DNA of 41,041 bases from a virus, in the IMG/VR virus record IMGVR_UViG_3300027907_000025, positions 1 to 41,041 of that record, one strand, 5' to 3'. A program made the translations under genes and the position numbers. The notes beneath the pieces are model-generated. The model did not search any database and was not told the origin of the DNA. It saw nothing but the letters and a program-made list of their open reading frames with translations. Positions 1-41,041 of the stretch are shown piece after piece. Positions within the stretch are counted from its first letter, which is position 1. The number at the start of each line of letters is the position of its first letter.

Positions 1-185
1 GGGGATCTGGATGGTTGTCCATAGTTACGAGCTATCGGACGTCGGATCTGGCGATAGTGAGCACTGACTGCGCCTTAGGGGGGTCCGCCCGATAGGGATT
101 TACCATAACTTCGGGCTCGCCGATAGTCCGCCCCTATTGGACTGGCCATTTCCATAGTCCCCGACTATGGAAACCGATGTAAGTA
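1..185. repeat. Left copy of terminal direct repeat
   Basis: These 185 bases recur at 40855-41041. The only difference I find by eye is a 2-base insertion in the right copy, after the CGATAG that ends near position 126. The repeat means the map is circular, through a physical direct terminal repeat or as the overlap of a circularly permuted assembly. It has no convincing gene. It is rich in ATAGT words and contains a perfect hairpin at 149-173. Confidence 0.9.
149..173. other. Perfect hairpin inside the terminal repeat
   Basis: TTTCCATAGTC at 149-159 and GACTATGGAAA at 163-173 are exact inverted repeats of 11 bases around a CCC loop. The same element occurs in the right copy at about 41005-41029. 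No T tract follows in the plus direction, so it is not a standard plus-strand terminator. It could be a protein-binding or end-processing site. Confidence 0.6.
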
Positions 186-452
186 CTCACTAACTGACAG
201 GAGGGGGGGGTGCCCGCTCTCCAGAGCAAGATCCGTGCCAGCCTTCTAGGTGTCCACGTTCAGTGTGACCAAACCTGTCAGTTATGACGTCCTCTGTCAT
301 ATTCTAGGCCCCCTTATATGACGTAGAATGTCGTGCCACCCCCTCTCAAACCGGTTTGAGACCCTGGCATGTCGGTTGCTACTTTTTCTATAGGGTCCTG
401 ACCACATGGGGTGGTTAGAGACACCGACCGATAGTGACCTTAGGAGCCCATC
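186..452. promoter_or_regulatory. Non-coding leader before the first early gene
   Basis: No gene is supported here. I see an inverted repeat TAACTGACAGG (191-201) and CCTGTCAGTTA (274-284), an 18-base perfect palindrome at 344-361, and a small hairpin ACCAC-ATGGG-GTGGT at 401-415. No TTGACA/TATAAT pair with correct spacing is visible, unlike the other operons. The first gene may use a divergent promoter or depend on an activator. A Shine-Dalgarno TAGGAG lies at 441-446. Confidence 0.5.
344..361. promoter_or_regulatory. 18-bp perfect palindrome, candidate operator
   Basis: TCTCAAACCGGTTTGAGA is self-complementary over all 18 bases and lies about 90 bp upstream of the first gene. Its ACCGGT core also sits at the centre of the 14-base palindrome at 40632-40645, on the other side of the terminal repeat. 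A dimeric repressor or terminal-repeat-binding protein could use both, but that is inference. Confidence 0.45.
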
Positions 453-1115
453 ATGGCACGCAATACCCGCAAGACCCCCGCCCTCGTAATCGCCGCTGAC
501 ACGTTCGTCGGCCCCACCCTCGAGAACGCCTTCGTAGGCCCGATCGCCCCCGTGGCCAATGAGGACGTCCCCCCCGCCCTCGAGCAGACCGAGACACCCG
601 TTAGTGACGCCCCCTCGCAGGACGTGTCCGCCCCCGATTCGGCTCAGGACGATCAGCAGCAAGACGTCCCCCCCGAGATGACCGATGCCCAACGTGCCCT
701 CGAGGCCGCAGCGATCGATGCCGAGGCGTCTGGTCGGGCCATTAGCGACGTCCTGGCGGACATGGGGCTCAACGCGGACGGCACCAAGCGCGCGATCAAG
801 GACGTCTACATGGGTCCGATGGTCGCCCTCAAGACAGCGCGTCTCCGTTACGTGTCTGCCGCGAACGGCAATCTGTGCAACGGTGACGCGATCGCCCAAG
901 CATTCGGACGGATGAAGCCCGCAGACGTCGTGCGAGCCGCGATGGAAGTGCTTGACGAGCGTCGCAACAAGTACGCGCACCTGAACCAGGGTCAGCAGTC
1001 GATGAATTACCGCAATCGGGTCCGCCAAGCGATCAAGCGCGGTGATCTGAACGTGGACGCGGTGCTTGACCTGATTCACACGATCGCCGATTCGATCGAA
1101 GACGCTGCCGAGTAA
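453..1115 (+). CDS. Early protein with C-terminal GQQSMNYRN domain (paralogue A)
   Basis: 220 residues, starting at ATG 453 after TAGGAG at 441-446. The first ~75 residues are acidic and rich in Pro and Ala, probably disordered. From about residue 120 there is a folded domain ending in LNQGQQSMNYRNRVRQAIKR. The same domain forms the C-terminal half of the protein at 5243-5890 (LNIGQQSMNYRNKMRGAIK), so the two are paralogues of nearly equal length. I do not recognise the family. The conserved basic, Asn/Gln-rich segment would suit nucleic acid binding, but that is a guess. The gene is markedly richer in G+C than later genes, and its lead position suggests an early takeover function. The long overlapping reading frames on both strands here are shadows. 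Confidence 0.85.
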   Translation: MARNTRKTPALVIAADTFVGPTLENAFVGPIAPVANEDVPPALEQTETPVSDAPSQDVSAPDSAQDDQQQDVPPEMTDAQRALEAAAIDAEASGRAISDVLADMGLNADGTKRAIKDVYMGPMVALKTARLRYVSAANGNLCNGDAIAQAFGRMKPADVVRAAMEVLDERRNKYAHLNQGQQSMNYRNRVRQAIKRGDLNVDAVLDLIHTIADSIEDAAE

Positions 1116-1145
1116 TTGACACCGGACCCCGATTCGTGTTAGAAT
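1116..1145 (+). promoter_or_regulatory. Sigma-70 promoter with overlapping inverted repeat
   Basis: -35 TTGACA 1116-1121, 18-base spacer, -10 TAGAAT 1140-1145 with extended TG. CCCCGATTC (1127-1135) and GAATCGGGG (1142-1150) form a perfect inverted repeat overlapping the -10. It could be an operator, or an RNA hairpin for transcripts arriving from the upstream gene. The promoter drives the genes from 1171. A near-identical arrangement occurs at 1877-1905. Confidence 0.8.
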
Positions 1146-1170
1146 CGGGGTTCACCAACCAAGGACAATC

Positions 1171-1365
1171 ATGCTTGACTTCTTCCTCTCCAATCTCCTG
1201 GGCACGCGCATCCTCATCGCGTTGTGCTTCATGGCCTTCATCGGCATCTGCGCCATCGGCCAACACTTCGAAGACAAGGCCAAGGCCAAGAAGGCCGCAG
1301 CTAAGCGTGCAGCGCAAGGCACGTTCGTCCCAACCGGTGCCACTTCTGGCTACTGGATCAAGTAA
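1171..1365 (+). CDS. Small single-pass membrane protein
   Basis: 64 residues starting at ATG 1171, with AAGGA just upstream. Residues ~5-30 form one hydrophobic segment (LGTRILIALCFMAFIGICAIG), followed by a short basic stretch rich in Lys and Ala. That suggests an inner-membrane anchor with a positively charged cytoplasmic tail. No family is recognised. It is the first gene after the promoter at 1116-1145 and is followed closely by 1380-1694. Possible roles include superinfection exclusion or host membrane targeting, neither shown by the sequence. Confidence 0.75.
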   Translation: MLDFFLSNLLGTRILIALCFMAFIGICAIGQHFEDKAKAKKAAAKRAAQGTFVPTGATSGYWIK

Positions 1366-1379
1366 TCCAAGGACCAATC

Positions 1380-1694
1380 ATGACCAAACCCATTGTCAAG
1401 CTCGTGGCCCGCGAGGGCTACTTGCACGTGAAGCCCCCCAAGGATGACGTCTTTGGACGCGACCTTGCCCCACTTATTTACGTCTACCCTGCGGGTGATT
1501 GTGACGTCGCACCCTGGCCACTTAGGACCATCAAGCATGTACGCCTGCTCGCGGAGGCGTTGTATGACGCCGTTGAGACTGGCGCGATCGAACACATGCA
1601 TGGCGAATTCACGGTAATCATGCCCGATGGCTCGCAATTCGGGTACCTGGGCATCCTGGAAATGCCTTGGAAGCCCTACGGGAGCGAAGAATGA
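1380..1694 (+). CDS. Hypothetical early protein
   Basis: 104 residues; ATG 1380 is preceded by AAGGA with the same leader wording (CCAAGGAC.AATC) as the gene at 1171. Soluble, mixed alpha/beta composition with no motif that I recognise. Its stop overlaps the start of the next gene in an ATGA (1691-1694), so the two are probably translationally coupled. Confidence 0.75.
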   Translation: MTKPIVKLVAREGYLHVKPPKDDVFGRDLAPLIYVYPAGDCDVAPWPLRTIKHVRLLAEALYDAVETGAIEHMHGEFTVIMPDGSQFGYLGILEMPWKPYGSEE

Positions 1695-1876
1695 GCCCGC
1701 GCAAGACACTTGTTGATCTATTGCTGCTCATCATCCTGGGGGCATTCATGCTGATAGTTACAGCCAAGGGCGAATGGCTCGAGCCCTCCCTTGATGACGT
1801 CCCATCCGAGGAGTGCTTCACGGATTCATGCGTGGGGTGCGTGGACGATTGCTTGGCACCGGCTGACGAACGGTAA
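1691..1876 (+). CDS. Small membrane protein with Cys-rich tail
   Basis: 61 residues if started at ATG 1691, which overlaps the preceding stop as ATGA. An upstream in-frame ATG at 1667 exists but lies inside the previous gene. Residues ~7-24 (LVDLLLLIILGAFMLIVTA) are a membrane segment. The C-terminal part is acidic with four cysteines (ECFTDSCVGCVDDC), which could form disulfides outside the cytoplasm or bind metal. No family is recognised. Confidence 0.7.
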   Translation: MSPRKTLVDLLLLIILGAFMLIVTAKGEWLEPSLDDVPSEECFTDSCVGCVDDCLAPADER

Positions 1877-1905
1877 TTGACGCCTGCCTCGATTCGTGTT
1901 AGAAT
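1877..1905 (+). promoter_or_regulatory. Sigma-70 promoter with overlapping inverted repeat
   Basis: -35 TTGACG 1877-1882, 17-base spacer, -10 TAGAAT 1900-1905 with extended TG. CGATTC (1890-1895) and GAATCG (1902-1907) pair around GTGTTA. With one wobble the stem extends to nine pairs and is followed by TTTT, so RNA from upstream could also terminate here. It drives the genes from 1936. Confidence 0.75.
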
Positions 1906-1935
1906 CGGGGTTTTCGTGAGTTACAAGGAACAGAC

Positions 1936-2136
1936 ATGACGCAACACAATCATCAAGTGGTTTTTGGCCGAAAGGTCGAGGGCTGCGATCGCTGCGAAGA
2001 GCTTAAGCTCGGCGCACCCACCCGCAAGTGGGCTAACTATGCACGTGACTCCCAGGTACAACGCCTGCGCGAGATTCGCGAGCACAATTGCAAGACGTCG
2101 GGTTGCGGACCCGTTTGCACAGCCTTTGACTGGTAA
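1936..2136 (+). CDS. Small Cys-rich (zinc-finger-like) phage protein
   Basis: 66 residues from ATG 1936, with AAGGA upstream. The N-terminus has CDRC (Cys17, Cys20) and the C-terminus has C52, C57 and C61 (NCKTSGCGPVC), a spacing that suits one zinc site. Small proteins of this layout, starting with GRKVEGC and ending CGPVC, are common hypothetical proteins in tailed phages. I know no assigned function. It is the first gene after the promoter at 1877-1905. Confidence 0.8.
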   Translation: MTQHNHQVVFGRKVEGCDRCEELKLGAPTRKWANYARDSQVQRLREIREHNCKTSGCGPVCTAFDW

Positions 2137-2151
2137 TAGGAGCAATTAATC

Positions 2152-2379
2152 ATGCGTAAGAACCTTCGCGAACACGTGGTATTCTGGCAAGAGAATGGTT
2201 ACAATGACTCAATGGCTTATTGGCTTGGGCTTGTGACCCAGGTTGCGGGACGCAATGACATGCCCGTGGCCGAGATCATTGCGTTCGTCAAGAAGACGTC
2301 CATTGACAGAGGCATTTACTTCATTCAGAATGCTGAAGACGATGGCATGCGCCATGACTTTGAGTGGGCATTCCACTAA
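2152..2379 (+). CDS. Hypothetical early protein
   Basis: 75 residues from ATG 2152 with TAGGAG upstream. Predominantly helical, acidic C-terminus, no membrane segment, no recognised motif. It is the last gene of the short operon that begins at 1936. The next promoter begins 8 bases after its stop. Confidence 0.7.
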   Translation: MRKNLREHVVFWQENGYNDSMAYWLGLVTQVAGRNDMPVAEIIAFVKKTSIDRGIYFIQNAEDDGMRHDFEWAFH

Positions 2380-2386
2380 GGGGGAC

Positions 2387-2415
2387 TAGACACAGACGTC
2401 AGCCTGTGGTAGAAT
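2387..2415 (+). promoter_or_regulatory. Sigma-70 promoter with extended -10
   Basis: -35 TAGACA 2387-2392, 17-base spacer, -10 TAGAAT 2410-2415 preceded by CTGTGG. The spacer shares the CTGTGG end with the promoters at 4879 and 7067. The start site should fall near 2422, directly before the hairpin at 2425-2440. It drives the genes from 2472. Confidence 0.85.
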
Positions 2416-2424
2416 CGAAGCTGG

Positions 2425-2440
2425 TGGTCCGAGTGGACCA
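2425..2440 (+). other. 5'-terminal mRNA hairpin
   Basis: TGGTCC-GAGT-GGACCA is a perfect 6-bp stem starting about 9 bases after the -10 element. Comparable hairpins with different sequences follow the promoters at 4879, 5169, 7067 and 9837. This argues for a conserved RNA structure rather than a chance repeat. Confidence 0.6.
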
Positions 2441-2471
2441 TCGGCCATAGTAACACGTAATGGAGTAAATA

Positions 2472-2738
2472 GTGAACACACCAACCGATGCGCGTGACCT
2501 GCACGCGATTGCCACGATCAAACAGATCGCGAACCTGCACCAAGCATGCGTGCACTTTGCACGTCTGCCCAATGACGCGAACCTGCTGCTGGTCGAGTCC
2601 GCGATCAATGCGATTGACCCAGAATTCGTGGTCGAGTCAGTCGAGTGCGATTGGTTCAGCCAGGGTGGGCACTTCGTGCACATCCGATTCGAGGATGACA
2701 CGCACGTGGACGTCCCATTTGATCTCTCCAAGGAATAA
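2472..2738 (+). CDS. Hypothetical early protein (GTG start)
   Basis: 88 residues. GTG 2472 follows GGAG at good spacing (leader wording AATGGAGTAAATAGTG). Mixed alpha/beta; the C-terminal half looks like a small sheet (HFVHIRFEDDTHVDV). No known motif. First gene of a long operon running to 4881 in which nearly all genes overlap or abut. Confidence 0.75.
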   Translation: MNTPTDARDLHAIATIKQIANLHQACVHFARLPNDANLLLVESAINAIDPEFVVESVECDWFSQGGHFVHIRFEDDTHVDVPFDLSKE

Positions 2739-2740
2739 GA

Positions 2741-2971
2741 ATGACCAATCTCGTGTCACCACGTCACACGGTCGCGTCCTTCGTCTACTTCATTGATGGC
2801 GAACCCGTGGCAGTGAACATCAATGTGCATGCTAGGCATAACAACAGGTATGAAGTCTACGTCCTGGGTGGCGTCCTGGCGAATGGCGAGGATTCTTGGG
2901 TAACCGACGATCTGCACGACGCAATCAAGCGCGCAGCCGATGAAGTCGAATCAGCAATTCTGGGGATGTAA
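2741..2971 (+). CDS. Hypothetical early protein
   Basis: 76 residues from ATG 2741, two bases after the previous stop. The first half reads as beta strands with alternating hydrophobics (VASFVYFIDGEPVAVNINV) and the second half as a helix. No recognised family. Its stop abuts the next start at 2972 directly. Confidence 0.75.
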   Translation: MTNLVSPRHTVASFVYFIDGEPVAVNINVHARHNNRYEVYVLGGVLANGEDSWVTDDLHDAIKRAADEVESAILGM

Positions 2972-3214
2972 ATGGATCAATACCTCGAACATCAACTGTT
3001 TAGCGCGGAGGCGCATAAACGCGTTCGTGCATTCGTTGCCGACTTGCGCGAGTTCGCGATCGCAGTCGAGCAGGACTTGAATGAGAAGAGTGAAACACTG
3101 CTCACACCCCAGATCATGATTGAGTTGACCGATGTGTTGACCCTGCATTATCAGGCGTACGTCCAGACACTCTTGTTTCCTCCTTCTGAAGTTACTGGGA
3201 TTAAGATACAATGA
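2972..3214 (+). CDS. Helical early protein (paralogue of 6710-7063)
   Basis: 80 residues, all-helical by composition. FSAEAHKRVRAFVADLREFA, then QDLNEK and LLTPQIMIELTDVL, aligns well with the protein at 6710-7063 (YSAEAMFEVKGYADHLRELA, KDLAHN, LLSPLVVIDMIKSL), so the two are paralogues. The family is unknown to me. The short helical hairpin format would suit a protein-binding inhibitor. The stop overlaps the next start in an ATGA (3211). Confidence 0.75.
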   Translation: MDQYLEHQLFSAEAHKRVRAFVADLREFAIAVEQDLNEKSETLLTPQIMIELTDVLTLHYQAYVQTLLFPPSEVTGIKIQ

Positions 3215-3471
3215 ATGAATATTTTGAAGGCCAGCAAGGCCAGTTCCGTTGGGACCCGCTCGAGTACGAGGATCAAGGCTTTGACTCCGAGTTCGCACGC
3301 AAGCAAGCGATCGCGGAGCGCACAAGGTGGGTGAACTTGAACACCAAGAAGTACCCGAACATGCGCTTCAAGATGTGGACGCTGATCGGCCAGTTGCGCC
3401 AGTACGCAGGACTTGGTAAGCCCGATGGTCGAATCCGCAACGTCTACTACGTGAGCGTCGACCCGAAATGA
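3211..3471 (+). CDS. Hypothetical early protein
   Basis: 86 residues, ATG 3211 overlapping the previous stop. Basic and aromatic, with a central helix (KMWTLIGQLRQYA) and no known motif. Its stop overlaps the ATG at 3468, another ATGA coupling. Confidence 0.72.
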   Translation: MNEYFEGQQGQFRWDPLEYEDQGFDSEFARKQAIAERTRWVNLNTKKYPNMRFKMWTLIGQLRQYAGLGKPDGRIRNVYYVSVDPK

Positions 3472-3716
3472 GCACAATCTGGGAAACGATTCAGGATATC
3501 CTGAACACGAGCCCAGAGATTCGCTCTGGGCAGTTGATTGCGAAGGTTCAAGCCAAACATCCTGGTGCGAGCAAGCGTTACATCTATACTGCCCGAAGCA
3601 ATCTTAGGACGTGGAGTCCGGTTGCCAAGATGATGAAGAGTGAACAAGACCGCGATGAACTGGCACTAGCGATTGGACGTCATGTGCTGTCGATGATTGA
3701 AAACTGGAAACGATAA
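3468..3716 (+). CDS. Small helical, possibly DNA-binding protein
   Basis: 82 residues. SGQLIAKVQAKHPGASKRYI followed by YTARSNLRTWSPV has the spacing of a helix-turn-helix or winged helix with a basic recognition helix. I cannot assign a family. The start at 3468 overlaps the previous stop (ATGA). A transcription regulator is the simplest reading, at low certainty. Confidence 0.7.
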   Translation: MSTIWETIQDILNTSPEIRSGQLIAKVQAKHPGASKRYIYTARSNLRTWSPVAKMMKSEQDRDELALAIGRHVLSMIENWKR

Positions 3717-3925
3717 TGAAACAGACTTTTACAATTGAAAAGACAAGCAAGGCCACTGGCAATCAGAACACGATGGAAATTATGCTTGATCTGGCTGATT
3801 ATGACAAGTGGCTGGCGGGTGGTCTGATCCAGGACTGCTTGCCCTACTTGACTGCAGCAGAGCGTGAATTCCTTCTGTCGGGCATGACGCCACAAGAGTG
3901 GGACTATTTCTTCAGTGAAGACTGA
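3716..3925 (+). CDS. Hypothetical acidic protein
   Basis: 69 residues from ATG 3716, which overlaps the preceding TAA by one base (TAATG). Acidic, with LTAAEREFLLSGMTPQEWD resembling a small helical pair. No recognised motif. It overlaps the next reading frame by 11 bases. Confidence 0.7.
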   Translation: MKQTFTIEKTSKATGNQNTMEIMLDLADYDKWLAGGLIQDCLPYLTAAEREFLLSGMTPQEWDYFFSED

Positions 3926-4148
3926 CGTGTTTCATACGATATTTTGGTTGAGTGTGGTGTTCGTAATGGAACACCCCATTCTAGTAGGTGCCGTCATCTT
4001 TGGAATCTGGGCATTCTGGGTGGCGGCAAGTCAACTCGAGAAACGAGAGGAACGTGAAGAATGGCGTAAAAAATGGGAAGCTGAATGGAAGGCTGAAAAA
4101 GAGCGTGAAGAGTATTGGGAATCCATTGCAAAAGGAGATAAGAAGTGA
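3915..4148 (+). CDS. Membrane protein with charged coiled tail
   Basis: 77 residues from GTG 3915, or 60 from ATG 3966; neither has a clear Shine-Dalgarno, so the start is uncertain. A membrane segment (PILVGAVIFGIWAFWVAA) is followed by ~40 highly charged residues rich in Glu, Lys, Arg and Trp, a single long helix facing the cytoplasm. The shape resembles small phage proteins acting at the inner membrane. The function is unknown. Confidence 0.65.
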   Translation: MKTDVFHTIFWLSVVFVMEHPILVGAVIFGIWAFWVAASQLEKREEREEWRKKWEAEWKAEKEREEYWESIAKGDKK

Positions 4149-4381
4149 ACAAAGCACGTCGCAATAAGATCAAGGACCTGATCACGGGTCTGGACTCCTT
4201 GGACCTGATGAATCAGATTCAATCTATCCTGGACGATGAGTCATCTTATTATGAGGAGATGCCTGAGGGTCTTCAAAATGGCGAAAAGGGTGAGGCTGCG
4301 CAAGCAGCGATTGATGAGCTACAAACAGCTTTTGAGGCAGCAGAAAATCTCATTGGAGCCTTACAAAATGCCGGAGAATGA
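4145..4381 (+). CDS. Conserved small helical phage protein
   Basis: 78 residues from GTG 4145, with AAGGAG well placed upstream. It overlaps the previous stop. Begins MNKARRNKI, has EEMPEGLQNGEKGEAAQAAI and ends in a helix with AENLIGAL. Small acidic proteins of this pattern (MNKARR..., YEEMPENLQ, GEAAEAAI) occur widely in phages and prophages without a known function. Confidence 0.8.
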   Translation: MNKARRNKIKDLITGLDSLDLMNQIQSILDDESSYYEEMPEGLQNGEKGEAAQAAIDELQTAFEAAENLIGALQNAGE

Positions 4382-4649
4382 CAACCTACAACGTCCATTC
4401 AAGATTGCTATTCGCGAAGAGGGTGAATGGGTGAATGGATACGTGGCCGATTATGAAGACACGAAAGCTAGGATATTGGTCTTCAAAATAAGTGTTAATG
4501 CTCTCAATATGGGGGGCGAACAAGCATTCGAGGCATTAAAACAATTCGCAGGGGTTTTGGCTACTGGTATGCTGACGTCAATTATTCCTGACTTGCCAGC
4601 CAACGATATTATATTGGAATTTCACATTTCATCTAAAAAGGAGAAGTAA
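4368..4649 (+). CDS. Hypothetical early protein
   Basis: 93 residues from ATG 4368, with GGAG nine bases upstream. The open frame extends further upstream to 4236, but that part overlaps the previous gene entirely. RPFKIAIREEGEWVNGYVAD and the following strand suggest a small beta domain. The C-terminal half is hydrophobic, FAGVLATGMLTSIIPDLPA. No family is recognised. Confidence 0.7.
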   Translation: MPENDNLQRPFKIAIREEGEWVNGYVADYEDTKARILVFKISVNALNMGGEQAFEALKQFAGVLATGMLTSIIPDLPANDIILEFHISSKKEK

Positions 4650-4650
4650 G

Positions 4651-4881
4651 GTGACTTTTTCAACGTCCCGATTCAAAATCACTGTCAAATGCACTGATGG
4701 AGATGACTTTACCTGGTATGCAACCGGGCCTAATGTCAAGGGATCGCCAAAAGAAACAGCAAAATACTTGACACAATTGGCGAAGCGGTGGTCGGATCGG
4801 ATTGTTACCTATGAAGTCGCATCAGAAGAAGATTACCAAAAATACCGGACTGCGACTGAATTAATTATCAATGGGGGGTAG
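4651..4881 (+). CDS. Hypothetical early protein (GTG start)
   Basis: 76 residues from GTG 4651, with AAGGAG upstream. Mixed alpha/beta, no recognised motif. The TAG stop (4879-4881) is itself the first three bases of the next promoter's -35 element, which shows how tightly this region is packed. Confidence 0.72.
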   Translation: MTFSTSRFKITVKCTDGDDFTWYATGPNVKGSPKETAKYLTQLAKRWSDRIVTYEVASEEDYQKYRTATELIINGG

Positions 4882-4907
4882 ACACGACGTCCTGACTGTG
4901 GTATACT
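4879..4907 (+). promoter_or_regulatory. Sigma-70 promoter with extended -10
   Basis: -35 TAGACA 4879-4884, 17-base spacer, -10 TATACT 4902-4907 preceded by CTGTGG. The first 8 of its 17 spacer bases are close to those of the promoter at 7067. The expected start near 4914 coincides with the first base of a 9-bp hairpin. Confidence 0.88.
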
Positions 4908-4913
4908 GGGGGT

Positions 4914-4934
4914 CCAGGCGCAGAGTGCGCTTGG
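4914..4934 (+). other. 5'-terminal mRNA hairpin
   Basis: CCAGGCGCA (4914-4922) pairs with TGCGCTTGG (4926-4934) around GAG: nine pairs, one of them G-U. It sits at the expected 5' end of the transcript from 4879, so it may protect the RNA or act on elongation. Confidence 0.6.
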
Positions 4935-4954
4935 GCTCCTTCAATAGTGGTAAT

Positions 4955-5242
4955 ATGACAAGATTCAATGATCCTCCCGGAGACATGGATCCCTTGCTGG
5001 TGAGAGCGATTGAAGTTCTTACCACCACTGCAAATATATTTGATATTAAACCCTGGAAAGAAATCATGAAGCACAAATCTGAAGTAGTTGGCGGCGTTCT
5101 CGTAAGCAAGACACAACGTGTGATCACGCACGCTCAGTTGATTGGTGAAGCACCCCTGTCTGAGGGACTTGACAGCACCCCCACTGACATGGTATACTCG
5201 GAGAGTGATCAATCCGATCACCCACCCGTGAAGGATTCTGAA
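4955..5242 (+). CDS. Possible N-terminal extension or alternative long form of the 5243 gene
   Basis: The frame of the next gene is open upstream to ATG 4955 (and ATG 4985), giving ~96 extra residues with a plausible helical segment (LLVRAIEVLTTTANIFDIKP, then ITHAQLIG). No stop separates it from the 5243 frame, so transcripts from 4879 could yield a 311-residue protein. However, a separate promoter and hairpin lie inside this stretch (5169-5221), and the 5243 start gives the same length as the paralogue at 453. The start is uncertain; neither ATG has a good Shine-Dalgarno. It could be a domain fused in frame or a leader. Confidence 0.4.
5169..5221 (+). promoter_or_regulatory. Promoter inside the long frame, followed by a hairpin
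   Basis: -35 TTGACA 5169-5174, 18-base spacer, -10 TATACT 5193-5198 with ATGG before it. GTGATC-AATCC-GATCAC at 5205-5221 forms a perfect 6-bp stem six bases after the -10. This repeats the promoter-plus-hairpin plan seen elsewhere. It would make an mRNA for the short form starting at 5243. Confidence 0.75.
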
Positions 5243-5890
5243 ATGACTGAAGTGACCACCGAACGACAAGTCTCCCCCGAGCAACAAGCCAAGGAAGAGG
5301 CTGTTAAAGCCAAGATTGCGGCTAAGGAAGCTAAGATCAAGGAAGCTGCCGATCGCAAGGCGCAGGCTGAAGCAGAACGTCTAGCCAAGGCTGAACAACG
5401 TGCAAAGGATGTGGCTGAGGCGCGTGCTAAGAAATCCGAAGCAGAACAAGAACGAGTTGAACAACTCAAGGCTGAGTCTGAAGAAAAGGGCGAAAAGCGT
5501 ACCTACTTTGGTCCGATGATTCACCTGGCAGAGCGTGCCAAGAATGGCCACTATGTCAAGTCGGCACTTGGCCAACTGCGCTCTGATGACGACCTGGCTC
5601 GAGCACTTGACTCCGTGCGTCCAGCAAACGTAGTCAAGCTGGCAATGGTTCTCCTGAACGATACCACGAATCGTTATGAACATCTCAACATTGGCCAACA
5701 GTCGATGAACTATCGTAACAAGATGCGTGGGGCCATTAAAGCGGGCACCTTTACCATCGACGATGTGAAGCGTGTGCGGGATGAAGAGGGGCTGACGGAG
5801 GAAGTCGAACCCAAGAAGGAACGTGTTAAGGCCGAAGCAGGCGTGCTCCCGGCTGAAGGCACCGTCCAGACTGGAGAAGCTCAAACCTGA
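5243..5890 (+). CDS. Early protein with coiled coil and GQQSMNYRN domain (paralogue B)
   Basis: 215 residues from ATG 5243, preceded by AAGGA (5231-5235). Residues ~10-90 are a long Ala/Lys/Glu-rich coiled coil. The C-terminal ~115 residues match the protein at 453-1115: YFGPM at the domain start and LNIGQQSMNYRNKMRGAIK near the end. I chose this start because it gives the paralogue's length and has its own promoter and ribosome binding site, although the frame is open back to 4955. The tail (VEPKKERVKAEAG) is charged. The function is unknown. The coiled coil replaces the acidic Pro-rich head of paralogue A, so the pair shares a core with different partner regions. Confidence 0.8.
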   Translation: MTEVTTERQVSPEQQAKEEAVKAKIAAKEAKIKEAADRKAQAEAERLAKAEQRAKDVAEARAKKSEAEQERVEQLKAESEEKGEKRTYFGPMIHLAERAKNGHYVKSALGQLRSDDDLARALDSVRPANVVKLAMVLLNDTTNRYEHLNIGQQSMNYRNKMRGAIKAGTFTIDDVKRVRDEEGLTEEVEPKKERVKAEAGVLPAEGTVQTGEAQT

Positions 5891-5909
5891 TAGCCCTTCT
5901 GGAAGTCGA

Positions 5910-5936
5910 TGGCGCTGAGACTTTAACCCTGCGCCA
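5910..5936 (+). promoter_or_regulatory. Structured leader motif with TTTAACCCT loop (copy 1)
   Basis: TGGCGC (5910-5915) pairs with GCGCCA (5931-5936). The loop ends in TTTAACCCT directly against the 3' strand. A second copy with a different but still complementary stem (AGGGC/GCCCT) lies at 10706-10735. Each precedes a gene by 13-24 bases, so it may be a cis-acting RNA element controlling translation. Confidence 0.45.
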
Positions 5937-5960
5937 ATTATAGTAATATAAGGAGTCATA

Positions 5961-6713
5961 ATGATATCAATGCACGTGGGCAATCTTATTATGAGTCATT
6001 CGCCTAATGTGGCATTACAGTTCTCTGGTGGACGTGATTCCCTGGCCATGTTATTGTTGTTGCAGAATTATTGGGAGGACTTGACTGTATACCACTTAGA
6101 TACCAATGACGAATACCCTGAGACGTCTGAATTGGTTGCCAAGATGCGTGCAGTTGTGCCCCGATGGAATGATGTGCAATCCTCGTCCCCCTCGGTGAGG
6201 CGTGTATACGGTCTGCCGTCTGACCTGATTCCACAGTCGACGTCATTCCTTGGAGTCCCAGATCGAATTAAGATTATTGACCGGAACATCTGCTGTTACC
6301 ACTCAATCATGCTTCCAATGCACGAAGCGATGGTCCAAGATAAAATTACACTGATTCTGCGCGGCCAGCGCAGTAAGGATTACCCCAAATCTCCGGTAAG
6401 GAATCAGCAGACGGTCGCGGGTATGACTATCATCTACCCGGTCGAGGATTTGCATGATTTGGCAATAAATGCAGTAGTATCTAAGCAGGCTCCCAAGTTT
6501 GGTATTATGGACCCACTTAAGTATTATAATGAGGGTTTGACGTCATCCCCAGACTGCATGGGTTGCACGGCTTGGCTCGAGCACAAAGCATACCATTATC
6601 TCAAGAAGTTTTATCCAAGGAGGGCAGAGGGAGTCAGGACAGATATGATTAAGATTTATGACGCCGTGACAAAGGAATACAATAGGTTACTCCATGCGAA
6701 GGAAGTTCTATGA
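5961..6713 (+). CDS. PP-loop ATP pyrophosphatase of the PAPS reductase/DndC type with 4Fe-4S cysteines
   Basis: 250 residues from ATG 5961 after AAGGAG. The ATP-binding PP-loop is SGGRDS (22-27). Cys111-Cys112 followed 87 residues later by CMGC (199-202) is the CC...CXXC pattern that binds a 4Fe-4S cluster in APS reductases and related proteins. The C-terminal ECGLH catalytic tail of sulfonucleotide reductases is absent, so a plain PAPS/APS reductase is unlikely. The fold and cysteines also suit adenylation or sulfur-transfer enzymes of nucleic acid modification. Such CysH-like proteins are common in phages, with their role mostly unproven. It sits in the promoter-5169 operon and overlaps the next gene (ATGA at 6710). 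Confidence 0.85.
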   Translation: MISMHVGNLIMSHSPNVALQFSGGRDSLAMLLLLQNYWEDLTVYHLDTNDEYPETSELVAKMRAVVPRWNDVQSSSPSVRRVYGLPSDLIPQSTSFLGVPDRIKIIDRNICCYHSIMLPMHEAMVQDKITLILRGQRSKDYPKSPVRNQQTVAGMTIIYPVEDLHDLAINAVVSKQAPKFGIMDPLKYYNEGLTSSPDCMGCTAWLEHKAYHYLKKFYPRRAEGVRTDMIKIYDAVTKEYNRLLHAKEVL

Positions 6714-7063
6714 CTGATAAGGGTATGATCCCAGGCAGCAGCATGCATATCTTGATGCAAGAATACAGCGCAGAAGCGATGTTCGAAGTCAAGGGTTATG
6801 CTGACCATCTACGCGAATTGGCAGAAGCAATTGACAAGGACTTGGCTCATAACGTTAATAAGGGACAACTTTTAAGTCCTTTGGTTGTGATTGATATGAT
6901 CAAGTCTTTGATGCAATGTCATCACAACAGTCTTGCATCATTGATTGATAACACCAAGCCAGGGGAACCATTGCTAGAACTGATTCAAGGGGAGTTGAAA
7001 TCAATGAGAGATGATGAGCTTAAGAAGCTCCTCCTTGATCTTGCAGCTGCATTGAAGCAATAG
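6710..7063 (+). CDS. Helical early protein (paralogue of 2972-3214)
   Basis: 117 residues, ATG 6710 overlapping the preceding stop. The central part (YSAEAMFEVKGYADHLRELA to SLASLI) matches the 80-residue protein at 2972-3214. This copy has an N-terminal extension and ~40 extra C-terminal residues ending in a Leu-rich helix (MRDDELKKLLLDLAAALKQ). All-helical; family unknown. Position directly after the PP-loop gene suggests co-expression but not necessarily joint function. Confidence 0.75.
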   Translation: MTDKGMIPGSSMHILMQEYSAEAMFEVKGYADHLRELAEAIDKDLAHNVNKGQLLSPLVVIDMIKSLMQCHHNSLASLIDNTKPGEPLLELIQGELKSMRDDELKKLLLDLAAALKQ

Positions 7064-7066
7064 GAC

Positions 7067-7095
7067 TAGACACGACGCTCAGACTGTGGTATACT
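7067..7095 (+). promoter_or_regulatory. Sigma-70 promoter with extended -10
   Basis: -35 TAGACA 7067-7072, 17-base spacer, -10 TATACT 7090-7095 preceded by CTGTGG. A short hairpin GCGCA-ATAG-TGCGC follows at 7116-7129. It drives the genes from 7148. Confidence 0.87.
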
Positions 7096-7147
7096 AGAGG
7101 TTCTGATAGTGACCCGCGCAATAGTGCGCATTTTAATGGAGGCCATA

Positions 7148-7513
7148 GTGGCAGAAGTTCAAGAGGATAAGATAGTGCGTCAACACCTGACGGTTAAACA
7201 GAATCACGTTCTGAATGAGCTGATTTTGGCAGAGTTCACGAGTTCAGGGTTGTCGTTGGAAGCATTTTCCACGATGGCGTCCGAGAGACTCGGGTTCAGG
7301 GTCAGCAAGACCCACATCTCGACCCGAATTGAGGCATGGGAAATCCCAATCAACCGACCCGTGCCAGCCCCGAAGCCGAAGAAGAATGGCGTGAATACGG
7401 CCATGCTGTTGGCTCACGAGCAGCGTATCAATGACCTGGAAGAGAAGGTCAAAGTGATGCAGGGATGGATCAACACGACCTTCCCCACCTATGGTGGAAA
7501 GGCGATTAAGTAA
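7148..7513 (+). CDS. Putative helix-turn-helix regulatory protein
   Basis: 121 residues from GTG 7148, chosen because GGAGG sits at 7138-7142; in-frame starts at 7109 and 7136 lie in the hairpin leader. The middle (SLEAFSTMASERLGFRVSKT followed by HISTRIEAWEI) has the layout of a helix-turn-helix, with a predicted recognition helix around SKTHISTRI. A C-terminal coiled coil (HEQRINDLEEKVKVMQGWI) would permit dimerisation. It is a candidate early transcription regulator, able in principle to read one of the palindromes in this genome. No named family can be assigned by eye. Confidence 0.75.
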   Translation: MAEVQEDKIVRQHLTVKQNHVLNELILAEFTSSGLSLEAFSTMASERLGFRVSKTHISTRIEAWEIPINRPVPAPKPKKNGVNTAMLLAHEQRINDLEEKVKVMQGWINTTFPTYGGKAIK

Positions 7514-7520
7514 TAGTCCA

Positions 7521-7536
7521 GCCCCCCTCGGGGGGC
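7521..7536 (+). terminator. GC-only hairpin, weak terminator or RNA barrier
   Basis: GCCCCCC (7521-7527) pairs with GGGGGGC (7530-7536). There is no T tract after it, so it is not a classical intrinsic terminator. It lies between the genes ending at 7513 and starting at 7555. Confidence 0.4.
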
Positions 7537-7554
7537 GTATATAGGAAAATAGTG

Positions 7555-7836
7555 ATGGCCACATTTGACAATTTTACCTCAGTCCAGCACATTATTGATA
7601 CTGGTGGCGAAGAATATTGCAAGCCGGACCCGGAGACAGGTTACGCAGAACCTCCAGTCATTCGAATTGTGGAATACACAAATAGCTTTGGTGGCAAGTG
7701 TTGGGGCGTGGTCTGGGAGAACGATGGTGATCCATTGCGCTATGAGCGTCCCACGGAGTTTGTTCAGAACCCCAAATTGATCTGGGAGCATCCCAACTAC
7801 AAGATGGGCACTGTTGTGGTCTTAAGGAGGAGATAA
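7555..7836 (+). CDS. Hypothetical early protein
   Basis: 93 residues from ATG 7555, with AGGA eight bases upstream; GTG 7552 immediately before would add one residue. Mixed composition with aromatic residues (GGKCWGVVWENDGDP). No recognised motif. The last codons carry the AAGGAGGAG that serves the next gene, whose start overlaps this stop (TAATG). Confidence 0.72.
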   Translation: MATFDNFTSVQHIIDTGGEEYCKPDPETGYAEPPVIRIVEYTNSFGGKCWGVVWENDGDPLRYERPTEFVQNPKLIWEHPNYKMGTVVVLRRR

Positions 7837-8030
7837 TGGACGTCTTGAACCTTTTGAATGAACGTGTGGAATATCTTGTGAAGAGGGGGAAATATGTTGC
7901 AGCGGATGCGATACGCCAAGCTATCAAGCACATCCACGAGGTTCAGAAGGCAGAGGCTGAAAACGCCAAAGCTCTTGCGCCCCAGAAGGACCTTATTTGG
8001 GATGGTGACGAGGGCAATTCACCCGATTAA
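7836..8030 (+). CDS. Small helical early protein
   Basis: 64 residues from ATG 7836, overlapping the previous TAA by one base, with a strong AAGGAGGAG upstream. Two helices (VLNLLNERVEYLVKRGKYVA and AADAIRQAIKHIHEV), acidic tail. No family is assigned. It is followed closely by the helicase gene. Confidence 0.72.
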   Translation: MDVLNLLNERVEYLVKRGKYVAADAIRQAIKHIHEVQKAEAENAKALAPQKDLIWDGDEGNSPD

Positions 8031-8065
8031 TCGGCTTCGTGCATGGGGGTTGACTAAGGTATAAT

Positions 8066-9832
8066 ATGTCTAGCATTCTTTCTCGAGAAATGAAGGTGGA
8101 TTATGAACCCAAGGCCAAGCGCCTTGTGGTTCAAGCCCCTTTTCACATGGTTGATATTTGTCGCAATTTTCCTTCCAGGCGGTTTGATCCAAAGCGCAAA
8201 GTATGGGTCGCACGTCTGGTACGTCCTAATGTGGAGTACCTCAAGAGTCTGAATTACTGTGATATCAAGTATAGCAAGGCGGCATCGGATGCGATTACCA
8301 ATTTCGAAATTCTTGTCGCTCCGCCGAGGATCATTCCATTCCCGGTTGATACTTATATCGATCACTTTGACAATAAGGACCCATACCCGCACCAAAGCAA
8401 GATGCTGGACCTATCATGGGGTTTGCGATCTTCAGCCTGGTTTTGCGAGATGGGTACTGGTAAGACTTTTGCAGCAATACACTACGCCCAGGCACTATAC
8501 TTGGCAGGTGAGATTGATGCGGTTGCCATTGTCTGTCCGGCTACATTACGTCGGACTTGGATGAAGGAACTGAAGAAGTACGCATCCATTCCATATGATT
8601 TTAGGATGCACGAGACAAAGGCTCCGTGGCTGAATGGGTTCTACTCCCCTAAAGACACGAAGCATATGAAGATACTGGCCATCTCGGTCGAGGGTCTGGG
8701 CATCAGCCAGCAGTCATATGATTCCGTGTGTGGATTTTACCCAGGACGTCGAGTGTTGACGATATGTGATGAATCATCAAGAATCAAGAACCCAGATGCT
8801 GTTCGCACTAAGCGTACTATTGAGTTGGGAGGAGCTAGTGAGCGGAGAATTATACTCAACGGTACTCCCATCGCGTTGGGCATACAAGATTTGTGGTCAC
8901 AATATGAATTTCTTGATCCAAACATTATCGGGTCTGGAGATTATTGGGCTTTCAAGACAAGATATATTGTCTATGGCGGGTTTGAAAATCGACAAATCAT
9001 TGGATACCAGAACGTAGATGAATTGATGGATTTAATACGTCCATACACGTGCGAATTCAGGAAGAAGGATGTACTCCAAGACCTACCACCTAAAATCCCT
9101 AAGACGGTCTTTGTCCAAGCGTCCAAAGACCAGAAGGTATTATTTCACCAAATCTTGGCAGGGAAAGCCACAGATACGTCTGAAATCCGGATTAAGTCTG
9201 ATAACGTCCTCGAGAAAATATTACGTCTCAGACAAGTGGTTGGTGGATTTGTTCCATCCCAAGAAGTGGTTCCGAGCGGAGATGAAAAGACAGTTCTTAA
9301 GCCGTTTAAAATAAATCCTAAATTGGACACCCTACTCGAGCTAATTGAAGAGCATCGTGACGGATCGAAATTCATTATTTGGGCGGCATTTGTTCATGAG
9401 ATTGAAGCCATCGCTAATAAACTCCGAACCAAATACGGAGACGCAGCCGTGGCAACATATTATGGGGCAACCGATCAAGATGAACGGTCCCGAATTGAGG
9501 ACGCTTATTGCCGATCACCGGAACTTAGATTTTTTATTGGAAATCCGACGGCAGCTGGATTGGGACTCACACTTGTCTCCGGAGAAAGCGACATTATGGT
9601 CTATTACTCTGGAACCAACGCATATATTGATAGAGCGCAATCAGAGGATCGAGCACACAGAATCGGTCAGCGCAATTCGGTCGTCATCATTGATCTTGTC
9701 ATGGAAGATTCTGTTGACGAAGCAATTCAGGAATCAATTGTACACAAAACTAATGTCGACACGTACGTGAAGGATCAAATTTCGAAGGGTGTCAAGATGG
9801 TAGACGTCTTGACTGGAGAACTGGAGGAATAG
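8066..9832 (+). CDS. SNF2-type DEAD/DEAH-box DNA helicase/translocase
   Basis: 588 residues from ATG 8066, with AAGG seven bases upstream. N-terminal region FDPKRKVWVAR resembles the HARP-type domain that precedes SNF2 motors. Walker A is MGTGKT (129-134), motif II is DESS (235-238, with CDESSRIKN), and the C-terminal lobe has the SNF2 signature AHRIGQRN (about 530-537). It is a superfamily 2 ATP-driven translocase on double-stranded DNA, likely used in replication, fork remodelling or stripping host proteins. A helicase in this role is also part of known podoviral Z-genome phages. A TATAAT directly before the start codon is discussed under rejected items. Confidence 0.92.
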   Translation: MSSILSREMKVDYEPKAKRLVVQAPFHMVDICRNFPSRRFDPKRKVWVARLVRPNVEYLKSLNYCDIKYSKAASDAITNFEILVAPPRIIPFPVDTYIDHFDNKDPYPHQSKMLDLSWGLRSSAWFCEMGTGKTFAAIHYAQALYLAGEIDAVAIVCPATLRRTWMKELKKYASIPYDFRMHETKAPWLNGFYSPKDTKHMKILAISVEGLGISQQSYDSVCGFYPGRRVLTICDESSRIKNPDAVRTKRTIELGGASERRIILNGTPIALGIQDLWSQYEFLDPNIIGSGDYWAFKTRYIVYGGFENRQIIGYQNVDELMDLIRPYTCEFRKKDVLQDLPPKIPKTVFVQASKDQKVLFHQILAGKATDTSEIRIKSDNVLEKILRLRQVVGGFVPSQEVVPSGDEKTVLKPFKINPKLDTLLELIEEHRDGSKFIIWAAFVHEIEAIANKLRTKYGDAAVATYYGATDQDERSRIEDAYCRSPELRFFIGNPTAAGLGLTLVSGESDIMVYYSGTNAYIDRAQSEDRAHRIGQRNSVVIIDLVMEDSVDEAIQESIVHKTNVDTYVKDQISKGVKMVDVLTGELEE

Positions 9833-9836
9833 GGGA

Positions 9837-9895
9837 TAGACAGGCGCGTGCCCCTGTGATATACTCGGGGTATAGCCGATGGGCGCTCAGGCGCC
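9837..9895 (+). promoter_or_regulatory. Sigma-70 promoter followed by a hairpin
   Basis: -35 TAGACA 9837-9842, 17-base spacer, -10 TATACT 9860-9865 with extended TG. GGCGC-TCAG-GCGCC at 9882-9895 is the downstream hairpin. It drives the genes from 9919 up to the terminator at 11538. Confidence 0.85.
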
Positions 9896-9918
9896 TTCAA
9901 TAGGATCATGGAGGATTT

Positions 9919-10272
9919 ATGGCAAATAGTCAGCCAATTGTTTGGGTGATCAAAGAGCAATTTAAACAGGGTGCCGGTGGCCCTGAGCCGATTGATTATA
10001 CCCCTGCAATGCAATATGGTGATGTACATTTTATTACCGAATTTGACGTCCCAACCGGACCCAGTAAGGCTGTTCGTGAGTCTTGGTTTGAGGGTGTTGC
10101 AAAATTCTGTGACGACTACGATCCTAAGAGGGATTTCGTAGTGTTGACAGGATCACCGACCGCACTATTCTTGGTTGGTGCAATGATGGCCGATAAGGGG
10201 GCTCTCCCGCTTCGGTTGTTGATATGGCGGAGGGAAGAGAACCGCTACATTCCCTTCGAGACTGATCTGTAA
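9919..10272 (+). CDS. Conserved phage protein of unknown function
   Basis: 117 residues from ATG 9919 with GGAGG upstream. Alpha/beta composition: VHFITEFD near the start of the core and FVVLTGSPTALFLVGAMMAD, which reads like a strand-loop-helix nucleotide- or metal-binding unit. No Walker A pattern. First gene of an operon that precedes the Z cassette. The function is not assigned. Confidence 0.78.
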   Translation: MANSQPIVWVIKEQFKQGAGGPEPIDYTPAMQYGDVHFITEFDVPTGPSKAVRESWFEGVAKFCDDYDPKRDFVVLTGSPTALFLVGAMMADKGALPLRLLIWRREENRYIPFETDL

Positions 10273-10287
10273 TAGGAGTATAGTATT

Positions 10288-10692
10288 ATGACAATGGAAG
10301 TACTAAGGGACCTGTGTATTAAAATGCAGTCTCTTCAGGACGTTAAGAATGAGCTTGAGGATCAATTGAAGGTCATCAATGCGAATTTGGATGAGGTACG
10401 TCTGAAGAAGATCCCTGACTTGATGATAACGCTCGAGCTTAGGACGGCAACTTTTCACGGCATCGGGCGTGTCCAGCTGGCTGAAGATGTGTACGCATCT
10501 ACTCGAGAGGGTAAGAAGGTGGAAGCCATGCAGTGGCTCCGTGACACCGGGTATCCGGACATGATCATCGAGACTTACAACGCTTCATCTCTCAAGGCAC
10601 TCTTCAGACGTCAATTGAAGGAGGGCATTGACATACCAGATGATATCTTTAGTGTGACGCCGTTTACCCGTGCGTCAATTGTGAAAGCATAA
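10288..10692 (+). CDS. Conserved phage protein with N-terminal coiled coil
   Basis: 134 residues from ATG 10288, with TAGGAG upstream. Residues ~5-45 are a coiled coil (MQSLQDVKNELEDQLKVINA). A middle strand region follows (LELRTATFHGIGRVQLAED) and then a helical end (SSLKALFRRQLKEG). Proteins of this plan are frequent among replication genes of phages, and I would guess a replication or recombination accessory, without a name. Confidence 0.75.
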   Translation: MTMEVLRDLCIKMQSLQDVKNELEDQLKVINANLDEVRLKKIPDLMITLELRTATFHGIGRVQLAEDVYASTREGKKVEAMQWLRDTGYPDMIIETYNASSLKALFRRQLKEGIDIPDDIFSVTPFTRASIVKA

Positions 10693-10705
10693 TGTCACGT
10701 CGATT

Positions 10706-10735
10706 AGGGCCGACCGACATTTTTAACCCTGCCCT
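10706..10735 (+). promoter_or_regulatory. Structured leader motif with TTTAACCCT loop (copy 2)
   Basis: AGGGC (10706-10710) pairs with GCCCT (10731-10735). As in copy 1 at 5910-5936, the loop ends in TTTAACCCT against the 3' strand of the stem. It precedes ATG 10749 by 13 bases. Confidence 0.45.
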
Positions 10736-10748
10736 TTGAAAGAGTAAT

Positions 10749-11510
10749 ATGGCTGATAGCAAGAGTGAAGTTTCTGTGGCCCCTAAGCAGGGTGCTCTGG
10801 CATTTACGGACGCAGTTCCGGATTGGGTCAAGCATGACTCAGCACGTGGATCGGAGGAAGTGGGTTCAAAAGACCTGATTCTGCCCCGATTGGAGATTGT
10901 CCAGCCCCTTTCACCCATCAGGGACGAAGACCCCGATGCCTTAGAAGGACACATGTTCAATAGCGCGACACACGAAGTTTTGGGTGAGTCCGCGATCATT
11001 GTTCCTATTTACTTTCGCACTGAATATATCGTCTGGAAGGACAAAGATTCTGGCGGTGGTTTCTTTGGTTCATTCCTCAGCGAGGGTGAAGCAGTCCAGC
11101 GGATGCGGAAAGCGGTTTTGCAGGAAGGTGAACAGGAAGAACTGCTCGAAGTGGTGGACACGCCAGTCCATTATTGTCTCCGGGTTCGCGACGATGGTTC
11201 TACCGAACAGATCGTCATATCTATGGCCAAATCCAAGGCCAAGGTGTCCCGTAAGTGGAACTCCGTGATCCAAATGGGTGGCGGTGATCGGTTCTCGAGA
11301 GCATACCGGGTTGGTACCTTCAAGGATAAGAACAAGAAGAATCAGACATTCTTCAACTTTACCGTGATGCCGGTTGGTTTCTGTCCCAAGGCTTTGTTCG
11401 ATGAAGCTGAACGGACCTACAAGCTCTTCAAGGATAGCAACGTTCAAGCGGACCATGCGTCTGCTGGCGGCGAATCCAACAACGGTCATGCAGACCGTGG
11501 TGAAATCTAA
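10749..11510 (+). CDS. Conserved phage protein, candidate single-stranded DNA-binding protein
   Basis: 253 residues from ATG 10749, with AAAGAG close upstream. It has an acidic N-terminus, a beta-rich core (SAIIVPIYFRTEYIVWKDKD and HYCLRVRDDGSTEQIVISM) and a flexible Gly/Asn/acidic tail after ~235 (SAGGESNNGHADRGEI). The folded core plus acidic tail and abundance of aromatic strands suit an OB-fold ssDNA-binding protein. No other candidate SSB is visible in a genome that has its own polymerase, primase and helicase. This is inference from composition and context, not motif identity. A strong terminator follows. Confidence 0.7.
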   Translation: MADSKSEVSVAPKQGALAFTDAVPDWVKHDSARGSEEVGSKDLILPRLEIVQPLSPIRDEDPDALEGHMFNSATHEVLGESAIIVPIYFRTEYIVWKDKDSGGGFFGSFLSEGEAVQRMRKAVLQEGEQEELLEVVDTPVHYCLRVRDDGSTEQIVISMAKSKAKVSRKWNSVIQMGGGDRFSRAYRVGTFKDKNKKNQTFFNFTVMPVGFCPKALFDEAERTYKLFKDSNVQADHASAGGESNNGHADRGEI

Positions 11511-11537
11511 CAGAGTTCCGTTGCCATAGCGGGCTTA

Positions 11538-11564
11538 GTCGGGGGTACGCCCCCGGCTTTTTTT
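11538..11564 (+). terminator. Strong intrinsic terminator
   Basis: GTCGGGGG (11538-11545) pairs with CCCCCGGC (11550-11557) around TACG, followed by seven Ts (11558-11564). It separates the early operon from the Z/replication operon. Confidence 0.9.
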
Positions 11565-11587
11565 CAAATCGCAAACTGGGGAAGCTA

Positions 11588-11860
11588 GTGAGGCACAAGC
11601 GTGTTTTCAAAGACTGGGATAAGTCCCCGTCTTCATGTAAGACCATCAAACCTGGTGAAGAGGTATGTACCGATTATACCGGAGACATTACATATCACAC
11701 AGTAATCAAGTGTATCCCTGCTAGGTCTGAGTCCGGTATTGTTTTAAGTGTATCCCCTGCTGTTAAGGGGAGTTATAGTAACCAGTTAGACGCTGCCTGG
11801 TTCCGTAGTGCTGAAGTAGGAACTGAATGGCACCGTCTCCGTGAAATAGCGGAGGAATAG
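11588..11860 (+). CDS. Hypothetical protein heading the Z operon
   Basis: 90 residues from GTG 11588. The upstream GGAAG is only moderate as a ribosome binding site. Contains KPGEEVCTDYTGDITYHTVI and SGIVLSVSPAVKG, a small beta domain by pattern. No known family. It overlaps DpoZ by one base (TAGTG at 11858-11862) and its 3' end supplies DpoZ's GGAGG, so it is translationally coupled to the polymerase. Confidence 0.72.
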   Translation: MRHKRVFKDWDKSPSSCKTIKPGEEVCTDYTGDITYHTVIKCIPARSESGIVLSVSPAVKGSYSNQLDAAWFRSAEVGTEWHRLREIAEE

Positions 11861-13695
11861 TGGAATTTCCAAGATTGGATGGCCATGCTATTGCCCTAGA
11901 TTATGAATCCAATGGGCTGAAGTATTGGCGAGATGACTTTCAGGTTATAGGCGTATCAATAGCGACCGCGGATAGTGAATGGTATTGGGATATTAGAACT
12001 ACCCCCAATGTGGGTGCCTGGTTGAGAGACGTACTTCCTCGACGCCAGATATATTCCCACTTTGCGCAATATGAATACCAGTGTACCAGATTGTTTGGAA
12101 TAGACCCCAGATCAATTAACTGGTTCTGCACGATGACGGGCGATTGTCTTCTGTTCGAGAAGCATCTAACTTATGACCTTCATTCGGTTGCGGTACGTCA
12201 TGGGATTCCTTCTCGGAAGGCACAACTCCAGGAGGAGATTCGTTTAGCCATTGGCTGTCGGACGGTCGAGGAAGCCATGCGCCGGCTCGAGGAAGCACCC
12301 CCAGAGCTGGTCGCTATGTATGGTGCATCTGACACTCGGATATGTTACGACGTGGCGACTAAGCTGCTCCCCAGGATGCAAGAAGAGGACTTGATGCAGG
12401 TAATGGAGCTTGAGATGCAACTCATGCCCGTCCTGGCGGATATGTCTTGGGGTGGAGTACGTGTAAATCTGGAAGCGTGTGAACCTGCTATTAAGAAGCT
12501 GGATGAGAAAGAACTGATACTCCAACGCGAGGTTGGGGAAATAACCGGGAATGTGAAATTCAATGTCAACAGTACCCCCCAAATCAGAGAATTCTTTAAG
12601 CCCGAGTCCATCAACAAGTACCAATGGCGACTCATTGATGGAACCCTCGTCCTCCCCACTAAGACAGGGAAAGGTCCAAGTATCGATCAGACAGCACTCA
12701 GAAATTGTAAACATCCGCTTGCGACAAAAATACTTGATCTCCGGAAGACTATTAAATTACGAGATACGTTTATTCGTGGCCACATTATTGGAAATGCTGA
12801 CGACAGGGGATATGTCCATACTACCTTTAACCAGACTCGAAACGATGCTGATGCCGGAGTTGTCACGGGACGTTTATCAAGCACGGACCCTGCTCTTCAA
12901 CAAATTACCAAACGGGATAAAGAAAACGCAGCAATTCTACGCTCAATGTTCATTCCAGACGATAGATGTGACTGGGGGTGTTTCGATTATAATCAGGTGG
13001 ACTTTAGGTGTGCAGCACATCTCATTAACGACCCGGAAATTATTGCCGCATATGCGGCAAATCCGAAACTTGATTACCATCAAGTGGTATCCGAAATGAC
13101 GGGGATTCCCCGTAATGCCCCCTATGCTGGAGCACCCAATACGAAGCAGATTAACCTGGGATTGGCATTTGGAGCAGGGGCGGGTAAACTGTCATTCATG
13201 ATGGGTATGGAATATACCATGACAGAATGGAAGGGTAAGATGACGTATCAACCTGGCCCCAAAGCCAGAGAGATATTTGATCTCTACCATGCTAAGCTGC
13301 CTGGTGTCAAGAATTTCATGAGACGCGCTGAAGACGTCGCAAAGGCCACTGGATACGTACGTACTGCAATTGGACGGAGACTTCGCTTAGGACGTGGCGA
13401 AGCACATAAGGCGGCTGGGCTATTATTTCAAGCATATGCGGCTGATTTACATAAGACAGGACTGGTCCGATCCGATCGATTGATTCGAGAAGAGAAGATT
13501 CCCATGCGGATGATGCTTAGCGTCCATGATGAAATGGATACTTCAATAGAGAAAGGACTTGACCAACAGACGATAGAACATGTGAGACACATATATAGTG
13601 ACTTCAACTCAGAGAATAGTCCGATTCGGATGAGAGTACCCATTCTTTCATCCGCATCAATAGCTGATAATTGGTATCTGGCATCAAAGGATTGA
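11860..13695 (+). CDS. dpoZ: Family A DNA polymerase of the Z-genome type (DpoZ)
   Basis: 611 residues from GTG 11860, GGAGG upstream. An N-terminal 3'-5' exonuclease has DYE (14-16) as Exo I and YGASD as Exo III; the Exo II site reads AQYEYQ rather than a canonical N...D. The polymerase domain has motif A DYNQVDFR (376-383, usually DYSQIELR), an O helix TKQINLGLAFG (428-438) with Leu and Phe at the positions that are Phe762 and Tyr766 in E. coli Pol I, and motif C VHDE (555-558). There is no 5' nuclease domain. In characterised Z phages this polymerase copies T with Z in place of A. The identification as DpoZ rests on family and on the PurZ, MazZ and DatZ genes immediately downstream. Confidence 0.9.
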   Translation: MEFPRLDGHAIALDYESNGLKYWRDDFQVIGVSIATADSEWYWDIRTTPNVGAWLRDVLPRRQIYSHFAQYEYQCTRLFGIDPRSINWFCTMTGDCLLFEKHLTYDLHSVAVRHGIPSRKAQLQEEIRLAIGCRTVEEAMRRLEEAPPELVAMYGASDTRICYDVATKLLPRMQEEDLMQVMELEMQLMPVLADMSWGGVRVNLEACEPAIKKLDEKELILQREVGEITGNVKFNVNSTPQIREFFKPESINKYQWRLIDGTLVLPTKTGKGPSIDQTALRNCKHPLATKILDLRKTIKLRDTFIRGHIIGNADDRGYVHTTFNQTRNDADAGVVTGRLSSTDPALQQITKRDKENAAILRSMFIPDDRCDWGCFDYNQVDFRCAAHLINDPEIIAAYAANPKLDYHQVVSEMTGIPRNAPYAGAPNTKQINLGLAFGAGAGKLSFMMGMEYTMTEWKGKMTYQPGPKAREIFDLYHAKLPGVKNFMRRAEDVAKATGYVRTAIGRRLRLGRGEAHKAAGLLFQAYAADLHKTGLVRSDRLIREEKIPMRMMLSVHDEMDTSIEKGLDQQTIEHVRHIYSDFNSENSPIRMRVPILSSASIADNWYLASKD

Positions 13696-13696
13696 T

Positions 13697-14812
13697 ATGC
13701 AAACTCATCATATTGATATGATCATGGACTTCCAGTTTGGAAGTACTGGGAAAGGTCTGTTAGCGGGGTATCTTTCTAAGCGGGGGGATTATGACACCAC
13801 AGTTTGTGCATTTGGAACAAATGCCGGACATACGTATATTGATAAGTCCCGTGAGTTGCACGTCATGACGCAGCAACTCCCCACTTCTGCCGTGGCATCC
13901 CCTACGGTCAAGAAGATTCTAATTGGTCCTGGGGCTGCGATTCATATTCCAACCCTGATGGACGAAATCAACAAATATGAAAAGTATCTTAAGGGTAAGA
14001 CCATTCTTATCCACCCTCATGCCGCAGTTGTAACCGATGAACACCAGTCGGTTGAGAAGTTTAGGCAGATGGGTAAGATTGGGAGTACTACCAAGGGTGT
14101 CGGCCAGGCATATATCCAACGTCTCCAAAGGGACCCCGAACATATGAACGTCATCGCGGGCAGGAAGAGGGAATTGTACCCGATGGTTGCGACAGTCCAA
14201 GAATATCGTGAAGCGCTCGAAACAGCGAATTCGGTCATTGTGGAAGGGTCCCAGGGGTTCTCGCTATCCATGTATCACGGGTTCTATCCGTATGTTACCT
14301 CGAGGGACGTCACACCCTGGCAGATTGCGGCTGATTGTGGATTGCCATTCTCCATCGCCCCTTATATTCATATCTGGGGTACTGTTCGAACTCTTCCGAT
14401 TCGGGTCAATAATCGGGATGGTACTTCTGGTCCTGGTTACGATGATCAACGTGAGCTTGAATGGCAGGAACTCGGGATCGAGCCTGAGCTGACGACTGTC
14501 ACTAAGCTGCCCCGCAGGATATTCACATTCAGCCAGGAACAAATCACTGATGCCTGCTGGCATTGCTCCCAATACTGGCATACGAATATCTTCCTGAACT
14601 TTGCGAACTATCTCGAACGTAATGGGATTCAGGATGTTATTCAACAAATCGAGACTCCACGTCCCTACTGCCTTAATCCCCCACATGTGAAACTCATTGG
14701 GGTTGGTCCGGATGATTCAGAAGTTTTGGAGCGCAATAATGACGTCTATAAACCAGTTAGCCTCGGAAATACGGAAACAAGCGGACAGGTTGTTTCCACA
14801 TCGGACCGATAA
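13697..14812 (+). CDS. purZ: PurZ, 2-aminodeoxyadenylosuccinate synthetase
   Basis: 371 residues from ATG 13697, AAAGGA upstream, one base after the DpoZ stop. A PurA homologue: the nucleotide loop is QFGSTGKG (13-20), where host PurA has QWGDEGKG, so the catalytic Asp is Ser16. NAGHT (42-46) keeps the phosphate-transfer His45. STTKGVGQAYI and EGSQGFSLSMYHGFYPYVTS correspond to the GTTGRGIGPAY and EGAQG...YPYVTS blocks of PurA. Replacement of this Asp distinguishes PurZ from PurA in studied Z phages, where the enzyme joins Asp to dGMP with ATP to begin dZTP synthesis. Host PurB and kinases then complete dZTP. The 3' end overlaps MazZ by 74 bases. Confidence 0.95.
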   Translation: MQTHHIDMIMDFQFGSTGKGLLAGYLSKRGDYDTTVCAFGTNAGHTYIDKSRELHVMTQQLPTSAVASPTVKKILIGPGAAIHIPTLMDEINKYEKYLKGKTILIHPHAAVVTDEHQSVEKFRQMGKIGSTTKGVGQAYIQRLQRDPEHMNVIAGRKRELYPMVATVQEYREALETANSVIVEGSQGFSLSMYHGFYPYVTSRDVTPWQIAADCGLPFSIAPYIHIWGTVRTLPIRVNNRDGTSGPGYDDQRELEWQELGIEPELTTVTKLPRRIFTFSQEQITDACWHCSQYWHTNIFLNFANYLERNGIQDVIQQIETPRPYCLNPPHVKLIGVGPDDSEVLERNNDVYKPVSLGNTETSGQVVSTSDR

Positions 14813-15020
14813 CTCAATGTACCTGAAGGTATATGAGGAGGTTGCAGAATTGATACAATGCAGGGGTTCATCCTCAGAGCTTGCAGACTTGATAATCATG
14901 ATTTTGGATTTCGGTGCGCGCCGGAATTATGATATTGAAACTGTGGTTCGTGAGAAAATGATCTTAAATGATCAACGTGAATGGAGAGAAGTTGATGGCG
15001 TGATGCACCATATTGAATAG
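14739..15020 (+). CDS. mazZ: MazZ, MazG-like (d)GTP pyrophosphohydrolase
   Basis: 93 residues from ATG 14739, with TTTTGGAG upstream inside purZ; the frame is open further upstream but without a binding site. The MazG-type metal site is visible as EEVAE (Glu33, Glu34, Glu37) followed by ELAD (Glu47, Asp50), the EExxE...ExxD pattern. In Z phages the DUF550/MazZ protein cleaves dGTP (and GTP) to dGMP and diphosphate, feeding PurZ. Placement between purZ and datZ fits. A 10-base gap separates it from datZ. Confidence 0.92.
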   Translation: MTSINQLASEIRKQADRLFPHRTDNSMYLKVYEEVAELIQCRGSSSELADLIIMILDFGARRNYDIETVVREKMILNDQREWREVDGVMHHIE

Positions 15021-15030
15021 GAGTCCAATA

Positions 15031-15615
15031 ATGCACTCTATAATGAACAAGCCTTCCAATATTCTTGATTCTGTCGAAAGTACTCATTATGCTTACGACG
15101 ACCCGGCACTGGAAACTGTCATGCGAATCCACGCCGTGAAGCGGTGGCACATGATTGAAACAAATCGTTCCCAGACTTTAGCCGAGCATAGCGCAAACGT
15201 TGCCGCGTTGGTATATCTCTGTGCCAGTGAATCAGGCGGATATTTTGGGTCACCAGAACATGCCTGTACGGTGTCGCTATTTCATGACATTCCGGAGGTC
15301 TTCACTGGGGATATTCCGTCTCATACCAAGCAATATTTGAGAGGGGTTGAGGATCTGGAATACCGGGTCACCCCCTCTATATTTACTTTTGAAGAGGAAC
15401 CTTTGAATTTGAACAGATTGATCAAGTTGTGTGACCTGTCAGATGGGATACGTTTCATTAGACTTCATGGTGTTGACCACACCGCACGTCATGCAAGGGA
15501 TCAGTTGGTTCACAAATATCATGAACACAAGATGTTAGCAGATAGTGAATGGCCGGAAGAAGTATATAACATGACAACCCGGCGACTGAATTTCTACGCG
15601 TGGGAGGATCATTGA
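15031..15615 (+). CDS. datZ: DatZ, HD-domain dATP triphosphohydrolase
   Basis: 194 residues from ATG 15031, TAGGAG upstream. HD-domain metal ligands appear as AEHS (His53), HD (85-86) and CDLSD (Asp135). VKRWHMIETNR and FHDIPEVFTGDIPSHTK match the YfbR/DatZ pattern, including the Trp39 region that stacks on the base in the family. In Z phages DatZ removes dATP (stepwise or to deoxyadenosine plus triphosphate), so that dZTP is used instead of dATP. The start downstream of 15013 is chosen for its binding site. It overlaps the next gene by four bases. Confidence 0.92.
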   Translation: MHSIMNKPSNILDSVESTHYAYDDPALETVMRIHAVKRWHMIETNRSQTLAEHSANVAALVYLCASESGGYFGSPEHACTVSLFHDIPEVFTGDIPSHTKQYLRGVEDLEYRVTPSIFTFEEEPLNLNRLIKLCDLSDGIRFIRLHGVDHTARHARDQLVHKYHEHKMLADSEWPEEVYNMTTRRLNFYAWEDH

Positions 15616-16064
15616 ATCCTGAAATGCGTCTCCGCCATCGGTTGAAAAATTCGATGGCGGGGGAATGGTTGCTCACATGGCATGAGAACGGGGGCATTCA
15701 GCCCGGTGTCCCCGACTTGTCATATGTGCTATTGAGTCCTGGTCACGAAACCGGATGGCTCGAGCTTAAAGCAACAGACGATATTCTTGGGAACAAGCCC
15801 AAGAAATTATTCAAACTTGAATCACATCAGCATCAATGGATTGACGCTCACTGGTACTTGATACCAGTTCACATCCTATGCGCTGTTGAAGATATCTGGT
15901 ACCTAATCCCTGGGGTTCATCACGAAAGTATTGATGAACCTTTGACCGCCGAATCTCTCAGGAGTTTGTCAGTAATTGGGTTTCACTACGCTGATTGCTC
16001 ACAAATCCTTACCATAGCACTGAAGTCTGCCACGAGGAGAGATCGTGAATCAAAATTTTCCTGA
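15612..16064 (+). CDS. PD-(D/E)XK nuclease, possibly resolvase-like
   Basis: 150 residues from TTG 15612, which overlaps the datZ stop (TTGA). GGAGG at 15603-15607 supports this start; GTG 15600 is an alternative. The catalytic pattern is PGVPD (31-35) followed by WLELK (49-53), that is PD...ExK of the restriction-endonuclease-like/VRR-NUC superfamily. These cut branched or single-stranded junction DNA in many phages. Position in the Z operon next to the primase suggests a role in replication or resolution of Z-DNA, but degradation of host A-containing DNA is also possible. Substrate specificity is unknown. Confidence 0.82.
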   Translation: MNPEMRLRHRLKNSMAGEWLLTWHENGGIQPGVPDLSYVLLSPGHETGWLELKATDDILGNKPKKLFKLESHQHQWIDAHWYLIPVHILCAVEDIWYLIPGVHHESIDEPLTAESLRSLSVIGFHYADCSQILTIALKSATRRDRESKFS

Positions 16065-18609
16065 ATATAAGGAAACAAAGCCATCACTAATAATTCAGGC
16101 GACTCTTAACATCTTCTTTGAATCTGGAGACGTATTTGAGGTACGCATCCCAAAGACTAAATATGGGACAATTAGTGGTAATTTCAATGACCCGGCGATC
16201 GCCGCCCTAGCCATTACAAAGGAGAATGGAAAGCATCAAGCCGTCTACATGACGGTGAACCCAATTCAACCGGCACTCATAGCACGTAACAATAATAAAT
16301 TTGAATATGGGTGCCAAACCACTACGAACGATGCGGAGATTTTAACCAGACGTTGGTTTTTAATAGACCTGGACCCAAGTCGACCTGCAGGGATATCATC
16401 CACAGACGGAGAACTAGCGCTCGCGTTTGCTCGAGCCCAGGATGTAAAGGACTATCTTACGTCTATAGGTTGGCCGGACCCTATTGAAGCGGTATCTGGA
16501 AATGGACACCACTTAATATATCCCTGCAATGAACCAAATGACGAGAACTCACGAATAGATTTCGAGTTCGCCACGAAGATGTTGTCTTCCATCTTCACTG
16601 ATGACCGAGTAATCCTAGATACAACGTCCTGGAATGCTTCGAGAGTTTGGAAGATATATGGGACGATAAGCGCAAAGGGGAGTTCCACAGAAGAACGTCC
16701 CCACCGCGTTGCCATGATTACACGTCTACCTAACGAGAAGGTCTTTGTTGATCGTGGTTTGATTGATACGCTTGCTGCTCCCCTTCGCGATGCCAAGTCA
16801 GAAGAATATAAAGACATGACTGGTGAATACATCGCGGACATGGTGAAGTGGCTCTCGGACAGAGGAATCACAGTTACAGATGGCCCCCATCCATTGTATG
16901 GGAATGAGGGGAAGAAATGGAGAATTACTCGGTGTCCCTTCAATCCGCAGCATGAGAAGCCCATTGTTGGATTGGTACGAAATAAGCCACTGTTCCGATG
17001 CCTTCATAATTCATGCTCCGCATTCCATTGGAAGGAATTTCGTGAGAAGGTGGACCCGAACTACAAAGACCCGGATACCATCTTTGACCGTCTCCGGGAA
17101 TGGTGTGAGAGTGATCTAGAGGATATAGATAGCGAGCTGGTGGAGACTGCTTGCCGTCTGGGGCGGACTGGCACCAATAAGTTAATTATAGGACTCAAAA
17201 AAGTCGTCCCAAAGACACGCTTAGCATATCTGAGTGATAAGCTCCGTGAAGCGCATAACAGATTCATCAAAGAGACTAAAGGAGAGTACAACGAACGTGG
17301 TAATATTATGGGGGTTATAAACCGGACTCGAACTATGCAAGAAGCTGGTGAGATGCCCATGTATTGGATGGCTGATTTTGATGGAAGGATTCGGGTGGGT
17401 AAGGTCGGGGATATTAAATGTCCACGTCTCACCACAACCGATGAAATCTTATTGATGGCTCAGTTCCACAAGATGGGTGATCCTTGGGTGAAACAGAGCC
17501 TTGCAGCCCAGGCTATTGAAATCTTGGCAGCGAACTACATCGTGAACCCACTCGAGCATTACCTAAAACAGTTCGAATGGGACGGGACACCACGTATTCA
17601 TAACTGGCTCTCCCAATATATGGGGGTTGAGGATAATGAATATACTCGAGTTGTTGGACGGAAATGGCTGATTTCGATAGCCGCTCGAGGAATGAGTCCT
17701 GGGTGCCAGGCTGACTATATGCTTATTTTGGAAGGAAAACAGGGTATTGGAAAGTCACGTGCACTCCGAATCCTAGGGGGTGATTTCTACAGTGAATATT
17801 TGGGCGGATTGAAGGGGAACACGCACAAGGATATGGTATCTGCTATCGTTGGTAAACTGATCGTAGAACTAGCTGAGCTGGGAACTATCAAGCATTCTGA
17901 TATGGAAGTGCTGAAGGGCATCCTAACCGTGACCAGGGATGACGTCCGACTGGCCTACGAACGGGACACGCGACCTTACCCCAGGACGTGCGTCTTTGCA
18001 GGTACTACTAACGAGGTTGGCCAGAGATATATTGCAGACGCCACGGGAGCACGTCGATTTTGGCCAGTTCACGTTCAGAGAAGAATCAATTTACAAATAC
18101 TCGAGAGCGTGCGGGATCAGTTACTCGCGGAAGCAATCCATGCATATGATTCCGGGGAGGATTGGTGGCCGGATGACGCACTCGAAGAAGTATTTGAAGA
18201 GGAACAAGGGCTACGTCAAACAACAGCCGAGAGTTCAGACCCTTGGTTCGAACGTATCAAGATGGCCCTCATTGACCCAGATACTTATAACAATAAATGC
18301 TTCTACATTCGGCCAGAATATTCTAATGGACTTCCAATTCCTGGTGAATATCGAGTCCGAGTAGGACGTGTTGATTATATTCTTGGAATTATATGTGGAG
18401 TTGAAACAGGGCAACAAAATGGAGGTCATTTAGATCGGGTTCGAAAAATATTGGCCAGGCTCGGATTTGAGCGACGCAGACACCCGAGTGGAAGAAAATG
18501 GCTTGGGAAAGGATATGTTAGTGATTGTACCCGAGAGAAGATCGCGGATATCTGGCCAATTATGATTGCAACTTTGGACCTAAAGACACTATCAGAGATT
18601 AAGGAATGA
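16045..18609 (+). CDS. PrimPol-VapE bifunctional primase and helicase
   Basis: 854 residues from GTG 16045, with GAGGAGA upstream and a 20-base overlap with the nuclease gene. N-terminal archaeo-eukaryotic primase/polymerase domain: DLD (Asp108, Asp110) and SGNGHH (His155/156). Zinc motif about residues 298-325 (CPFNPQH...FRCLHNSC). Helicase domain of the virulence-associated E family (VapE) from ~500: Walker A GKQGIGKS (564-571), followed by VELAELG and an arginine-rich sensor region (TRPYPRTCVFAGTTN). It primes and unwinds during phage DNA replication. Primase-polymerases of this type accompany DpoZ or replace it in known Z phages. The final stop is immediately followed by the minus-strand terminator. 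Confidence 0.93.
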   Translation: MNQNFPEYKETKPSLIIQATLNIFFESGDVFEVRIPKTKYGTISGNFNDPAIAALAITKENGKHQAVYMTVNPIQPALIARNNNKFEYGCQTTTNDAEILTRRWFLIDLDPSRPAGISSTDGELALAFARAQDVKDYLTSIGWPDPIEAVSGNGHHLIYPCNEPNDENSRIDFEFATKMLSSIFTDDRVILDTTSWNASRVWKIYGTISAKGSSTEERPHRVAMITRLPNEKVFVDRGLIDTLAAPLRDAKSEEYKDMTGEYIADMVKWLSDRGITVTDGPHPLYGNEGKKWRITRCPFNPQHEKPIVGLVRNKPLFRCLHNSCSAFHWKEFREKVDPNYKDPDTIFDRLREWCESDLEDIDSELVETACRLGRTGTNKLIIGLKKVVPKTRLAYLSDKLREAHNRFIKETKGEYNERGNIMGVINRTRTMQEAGEMPMYWMADFDGRIRVGKVGDIKCPRLTTTDEILLMAQFHKMGDPWVKQSLAAQAIEILAANYIVNPLEHYLKQFEWDGTPRIHNWLSQYMGVEDNEYTRVVGRKWLISIAARGMSPGCQADYMLILEGKQGIGKSRALRILGGDFYSEYLGGLKGNTHKDMVSAIVGKLIVELAELGTIKHSDMEVLKGILTVTRDDVRLAYERDTRPYPRTCVFAGTTNEVGQRYIADATGARRFWPVHVQRRINLQILESVRDQLLAEAIHAYDSGEDWWPDDALEEVFEEEQGLRQTTAESSDPWFERIKMALIDPDTYNNKCFYIRPEYSNGLPIPGEYRVRVGRVDYILGIICGVETGQQNGGHLDRVRKILARLGFERRRHPSGRKWLGKGYVSDCTREKIADIWPIMIATLDLKTLSEIKE

Positions 18610-18632
18610 AAAAAGGGGGGCGCAATCCCCCC
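18610..18632 (-). terminator. Intrinsic terminator for the minus-strand virion operon
   Basis: GGGGGG (18615-18620) pairs with CCCCCC (18627-18632) around CGCAAT. Read on the minus strand the stem is followed by a run of Ts (the A tract at 18609-18614). It ends the leftward transcript and also separates the two converging halves of the genome. Confidence 0.85.
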
Positions 18633-18662
18633 AAGATCCCTTGCTGAGGGACCACCGAAAGA

Positions 18663-18827
18663 CTACATGTCCCTTTTATGGGACCTAAGCTTTGAAACCC
18701 GTTTCGATTGATCAGCTTTATTGAATTCCTTGGCCACTTTCTGCGGAATTCCCACCTTCTTGGCGAACTCCGGGTTGTGGGCCGCTGCCGCCATTGTACG
18801 GGCTTGTTTGGGGGTCTTGGATGGCAT
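18663..18827 (-). CDS. Conserved small basic phage protein
   Basis: 54 residues from ATG 18827, with AGGAGG upstream; the frame is open further but this start is clear. MPSKTPKQARTMAAAAHNPE then FAKKVGIPQKVAKEFNKADQ matches a widespread family of small phage proteins (MPSKSxxQARxM...KVGIPQ). Highly basic. Function unknown, usually found near the end of virion operons. It overlaps the previous gene by 110 bases in another frame. Confidence 0.85.
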   Translation of the reverse strand: MPSKTPKQARTMAAAAHNPEFAKKVGIPQKVAKEFNKADQSKRVSKLRSHKRDM

Positions 18828-18969
18828 TTGTAACCTCCTGGCGTCCACTATCGTTCGCCTGTTTAAGTATTTCCCCGATCGTATTATTGACGTCACACCA
18901 TCTGCCCACTTGTAGTTGAGTCATGATGACGTCAAGGTCTTTAGGTTCAAGGTCTAATTTGATACCCAT
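18718..18969 (-). CDS. Small phage protein with long out-of-frame 3' overlap
   Basis: 83 residues from ATG 18969, with AAGG upstream and one base after the previous stop. MGIKLDLEPKDLDVIMTQLQ...TIGEILKQAND resembles a common short phage family whose members end near this Gln-Ala. Here the frame continues for ~45 low-complexity residues across the next gene. I suspect either a lost stop codon or a real overprinted tail. Function unknown. Confidence 0.65.
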   Translation of the reverse strand: MGIKLDLEPKDLDVIMTQLQVGRWCDVNNTIGEILKQANDSGRQEVTNAIQDPQTSPYNGGSGPQPGVRQEGGNSAESGQGIQ

Positions 18970-18970
18970 A

Positions 18971-20344
18971 TTACGCCTTATATTGGAACGCACCAATGTC
19001 GTTACCGACCGGGTTGCCTAGAATATCTGTAGTATATCCAAGGTCCGTGTTAGTCGCCTTTCCGCGCAATGGTGAACTTGAAGTCAGACGGAAGTCATAA
19101 CCAGCTTTGTCTTGAAATCCCAAATCACCAGTTACTTTGCCCGGTTCCTCCGGGATGGTCTTGCACGAGACGTCATAGGCGTTGTAGCTGTTGGTCGTGT
19201 CATTGACCACGTAGCAATCACATGCGACGAAGACATTGTTCTTTAAGAGCAAGTTGGCCATCTGGGCATTAGGATAAATGGGATACCACAAGGATGTAGA
19301 GAAGCTGATGGTGTTATTGAAGACTCTCCAGTTCTTTATCTCCATGTTCCATTCGGATGGACCCCCGGCATTTATGGCCCAGCCTGCACTGCCACCACTT
19401 CCTGAGTCCTTATTGTCAAATTGGTTAAAGGCCACAGTGAAATTGGTTGCCCCAGGGGCACCTGAATCACCCGTGTAGAGATGCTGGCCACAATGTCGGA
19501 AAAGGTTATATCGGAAGGTACAACCGTCACCAAAGAACCATTGAATGCCGTCTCCATGGGCGTCGCCCCGGTTGTCACAGTCGTGGATGAAATTGTTCTC
19601 GACCATCAACCGATGGCCCTTTCCCTGTATCCCATCGATACAGTAATCCTCCTGGGTTTCGTCGCCCAACTCGCAATAGCGGATCGTCAAATCATCGACC
19701 TGCCCACCAGCGAAGACTGCTGCCCGGTCGCCCGCGTAACCTTTCACGCAATGAATACCGTGGCCACCTGAAAGGGACGTGCGAATTTGTCCGTCGAGGG
19801 TGATGAAAGATCGGCGGGCGTTCCACTCGACATTGAAGCCACCACGCAGCACCGCTGGTCCAGACCCGCCATCCACGGCGTACGAGTCTTGCCAGCCGGT
19901 CGCGGTGCCGTGGCTGGCTTTTGTGGCAGCCTTGTACGTAACTGGATTGCCGGACGATCCACTCACAGCCTGAGCAGCGCTGGAGTCGTAAGCGCCACCA
20001 GCTATGAAAACAGTCATTCCCGCCGACAAGCCGTTGATCTGACTCCAAGCGCCCCATGATGTACTCCATGACTTGCCATCCCCATTAGGGCCACCCGAAC
20101 GCAGGTACCTGAACTTGGTACTATCTTCCCCAGGCGAAGGTGCCGGAGAGGGCGAAGGGGGTGGAGGAGTTGGGGACGGAGAAGGGGCTGGCGCAGAAGC
20201 ACCAGGAGGACCGGCAGGGCCAACGGGTCCTGGGGGTCCTGGGGGACCGGGTGGCCCAGGGGGTCCAGCAGGTCCTTGTGGTCCTGGAGGACCGGCAACA
20301 GATTCCGGAGGCGGAGGCTTACCCTTTCTAGTTGGCAATTCCAT
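18971..20344 (-). CDS. Tail spike/receptor protein: collagen-like stalk and beta-helix
   Basis: 457 residues from ATG 20344 (AAAGGA upstream; a longer frame from 20377 lacks support). Residues ~15-45 are collagen-like GPP/GPQ/GPV triplets, residues ~46-70 a Pro/Ser linker ([14 protein letters not shown]), and from ~80 to the end a right-handed parallel beta-helix with pectate-lyase-like repeats (NNFIHDC, YNLFRHC, NNTISFS, NNVFVAC). It is probably a trimeric appendage acting on or binding a surface polysaccharide. It is visibly richer in G+C than the neighbouring fibres and contains no CTCGAG, so it may have been acquired. Two small virion-operon genes follow it. Confidence 0.85.
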
Positions 20345-20345
20345 T

Positions 20346-20570
20346 TTAATTCCTTTCTTTCGGTGGAACAAGAACACGAGGGTCCACGTTTATTTGCTGT
20401 GGAACAGGGTTAGCAGCTTGAACTGTCTCTGCAATAGGACGTGGACTGAAAATAGTCACTTTGCCACCCTGCATACAATATACTTCATCAGCAAATATTT
20501 TACACGGACCCTCAACCACTGTGCAGGCTATAACTACAGCCGCCCCACCAATAATGACGCGACGTAGCAT
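20346..20570 (-). CDS. Small putative lipoprotein (possible Rz1-like)
   Basis: 74 residues. The N-terminus [20 protein letters not shown] is a signal sequence with a lipobox-like VIAC. The rest has two further cysteines ([14 protein letters not shown]) and a Pro-rich tail ([17 protein letters not shown]), the general look of an outer-membrane spanin component. A paired inner-membrane Rz was not recognised. It overlaps the small putative holin by 37 bases, which supports a lysis cassette. Confidence 0.6.
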
Positions 20571-20671
20571 GCCAATCCCGCAGCAAGAAGATTATAACGA
20601 CCCGCCGGCACCCCCAATGCCGCGATAATAAACAACACTAGAGCAGCAATCAAGAATGCCAGCGAAATCAT
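20534..20671 (-). CDS. 45-residue hydrophobic protein, putative holin
   Basis: 45 residues from ATG 20671, with AAGGAGAG upstream. Sequence begins [20 protein letters not shown], then VPAGRYN and a second hydrophobic stretch ([18 protein letters not shown]), giving two membrane segments joined by a short basic turn. Too short for most gene finders. Small two-segment membrane proteins with this wording occur in phage lysis regions, and its overlap with the lipoprotein-like gene supports a holin or pinholin role. Function is inferred from topology. Confidence 0.65.
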
Positions 20672-20680
20672 ATTCTCTCC

Positions 20681-21307
20681 TTAAGCTGGTTTTGTAGTTC
20701 CGTATGGCGGCAAGTAGACCACTTGTGCTACTGTACCTGGCCCATGCCATACCACATAAGGCGTATGATCTTCCGGAGTACCTTCAGGTGGAGGGGGAAC
20801 CGGAGCAGTTGAGTCCGGTGGAATTGGAATAACTACACCACCACCTTCAGGAAGGTTTGGAGGCGCAGACGGTACTTGAGCCCAAGGAGGCGAATATCCA
20901 GGATCAACCGGACGATTTGGTGGAACGCCAGGTTGTGGCGGCTTCGGGAAGTTAGGGAATCCCGGAATATCCGGCCATCCTGCGACCGGTGGTCCTTCAG
21001 GACCCGTTGGAGGAACCCAAGGATGTGAAGGATATGGGGGTTGCGGATAAGCCCCACCAGGAGGTACAACGATTGGAGGAGTAGGACGTGGATCAGTCGG
21101 ACCCCAAATCCCCAATGGGGGACGCGGTTGACCCGGCAAAGACGGCCAGTTACCTGGAACACCTGGCCAACCAGCCACAGGCGGACCTTCAGGACCCGTT
21201 GGAGGAACCCAAGGATGTGAAGGATATGGTGGATAAAAGATTGGATGCTCAGGATGAGCACCCGAATCACCCCCTACCGGGGTAATTAGAGCTAGAAACG
21301 GAGCCAT
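20681..21307 (-). CDS. Proline-rich protein with an internal duplication
   Basis: 208 residues, strongly rich in Pro and Gly, beginning MAPFLALITPVGGDS. PPYPSHPWVPPTGPEGPPVA occurs twice, encoded by an exact 44-bp direct repeat. Similar low-complexity Pro-rich proteins lie near the fibres of other phages and have no assigned role. It ends with HGPGTVAQVVYLPPYG. It may be an extended stalk or an assembly factor. Confidence 0.7.
   Translation of the reverse strand: MAPFLALITPVGGDSGAHPEHPIFYPPYPSHPWVPPTGPEGPPVAGWPGVPGNWPSLPGQPRPPLGIWGPTDPRPTPPIVVPPGGAYPQPPYPSHPWVPPTGPEGPPVAGWPDIPGFPNFPKPPQPGVPPNRPVDPGYSPPWAQVPSAPPNLPEGGGVVIPIPPDSTAPVPPPPEGTPEDHTPYVVWHGPGTVAQVVYLPPYGTTKPA
20994..21229. repeat. 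Exact 44-bp direct repeat pair
   Basis: Positions 20994-21037 and 21186-21229 are identical, 192 bp apart, inside the proline-rich gene. Recombination between them would remove 64 codons in frame, so the length of this protein may vary. Confidence 0.85.
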
Positions 21308-21333
21308 TTACTTTCCTTTCGGTTGGTGATAAA

Positions 21334-21352
21334 CCCTGAATAATATTCAGGG
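21334..21352 (-). terminator. Candidate terminator after the fibre genes
   Basis: CCCTGAATA (21334-21342) pairs with TATTCAGGG (21344-21352) around one base; the fibre stop codon lies within it. On the minus strand it is followed by TTTAT only, so it is weak. It could reduce transcription into the spike and lysis genes. Confidence 0.4.
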
Positions 21353-23020
21353 GGAGAGATTTTTGGATATCCTTTCTAAGTTAGTTACACGCTGGATCAA
21401 GTCTTGAACCTGTAAAACCGTTTGAGCCAAAATAGCCATTTCATTAACAGCGGCAGGGTAAATTGCACCATCCTCGCCAACTTCTTCCACGTTGCCTCTA
21501 ACAGCCTGGGGTACATGCTGCAACAGATTTTGAGCACTGAAGCCCCAGTGGTCCTTGCCATCATCTATAAAAATTCCAACATCTAACCACCGAAACTTAA
21601 TAGGTTTAATCTTGTTGAAGACTTCCGCAGACAATAGGGGCATTGGTTCTATATCTTTCTTGATACGTTCATCTGAGCTAGAGACAGTAATCCAGCCAAC
21701 ACGAGTATTATCAACCCAAATCTGAACGTTGCCATCCCAATACCAATTATGACAGTTACCGCCAACCCCACCGTACATACCTGCCTTGGATGAATACCCC
21801 TGTGTTGTCCAAAGTCTACCGGCATCGTTTAGCTGCAAGATAACAGCATTATAGGGGTGATTAACGATTTCAAAATTATTTCCACTGGCTCGAATATATT
21901 TATTTCCACTGCCTTCTCTTATCTGTATCTCTGGCCTACAGCGAAGATATTCGCATTGCATTTCAGCACCAGTAATCACATTCCACCAAGTTTGCCATTG
22001 ATTACCGTTATTGTTCCAATAGATATCTCTGCAATAAAACGCATCCTCAGCTCTTACGTACGAGTTGGTATGTATAGGATTACCTGTCTTCCACTTCCCG
22101 CTCTCATTCCAGAATTCTAAGCCATTCACCCAAAGACTAGAGCTACATACTACTTGGCCGCAATCAATACGACCAGTGTCCCGCCGAAGCACTAGAGTAT
22201 TTCCATTATTATCCCAACTGGGATAAAAGCCGCGAAGCAAATCGGCATCTAGCCCTGAGTTCTGACCATCATTGCCCTGGTGCCAAATTTTACCACCGCC
22301 TTTAGTGGCTGTAGCTATTTGCCACTCAAGACTATCGTGAGCAAAATAGATGTTTCCGCGCTCAACTGTATAATCATCATTAAAAGCACGAAAGCATACG
22401 TAGCCTGGATCATCAACACCGATAGCAGCACCCCTCTTTCCTGCCGGTGCGGTCGGATTGTAAATCCTCAATGAGTTCCACTCTGGATTGCTAAGTTTTA
22501 CTGGTTGCTTAAACTCGGAAATTCCTGTTGCCCGATCTATAGATATAACCGCACCTTGGTAAACGCCCGCATCATTAAAACGCTCAATAACAAATGGGTC
22601 ACCAGCTGATAGGTGCGAAAGCACCTTCCAGCGGACCACGCCATTCGATTCCAGAAACAGACCCTTAGAGTAACCTGGGGAACCGTTGATTTCTATTACT
22701 ACGTCACTGGAAACCTTCTCGATCTTTAGCGCCCCCGTCAACGTACCGCCTGTAAGGGGGAGATAACCTGTACCAATAGTACCCGCCAATAAACTATCTA
22801 CATATTTCTTATCAGTGGCGTGATAATCTAGAGTTGGGATACTTCCATCCAACTTTAATGGCGCGAGCATGCGTCCATTACCATTACGATCAAGCGAATC
22901 CGTTAACGTCCTAGCGACGTCATTCATAGTATTATTAGCCCACTCGGAACGAATCAACGTCCCAGAGAGAACTGGGTTGCCCGTTGGCAACTGATACTGA
23001 CCACTAGAATCTCTAGGCAT
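21347..23020 (-). CDS. Tail fibre with C-terminal S74 chaperone (fibre 2)
   Basis: 557 residues from ATG 23020, overlapping the upstream fibre by 8 bases. The N-terminus MPRDSSGQYQLPTGNPVLSG followed by SEWANNTMNDVA is nearly the same as in the upstream fibre, so both attach to the tail the same way. The middle is beta-structured with Gly/Asn repeats. The last ~110 residues carry the peptidase S74 intramolecular chaperone (SSDERIKKDIEPM..., FRWLDVG..., GFSAQNL...), which folds the trimer and cleaves itself off. The Ser-Asp of S74 is present. Function: host receptor binding. Confidence 0.9.
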   Translation of the reverse strand: MPRDSSGQYQLPTGNPVLSGTLIRSEWANNTMNDVARTLTDSLDRNGNGRMLAPLKLDGSIPTLDYHATDKKYVDSLLAGTIGTGYLPLTGGTLTGALKIEKVSSDVVIEINGSPGYSKGLFLESNGVVRWKVLSHLSAGDPFVIERFNDAGVYQGAVISIDRATGISEFKQPVKLSNPEWNSLRIYNPTAPAGKRGAAIGVDDPGYVCFRAFNDDYTVERGNIYFAHDSLEWQIATATKGGGKIWHQGNDGQNSGLDADLLRGFYPSWDNNGNTLVLRRDTGRIDCGQVVCSSSLWVNGLEFWNESGKWKTGNPIHTNSYVRAEDAFYCRDIYWNNNGNQWQTWWNVITGAEMQCEYLRCRPEIQIREGSGNKYIRASGNNFEIVNHPYNAVILQLNDAGRLWTTQGYSSKAGMYGGVGGNCHNWYWDGNVQIWVDNTRVGWITVSSSDERIKKDIEPMPLLSAEVFNKIKPIKFRWLDVGIFIDDGKDHWGFSAQNLLQHVPQAVRGNVEEVGEDGAIYPAAVNEMAILAQTVLQVQDLIQRVTNLERISKNLSP

Positions 23021-24620
23021 TTGTCTTCTGAGCTAGTTGTTGGATTGCCTTAATGATCCACGGAACTAACTCAGCATAGCCCAGCATCTTAAGATTCTCA
23101 GGACGTATTGAACTGGGTTCCAAGCCAACTTCGCTCATTATGGATACGGCTTCGGGAATGACCTTTGATATTTGATCTGCATTCAAACCTATCCTGTGCT
23201 CTTCAACTTCCCCTAGAAGTTCTGCCAGTGCGGGCTTAATGGTATACTGGATGACGTCTAGGCCATTAAGAATCTCTAGAGCATCTACCCCGGTGGGTTT
23301 AATGTTATCTTTAAGTCGCGAATCACTGTAATTGTATGTCTGGAATCTTTTATATAACGCATTGTCCACGTTAAAGATAAGCTCATTATTCTCCCAAGCC
23401 ATACAGCCTCTGTTTCCACCCATGAACAAAGTACAGTGACCTTGGTCCCGAATTGGCCCGCCTATATGACCATTCCAAGAAATAACTTGATCTCCGGCCC
23501 GAACATGTGAGGTACTTTCAATCCCATTGTAGAAATGCCACCAGCCTGCACTGTTCACAACACCCATCCCGTTCATGCTGATGTCGTTGCACTTAACTGC
23601 GCTGCTAGTATAGATAGGTTGAGCCGTGCGCCACCAGCCTCCTTCGTTGTACCAACGACACCCGCCAGCGTCATAACAGGAAGCGTAAACAACGTTATCC
23701 CCCGCGCGTACCACGATCTGATTGGCAGCGTTGCCGATGTTCGCGTGATATCCATCCACCATGTCTGAATTGGATACTGTCAAGTTTGGTGCGTCGCCCA
23801 AGTTCAGTATTCGCTGACCTGTGCCTATGTCATAGCACTGGTTAGTAGAAGCATAAAGAACGAGCCCACCTGTAAAACCCCCAGCATCATTCAATCTTCC
23901 CCAGTATAACGTACCATCAGAACTAAGCTGAATCCGTGCGTTTCGCAAATTAACAGTACCAGTGGGATAATAAAGGACAATAAGCGGATCAGACTTGTGC
24001 ACAGTCAATGTGCCCGTCAGTGTTCCACCTGAGAGTGGAAGATATCCAACCCCTGCTGCCGGGTTTACCGCAAATGGGAGATTAGTCTTAATATCATATG
24101 CTATATTATCTGGGCCAATTCGTATGCCCCCATTCCAAGACGCACGATCATCGGTTTTCTTGCCAAACAAAAGTGTACCATCATTCAGAGCTTCAACAGC
24201 ACCATTCTGATCACCAGCAGGGGCGTTAGAATTTCTCCATGTGGTTGCTGCATTATTAACAGTAATATTAGTACCCTGAACGTCCAACGTACTAGTTCCA
24301 GCTATGATTGTCTGGACTCGAGTCGCTTCCCACTGCTGGACTTGTGATCCCTTGACAGAAAGATTGAGAACACCACTCGCAGATCGATACAAACCAGATG
24401 TAGTTTCCTGAGTAAACGCCAAACCAGGAGCAGTAATAGCACCATCCGTAATCTTGAACGGGGCAAGCATTCCACCACGTCCATTTCGATCCAAACTATT
24501 CTCGAGTTCAGCCCCAATATCAACCATCGTGGTATTTGCCCAGGTACTCTCAATAAGAGTCCCAGAAACAACAGGGTTCCCCGATGGCAAGACATACTGA
24601 CCTTGATTATTACGAGGCAT
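23013..24620 (-). CDS. Tail fibre with C-terminal S74 chaperone (fibre 1)
   Basis: 535 residues from ATG 24620. The N-terminal anchor MPRNNQGQYVLPSGNPVVSG is shared with fibre 2. Beta-rich shaft with Gly-Gly-Thr-Leu-Thr-Gly motifs (LPLSGGTLTGTLTV). S74 chaperone from ~residue 432 (YSDSRLKDNIKPTG, then IGLNADQISKVIPEAV). The C-terminus is a coiled-coil end (PWIIKAIQQLAQK). It binds the receptor as a trimer. The codon run up to ~24.3 kb contains CTCGAG sites, and the rest of the fibre block does not. Confidence 0.9.
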   Translation of the reverse strand: MPRNNQGQYVLPSGNPVVSGTLIESTWANTTMVDIGAELENSLDRNGRGGMLAPFKITDGAITAPGLAFTQETTSGLYRSASGVLNLSVKGSQVQQWEATRVQTIIAGTSTLDVQGTNITVNNAATTWRNSNAPAGDQNGAVEALNDGTLLFGKKTDDRASWNGGIRIGPDNIAYDIKTNLPFAVNPAAGVGYLPLSGGTLTGTLTVHKSDPLIVLYYPTGTVNLRNARIQLSSDGTLYWGRLNDAGGFTGGLVLYASTNQCYDIGTGQRILNLGDAPNLTVSNSDMVDGYHANIGNAANQIVVRAGDNVVYASCYDAGGCRWYNEGGWWRTAQPIYTSSAVKCNDISMNGMGVVNSAGWWHFYNGIESTSHVRAGDQVISWNGHIGGPIRDQGHCTLFMGGNRGCMAWENNELIFNVDNALYKRFQTYNYSDSRLKDNIKPTGVDALEILNGLDVIQYTIKPALAELLGEVEEHRIGLNADQISKVIPEAVSIMSEVGLEPSSIRPENLKMLGYAELVPWIIKAIQQLAQKTNA

Positions 24621-24622
24621 GT

Positions 24623-26398
24623 CTATTGCTCCAGTATGTCTTCATCAGTAATAGATTGTACGCCTCCCAGACCCAAAGGCATCCCAAGAGCACGTGCTCC
24701 CTTATCCGCCTTGAGCCTCTGAAGAAGCTTCTGAGGTCTAGTTTGCCCCAACAATAGATTCTTACCAGGACCCGTGGTCGACAAGAATGCCCCACCGGTC
24801 GCTGCACCTGTGGTTCCCAATGTAGTCAATGGGTCCACAAGCAATCCAAGACCAAATGCCCCAAGAGCGCCACGTTCAATAGTACCACTAGACCTAGTTC
24901 GTTCAGAGAAGACGTCCTTACCTACCTCAGCAGGACGTTGCATAATACCGCCACTCTCAGCAAACCGTGGCCTGGCAGTACGCTTCTTTACAGCCGCAAG
25001 AAGTTGCTCAGGCGTAAAATCTCCGTAATCATTCCCAAGAGAGGTAGCAGCTTCACGTACTGTTGCAAACTTGGAATATTGATCATCAAGAGGTTTTAGA
25101 GTCTTCTGAACATTAACGGGAAGTCCAGAACGATATGCATTTGTCCAATCAGCCTCAAGATCATCAAGAATGCCAGCAATGTTACTACTCTGAGGATTAT
25201 TGGTCGCTTTTCGCCAATTCTGTTCCTGTTTAGTCAGAAATGCTTCAAATTGCTTAGCCCGATCACCCGTCACTGTAGCCCTATTACCCATCCCGGTATA
25301 TTGTGGAAACATATCGTGATAATACCCTCTTATAACATTTCGAAGTTCATTTCGAGCGTCAGGGGTAAGACCACGCTTAGGATCATTGATAATTTGATCA
25401 ATACGAGAATCAAACGTTGGATTATACTTAATCTTAACATTCTTAAGTACATTTCCATATTGACGCTCAAATTCATCTGAAATCTCTCCAACCTGGTCCC
25501 GTACGTGCCCAACATTGGACGTAGACTTCATATTAGGTGGAAGAGCATCATCAATCAAGCTTTGTCGCCATGTATTAACGGCAGCGTCACGTTGGTTCTT
25601 TACAACAGACCCGACGACTGGGTAAGATTGAACGCGCTCCTCCATAGCCTTCGCGAGATTACCTGTAACAGATCGTGGGTCTGCTTGTTGACCCAACGTC
25701 ATAACATCTCTGACGGCCTTGGGAAGCGCCGCAACAGCCGGATTTTGAGCGACAACACCCTTGATACCAGCTCCAACAATATCTCCAAAAGCTTGTCCAC
25801 CAAGACCAGCAGCACCTTCAACCATAGCATTCGTACCACGATCCTCTTCACCAATAACTGGTTTAACAGCACCAGAAAGAGCACCAGCAGTAACAGCGCC
25901 ACCATATTTAACTGCCTCCTGGGCTGCCCTAGTCTTAGGAAGAGTAGATACCTTACTAATGATCTTAGCAGCTGGAAGCGCCGTCAAAACATCACCAGCA
26001 AAACGTGAAACCCCAGAAGTGGTTCCAAGCTCCTGTTCCATCGCGCGACGAACCGCTAAATCATGCTTCTCTTCTTCCGAAAGACCAGATATAAGTTGCT
26101 TAGCCCCCATTGCATACTCGTCGAGAGTACGTTCTGCCCCATACGTAGCATGACGCCATTTTGGAAGTTGTGATACCTTCTCCCACGCTTCTCTCTGAAT
26201 AGGATCAGAAGGGGGAACCGGCCTATCTTCTCCAGTAGGAATCTGGGCTACAACATCTGCTTTCGAAGCTGCAGGCGCAGGAGTTGGAGCCGCAGCTGGA
26301 GTTTTCTTGAACTTCGACAGCGCAGATTTAATCTTAGTATCCGGAGTACCATCCGGAAACTCAGCAACCGAACCATCTGGAAGTTCAATCTCAATCAT
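24623..26398 (-). CDS. Large internal/ejection-type virion protein
   Basis: 591 residues. The N-terminal MIEIELPDGSVAEFPDGTPD followed by TKIKSAL is a short domain seen at the start of many phage ejection or tail proteins. Then ~100 Ala/Pro residues, long helical regions (DEFERQYGNVLKNVKIKY..., RKATNNPQSSNIAGILDDL) and a Gly-rich hydrophobic part (IERGALGAFGLGLLVDPL, TTGAATGGAFLSTTGPG) that could insert into a membrane. Position between the internal proteins and the fibres fits a DNA-ejection protein. Exact homology is not determined. Confidence 0.75.
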   Translation of the reverse strand: MIEIELPDGSVAEFPDGTPDTKIKSALSKFKKTPAAAPTPAPAASKADVVAQIPTGEDRPVPPSDPIQREAWEKVSQLPKWRHATYGAERTLDEYAMGAKQLISGLSEEEKHDLAVRRAMEQELGTTSGVSRFAGDVLTALPAAKIISKVSTLPKTRAAQEAVKYGGAVTAGALSGAVKPVIGEEDRGTNAMVEGAAGLGGQAFGDIVGAGIKGVVAQNPAVAALPKAVRDVMTLGQQADPRSVTGNLAKAMEERVQSYPVVGSVVKNQRDAAVNTWRQSLIDDALPPNMKSTSNVGHVRDQVGEISDEFERQYGNVLKNVKIKYNPTFDSRIDQIINDPKRGLTPDARNELRNVIRGYYHDMFPQYTGMGNRATVTGDRAKQFEAFLTKQEQNWRKATNNPQSSNIAGILDDLEADWTNAYRSGLPVNVQKTLKPLDDQYSKFATVREAATSLGNDYGDFTPEQLLAAVKKRTARPRFAESGGIMQRPAEVGKDVFSERTRSSGTIERGALGAFGLGLLVDPLTTLGTTGAATGGAFLSTTGPGKNLLLGQTRPQKLLQRLKADKGARALGMPLGLGGVQSITDEDILEQ

Positions 26399-27516
26399 TC
26401 AAGTTCCCCAGACTCGGCATTATATTTCCGACGAGGTTTCTCGGATGCAGCAGGCTTAGGAGACGCAAAATCGGCATCATCCTTTGTATCTTCTTCTCCT
26501 CGAGCCGACTTAACAGTAGTCTTCCAATTATCATAATGCTTTTTAACCTGATCCAGATTCTTTTTCAGAGTTTTATCATCCTGATTCGGATCCAGGTTAG
26601 CAATAGTAGCTTGAAGATATTGTAATTCTTGCACGGCAACCTGGCCAAGAGCACCACCTGTCGGAGACATTTGACGCATCTTGTTGAGTTCTTCAAACCC
26701 CAGGTTAGCCTTAATTGTATCAATAGTGGTACTCAGGTTATATGCCTTAGTACCAGGAATCTTACGCACTTGTGAACCAATAAGTCCAGTAGTCCCCTTG
26801 TCCACGAGCTTAACAGCCTCGTCAACTTTTGCACTAATTTGTTCAGCTTTTCCAAGAGATGCATCTTCAGCCGCTCGACGTTTATCCTTTGCAGTCTTGA
26901 GCTTATCCTTGGCTGCATCAATCTTAGCTTGGGCAGCTGCTTCTTTTGATGCTGCCGGACCCCCAGGAATTGCTTCAAGGTCCCCGTCAGGCGTAAACCG
27001 ATAACCTGGCGGAGGCTTACCCCCGGTACGATTAGCTGAATTAGCATTAATATCCGCCCGAATATCACGTCTCAATTGACGGTCTGCTTCTTTTTCCTCG
27101 TGTTGCTGTTGTAGCTTAGCACGACTCTCTTCAACTTTAATGGCAGCATCCAATACACGCCCACGACGCGTTTCTTGAACCTTCTCCTTATACTCAGGGG
27201 ATTCGGCAGTTTCACCAGTAAGCGGATCATATGTCCCACGCTCTGTAACCTGTTCTGCCCTATCACTAAGAGCCTTCTTAAATATGGAACCACCCAGACC
27301 TTGCATCTGTTTATCAGCGGCAAGTGACCCTACAATCCCAATATCCGCAAGCTGATTACTCTGAGCAACACGCTCCTGCACCTGCTCGGGTGTATACCTC
27401 GGGACTGTAGAAGTAGGAGTTGACAGTTTTCTGTACTCGTCCATCAACTCATCGTACGCCGTCCTAGAAGGGTCTTGAGGAGCATCAGGAGCCGACTTAC
27501 GAAGCACAACACCCAT
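26395..27516 (-). CDS. Coiled-coil virion protein, likely internal/ejection
   Basis: 373 residues from ATG 27516 (GGAGG upstream; a longer frame to 27552 is unsupported). Rich in Ala, Lys, Glu and Gln with long helices (KEAAAQAKIDAAKDKLKTAK, VQELQYLQATIANLD), and no cysteine-rich or membrane segment. It overlaps the next protein's start by four bases. Placed among internal virion genes, it is likely part of the ejectosome or internal core. Confidence 0.7.
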   Translation of the reverse strand: MGVVLRKSAPDAPQDPSRTAYDELMDEYRKLSTPTSTVPRYTPEQVQERVAQSNQLADIGIVGSLAADKQMQGLGGSIFKKALSDRAEQVTERGTYDPLTGETAESPEYKEKVQETRRGRVLDAAIKVEESRAKLQQQHEEKEADRQLRRDIRADINANSANRTGGKPPPGYRFTPDGDLEAIPGGPAASKEAAAQAKIDAAKDKLKTAKDKRRAAEDASLGKAEQISAKVDEAVKLVDKGTTGLIGSQVRKIPGTKAYNLSTTIDTIKANLGFEELNKMRQMSPTGGALGQVAVQELQYLQATIANLDPNQDDKTLKKNLDQVKKHYDNWKTTVKSARGEEDTKDDADFASPKPAASEKPRRKYNAESGELE

Positions 27517-27517
27517 T

Positions 27518-27910
27518 TTAGCCTCCAGGAAGCATAGGAGGAGTAGAAGCATCCATTACAGGTGCAGGGGGGCCAACCATTCCAGGCATTCCACCCGGTT
27601 GCCCACGTCTCAATGCATCCATAGCCATTTGAGCAAGCTTCTTACGACGTTCAACTTCCTCATTCTCAGCCTTTTGCAACCCTTCAGTGACACCACCTTG
27701 TTGCTTCTCGAGCTGATATTGATTCAATCCAGACAACGCCATTGTGACAGGGTTCGGAGCCACATAATGGCCACTTACCATCTGTCCTTGCATACCTTCC
27801 TGAGCCTGGCCACGCATCTTATCAATCATTTTCTGTTTGCGTGCAAGCTCAGTCTGCTGAGGCTGGTTACTCTGAAGTAGCGCCGCAATCACTTCGGGGG
27901 GCATTGACAT
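27518..27910 (-). CDS. Small virion-associated protein
   Basis: 130 residues from ATG 27910, TAGGAG upstream. Gln-rich helical N-terminal half (AALLQSNQPQQTELARKQKM) and a Gly/Pro/Met-rich end (GGMPGMVGPPAPVMDAS). No family is assigned. Located between the two internal proteins and one base from its successor, so it is probably a co-assembled virion component. Confidence 0.68.
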   Translation of the reverse strand: MSMPPEVIAALLQSNQPQQTELARKQKMIDKMRGQAQEGMQGQMVSGHYVAPNPVTMALSGLNQYQLEKQQGGVTEGLQKAENEEVERRKKLAQMAMDALRRGQPGGMPGMVGPPAPVMDASTPPMLPGG

Positions 27911-27919
27911 GATTTACTC

Positions 27920-28933
27920 CTAGAACATAACTGCGGCCATCATAGCCATGGACGCCATTTGAGTATTTTGAGCCTTCTTCGCATTTGCTTGGCCTACTCG
28001 AGCCTCATAATCAGAGCTTGCAGCACCCATCAAATCAGCCCCTTGAGCCTGACTAGCATTGGTAAAATTCTCAAAATTAGGCGCTTGGATTCCGGTCTGT
28101 CCCTGAAGGAGAGCATTAATGTCCTGAAGTGGTTGATTACGCTGTGCCATCCCCTCTTCAAGCTGTCGACCACGAAGCTGTTCATTAAACATTCCGGATT
28201 TTACTGCAGAGTCAACATTGAACCCCAAGGAGTCATAGAGTTGTTGCCATTGTTGCTGCTGTGCCTTATTTTGGAACTCGGCAGATTGCAAACCCTGACC
28301 AAACATCTGTCCTGCTTCTGCACGCCCAGCTTCCATTGCTCCCATACGCGCACGTGTTTCTGCATCACCTTGCTCACGCATTGCGGTTTGCCATGGCTTG
28401 CTAAATTCTGTGACCCCCTGATTAGCAAGACGCGACTCGAGATTCGATCTTGATTCCTCGAGTTGCGGTTTCTGCCAATTCCAAGCTGCCTCTTGTCCCG
28501 CTTGTCGCCAAGAATCCATTCCTGCGGGCGCACCAAAGCTATACGCCATATTGCCAACATTTTGTGGCATTTGCTCACTGGTAATGTGTGATCCACCAGG
28601 GTCAAGTGATCCATAATCAAAGGGATTTGCATAATTACCTTTTAACTGATCCATCAACCCACCGGCAAGCTCACTACGTCCGGCTTGTAACCCCTGTTGG
28701 GCATCTAATGCCCTTTGCATCTCCGGGTCTAGGGTAACATTCTGGGACCATTCAGTAATAGGCTTACCGGTTGCGGGGTCCACACCTTCTTTTGCAGACC
28801 AACTGCTCGAGCCCCATGGATTCGTCTGATTAGGACGATTAGCCCATGTCTGTTGAGCATTTAGTTGAGCATTTTGCTCACCCTGCAATTGAGCTTGCTG
28901 AGCGTAATTTGGTGCTTTAGGAGTACTTCCCAT
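27920..28933 (-). CDS. Gln/Ala-rich internal virion protein
   Basis: 337 residues. The N-terminus MGSTPKAPNYAQQAQLQGEQ followed by NAQLNAQQTWANRPNQTNPWG is typical of a widely found phage virion protein placed after the tail nozzle and GNAT genes. Mostly helical with many Gln, Ala and Gly; the C-terminus is a hydrophobic AsnThrGlnMetAlaSerMetAla segment that could reach a membrane. It is the likely counterpart of internal core/ejection proteins. No enzymatic motif. Confidence 0.72.
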   Translation of the reverse strand: MGSTPKAPNYAQQAQLQGEQNAQLNAQQTWANRPNQTNPWGSSSWSAKEGVDPATGKPITEWSQNVTLDPEMQRALDAQQGLQAGRSELAGGLMDQLKGNYANPFDYGSLDPGGSHITSEQMPQNVGNMAYSFGAPAGMDSWRQAGQEAAWNWQKPQLEESRSNLESRLANQGVTEFSKPWQTAMREQGDAETRARMGAMEAGRAEAGQMFGQGLQSAEFQNKAQQQQWQQLYDSLGFNVDSAVKSGMFNEQLRGRQLEEGMAQRNQPLQDINALLQGQTGIQAPNFENFTNASQAQGADLMGAASSDYEARVGQANAKKAQNTQMASMAMMAAVMF

Positions 28934-28937
28934 GACG

Positions 28938-29387
28938 TCACCTTATCCAACGACATTCGGACCGAGACATACTCAAGATGACCAAATCACCCGCATGTCC
29001 GCCATTCGGCAGTGTAATTATATCCTTGAATCCCAACTGTCTGTCAAAATCAAGTGCACGCTCATTTTTGCTGTCCACAAAAGCTAGAACGTATTCCAAA
29101 TCCCTCGTCTTAAAAGGGAATTCGAATGCCTTCCTGACCTTGTGCCTAGTTATGCATTTCGGGTCCTGGACTATAATATGCATTACACAGGTATTTCCTA
29201 CAAAATGGTCATATCCCACTGCACCTGCAACATCTTCCATGTCCCGCTTCATTTCAATCTTATCACTCGGAACATATAATGTACCTGCAAACATTGGATC
29301 CCAAGGAAGACTAATCCGGTCATAGAAAAACTCCCAAATAAATCTAGCCTCCTTCATTCCAGAATCAGCGGCAATAGTAATCACCAT
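28938..29387 (-). CDS. GNAT-like N-acetyltransferase-fold virion-region protein
   Basis: 149 residues from ATG 29387. It has the GNAT-like pattern NTCVMHIIVQDPKCITRHKV, ERALDFDRQLGFKDIITLPN and DLVILSMSRSECRW, found in phage proteins next to the tail nozzle. T7-like phages also carry an acetyltransferase-fold protein among the internal proteins. The acetyl-CoA loop Q/RxxGxG/A is not obvious (RHKVRKA), so it may be structural or use a divergent cofactor site. It overlaps the nozzle gene by 7 bases. Confidence 0.75.
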   Translation of the reverse strand: MVITIAADSGMKEARFIWEFFYDRISLPWDPMFAGTLYVPSDKIEMKRDMEDVAGAVGYDHFVGNTCVMHIIVQDPKCITRHKVRKAFEFPFKTRDLEYVLAFVDSKNERALDFDRQLGFKDIITLPNGGHAGDLVILSMSRSECRWIR

Positions 29388-31006
29388 GGCCCTCCTGGTT
29401 CATAAAGATAATCAATTGAAGCAAGGAACGTATCACCTACACAAGTTGATTCCATATACACAGCACCCGTGTAACCAACCCCTGCGGTACCAACCCAACG
29501 TTGGAATGTCTGCATACCCCCAGTCCAATAACTTTCATCCCAGTTAGATATGTCCCATTTCGAGCCTTCTGAATCCTTAGATATGGCCGCTCCCCCAGGA
29601 ATTGGCTCCTTAAAGTCAATAAGCATGTACAGGGTATATGTTGGAGTGTCCGTTGCTATAAAAGTTGGACGTGCCATCAGGAACTGCTTATTTCCACCAG
29701 GCATACCAAAATAACTGAAAACGGGCTGAATCACACCCCGGATACCACTTCCTACTGATTCATTGAGTTTGACATTATCAAAGAACCCTGTCATTCCAAG
29801 ACAAACTCGCCCGTCTTCAGTTCCAAACCAAAATTGGTTCAGAGCAACTTCAGAACACGATATCGGAACACCCTCAAACTTGGTCCAAGTATTCGTGTTT
29901 GTATATAGAACGTACTGTTCAAATGTCGGGAATGCTGAACGTGGTAATTGGACAAAGAACAGATTATCACGAGGATAGAGCTTCAATTGCCATCCCTGGT
30001 CAAATATACCAGCGGACATAAGCTCAGTAAGCTTGGGCTGAATTTTCCCAAGATAGTCGGTTGAACCGACACGCAACATTGATTGACCACCACGGGTTAC
30101 GTACGATAAAGGTTGAAGTCCCATTTCGCTCAAAATAAGAAGGTCACCCCCCATCGACTCAAAATTACGTCCACCACGTGGCATTCCACCAATGTAAAAC
30201 CTTCCCACCAGTCCAAAGTCAGTAACACTATCAGGATTAGTCCCCTTATAGATTAAAATATCTCCATTCTCGGCAGCAACACAAAGAATATCATCAATAC
30301 CTTCACCAGCATCAATAGACCATGCTGCAATAAAAACCAATGCTCCTCCATGGGGTAACAATGGTCCAAAATCAAACATCGTAGCAGGACCAGTTATAGC
30401 ATTAGTTGCTAGATACCAGGCTCGAGTTGATCCTTTCTCAATAAACCAGACACGACGTTTCCATGTAGTTACAAATACAAACAAATCGGGATCAACACCA
30501 TCAATTGTACCTCCTGAACCGGGTCCCTTTAATGGTTTAGTCCATGTCGTCCCATTATAATATCTGTATCCACCCTTATTCGAACATGTCAAAAGATAGT
30601 TTCCAGCGATGTTTGACATCATTACACTGGACATTACCCCATAACCATCGCCACCAGTAAGAGTTACAGCTGTTGGAGGATTATTTGTCGCAGCAGTAAC
30701 ATCAAATATCTTATCATCGGTTGCCGCAAACAATCGATAGCTAATAAAGTTCTCATGGTTCGGGTGATACTTCATCACAGTCCGAACAGGGGCACCAAGA
30801 TTAGTAGCCCATTCCTTCCAGCCCTTACGAGTACGTACGCCGTACTCTTGCGGAATCCAATTCGTGAGTCTTACAGCATCACCAGCAGGCATTGCATTAA
30901 TAGCATCACGCACATTAAGACCCCCAATCGGCGCAGGACTGGAAGACTTAATATGTCTTTGGGGCTTAGCGCCCCTAGGAGGAGGTTTACCTAGATTAGC
31001 GGCCAT
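29381..31006 (-). CDS. Tail nozzle/DNA stabilisation protein (gp10/gp12-like)
   Basis: 541 residues. The start MAANLGKPPPRGAKPQRHIK and SPAPIGGLNVRDAINAMPAG, with LTNWIPQEYGVRTRKGWKEW, mark the phage stabilisation or tail tubular protein family of short-tailed phages. The body is beta-propeller-like with repeated Gly-Gly-Asp strands. It closes the tail tube below the adaptor and holds the DNA in the head. The gene overlaps the adaptor by 11 bases. Confidence 0.85.
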   Translation of the reverse strand: MAANLGKPPPRGAKPQRHIKSSSPAPIGGLNVRDAINAMPAGDAVRLTNWIPQEYGVRTRKGWKEWATNLGAPVRTVMKYHPNHENFISYRLFAATDDKIFDVTAATNNPPTAVTLTGGDGYGVMSSVMMSNIAGNYLLTCSNKGGYRYYNGTTWTKPLKGPGSGGTIDGVDPDLFVFVTTWKRRVWFIEKGSTRAWYLATNAITGPATMFDFGPLLPHGGALVFIAAWSIDAGEGIDDILCVAAENGDILIYKGTNPDSVTDFGLVGRFYIGGMPRGGRNFESMGGDLLILSEMGLQPLSYVTRGGQSMLRVGSTDYLGKIQPKLTELMSAGIFDQGWQLKLYPRDNLFFVQLPRSAFPTFEQYVLYTNTNTWTKFEGVPISCSEVALNQFWFGTEDGRVCLGMTGFFDNVKLNESVGSGIRGVIQPVFSYFGMPGGNKQFLMARPTFIATDTPTYTLYMLIDFKEPIPGGAAISKDSEGSKWDISNWDESYWTGGMQTFQRWVGTAGVGYTGAVYMESTCVGDTFLASIDYLYEPGGPW

Positions 31007-31730
31007 ATCCAGTATCTGGGAGATTATTTACACCAAGATAAGGCATTCCACCACTACGTCCAATGGAATAAGACGCTACTGGACGATTAGCACCCAGAGC
31101 ATTTGCTAAAGCCTCATCATAAGCATCTTTGACAGAGGTTGTGTCAAATCCTTTCGCATCCCTATACCAAAACTTCAAAGCATTAATAATCAAGGAAGGA
31201 TCATAAAGCACAACATCATCGTCTGCTTGGATATGATCCCTGTATGTCGGAGGCGCAGTAGTAACGTCCTGGACCCATGAACGAGATTGATAGTCTATCT
31301 CAACTGCTTGCGGATCACTGGGAGCATAATAAAACTTAATCTTATCATTCGCGATTATATATTGTAAGGTAATGGTCGAACCCCCCAAATTTCTGGCCTT
31401 AAGTGCTCGCCATGATTGAGGAGATACGGGTCCAATAGGAATTGCAGAAGTATTATTCCATCCCGAATCATTCAGAAAATATTCTAAATCAACCGGCAGA
31501 TCATATTCAGTAATTGGGTCTTGAACCGATAATGACCACACCCTAACATGTTGCTGCCATTGATTCATACCCTCTTTAAGGAGCATATCCCCGGCATGTT
31601 GAAGCAATGCCCAACTCTGATACAAAATCACATCACGTGAACCAGCAATTGCAACAGGATCAATATCAATAACTCCCATCTGCGAAAGCGCTCTGGATAT
31701 TATGTCTGAAGTAGTCAAGTATCTTGACAT
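30996..31730 (-). CDS. Head-tail adaptor (tail tubular protein A-like)
   Basis: 244 residues. Pattern MSRYLTTSDIISRALSQMGV, QSWALLQHAGDMLLKEG, DLPVDLEYFLNDSGWNN and YDPSLIINALKFWYRDAKG fits the gp4/gp11-type adaptor that connects portal and nozzle in podoviruses. Alpha-helical ends around a beta core. It overlaps the zinc-ribbon gene by 16 bases. Confidence 0.83.
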   Translation of the reverse strand: MSRYLTTSDIISRALSQMGVIDIDPVAIAGSRDVILYQSWALLQHAGDMLLKEGMNQWQQHVRVWSLSVQDPITEYDLPVDLEYFLNDSGWNNTSAIPIGPVSPQSWRALKARNLGGSTITLQYIIANDKIKFYYAPSDPQAVEIDYQSRSWVQDVTTAPPTYRDHIQADDDVVLYDPSLIINALKFWYRDAKGFDTTSVKDAYDEALANALGANRPVASYSIGRSGGMPYLGVNNLPDTGYGR

Positions 31731-32122
31731 GGGATAATCTCCGCTTCAGGAATCTTTTCCGGAATATATCCAGATTCACACTTATGAAAAGCGTCTATAA
31801 CGTCCTGTTTGCGCTTCACAGCCTCTTGCTCATCCATCTCCTTACGCACTCGAAGGGTATCTGGATATACTTCATCAAAAAGAGCAAGTCCAGTCCGCTT
31901 TAAGTAATCACGCTGTTGTGATTTACTATGTATCCACTCACCATCAACTGTCGATTGAAATGAAGCAATCGTATCCGATACCACCATTGGTATCGTGATT
32001 TCACGATTCATCTCTGTACGACAACACCAAGGACGATCTGGCCTACGGGAATAGGAGGCAATGGATTGCCATACCTCCACAACCCGTCCGCATCCCCAAC
32101 ATTTGTAGGGGTAGATGGCCAT
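31715..32122 (-). CDS. Zinc-ribbon protein in the head module
   Basis: 135 residues. The N-terminal zinc ribbon uses Cys8, Cys11, Cys33 and Cys34 (FmdB-like: YPYKCWGCGRVVEVWQSIAS), then a helical charged C-terminal half (DTLRVRKEMDEQEAVKRKQ). Small FmdB-type zinc-ribbon proteins are common beside phage head genes, with unknown function. Confidence 0.78.
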   Translation of the reverse strand: MAIYPYKCWGCGRVVEVWQSIASYSRRPDRPWCCRTEMNREITIPMVVSDTIASFQSTVDGEWIHSKSQQRDYLKRTGLALFDEVYPDTLRVRKEMDEQEAVKRKQDVIDAFHKCESGYIPEKIPEAEIIPCQDT

Positions 32123-32722
32123 TTAAGCCACCACTTTTTCTTTCTTCAATTCCGCAAGAGCCTTAACCATCTCCTGTTGTTGAGCTTGCATCGCCTCAAC
32201 CTGTTCCTGAAGATGCTTATTTTCAGCCTCAAGCTTATCAAGAGGCGCAGTAGATTCTCTTGCCTCGAGCCAATTCTGTGCACGTCTACTAAGCTCTCTT
32301 AGGCCAGGATATTTAGCAATTGATTGATCATTAGCCTGTGCAATGGCTTCAACAGTTGTAAAACCAAAGTAACGAAGCTCTTCAATCATTGCTCGAGTCG
32401 CAAGCGGCCACTCTTTAAGTGGATAACCACTTTGCTGTTCCTTTTCACCAGCCTGATATCTTGCATAATGAGTCGGAAAACGGGCCTTATCATCCGGACG
32501 TGCCTCTCGGACAACAATATTGTTTTTGTCGCCAGGAGTCATAATTTGAACTAGAGTTGCATCCTTAAAGCAAGGACGCCCCTCAATCTCAGTACGTGCT
32601 TCATCAGGCAAAACATCTTGATAAAATTTCACATACAGCCTGGTATCCGCACTGTTATTATTAAAAATATTATGGTCATACTCCAAAGTCCTACTTGCAG
32701 GATCAAATTGTTCAATATCCAC
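32123..32722 (-). CDS. Conserved head-region protein with helix-hairpin and coiled coil
   Basis: 199 residues. Beta-rich N-terminal half (TRLYVKFYQDVLPDEARTEI, DATLVQIMTPGDKNNIVVRE), a helix-hairpin region (YFGFTTVEAIAQANDQSIAK then YPGLRELSRRAQNW) and a coiled-coil end (LEAENKHLQEQVEAMQAQQQ). Conserved proteins of this plan lie between capsid and adaptor in several phages. It may regulate assembly; nothing certain. Confidence 0.75.
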   Translation of the reverse strand: MDIEQFDPASRTLEYDHNIFNNNSADTRLYVKFYQDVLPDEARTEIEGRPCFKDATLVQIMTPGDKNNIVVREARPDDKARFPTHYARYQAGEKEQQSGYPLKEWPLATRAMIEELRYFGFTTVEAIAQANDQSIAKYPGLRELSRRAQNWLEARESTAPLDKLEAENKHLQEQVEAMQAQQQEMVKALAELKKEKVVA

Positions 32723-32732
32723 TTTCGGCTCC

Positions 32733-33077
32733 TTATGGGGCTACTCCATAGGCAGAACCACCTATTGGCATCGCTTGTCCCGTTTTGTTGACTTGAGTGC
32801 CTCCAGAAATAACACCATCAACTGCAATAGCTGCTGTTGCAGTCCTGAAAGCAATTACTTTGGCCGCAAATCCAACTGCTTCTACTCGAGCCCCATAAGG
32901 GGCAGGTTGTCCTATGCGTGCAATCGCCACGCCATCACCAGCAAGAAATCCCTTCGGAGTCGGAGGACCATATACTGAATTAATTCCAGCCCCAATACCT
33001 GTACTAAGGCCACCTACTCCTTGTAGTACATCTGGGTCATATATTGCACCAGCGATTCCGGAGGGATTGAGTGCCAT
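32733..33077 (-). CDS. Gly/Ala-rich head-associated protein
   Basis: 114 residues. Low-complexity Gly, Ala and Val; beta-strand-like repeated pattern (GVAIARIGQPAPYGARVEA, KVIAFRTATAAIAVDGVI). Shares a short STGIGAG or STGIGLG motif with the 69-residue protein at 33087-33296. A decoration or head-fibre protein is possible. No cysteine, no membrane segment. Confidence 0.68.
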   Translation of the reverse strand: MALNPSGIAGAIYDPDVLQGVGGLSTGIGAGINSVYGPPTPKGFLAGDGVAIARIGQPAPYGARVEAVGFAAKVIAFRTATAAIAVDGVISGGTQVNKTGQAMPIGGSAYGVAP

Positions 33078-33086
33078 GATTACTCC

Positions 33087-33296
33087 TTAGGGTGTTGCAG
33101 CATTACCGTCCGTATCAACCTTCAACACAATTGCAGCACCCCCAATAGCCATATTGTTAGGGGTTAAGGCGGTTCCGTCAGCAGCACCAGCACCAAGGCC
33201 GATACCAGTGCTCCAACCACCGTTACCCAAAACAGCATTCGAGGCATACACACAAGGTGCTGCAGGCGTTGTTGCCGAGGAAAAAGTAGCAGGCAT
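33087..33296 (-). CDS. Small head-associated protein
   Basis: 69 residues from ATG 33296, AAGGAGG upstream; the open frame extends to 33467, but that part is a shadow of the next gene. MPATFSSATTPAAPCVYASN and GGWSTGIGLGAGAADG. Resembles the neighbour at 32733 in its STGIG motif and Ala/Gly-rich strands, so both could be small decoration proteins that arose by duplication. Confidence 0.68.
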   Translation of the reverse strand: MPATFSSATTPAAPCVYASNAVLGNGGWSTGIGLGAGAADGTALTPNNMAIGGAAIVLKVDTDGNAATP

Positions 33297-33306
33297 AGTT
33301 ACCTCC

Positions 33307-33654
33307 TTACACTTTCTTCTTAGCAGCGGTTGTGGCGGGTGCCGGAGCAGGTGCTTCAGCAGGAGGTTCGACTGGAGGAGGAGCAGGTGCTTCAACGTCC
33401 GGTTCTCCTGCACCAGGTTCGGGGGGAGTTGATGGTTCCTGAACATGCTCAACGTGTGCATGAACATCTTCCTCGAACATGGGATCGGGTGTAGACCCTT
33501 CCCCTAGTTCATGTTCAGCACCCGTTTCCTTACTTTCAGGACCAGGACTCCTTGGCAATCGCCTCTCGAATGCAGGATCGTCTGCATAAACCTCGTCCGA
33601 ATCGGGGGCCTTTTTCTTAGGCTCCACAACCTTCTTCTCGGGTTCCGTAGACAT
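33307..33654 (-). CDS. Acidic Pro-rich head-region protein
   Basis: 115 residues, mostly disordered: MSTEPEKKVVEPKKKAPDSD, acidic middle, repeated PPEPGAGEPDVEAPAPPPVE and a basic KKKV end. Located immediately upstream of the small head proteins and downstream of the capsid gene. Such proteins may be internal or assembly factors; no domain is seen. Confidence 0.7.
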   Translation of the reverse strand: MSTEPEKKVVEPKKKAPDSDEVYADDPAFERRLPRSPGPESKETGAEHELGEGSTPDPMFEEDVHAHVEHVQEPSTPPEPGAGEPDVEAPAPPPVEPPAEAPAPAPATTAAKKKV

Positions 33655-33663
33655 GTTACCTCC

Positions 33664-34629
33664 TTACGGGGTCACAAGACGGCCTTGGAATTGCGAGCCA
33701 GAGCAAGTCAGATTACCCGCCCATGCAAGGATCGCAACTTCAGCATCTTGGTTAATTGCATAACGACGATTCGGGTTCAGAGACACGAAATTGCGCTTCG
33801 AATGCGGCCTCCACTTCAGGAACTTGGTATTCAGGAAGTAAGCAGTCTTAGCAGCCGCAAAACCACCGATACCACCGTCCAACAGAACATCGCAGTCCAT
33901 ATATTTGATGGTTGGGAAGCCCAATGCACCGAGCTTAGGATCGGTAAACCGTTGTTGTGCTTGAAGCGATGCAACATAAATGCCCCAGAAGATCGAATCC
34001 ATTACGATCAGATCAGGACGAGTTGAACCACGGACAAGGGATGACCACATCGTGTTCATCGCACCTTGGACAGTAGTCGAAGTAAGCGCAGCACCCGCAA
34101 GGGTATACTTGCTCCTCCAGAACGCCCAAGTTGCACGGTCAATGCCACCATAAGTACCGGTTGCAGGAGTAGTAGGAACAGCAGCATCAAGGCCAGTTAC
34201 CTTCTTACCACCGGCACCAGTCCCATCACTATAAATACCATCAGACGCAAGATTCTTCATGGTATCCTCGGCAACTTGAATCCGAGCTTCCATGAGATCA
34301 ATCATCTGTTCACGACCCGCATTCTGGAGTTGTTCCAGACCGGAAATCACAACAGGACAAGCAAGCTGCTTAATGTCATATTGTGCCGATGACAAGACAT
34401 CTTGTGCAGAAACCGGCAACAGATCGTAACCAGAGTACCAACCAGCGTTCGCATTTTGCGCGTAGCTAAGCTCCTCCATAATTACTGTACCACCGGAGAA
34501 GGTCTTAGTATTACCGCTCATTTGGATCTTAGCCAGCAAACCATTATTCTTGCTGACGTTATCCGCAATTTCGCGTGAGCGCTGCTCAATGGTCGTTGCG
34601 ACCATATCAGATACATTTGGGAAGGCCAT
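33664..34629 (-). CDS. Major capsid protein
   Basis: 321 residues from ATG 34629. Features of an HK97-fold coat: helical N-arm (DMVATTIEQRSREIADNVSK), EELSYAQNANAGWYSGYDLL with the E-loop region, the spine helix REQMIDLMEARIQVAEDTMK and a beta-rich P-domain ending (RRYAINQDAEVAILAWAGNL). Length and position after the scaffold gene fit. It has its own promoter at 34918-34946. About 400 copies per head would be typical for such phages. Confidence 0.88.
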   Translation of the reverse strand: MAFPNVSDMVATTIEQRSREIADNVSKNNGLLAKIQMSGNTKTFSGGTVIMEELSYAQNANAGWYSGYDLLPVSAQDVLSSAQYDIKQLACPVVISGLEQLQNAGREQMIDLMEARIQVAEDTMKNLASDGIYSDGTGAGGKKVTGLDAAVPTTPATGTYGGIDRATWAFWRSKYTLAGAALTSTTVQGAMNTMWSSLVRGSTRPDLIVMDSIFWGIYVASLQAQQRFTDPKLGALGFPTIKYMDCDVLLDGGIGGFAAAKTAYFLNTKFLKWRPHSKRNFVSLNPNRRYAINQDAEVAILAWAGNLTCSGSQFQGRLVTP

Positions 34630-34712
34630 GACTATTCCTCAAGGTTGAACAAATGAAACCTGACCCCGCTTTGCGCCGCTCAGTCTAAACCGATAACGCT
34701 AACGGGGTATCC

Positions 34713-35846
34713 TCATTCGCCTTGAGTATTCGTGAACTGGTGTTCAAGAATAGCACGAATCGATTTGTTGGCCGGAGTTGGTGTTGCAGTCTCTGTCTCT
34801 GAGCTTGGGGTTACTGACCCCGATCTTGCGCGAGCACGGGCGGCTGCTTCACTTTGCTTCTTACCTACATCCGATTGCTTCCTTGCATCCAATACACGAC
34901 GGACTGGCTCATGTATGAGTATAGCACGGTCGTACGCCTGTGTCAAGTCCATGGTTTGATTGCGTTTAATAGCAATCTCCATTAGATCCGCCATTGTATC
35001 TTTAACATCCCAATAAAATTCATGGGTTTTAGAAAATTGTTCAACCTCATCATTAACCCCTCTTTCAGTCTCCAATTCTTGGTTTCTAATTAACTGAGAT
35101 TGGGACTCAAACAAACGTTGCATCGGCTGAAGCTTTTCCTCCAAAAGACGTCCGATAACCGTCTCTTGACTTTGTGATTGCATCTGCTCGCCGGCCAGAA
35201 GCGAGTCAAGCATTTCCAAATTAACACCAAATGATTTAATAACGTTTGCAACAGTTTGTGCCTTCTGCTCAGGGGACCCAATACGCAAAAGAGTTGCTGT
35301 GCGCATTACATTATTCACCGCCTGCAACGGATTACCCCCTTCAGCATTTATGAAGGGAATATACGGTTGCATCATCTTCCCAAAATTACCCTCGAATTCT
35401 CGAGCTTGGGTCGATTGGTTTAGAGCCTTAGTAGCCTCAATCTCTCGCTTCCAAATCTCATCTTGAACTGGTTTCGGAATAGTTTTCCATACTTCTCGAG
35501 CCTCTGGGCGCCAGGTTCCGGGCGCTTGACGTTCAGGAGCAGTTCCAGGAGGGGTCGCTCCGGGGGCGGACTTTGGAATGGTATCAGCAGGGGGGGTCGG
35601 TATATCTATACCGGGTGGGGTGCTCGAGCCCGAGGGAGGTACCGCCTCGTGCGCGGGCGGAGTATCCTCAGATGGGGGGGTATCACCCTCAGAGGTATCC
35701 TCAGAACCCTCTGGAGTATCTTCTGAATCATTCGAAATATCTTCAGCAGCATCTGAAGGGTCTACAGAACCTTCCCCCGCATTTTCTGGGTCTTCAGCAG
35801 CATCCATGTTAGTTTCTAACAACTCTCGAATACTTTTAGTAGCCAT
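34713..35846 (-). CDS. Scaffolding protein
   Basis: 377 residues. Acidic, Pro/Ser/Asp-rich N-terminal ~125 (DAAEDPENAGEGSVDPSDAA, then TPPSEDTPP), helical middle and a basic C-terminal end (SEAAARARARSGSVTPSSET, KSIRAILEHQF), the charge distribution typical of scaffolding proteins that bind coat through a basic C-terminus. MATKSIRELLETNM at the start resembles NKSIRAILEHQF at the end. Located between portal and coat. An internal promoter for the coat gene lies near its 3' end. Confidence 0.85.
   Translation of the reverse strand: MATKSIRELLETNMDAAEDPENAGEGSVDPSDAAEDISNDSEDTPEGSEDTSEGDTPPSEDTPPAHEAVPPSGSSTPPGIDIPTPPADTIPKSAPGATPPGTAPERQAPGTWRPEAREVWKTIPKPVQDEIWKREIEATKALNQSTQAREFEGNFGKMMQPYIPFINAEGGNPLQAVNNVMRTATLLRIGSPEQKAQTVANVIKSFGVNLEMLDSLLAGEQMQSQSQETVIGRLLEEKLQPMQRLFESQSQLIRNQELETERGVNDEVEQFSKTHEFYWDVKDTMADLMEIAIKRNQTMDLTQAYDRAILIHEPVRRVLDARKQSDVGKKQSEAAARARARSGSVTPSSETETATPTPANKSIRAILEHQFTNTQGE
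34918..34946 (-). promoter_or_regulatory. Internal promoter before the capsid gene
   Basis: On the minus strand -35 TTGACA (34946-34941), 17-base spacer, -10 TATACT (34923-34918) with TG extension. It lies in the 3' part of the scaffold gene and would start RNA near 34911, for extra synthesis of capsid protein. Confidence 0.75.
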
Positions 35847-35866
35847 CTTAAGTCCTTTCGGCTATT

Positions 35867-37846
35867 TTAATGCCTCGCTTGAGGTGGTTCAGGAGGCGGT
35901 GGAGCCTGATTCGGAGTCGAACCAGGGTTTTCGACTTCCATTTTATTCATCAGGGTATCAAAAGATATATTCTGAGCCTGTGCAACATCCTTCTGAGCTT
36001 GCGCCATATTTCTCTGAGACTCTGAAGTACCCTTCTGAATATCTGCAAGATGTTTCTGAGCTTGCGCATCAAAGTTCTTAGCCTGCGCAACATCTTTAGG
36101 ATTAGGTGGTGGGGGCGGCGGAGGATTGGCAAGAGACTTCTCGACCGTCTTGATCATTTCATCAAGCACTGTTTCGATTCCTCTGCCCACCCGGAACCCC
36201 GCCGCACCCCATTGAAGTATTTTCAAGAGCCCAGTTGATGCTTGTGGAGCCACTTGAATGATTCCTTGAGCACTCATGAGAAACTCAGAAACCGCTCGGA
36301 TATAATCCATTCGGGCATCACGTTCTGCATTAAATTCTGGAACCGCCATTGAATCTGCATAAATCTCCACACGATACTTAAACATAGGACTCTGAAGCAA
36401 TTCAACCGCTTGCTGAGCCAATGGAGCGTCCGGAGTACGCATTATATTAGATCGCTCGATTATCGTCTCAGGTTGAAAGCAATTTCGAATCATCTCCGCT
36501 TTAACATTAAGTCCGTCTTGAATAAAGGAAGCCACTTCCAGCTGCAAGAATTGCAACTTCACAGAGCCATATTGAGCTTTTAGTTGCTGAGCGGTTGCCG
36601 TCTCAGTTGCCCTTGTAGCCCCTCGCATAATATCAGAAATGCCTGTGAGTTCATAGATTTGAGCTACAATCTCTTGACGCATTTGACGGAGCTTATCAAG
36701 GGTTGCCACGACCATATCAAGTGGCAACCAATCAACTGACCCCTTCATTCCACCCTTATCAGAAAAAGCAGACCAATTCCTAACAGGAATCATCCGGTTA
36801 TTTGCACCGGATTCGAGAGCACTGTTAAGTTCAGCATTGGTCTGGTCAAAGAATCCAACTACTTTAAGAGCACTTACAAGGATACTTATGCGATTATTTA
36901 CGTCATCAAGCTCCTTGTATTGGTCCTGGACAAGTAAGTAATCGGGCCTTGGAACCATCTTCGTGGTTGACATGAGCGCAAATAATGGCCTCGAGCAAGG
37001 CCAGAATTTTGGCAAGCGAAAATCAACCTCCCTCTCGTCAAGCATTTCATCAACACCTTTCGAGAGCCAATAACGGCAATTCTCTGCCTTAGACCATAGT
37101 TCCCATATTTCACAATATCGAACAGCCTCTGAACCAGGGTCATCAGATGCGGAACCGGACGTCGATGTTGGATTTCCTCGAGCATAAGCCAACTTCTCAG
37201 CTTTAGCCGCCCCAAAACGCTTCTTAGCGTCCTTCTTTGTCATCTTTACGCGTCGGGCAATCCATCGACAATCTTCCCAAGTCCTACAAGGACTCCAAAT
37301 GATGTCTTTCCAAAAGACATAATCGGTGATAACCTCCTCGTCCACAATACGTTCGAATTGAGTCGCGGGAACAAGAACATTTCCTTCCGGATCAGTAATC
37401 TCCGGAGTGATTCCCGGCTCAAACTTCGGTTCATATCGGAACCAGTTAAACCCCGCACCTGGGACCAAACGATCTTGTACAGCCTTCTTCGTAGCTGTAT
37501 CATAATCATCACGTTCCTTGATTTTAAGTAATCGCTCGAGTATCGTACCCGCCACACGTGCAACGTCATCATCTTGATCCTCGAATTCACGCACGACCAT
37601 TGGAGTCGGGAATCTTGCGTATAATGTCGATATCAAAATTCCCACGTTAGACGTGAAAAGATTATATTTCGAAGCGTCTTCATCTCCAGCTTCACGTATA
37701 TCTAAGAAGCGCTCATTAATCATTTTACCCTGATTATGCCACTTCTCGGTAAACTTAATACCAGAAGATATTTCCTTAATCCACCGCTCAACACTTCCTC
37801 GAGCTTTGGCAGGCGCTTCAGGCTTTTCCTCAGCATAATCAGCCAT
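35867..37846 (-). CDS. Portal protein
   Basis: 659 residues. Helical N-terminus, IKFTEKWHNQGKMINERFLD, then LVPGAGFNWFRYEP, VFWKDIIWSPCRTWEDCRWI and PRPDYLLVQDQYKELDDVNN, the portal family of short-tailed phages. Ring of twelve at the vertex through which DNA enters. The C-terminal barrel is rich in Gln/Ala repeats (QAQKHLADIQKGTSESQRNM) and Pro (PPPPPPPNPKDVA). It overlaps the preceding gene by 8 bases. Confidence 0.88.
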   Translation of the reverse strand: MADYAEEKPEAPAKARGSVERWIKEISSGIKFTEKWHNQGKMINERFLDIREAGDEDASKYNLFTSNVGILISTLYARFPTPMVVREFEDQDDDVARVAGTILERLLKIKERDDYDTATKKAVQDRLVPGAGFNWFRYEPKFEPGITPEITDPEGNVLVPATQFERIVDEEVITDYVFWKDIIWSPCRTWEDCRWIARRVKMTKKDAKKRFGAAKAEKLAYARGNPTSTSGSASDDPGSEAVRYCEIWELWSKAENCRYWLSKGVDEMLDEREVDFRLPKFWPCSRPLFALMSTTKMVPRPDYLLVQDQYKELDDVNNRISILVSALKVVGFFDQTNAELNSALESGANNRMIPVRNWSAFSDKGGMKGSVDWLPLDMVVATLDKLRQMRQEIVAQIYELTGISDIMRGATRATETATAQQLKAQYGSVKLQFLQLEVASFIQDGLNVKAEMIRNCFQPETIIERSNIMRTPDAPLAQQAVELLQSPMFKYRVEIYADSMAVPEFNAERDARMDYIRAVSEFLMSAQGIIQVAPQASTGLLKILQWGAAGFRVGRGIETVLDEMIKTVEKSLANPPPPPPPNPKDVAQAKNFDAQAQKHLADIQKGTSESQRNMAQAQKDVAQAQNISFDTLMNKMEVENPGSTPNQAPPPPEPPQARH

Positions 37847-38333
37847 TTAATTTCTCCTTGTTGTACACGGGCAACGGGTCCACGGGAGGCGTCTTCAGTT
37901 CATCCGGCCATCTATAAGTCAACACAAGACTTTTGTCGCACAACTTGATCTCCACATTGGGAGCTTCATGACCCGCCAAAATAATAGGATGACCGTCTAT
38001 ATCATTCCCAACTATAAATCCAACTATAGTTGGAACTATAGGTGGTGGTTCTGAACCTGGTCCCTTTGGTGCCGGCGTCTCTTCCCCGATCACAGTGATC
38101 GCTCCGTAGGCAGGATAATATAATTTTCTTCCCCAGTGTGCATACGTCTGAGCAGAGTTAAAGTCCGTTGTTGAAAACTGACAAGCTCTAAGACAACCAC
38201 TTACAAAACCATGCGAGAAATCTTTAGGATCACCCTCGAGCAGTTTCACAAACCAAGGCTCGCGTCTTGGGTGTTTGCCTATGAAGAGTCTTGCTTCCTT
38301 TATCCAAGGAAGCTCATATGGAACGATAGGCAT
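37839..38333 (-). CDS. Degenerate peptidoglycan-hydrolase-like protein (TIGR02594-type)
   Basis: 164 residues. Aligns by eye with phage endolysin-like proteins of the NlpC/P60-CHAP group (TIGR02594): PWIKEARLFIG start, SHGFVSGCLRA for the usual WCSAFVNWCL, TIVGFIVGND for GHVGFYVGE and NVEIKLCDKSLVLTYRWP for the end. The catalytic Cys is replaced by Ser40 or a neighbouring residue, and the His by Ile103, so the usual catalytic pair is missing. It may be a structural descendant (for example in the packaging or portal context where it sits) rather than an active lysin. The 3' region holds TATAGTTGG repeats. Confidence 0.65.
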   Translation of the reverse strand: MPIVPYELPWIKEARLFIGKHPRREPWFVKLLEGDPKDFSHGFVSGCLRACQFSTTDFNSAQTYAHWGRKLYYPAYGAITVIGEETPAPKGPGSEPPPIVPTIVGFIVGNDIDGHPIILAGHEAPNVEIKLCDKSLVLTYRWPDELKTPPVDPLPVYNKEKLNG

Positions 38334-38342
38334 TATTGCCTC

Positions 38343-39800
38343 CTAATCCCTTGGGATTCCGCGGTAACTACTGTCAACCCCGCATTTCCAAGCATCATCC
38401 ATTGTAAAGCTCGTCAAGGGCCTTACAAATTGGCTTGCGGGTCTAATGATCTTAGCTTCCGGTGGTTCATATGGTCGAGCCATGCATCCATATCTTAAAG
38501 CATCTGCCGCATGATCTTCCGCATTAGTGTCTACGTCATCTGGAAGGTTCGGGTCCGATGGCAGTGTAGGAAGTGTCCTTATCAGATGATGGCAGCAATC
38601 CATGAAGTAAATCATTGGTCTGCCATCAGTCCCTCTAAGGCGTGACCTTACTTGGTTCCATCCACCTAATGCCCCTTGCCCGACTACACGTCTATTATCA
38701 GCTCTATTCCACCATATGCCCGCACGGGCCATGTCTTCAGCTATCGAAGGACCCCCATTCGTTGCGAATGTTGAAGGATCAATCTTATTCAACCCTGCAT
38801 TATCTTCTATTATACGCTTATCTTCCATTTCTGAAATCTCAACCATATGGGCCACTTCACCGGACGTCTTCTTGCATCCAATGTTAGGTTGTCCATTCCA
38901 TCCGTAGAGTTCCCGATAAACCACTAACGCCCCTCTCGGAATATCTACGTCTACTCCAGGAAGTCGGTCACCATTTGCCACGGCCAGCCAGAGCACGCAA
39001 AATGGCCTTGAGGACCCCCAATCGCATGCCCGATACCTCACCATCCAGTTTCCGGGTAACGGCACTGTCGGTATTACGTGCCTCTTCCGGTCAAACTCTT
39101 TAAAGTATTGCCCGACTACTACGTCCCAGTTTCCCTCGAGCCATGCTTTAACCAGTTCATCTGACCCAACTTGTTTAAGCATTTCAATGTATTCGGCGTC
39201 ATTTTCCATAAGTGCGGGGTTATCTTGCAATAGACTTGGTATGAACACGCGGTACGTCTTACCCCCATCAACACTGAATGGAGTGTTTGGCGGCGCGGGG
39301 TCTATCCAACGCATCTTAACCCACGAATGTCCTGGTCCCCCAGGGTTTGCTGTCGCTTTAAGTTGGCAGGGTATTCCGTATTTTGACCGTAACGTCGCAA
39401 GTAGTTTTCGTACTGGTGCTTCGTTTGGAAAGTTTCCCACTTCTTCTATATATACTCTTGTGTACTGGTGTCCTTGATACTTGAGAGCGTCTCTGTCATC
39501 ATCTAGATAACGGCACCTTAGCAATGCCCCGTTTGGTGATTTAAATTGCTTCTTTTGCTCCATCCAGACATGTCCGGCCTCTTCAAGTATATCCTTACCT
39601 TCTTCTATGAAGTCCTCTAATTCCGTCAGTTCACGTCTGAATACAATTCCTCGAGTGTTCTTCCCGTACGCTTCGTTGTGAATCAACCAATCCAATATGG
39701 TACCGAACGTCTTACCTCCCCCTCGGGCACCCCCGAACAGTGATTCCTTGCACGGAGAGGTAATATAAGCCTCTTGTTTGGGTGTTGGTTTGAGGATCAT
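38343..39800 (-). CDS. terL: Large terminase subunit (TerL)
   Basis: 485 residues from ATG 39800, whose ATGA overlaps the membrane peptide's stop. Walker A is GGARGGGKT (23-31), Walker B about residue 118 (TRVYIEEVGNF), and the RNase H-like nuclease begins at the Asp of ACDWGSSRP (~257). The late acidic pair ENAGDD-like region includes NAEDHAADALRYGCMA, characteristic of the terminase nuclease (HAADALRY). It translocates DNA into the head and cuts it. Confidence 0.95.
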   Translation of the reverse strand: MILKPTPKQEAYITSPCKESLFGGARGGGKTFGTILDWLIHNEAYGKNTRGIVFRRELTELEDFIEEGKDILEEAGHVWMEQKKQFKSPNGALLRCRYLDDDRDALKYQGHQYTRVYIEEVGNFPNEAPVRKLLATLRSKYGIPCQLKATANPGGPGHSWVKMRWIDPAPPNTPFSVDGGKTYRVFIPSLLQDNPALMENDAEYIEMLKQVGSDELVKAWLEGNWDVVVGQYFKEFDRKRHVIPTVPLPGNWMVRYRACDWGSSRPFCVLWLAVANGDRLPGVDVDIPRGALVVYRELYGWNGQPNIGCKKTSGEVAHMVEISEMEDKRIIEDNAGLNKIDPSTFATNGGPSIAEDMARAGIWWNRADNRRVVGQGALGGWNQVRSRLRGTDGRPMIYFMDCCHHLIRTLPTLPSDPNLPDDVDTNAEDHAADALRYGCMARPYEPPEAKIIRPASQFVRPLTSFTMDDAWKCGVDSSYRGIPRD

Positions 39801-39901
39801 TTGAAGAATAGCTCAGTTAGTACGTATACCATAGCCACAACGGATATAACTCCTAGGAGTACAAACACCAGAATTATCCATATGACGTCTTTCACCGTCA
39901 T
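39797..39901 (-). CDS. 34-residue membrane peptide between the terminase genes
   Basis: ATG 39901 overlaps the small terminase stop by ATGA, and its own TGA overlaps the TerL start by ATGA, a double coupling. The peptide begins MTVKDVIWIILVFVLLGVIS, continues as one membrane helix (VVAMVYV) and ends LTELFFK. It is below the size limit of common gene finders. Reading frame conservation through both couplings argues for a real gene. A holin-like or anchor role is possible. Confidence 0.65.
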   Translation of the reverse strand: MTVKDVIWIILVFVLLGVISVVAMVYVLTELFFK

Positions 39902-40374
39902 TTCTCCGCCTCAACCACGATTGGGAATGTTCCGTGTCTTTCTGCCCATTCGTCTCTATTTGATGGGGTATTACGCATTTCAATTGTTACGTGTGTAACC
40001 TTTTCTTCAAGCGATTCCGAACGTTGCTTATAAAAACCTGCAACCTCCCCTCGGTAACGCTCTGCTTTAAGTGCCACAGCATGTTGATTTGTATGTAGGG
40101 CAGAATCTCTTATTTCCGCTAGTTTGACCAGATGGGACCCAAGCGAAATTAAAGTCTGCTCATCAACTACACGTGCTAAATAAGCAATTCGGTGCGCTAT
40201 TTCCGGTCTTGTAATTATTTCTCTTGCTTTGGCCATTGAGTATTGATCGCGACCAAAGACAGCTTCATAAGCCGCCCCCAAATTGCCGTTATACTCGACA
40301 ACCGCTAATGCAAATTTGTCGTCTTCAGGATCTAAGGGCGGGAAGTCAATCTTCGCGGGCACCACGTCATTCAT
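39898..40374 (-). CDS. terS: Small terminase subunit (TerS)
   Basis: 158 residues from ATG 40374. DDKFALAVVEYNGNLGAAYE then AVFGRDQYSMAKAREIITRP carries the DNA-binding helix-turn-helix of small terminases, followed by an oligomerisation helix. It recognises the packaging site and recruits TerL. First gene of the virion operon, ~25 bases downstream of the promoter at 40399-40427. Confidence 0.88.
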   Translation of the reverse strand: MNDVVPAKIDFPPLDPEDDKFALAVVEYNGNLGAAYEAVFGRDQYSMAKAREIITRPEIAHRIAYLARVVDEQTLISLGSHLVKLAEIRDSALHTNQHAVALKAERYRGEVAGFYKQRSESLEEKVTHVTIEMRNTPSNRDEWAERHGTFPIVVEAEK

Positions 40375-40398
40375 AATGACCCCTTACCAGTATCAGTG

Positions 40399-40427
40399 AG
40401 TATATCACACTCGAGCGCGGCTGTCAA
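40399..40427 (-). promoter_or_regulatory. Main promoter of the virion operon
   Basis: On the minus strand -35 TTGACA (40427-40422), 17-base spacer, -10 TATACT (40404-40399) preceded by TGA. It heads the whole leftward block. It uses the same consensus as the early promoters, so late expression is not switched by a different -10/-35 class, at least at this site. Confidence 0.88.
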
Positions 40428-40429
40428 GT

Positions 40430-40854
40430 AGTGATTGATGGGACCCGCGACGATAACAATGCACCAAGCAATATTACACGTGGGGTAGGGCGGCGCTGGC
40501 TCCGAGTCTCTTCGACGATCAACATGTCGAGAGAAGGACCCGCGGGCCAAAGCGCTTTGGAGCGCGTTCGTCCGGCGAACAAGCGTTCGTCCTTCGAACA
40601 AGCGTTAGTTAGTGATTACTTACTTCGGTAGACAGACCGGTCTGTGCACCTAAGTGGTGCATATAAGTCAGCGCTTGCTAACCCCCACATGCCGGTATTG
40701 CACCACGTTGGTGCCCTTATGCCCTCCAACAGTGCGTGCATATCCCCCCATGGGGGTGTACCCCCCTCATGTGCCCCCCTCGGACTGGACGTGTGCACCA
40801 CGATGGGGCATAGGGGGCGCCTACCGGATCTTTTTTTTTTATAGGGGGGAGAGG
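40430..40854. other. Non-coding right end rich in palindromes and hairpins
   Basis: No supported gene. Contains CCAAAGCGCTTTGG (40547-40560), two tandem hairpins GTTCG-TCCGG-CGAAC (40566-40580) and GTTCG-TCCTT-CGAAC (40585-40599), ACAGACCGGTCTGT (40632-40645), two TGCACC/GGTGCA type hairpins near 40645-40660 and 40698-40714, CCCCCATGGGGG (40745-40756) and a T10 tract at 40831-40840. It is a candidate replication origin or packaging start region. Confidence 0.55.
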
Positions 40855-41041
40855 GGGGATCTGGATGGTTGTCCATAGTTACGAGCTATCGGACGTCGGA
40901 TCTGGCGATAGTGAGCACTGACTGCGCCTTAGGGGGGTCCGCCCGATAGGGATTTACCATAACTTCGGGCTCGCCGATAGTATCCGCCCCTATTGGACTG
41001 GCCATTTCCATAGTCCCCGACTATGGAAACCGATGTAAGTA
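40855..41041. repeat. Right copy of terminal direct repeat
   Basis: Matches 1-185 apart from two extra bases near 40982. It ends exactly where the left copy continues into unique sequence. Confidence 0.9.

Follow-up and report, generated by a model that had tools for sequence, protein, structure and literature searches.

Known Z systems and the scheme considered here

The biochemistry of the 2-aminoadenine (Z) system has been published for S-2L and phiVC8 (PMC8342488, PMC8065100, PMC8599892). A second enzyme type, PurZ0, occurs in Gordonia phage Archimedes and Arthrobacter phage Wayne, and the phages that carry it are distinguished from PurZ phages by their gene sets, dutZ/dmtZ marking the former (PMC12884076). 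One sentence in the latter paper swaps the donor preferences of PurZ and PurZ0, but its introduction has ATP for PurZ. In the scheme applied below, MazZ would convert dGTP to dGMP, PurZ would join dGMP and aspartate, with ATP or dATP, into N6-succino-2-amino-dAMP, and a host lyase and kinases would carry the succino product on to dZTP. DatZ would remove dATP, and DpoZ would polymerise dZTP opposite T.

A complete Z-cluster in a divergent tailed phage

The window, which is the whole 41,041-nucleotide stretch analyzed, is a 41-kb IMG/VR record of a tailed phage infecting bacteria, with terminase, portal, major head protein, and tail genes elsewhere on the minus strand. The Z-cluster in it is complete and consists of the four-gene set already known, dpoZ (11860 to 13695), purZ (13697 to 14812), mazZ (14739 to 15020), and datZ (15031 to 15615), all on the plus strand. 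The genes are tightly packed: purZ starts 1 base past the end of dpoZ, the start of mazZ lies within the 3′ end of purZ, and ten bases separate mazZ from datZ. The genes and their residues were identified here, and we infer the reactions from characterised homologues. The phage very probably has Z in place of A, and the replacement would in all likelihood proceed through the MazZ/PurZ/DatZ/DpoZ scheme.

A DNA-level search of annotated phages with the replication region (11860 to 16860) gave no match. At the protein level, the best PurZ from a cultured phage showed 42.5% identity when 93% of the query was covered, or 45% when 80% was covered. IMG/VR contained 62 related loci, and all four genes were found in the fetched DNA of 51 of them, many of the remainder being fragments. 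PurZ from the two nearest contigs (L002 and L003) was 60 to 63% identical. Given these values, with cultured phages not exceeding 45% in the matched region, the locus is a new and divergent representative of the known PurZ/Z-cluster system, and with it the Z-genome phages gain a divergent lineage that is uncultured. A quick tree of 63 rows, with SH-aLRT support only, agreed with this placement. The window, L002, and L003 formed a three-member clade (SH-aLRT 100) within a PurZ clade of 37 rows that includes phiVC8, S-2L, SH-Ab 15497, and others (SH-aLRT 98), and PurZ0 and the Asp-type PurA fell apart from it. Since a control search with an archaeal PurA model yielded no alignable sequences, the tree was built without archaeal PurA.

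Two other observations concern the rest of the window. First, positions 5961 to 6713 encode a PAPS-reductase-like protein (Pfam, 1.7e-8) for which a phmmer search over the related loci gave no match. Second, the proteins encoded at 453 to 1115 and 4871 to 5890 have a common C-terminal stretch, GPM...NRYEHLNIGQQSMNYRN and GPM...NKYAHLNQGQQSMNYRN, respectively, and are apparent paralogues.

PurZ and its family assignment

The purZ frame runs from ATG to TAA and encodes 371 amino acids with the N terminus MQTHHIDMIMDFQFGSTGKG; the product is the expected N6-succino-2-amino-deoxyadenylate synthase (dGMP plus Asp plus ATP/dATP), an assignment based on family models, alignment, tree, and predicted fold. 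The initial annotation held that a loop QFGSTGKG, with Ser16, replaces QWGDEGKG of PurA and that the other PurA motifs are retained. Both points were borne out. An alignment of 70 PurZ, PurZ0, and PurA sequences sets Ser16 (codon AGT, 13742 to 13744, plus strand) on Asp13 of Escherichia coli PurA and S23 of S-2L PurZ, and NAGHT (residues 42 to 46), GSTTKGVG (129 to 136), and EGSQG (183 to 187) are all present. The Ser16 column held Ser in 67 rows, Asp in two, and a gap in one, a fragment. Ser was found in 63 of the 63 PurZ-type rows with a residue there and in four PurZ0 rows, and Asp only in the PurA of E. coli and that of one faecal phage. A sequencing error is unrealistic as an explanation, because two base changes are needed to turn AGT into an Asp codon.

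Family models led to the same assignment. Pfam recognized only the PurA superfamily (Adenylsucc_synt, E value of 1.2e-29), PHROG gave 2-aminooxy adenylosuccinate synthetase (PHROG 1211, 1.5e-70), and the NCBIfam PurZ model NF038379 scored 300.6 bits (1.1e-89), a thin margin over its cut-off of 300; the sister protein from L002 scored 291. The top PDB sequence matches were phiVC8 DgsS/PurZ with dGMP and ATP and S-2L PurZ, and tblastn with the window PurZ matched 204 phage records. The Pfam and NCBIfam PurZ matches and these 204 records mean that the motif-bearing frame did not arise by chance. The Pfam match would also fit a viral PurA acting on IMP to yield ordinary adenylosuccinate and so boost the AMP pool. 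This is highly improbable, since Asp13 is lost, scores with the PurA equivalog models are far under their cut-offs, and DpoZ, MazZ, and DatZ are all present. To our knowledge, the latter set is known from dZTP metabolism only. Judged by its sequence, the product of 13697 to 14812 is a canonical phage PurZ, though a distant member of the family.

Predicted fold and ligand pockets

An AlphaFold model, for which 38 sequences from the window and IMG/VR were aligned, had a pLDDT of 82 and a pTM of 0.85, with very low confidence in the C-terminal tail of about 16 residues. Its TM scores (query normalized) were highest against phiVC8 PurZ with dGMP and ATP (0.82 to 0.83), followed by S-2L PurZ (0.79), PurZ0 (0.73), and archaeal PurA (0.72). 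When the published contacts of S-2L PurZ (PMC8342488) were transferred by alignment, the residues of the dGMP pocket (S16, N42, A43, T131, R145, Q186, Y199, T201, R236, and V237) were the same in S-2L and phiVC8, as was the aspartate loop T266-T267-V268-T269, and R273 was identical to the S-2L contact. The sole differing contact was V200, at a position that varies within the family. According to the S-2L structure paper, the serine lies beside the 2-amino group and the valine equivalent to V237 presses on the ribose 2′ position (PMC8342488). By analogy, Ser16 would take the place of the catalytic Asp next to the 2-amino group of dGMP, and we infer that dGMP is the substrate of the window PurZ.

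The phosphate donor can be addressed in the same way. An ATP-type pocket was defined as N, F, and N/Q at S-2L positions 305, 306, and 308, and the window has N301-F302-x-N304, the same as phiVC8 and SH-Ab 15497, so ATP/dATP use is expected. PurZ0 rows have T/S-M-x-D and E. coli PurA has T-K-x-D. Crystal structure work on PurZ0 reportedly gave GTP as the PurZ0 donor and ATP as the PurZ donor. These residues bear on whether the protein could be of the PurZ0 type, acting on dGMP with a Ser catalytic site and GTP as donor. The serine is common to both, but the window loop is GSTGKG rather than GSEAKG, the pocket is NFxN, the protein falls outside the PurZ0 clade, and datZ, mazZ, and a phiVC8-like polymerase stand in place of dutZ/dmtZ, which makes a PurZ0-type enzyme very unlikely. 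Pocket residues, tree, and neighbor genes led us to reject the PurZ0 and PurA readings alike.

The enzyme had been described as functional rather than degenerate in appearance, and the predictions agree, with the fold, the ligand-contact residues, and three partner genes intact. That it is an inactive remnant is scarcely credible. Such decay would be in keeping with the distance from cultured relatives, whose identity in the matched region does not exceed 45%, and with nothing else, whereas the frame is open, the contact residues are kept, the predicted fold is confident, and two other contigs conserve the protein at 60 to 63%.

The serine is not by itself diagnostic of PurZ

The Asp-to-Ser change had also been taken as the diagnostic difference of PurZ. 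The protein is indeed a PurZ; the serine alone, however, is not diagnostic, because it is common to the GTP-using PurZ0 and to bacterial plasmid and Bacilli paralogues that lack a Z-cluster. PurZ is set apart by Ser together with GSTGKG, an ATP pocket of the NFxN type, the match to the family model, the position in the clade, and the dpoZ-mazZ-datZ neighborhood. In a published survey (PMC12884076), 147 of 147 phage PurZ-group sequences had Ser, and four archaeal sequences had either Ser or Gly. Our scans of bacterial genomes and plasmids found Ser-type PurA paralogues with no Z-cluster nearby. Bacilli/Tenericutes MAGs (L087 to L091) encode paralogues with a GSCGK[GA] loop, Ser standing for Asp, that form one tree clade, and the DNA fetched for them contained no Z-cluster genes. 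Rhizobial, methylobacterial, and sinorhizobial plasmids encode others with Q[WFY]GSEGKG. The change in plasmid proteins outside any Z-cluster bears on the origin of PurZ. PurZ-like Ser-type proteins were also seen in proteobacterial MAGs (L085 and L086), one on a 994-kb contig; no match to DpoZ, MazZ, or DatZ lay less than 6 kb away.

Some of the plasmid paralogues belong to a conserved and apparently undescribed module. In eight rhizobial/methylobacterial plasmids (L099, positions 6822 to 11099; L100; L102; and L104 to L108), a kinase-like AAA_18 domain is fused to the Ser-type PurA, and a DUF7002 gene follows in all eight. An HD/YfbR-like hydrolase, whose Pfam match is weak and falls below gathering, and a protein of about 455 amino acids of no known family both occur in six of the six annotated plasmids, conserved at 71 to 82%. 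The module is a PurZ-like and DatZ-like pair outside phages, and the one fusion scored gave a higher score with the archaeal-type PurA model than with the PurZ model. Several modules adjoin defense genes, namely Gabija (L099), SIR2/DUF87/AbiE (L105), and AbiJ plus RelA/SpoT (L107); a defense role, suggested by location, is only a guess. Searches of the literature on PurA-like defense proteins and on DUF7002 found nothing relevant. Two further plasmids differ in content. On a Sinorhizobium medicae plasmid (L101, 7995 to 10057), the gene that comes after a Ser-type PurA paralogue gives a weak dCTP-deaminase-like match. A Rhizobium leguminosarum plasmid (L103, 7363 to 15711) has a cluster of folE, Asp-type PurA, PurB, QueE, QueC, IMP dehydrogenase, and nitrile hydratase, which we take to resemble a toyocamycin/sangivamycin-type 7-deazapurine pathway.

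Polymerase and pool-control enzymes

The dpoZ product is a phiVC8-like family A DNA polymerase with a 3′-5′ exonuclease, as judged by NF038380 and signature residues. It scored 740 bits with the NCBIfam DpoZ model NF038380 (cut-off of 500) and is 62 to 63% identical to its counterparts in L002 and L003. The features compared, taken from PMC8599892, were the helix O insertion and L455, F459, and G548 (phiVC8 numbering) as marks of a phiVC8-like DpoZ; the window protein has L433, F437, G520, and the helix O insertion (insertion 2), and the third of its fingers insertions does not reach the length seen in phiVC8. A preference for dZTP would be expected from these features.

The features of MazZ and DatZ were compared with those in PMC8065100. 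MazZ, probably a dGTP-to-dGMP pyrophosphohydrolase of the MazZ-1 type, matched a PHROG pyrophosphatase (1.7e-7, with the frame taken from 14718) and keeps the metal ligands E33, E34, E37, E47, and D50 and the guanine contacts I53 and D57 (S-2L I56 and D60), with Gln14 where the other MazZ-1 proteins in the comparison have Trp15. DatZ, probably an HD-domain dATP triphosphohydrolase, matched PHROG dATP triphosphohydrolase (2.3e-21) and Pfam YfbR-like (2.1e-14). It keeps the metal ligands H53, H85, D86, and D135 and the phosphate contacts R38, K100, and K132 (reference R19, K81, and K116). Among its base and sugar contacts, W39 (W20) is kept, I22 is conservatively replaced by Met41, as in ZP6, and S-2L Pro79 is nonconservatively replaced by His98, as in L002 and L003. 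His98 and Met41 of DatZ and Gln14 of MazZ mean that specificity could be shifted. If it were shifted in the lineage of the window, L002, and L003, whose members share the DatZ change from P79 to His and in which the window also shows the MazZ change from W15 to Gln, A might be only partly replaced, or replaced through a differently balanced nucleotide pool, though we regard this as improbable. As a set, the four enzymes should help in comparing the specificities of PurZ and DpoZ and in work on synthetic Z-DNA.

Comparison with known systems

Set against the characterized enzymes, the window PurZ has the fold, the catalytic-site Ser, the dGMP/ATP pocket residues, and the TTVT loop in common with phiVC8 PurZ (DgsS) and S-2L PurZ, although sequence identity is only about 37 to 43%. 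With the phiVC8-like Z-phages (phiVC8, BUCT555, SH-Ab 15497, PMBT28, and ZP6), the locus has the same gene set, the purZ-mazZ-datZ order, and the DpoZ clade in common. It differs from them in three ways. First, dpoZ adjoins purZ without an intervening primase or SSB gene. Second, a VapE-type helicase/primase is encoded downstream of datZ. Third, DatZ and MazZ carry base-contact substitutions. The likeness to PurZ0 of Archimedes and Wayne lies in the Ser for Asp and the dGMP substrate, whereas the donor pocket, the GSEAKG loop, the polymerase type, and the pool-control genes set the two apart.
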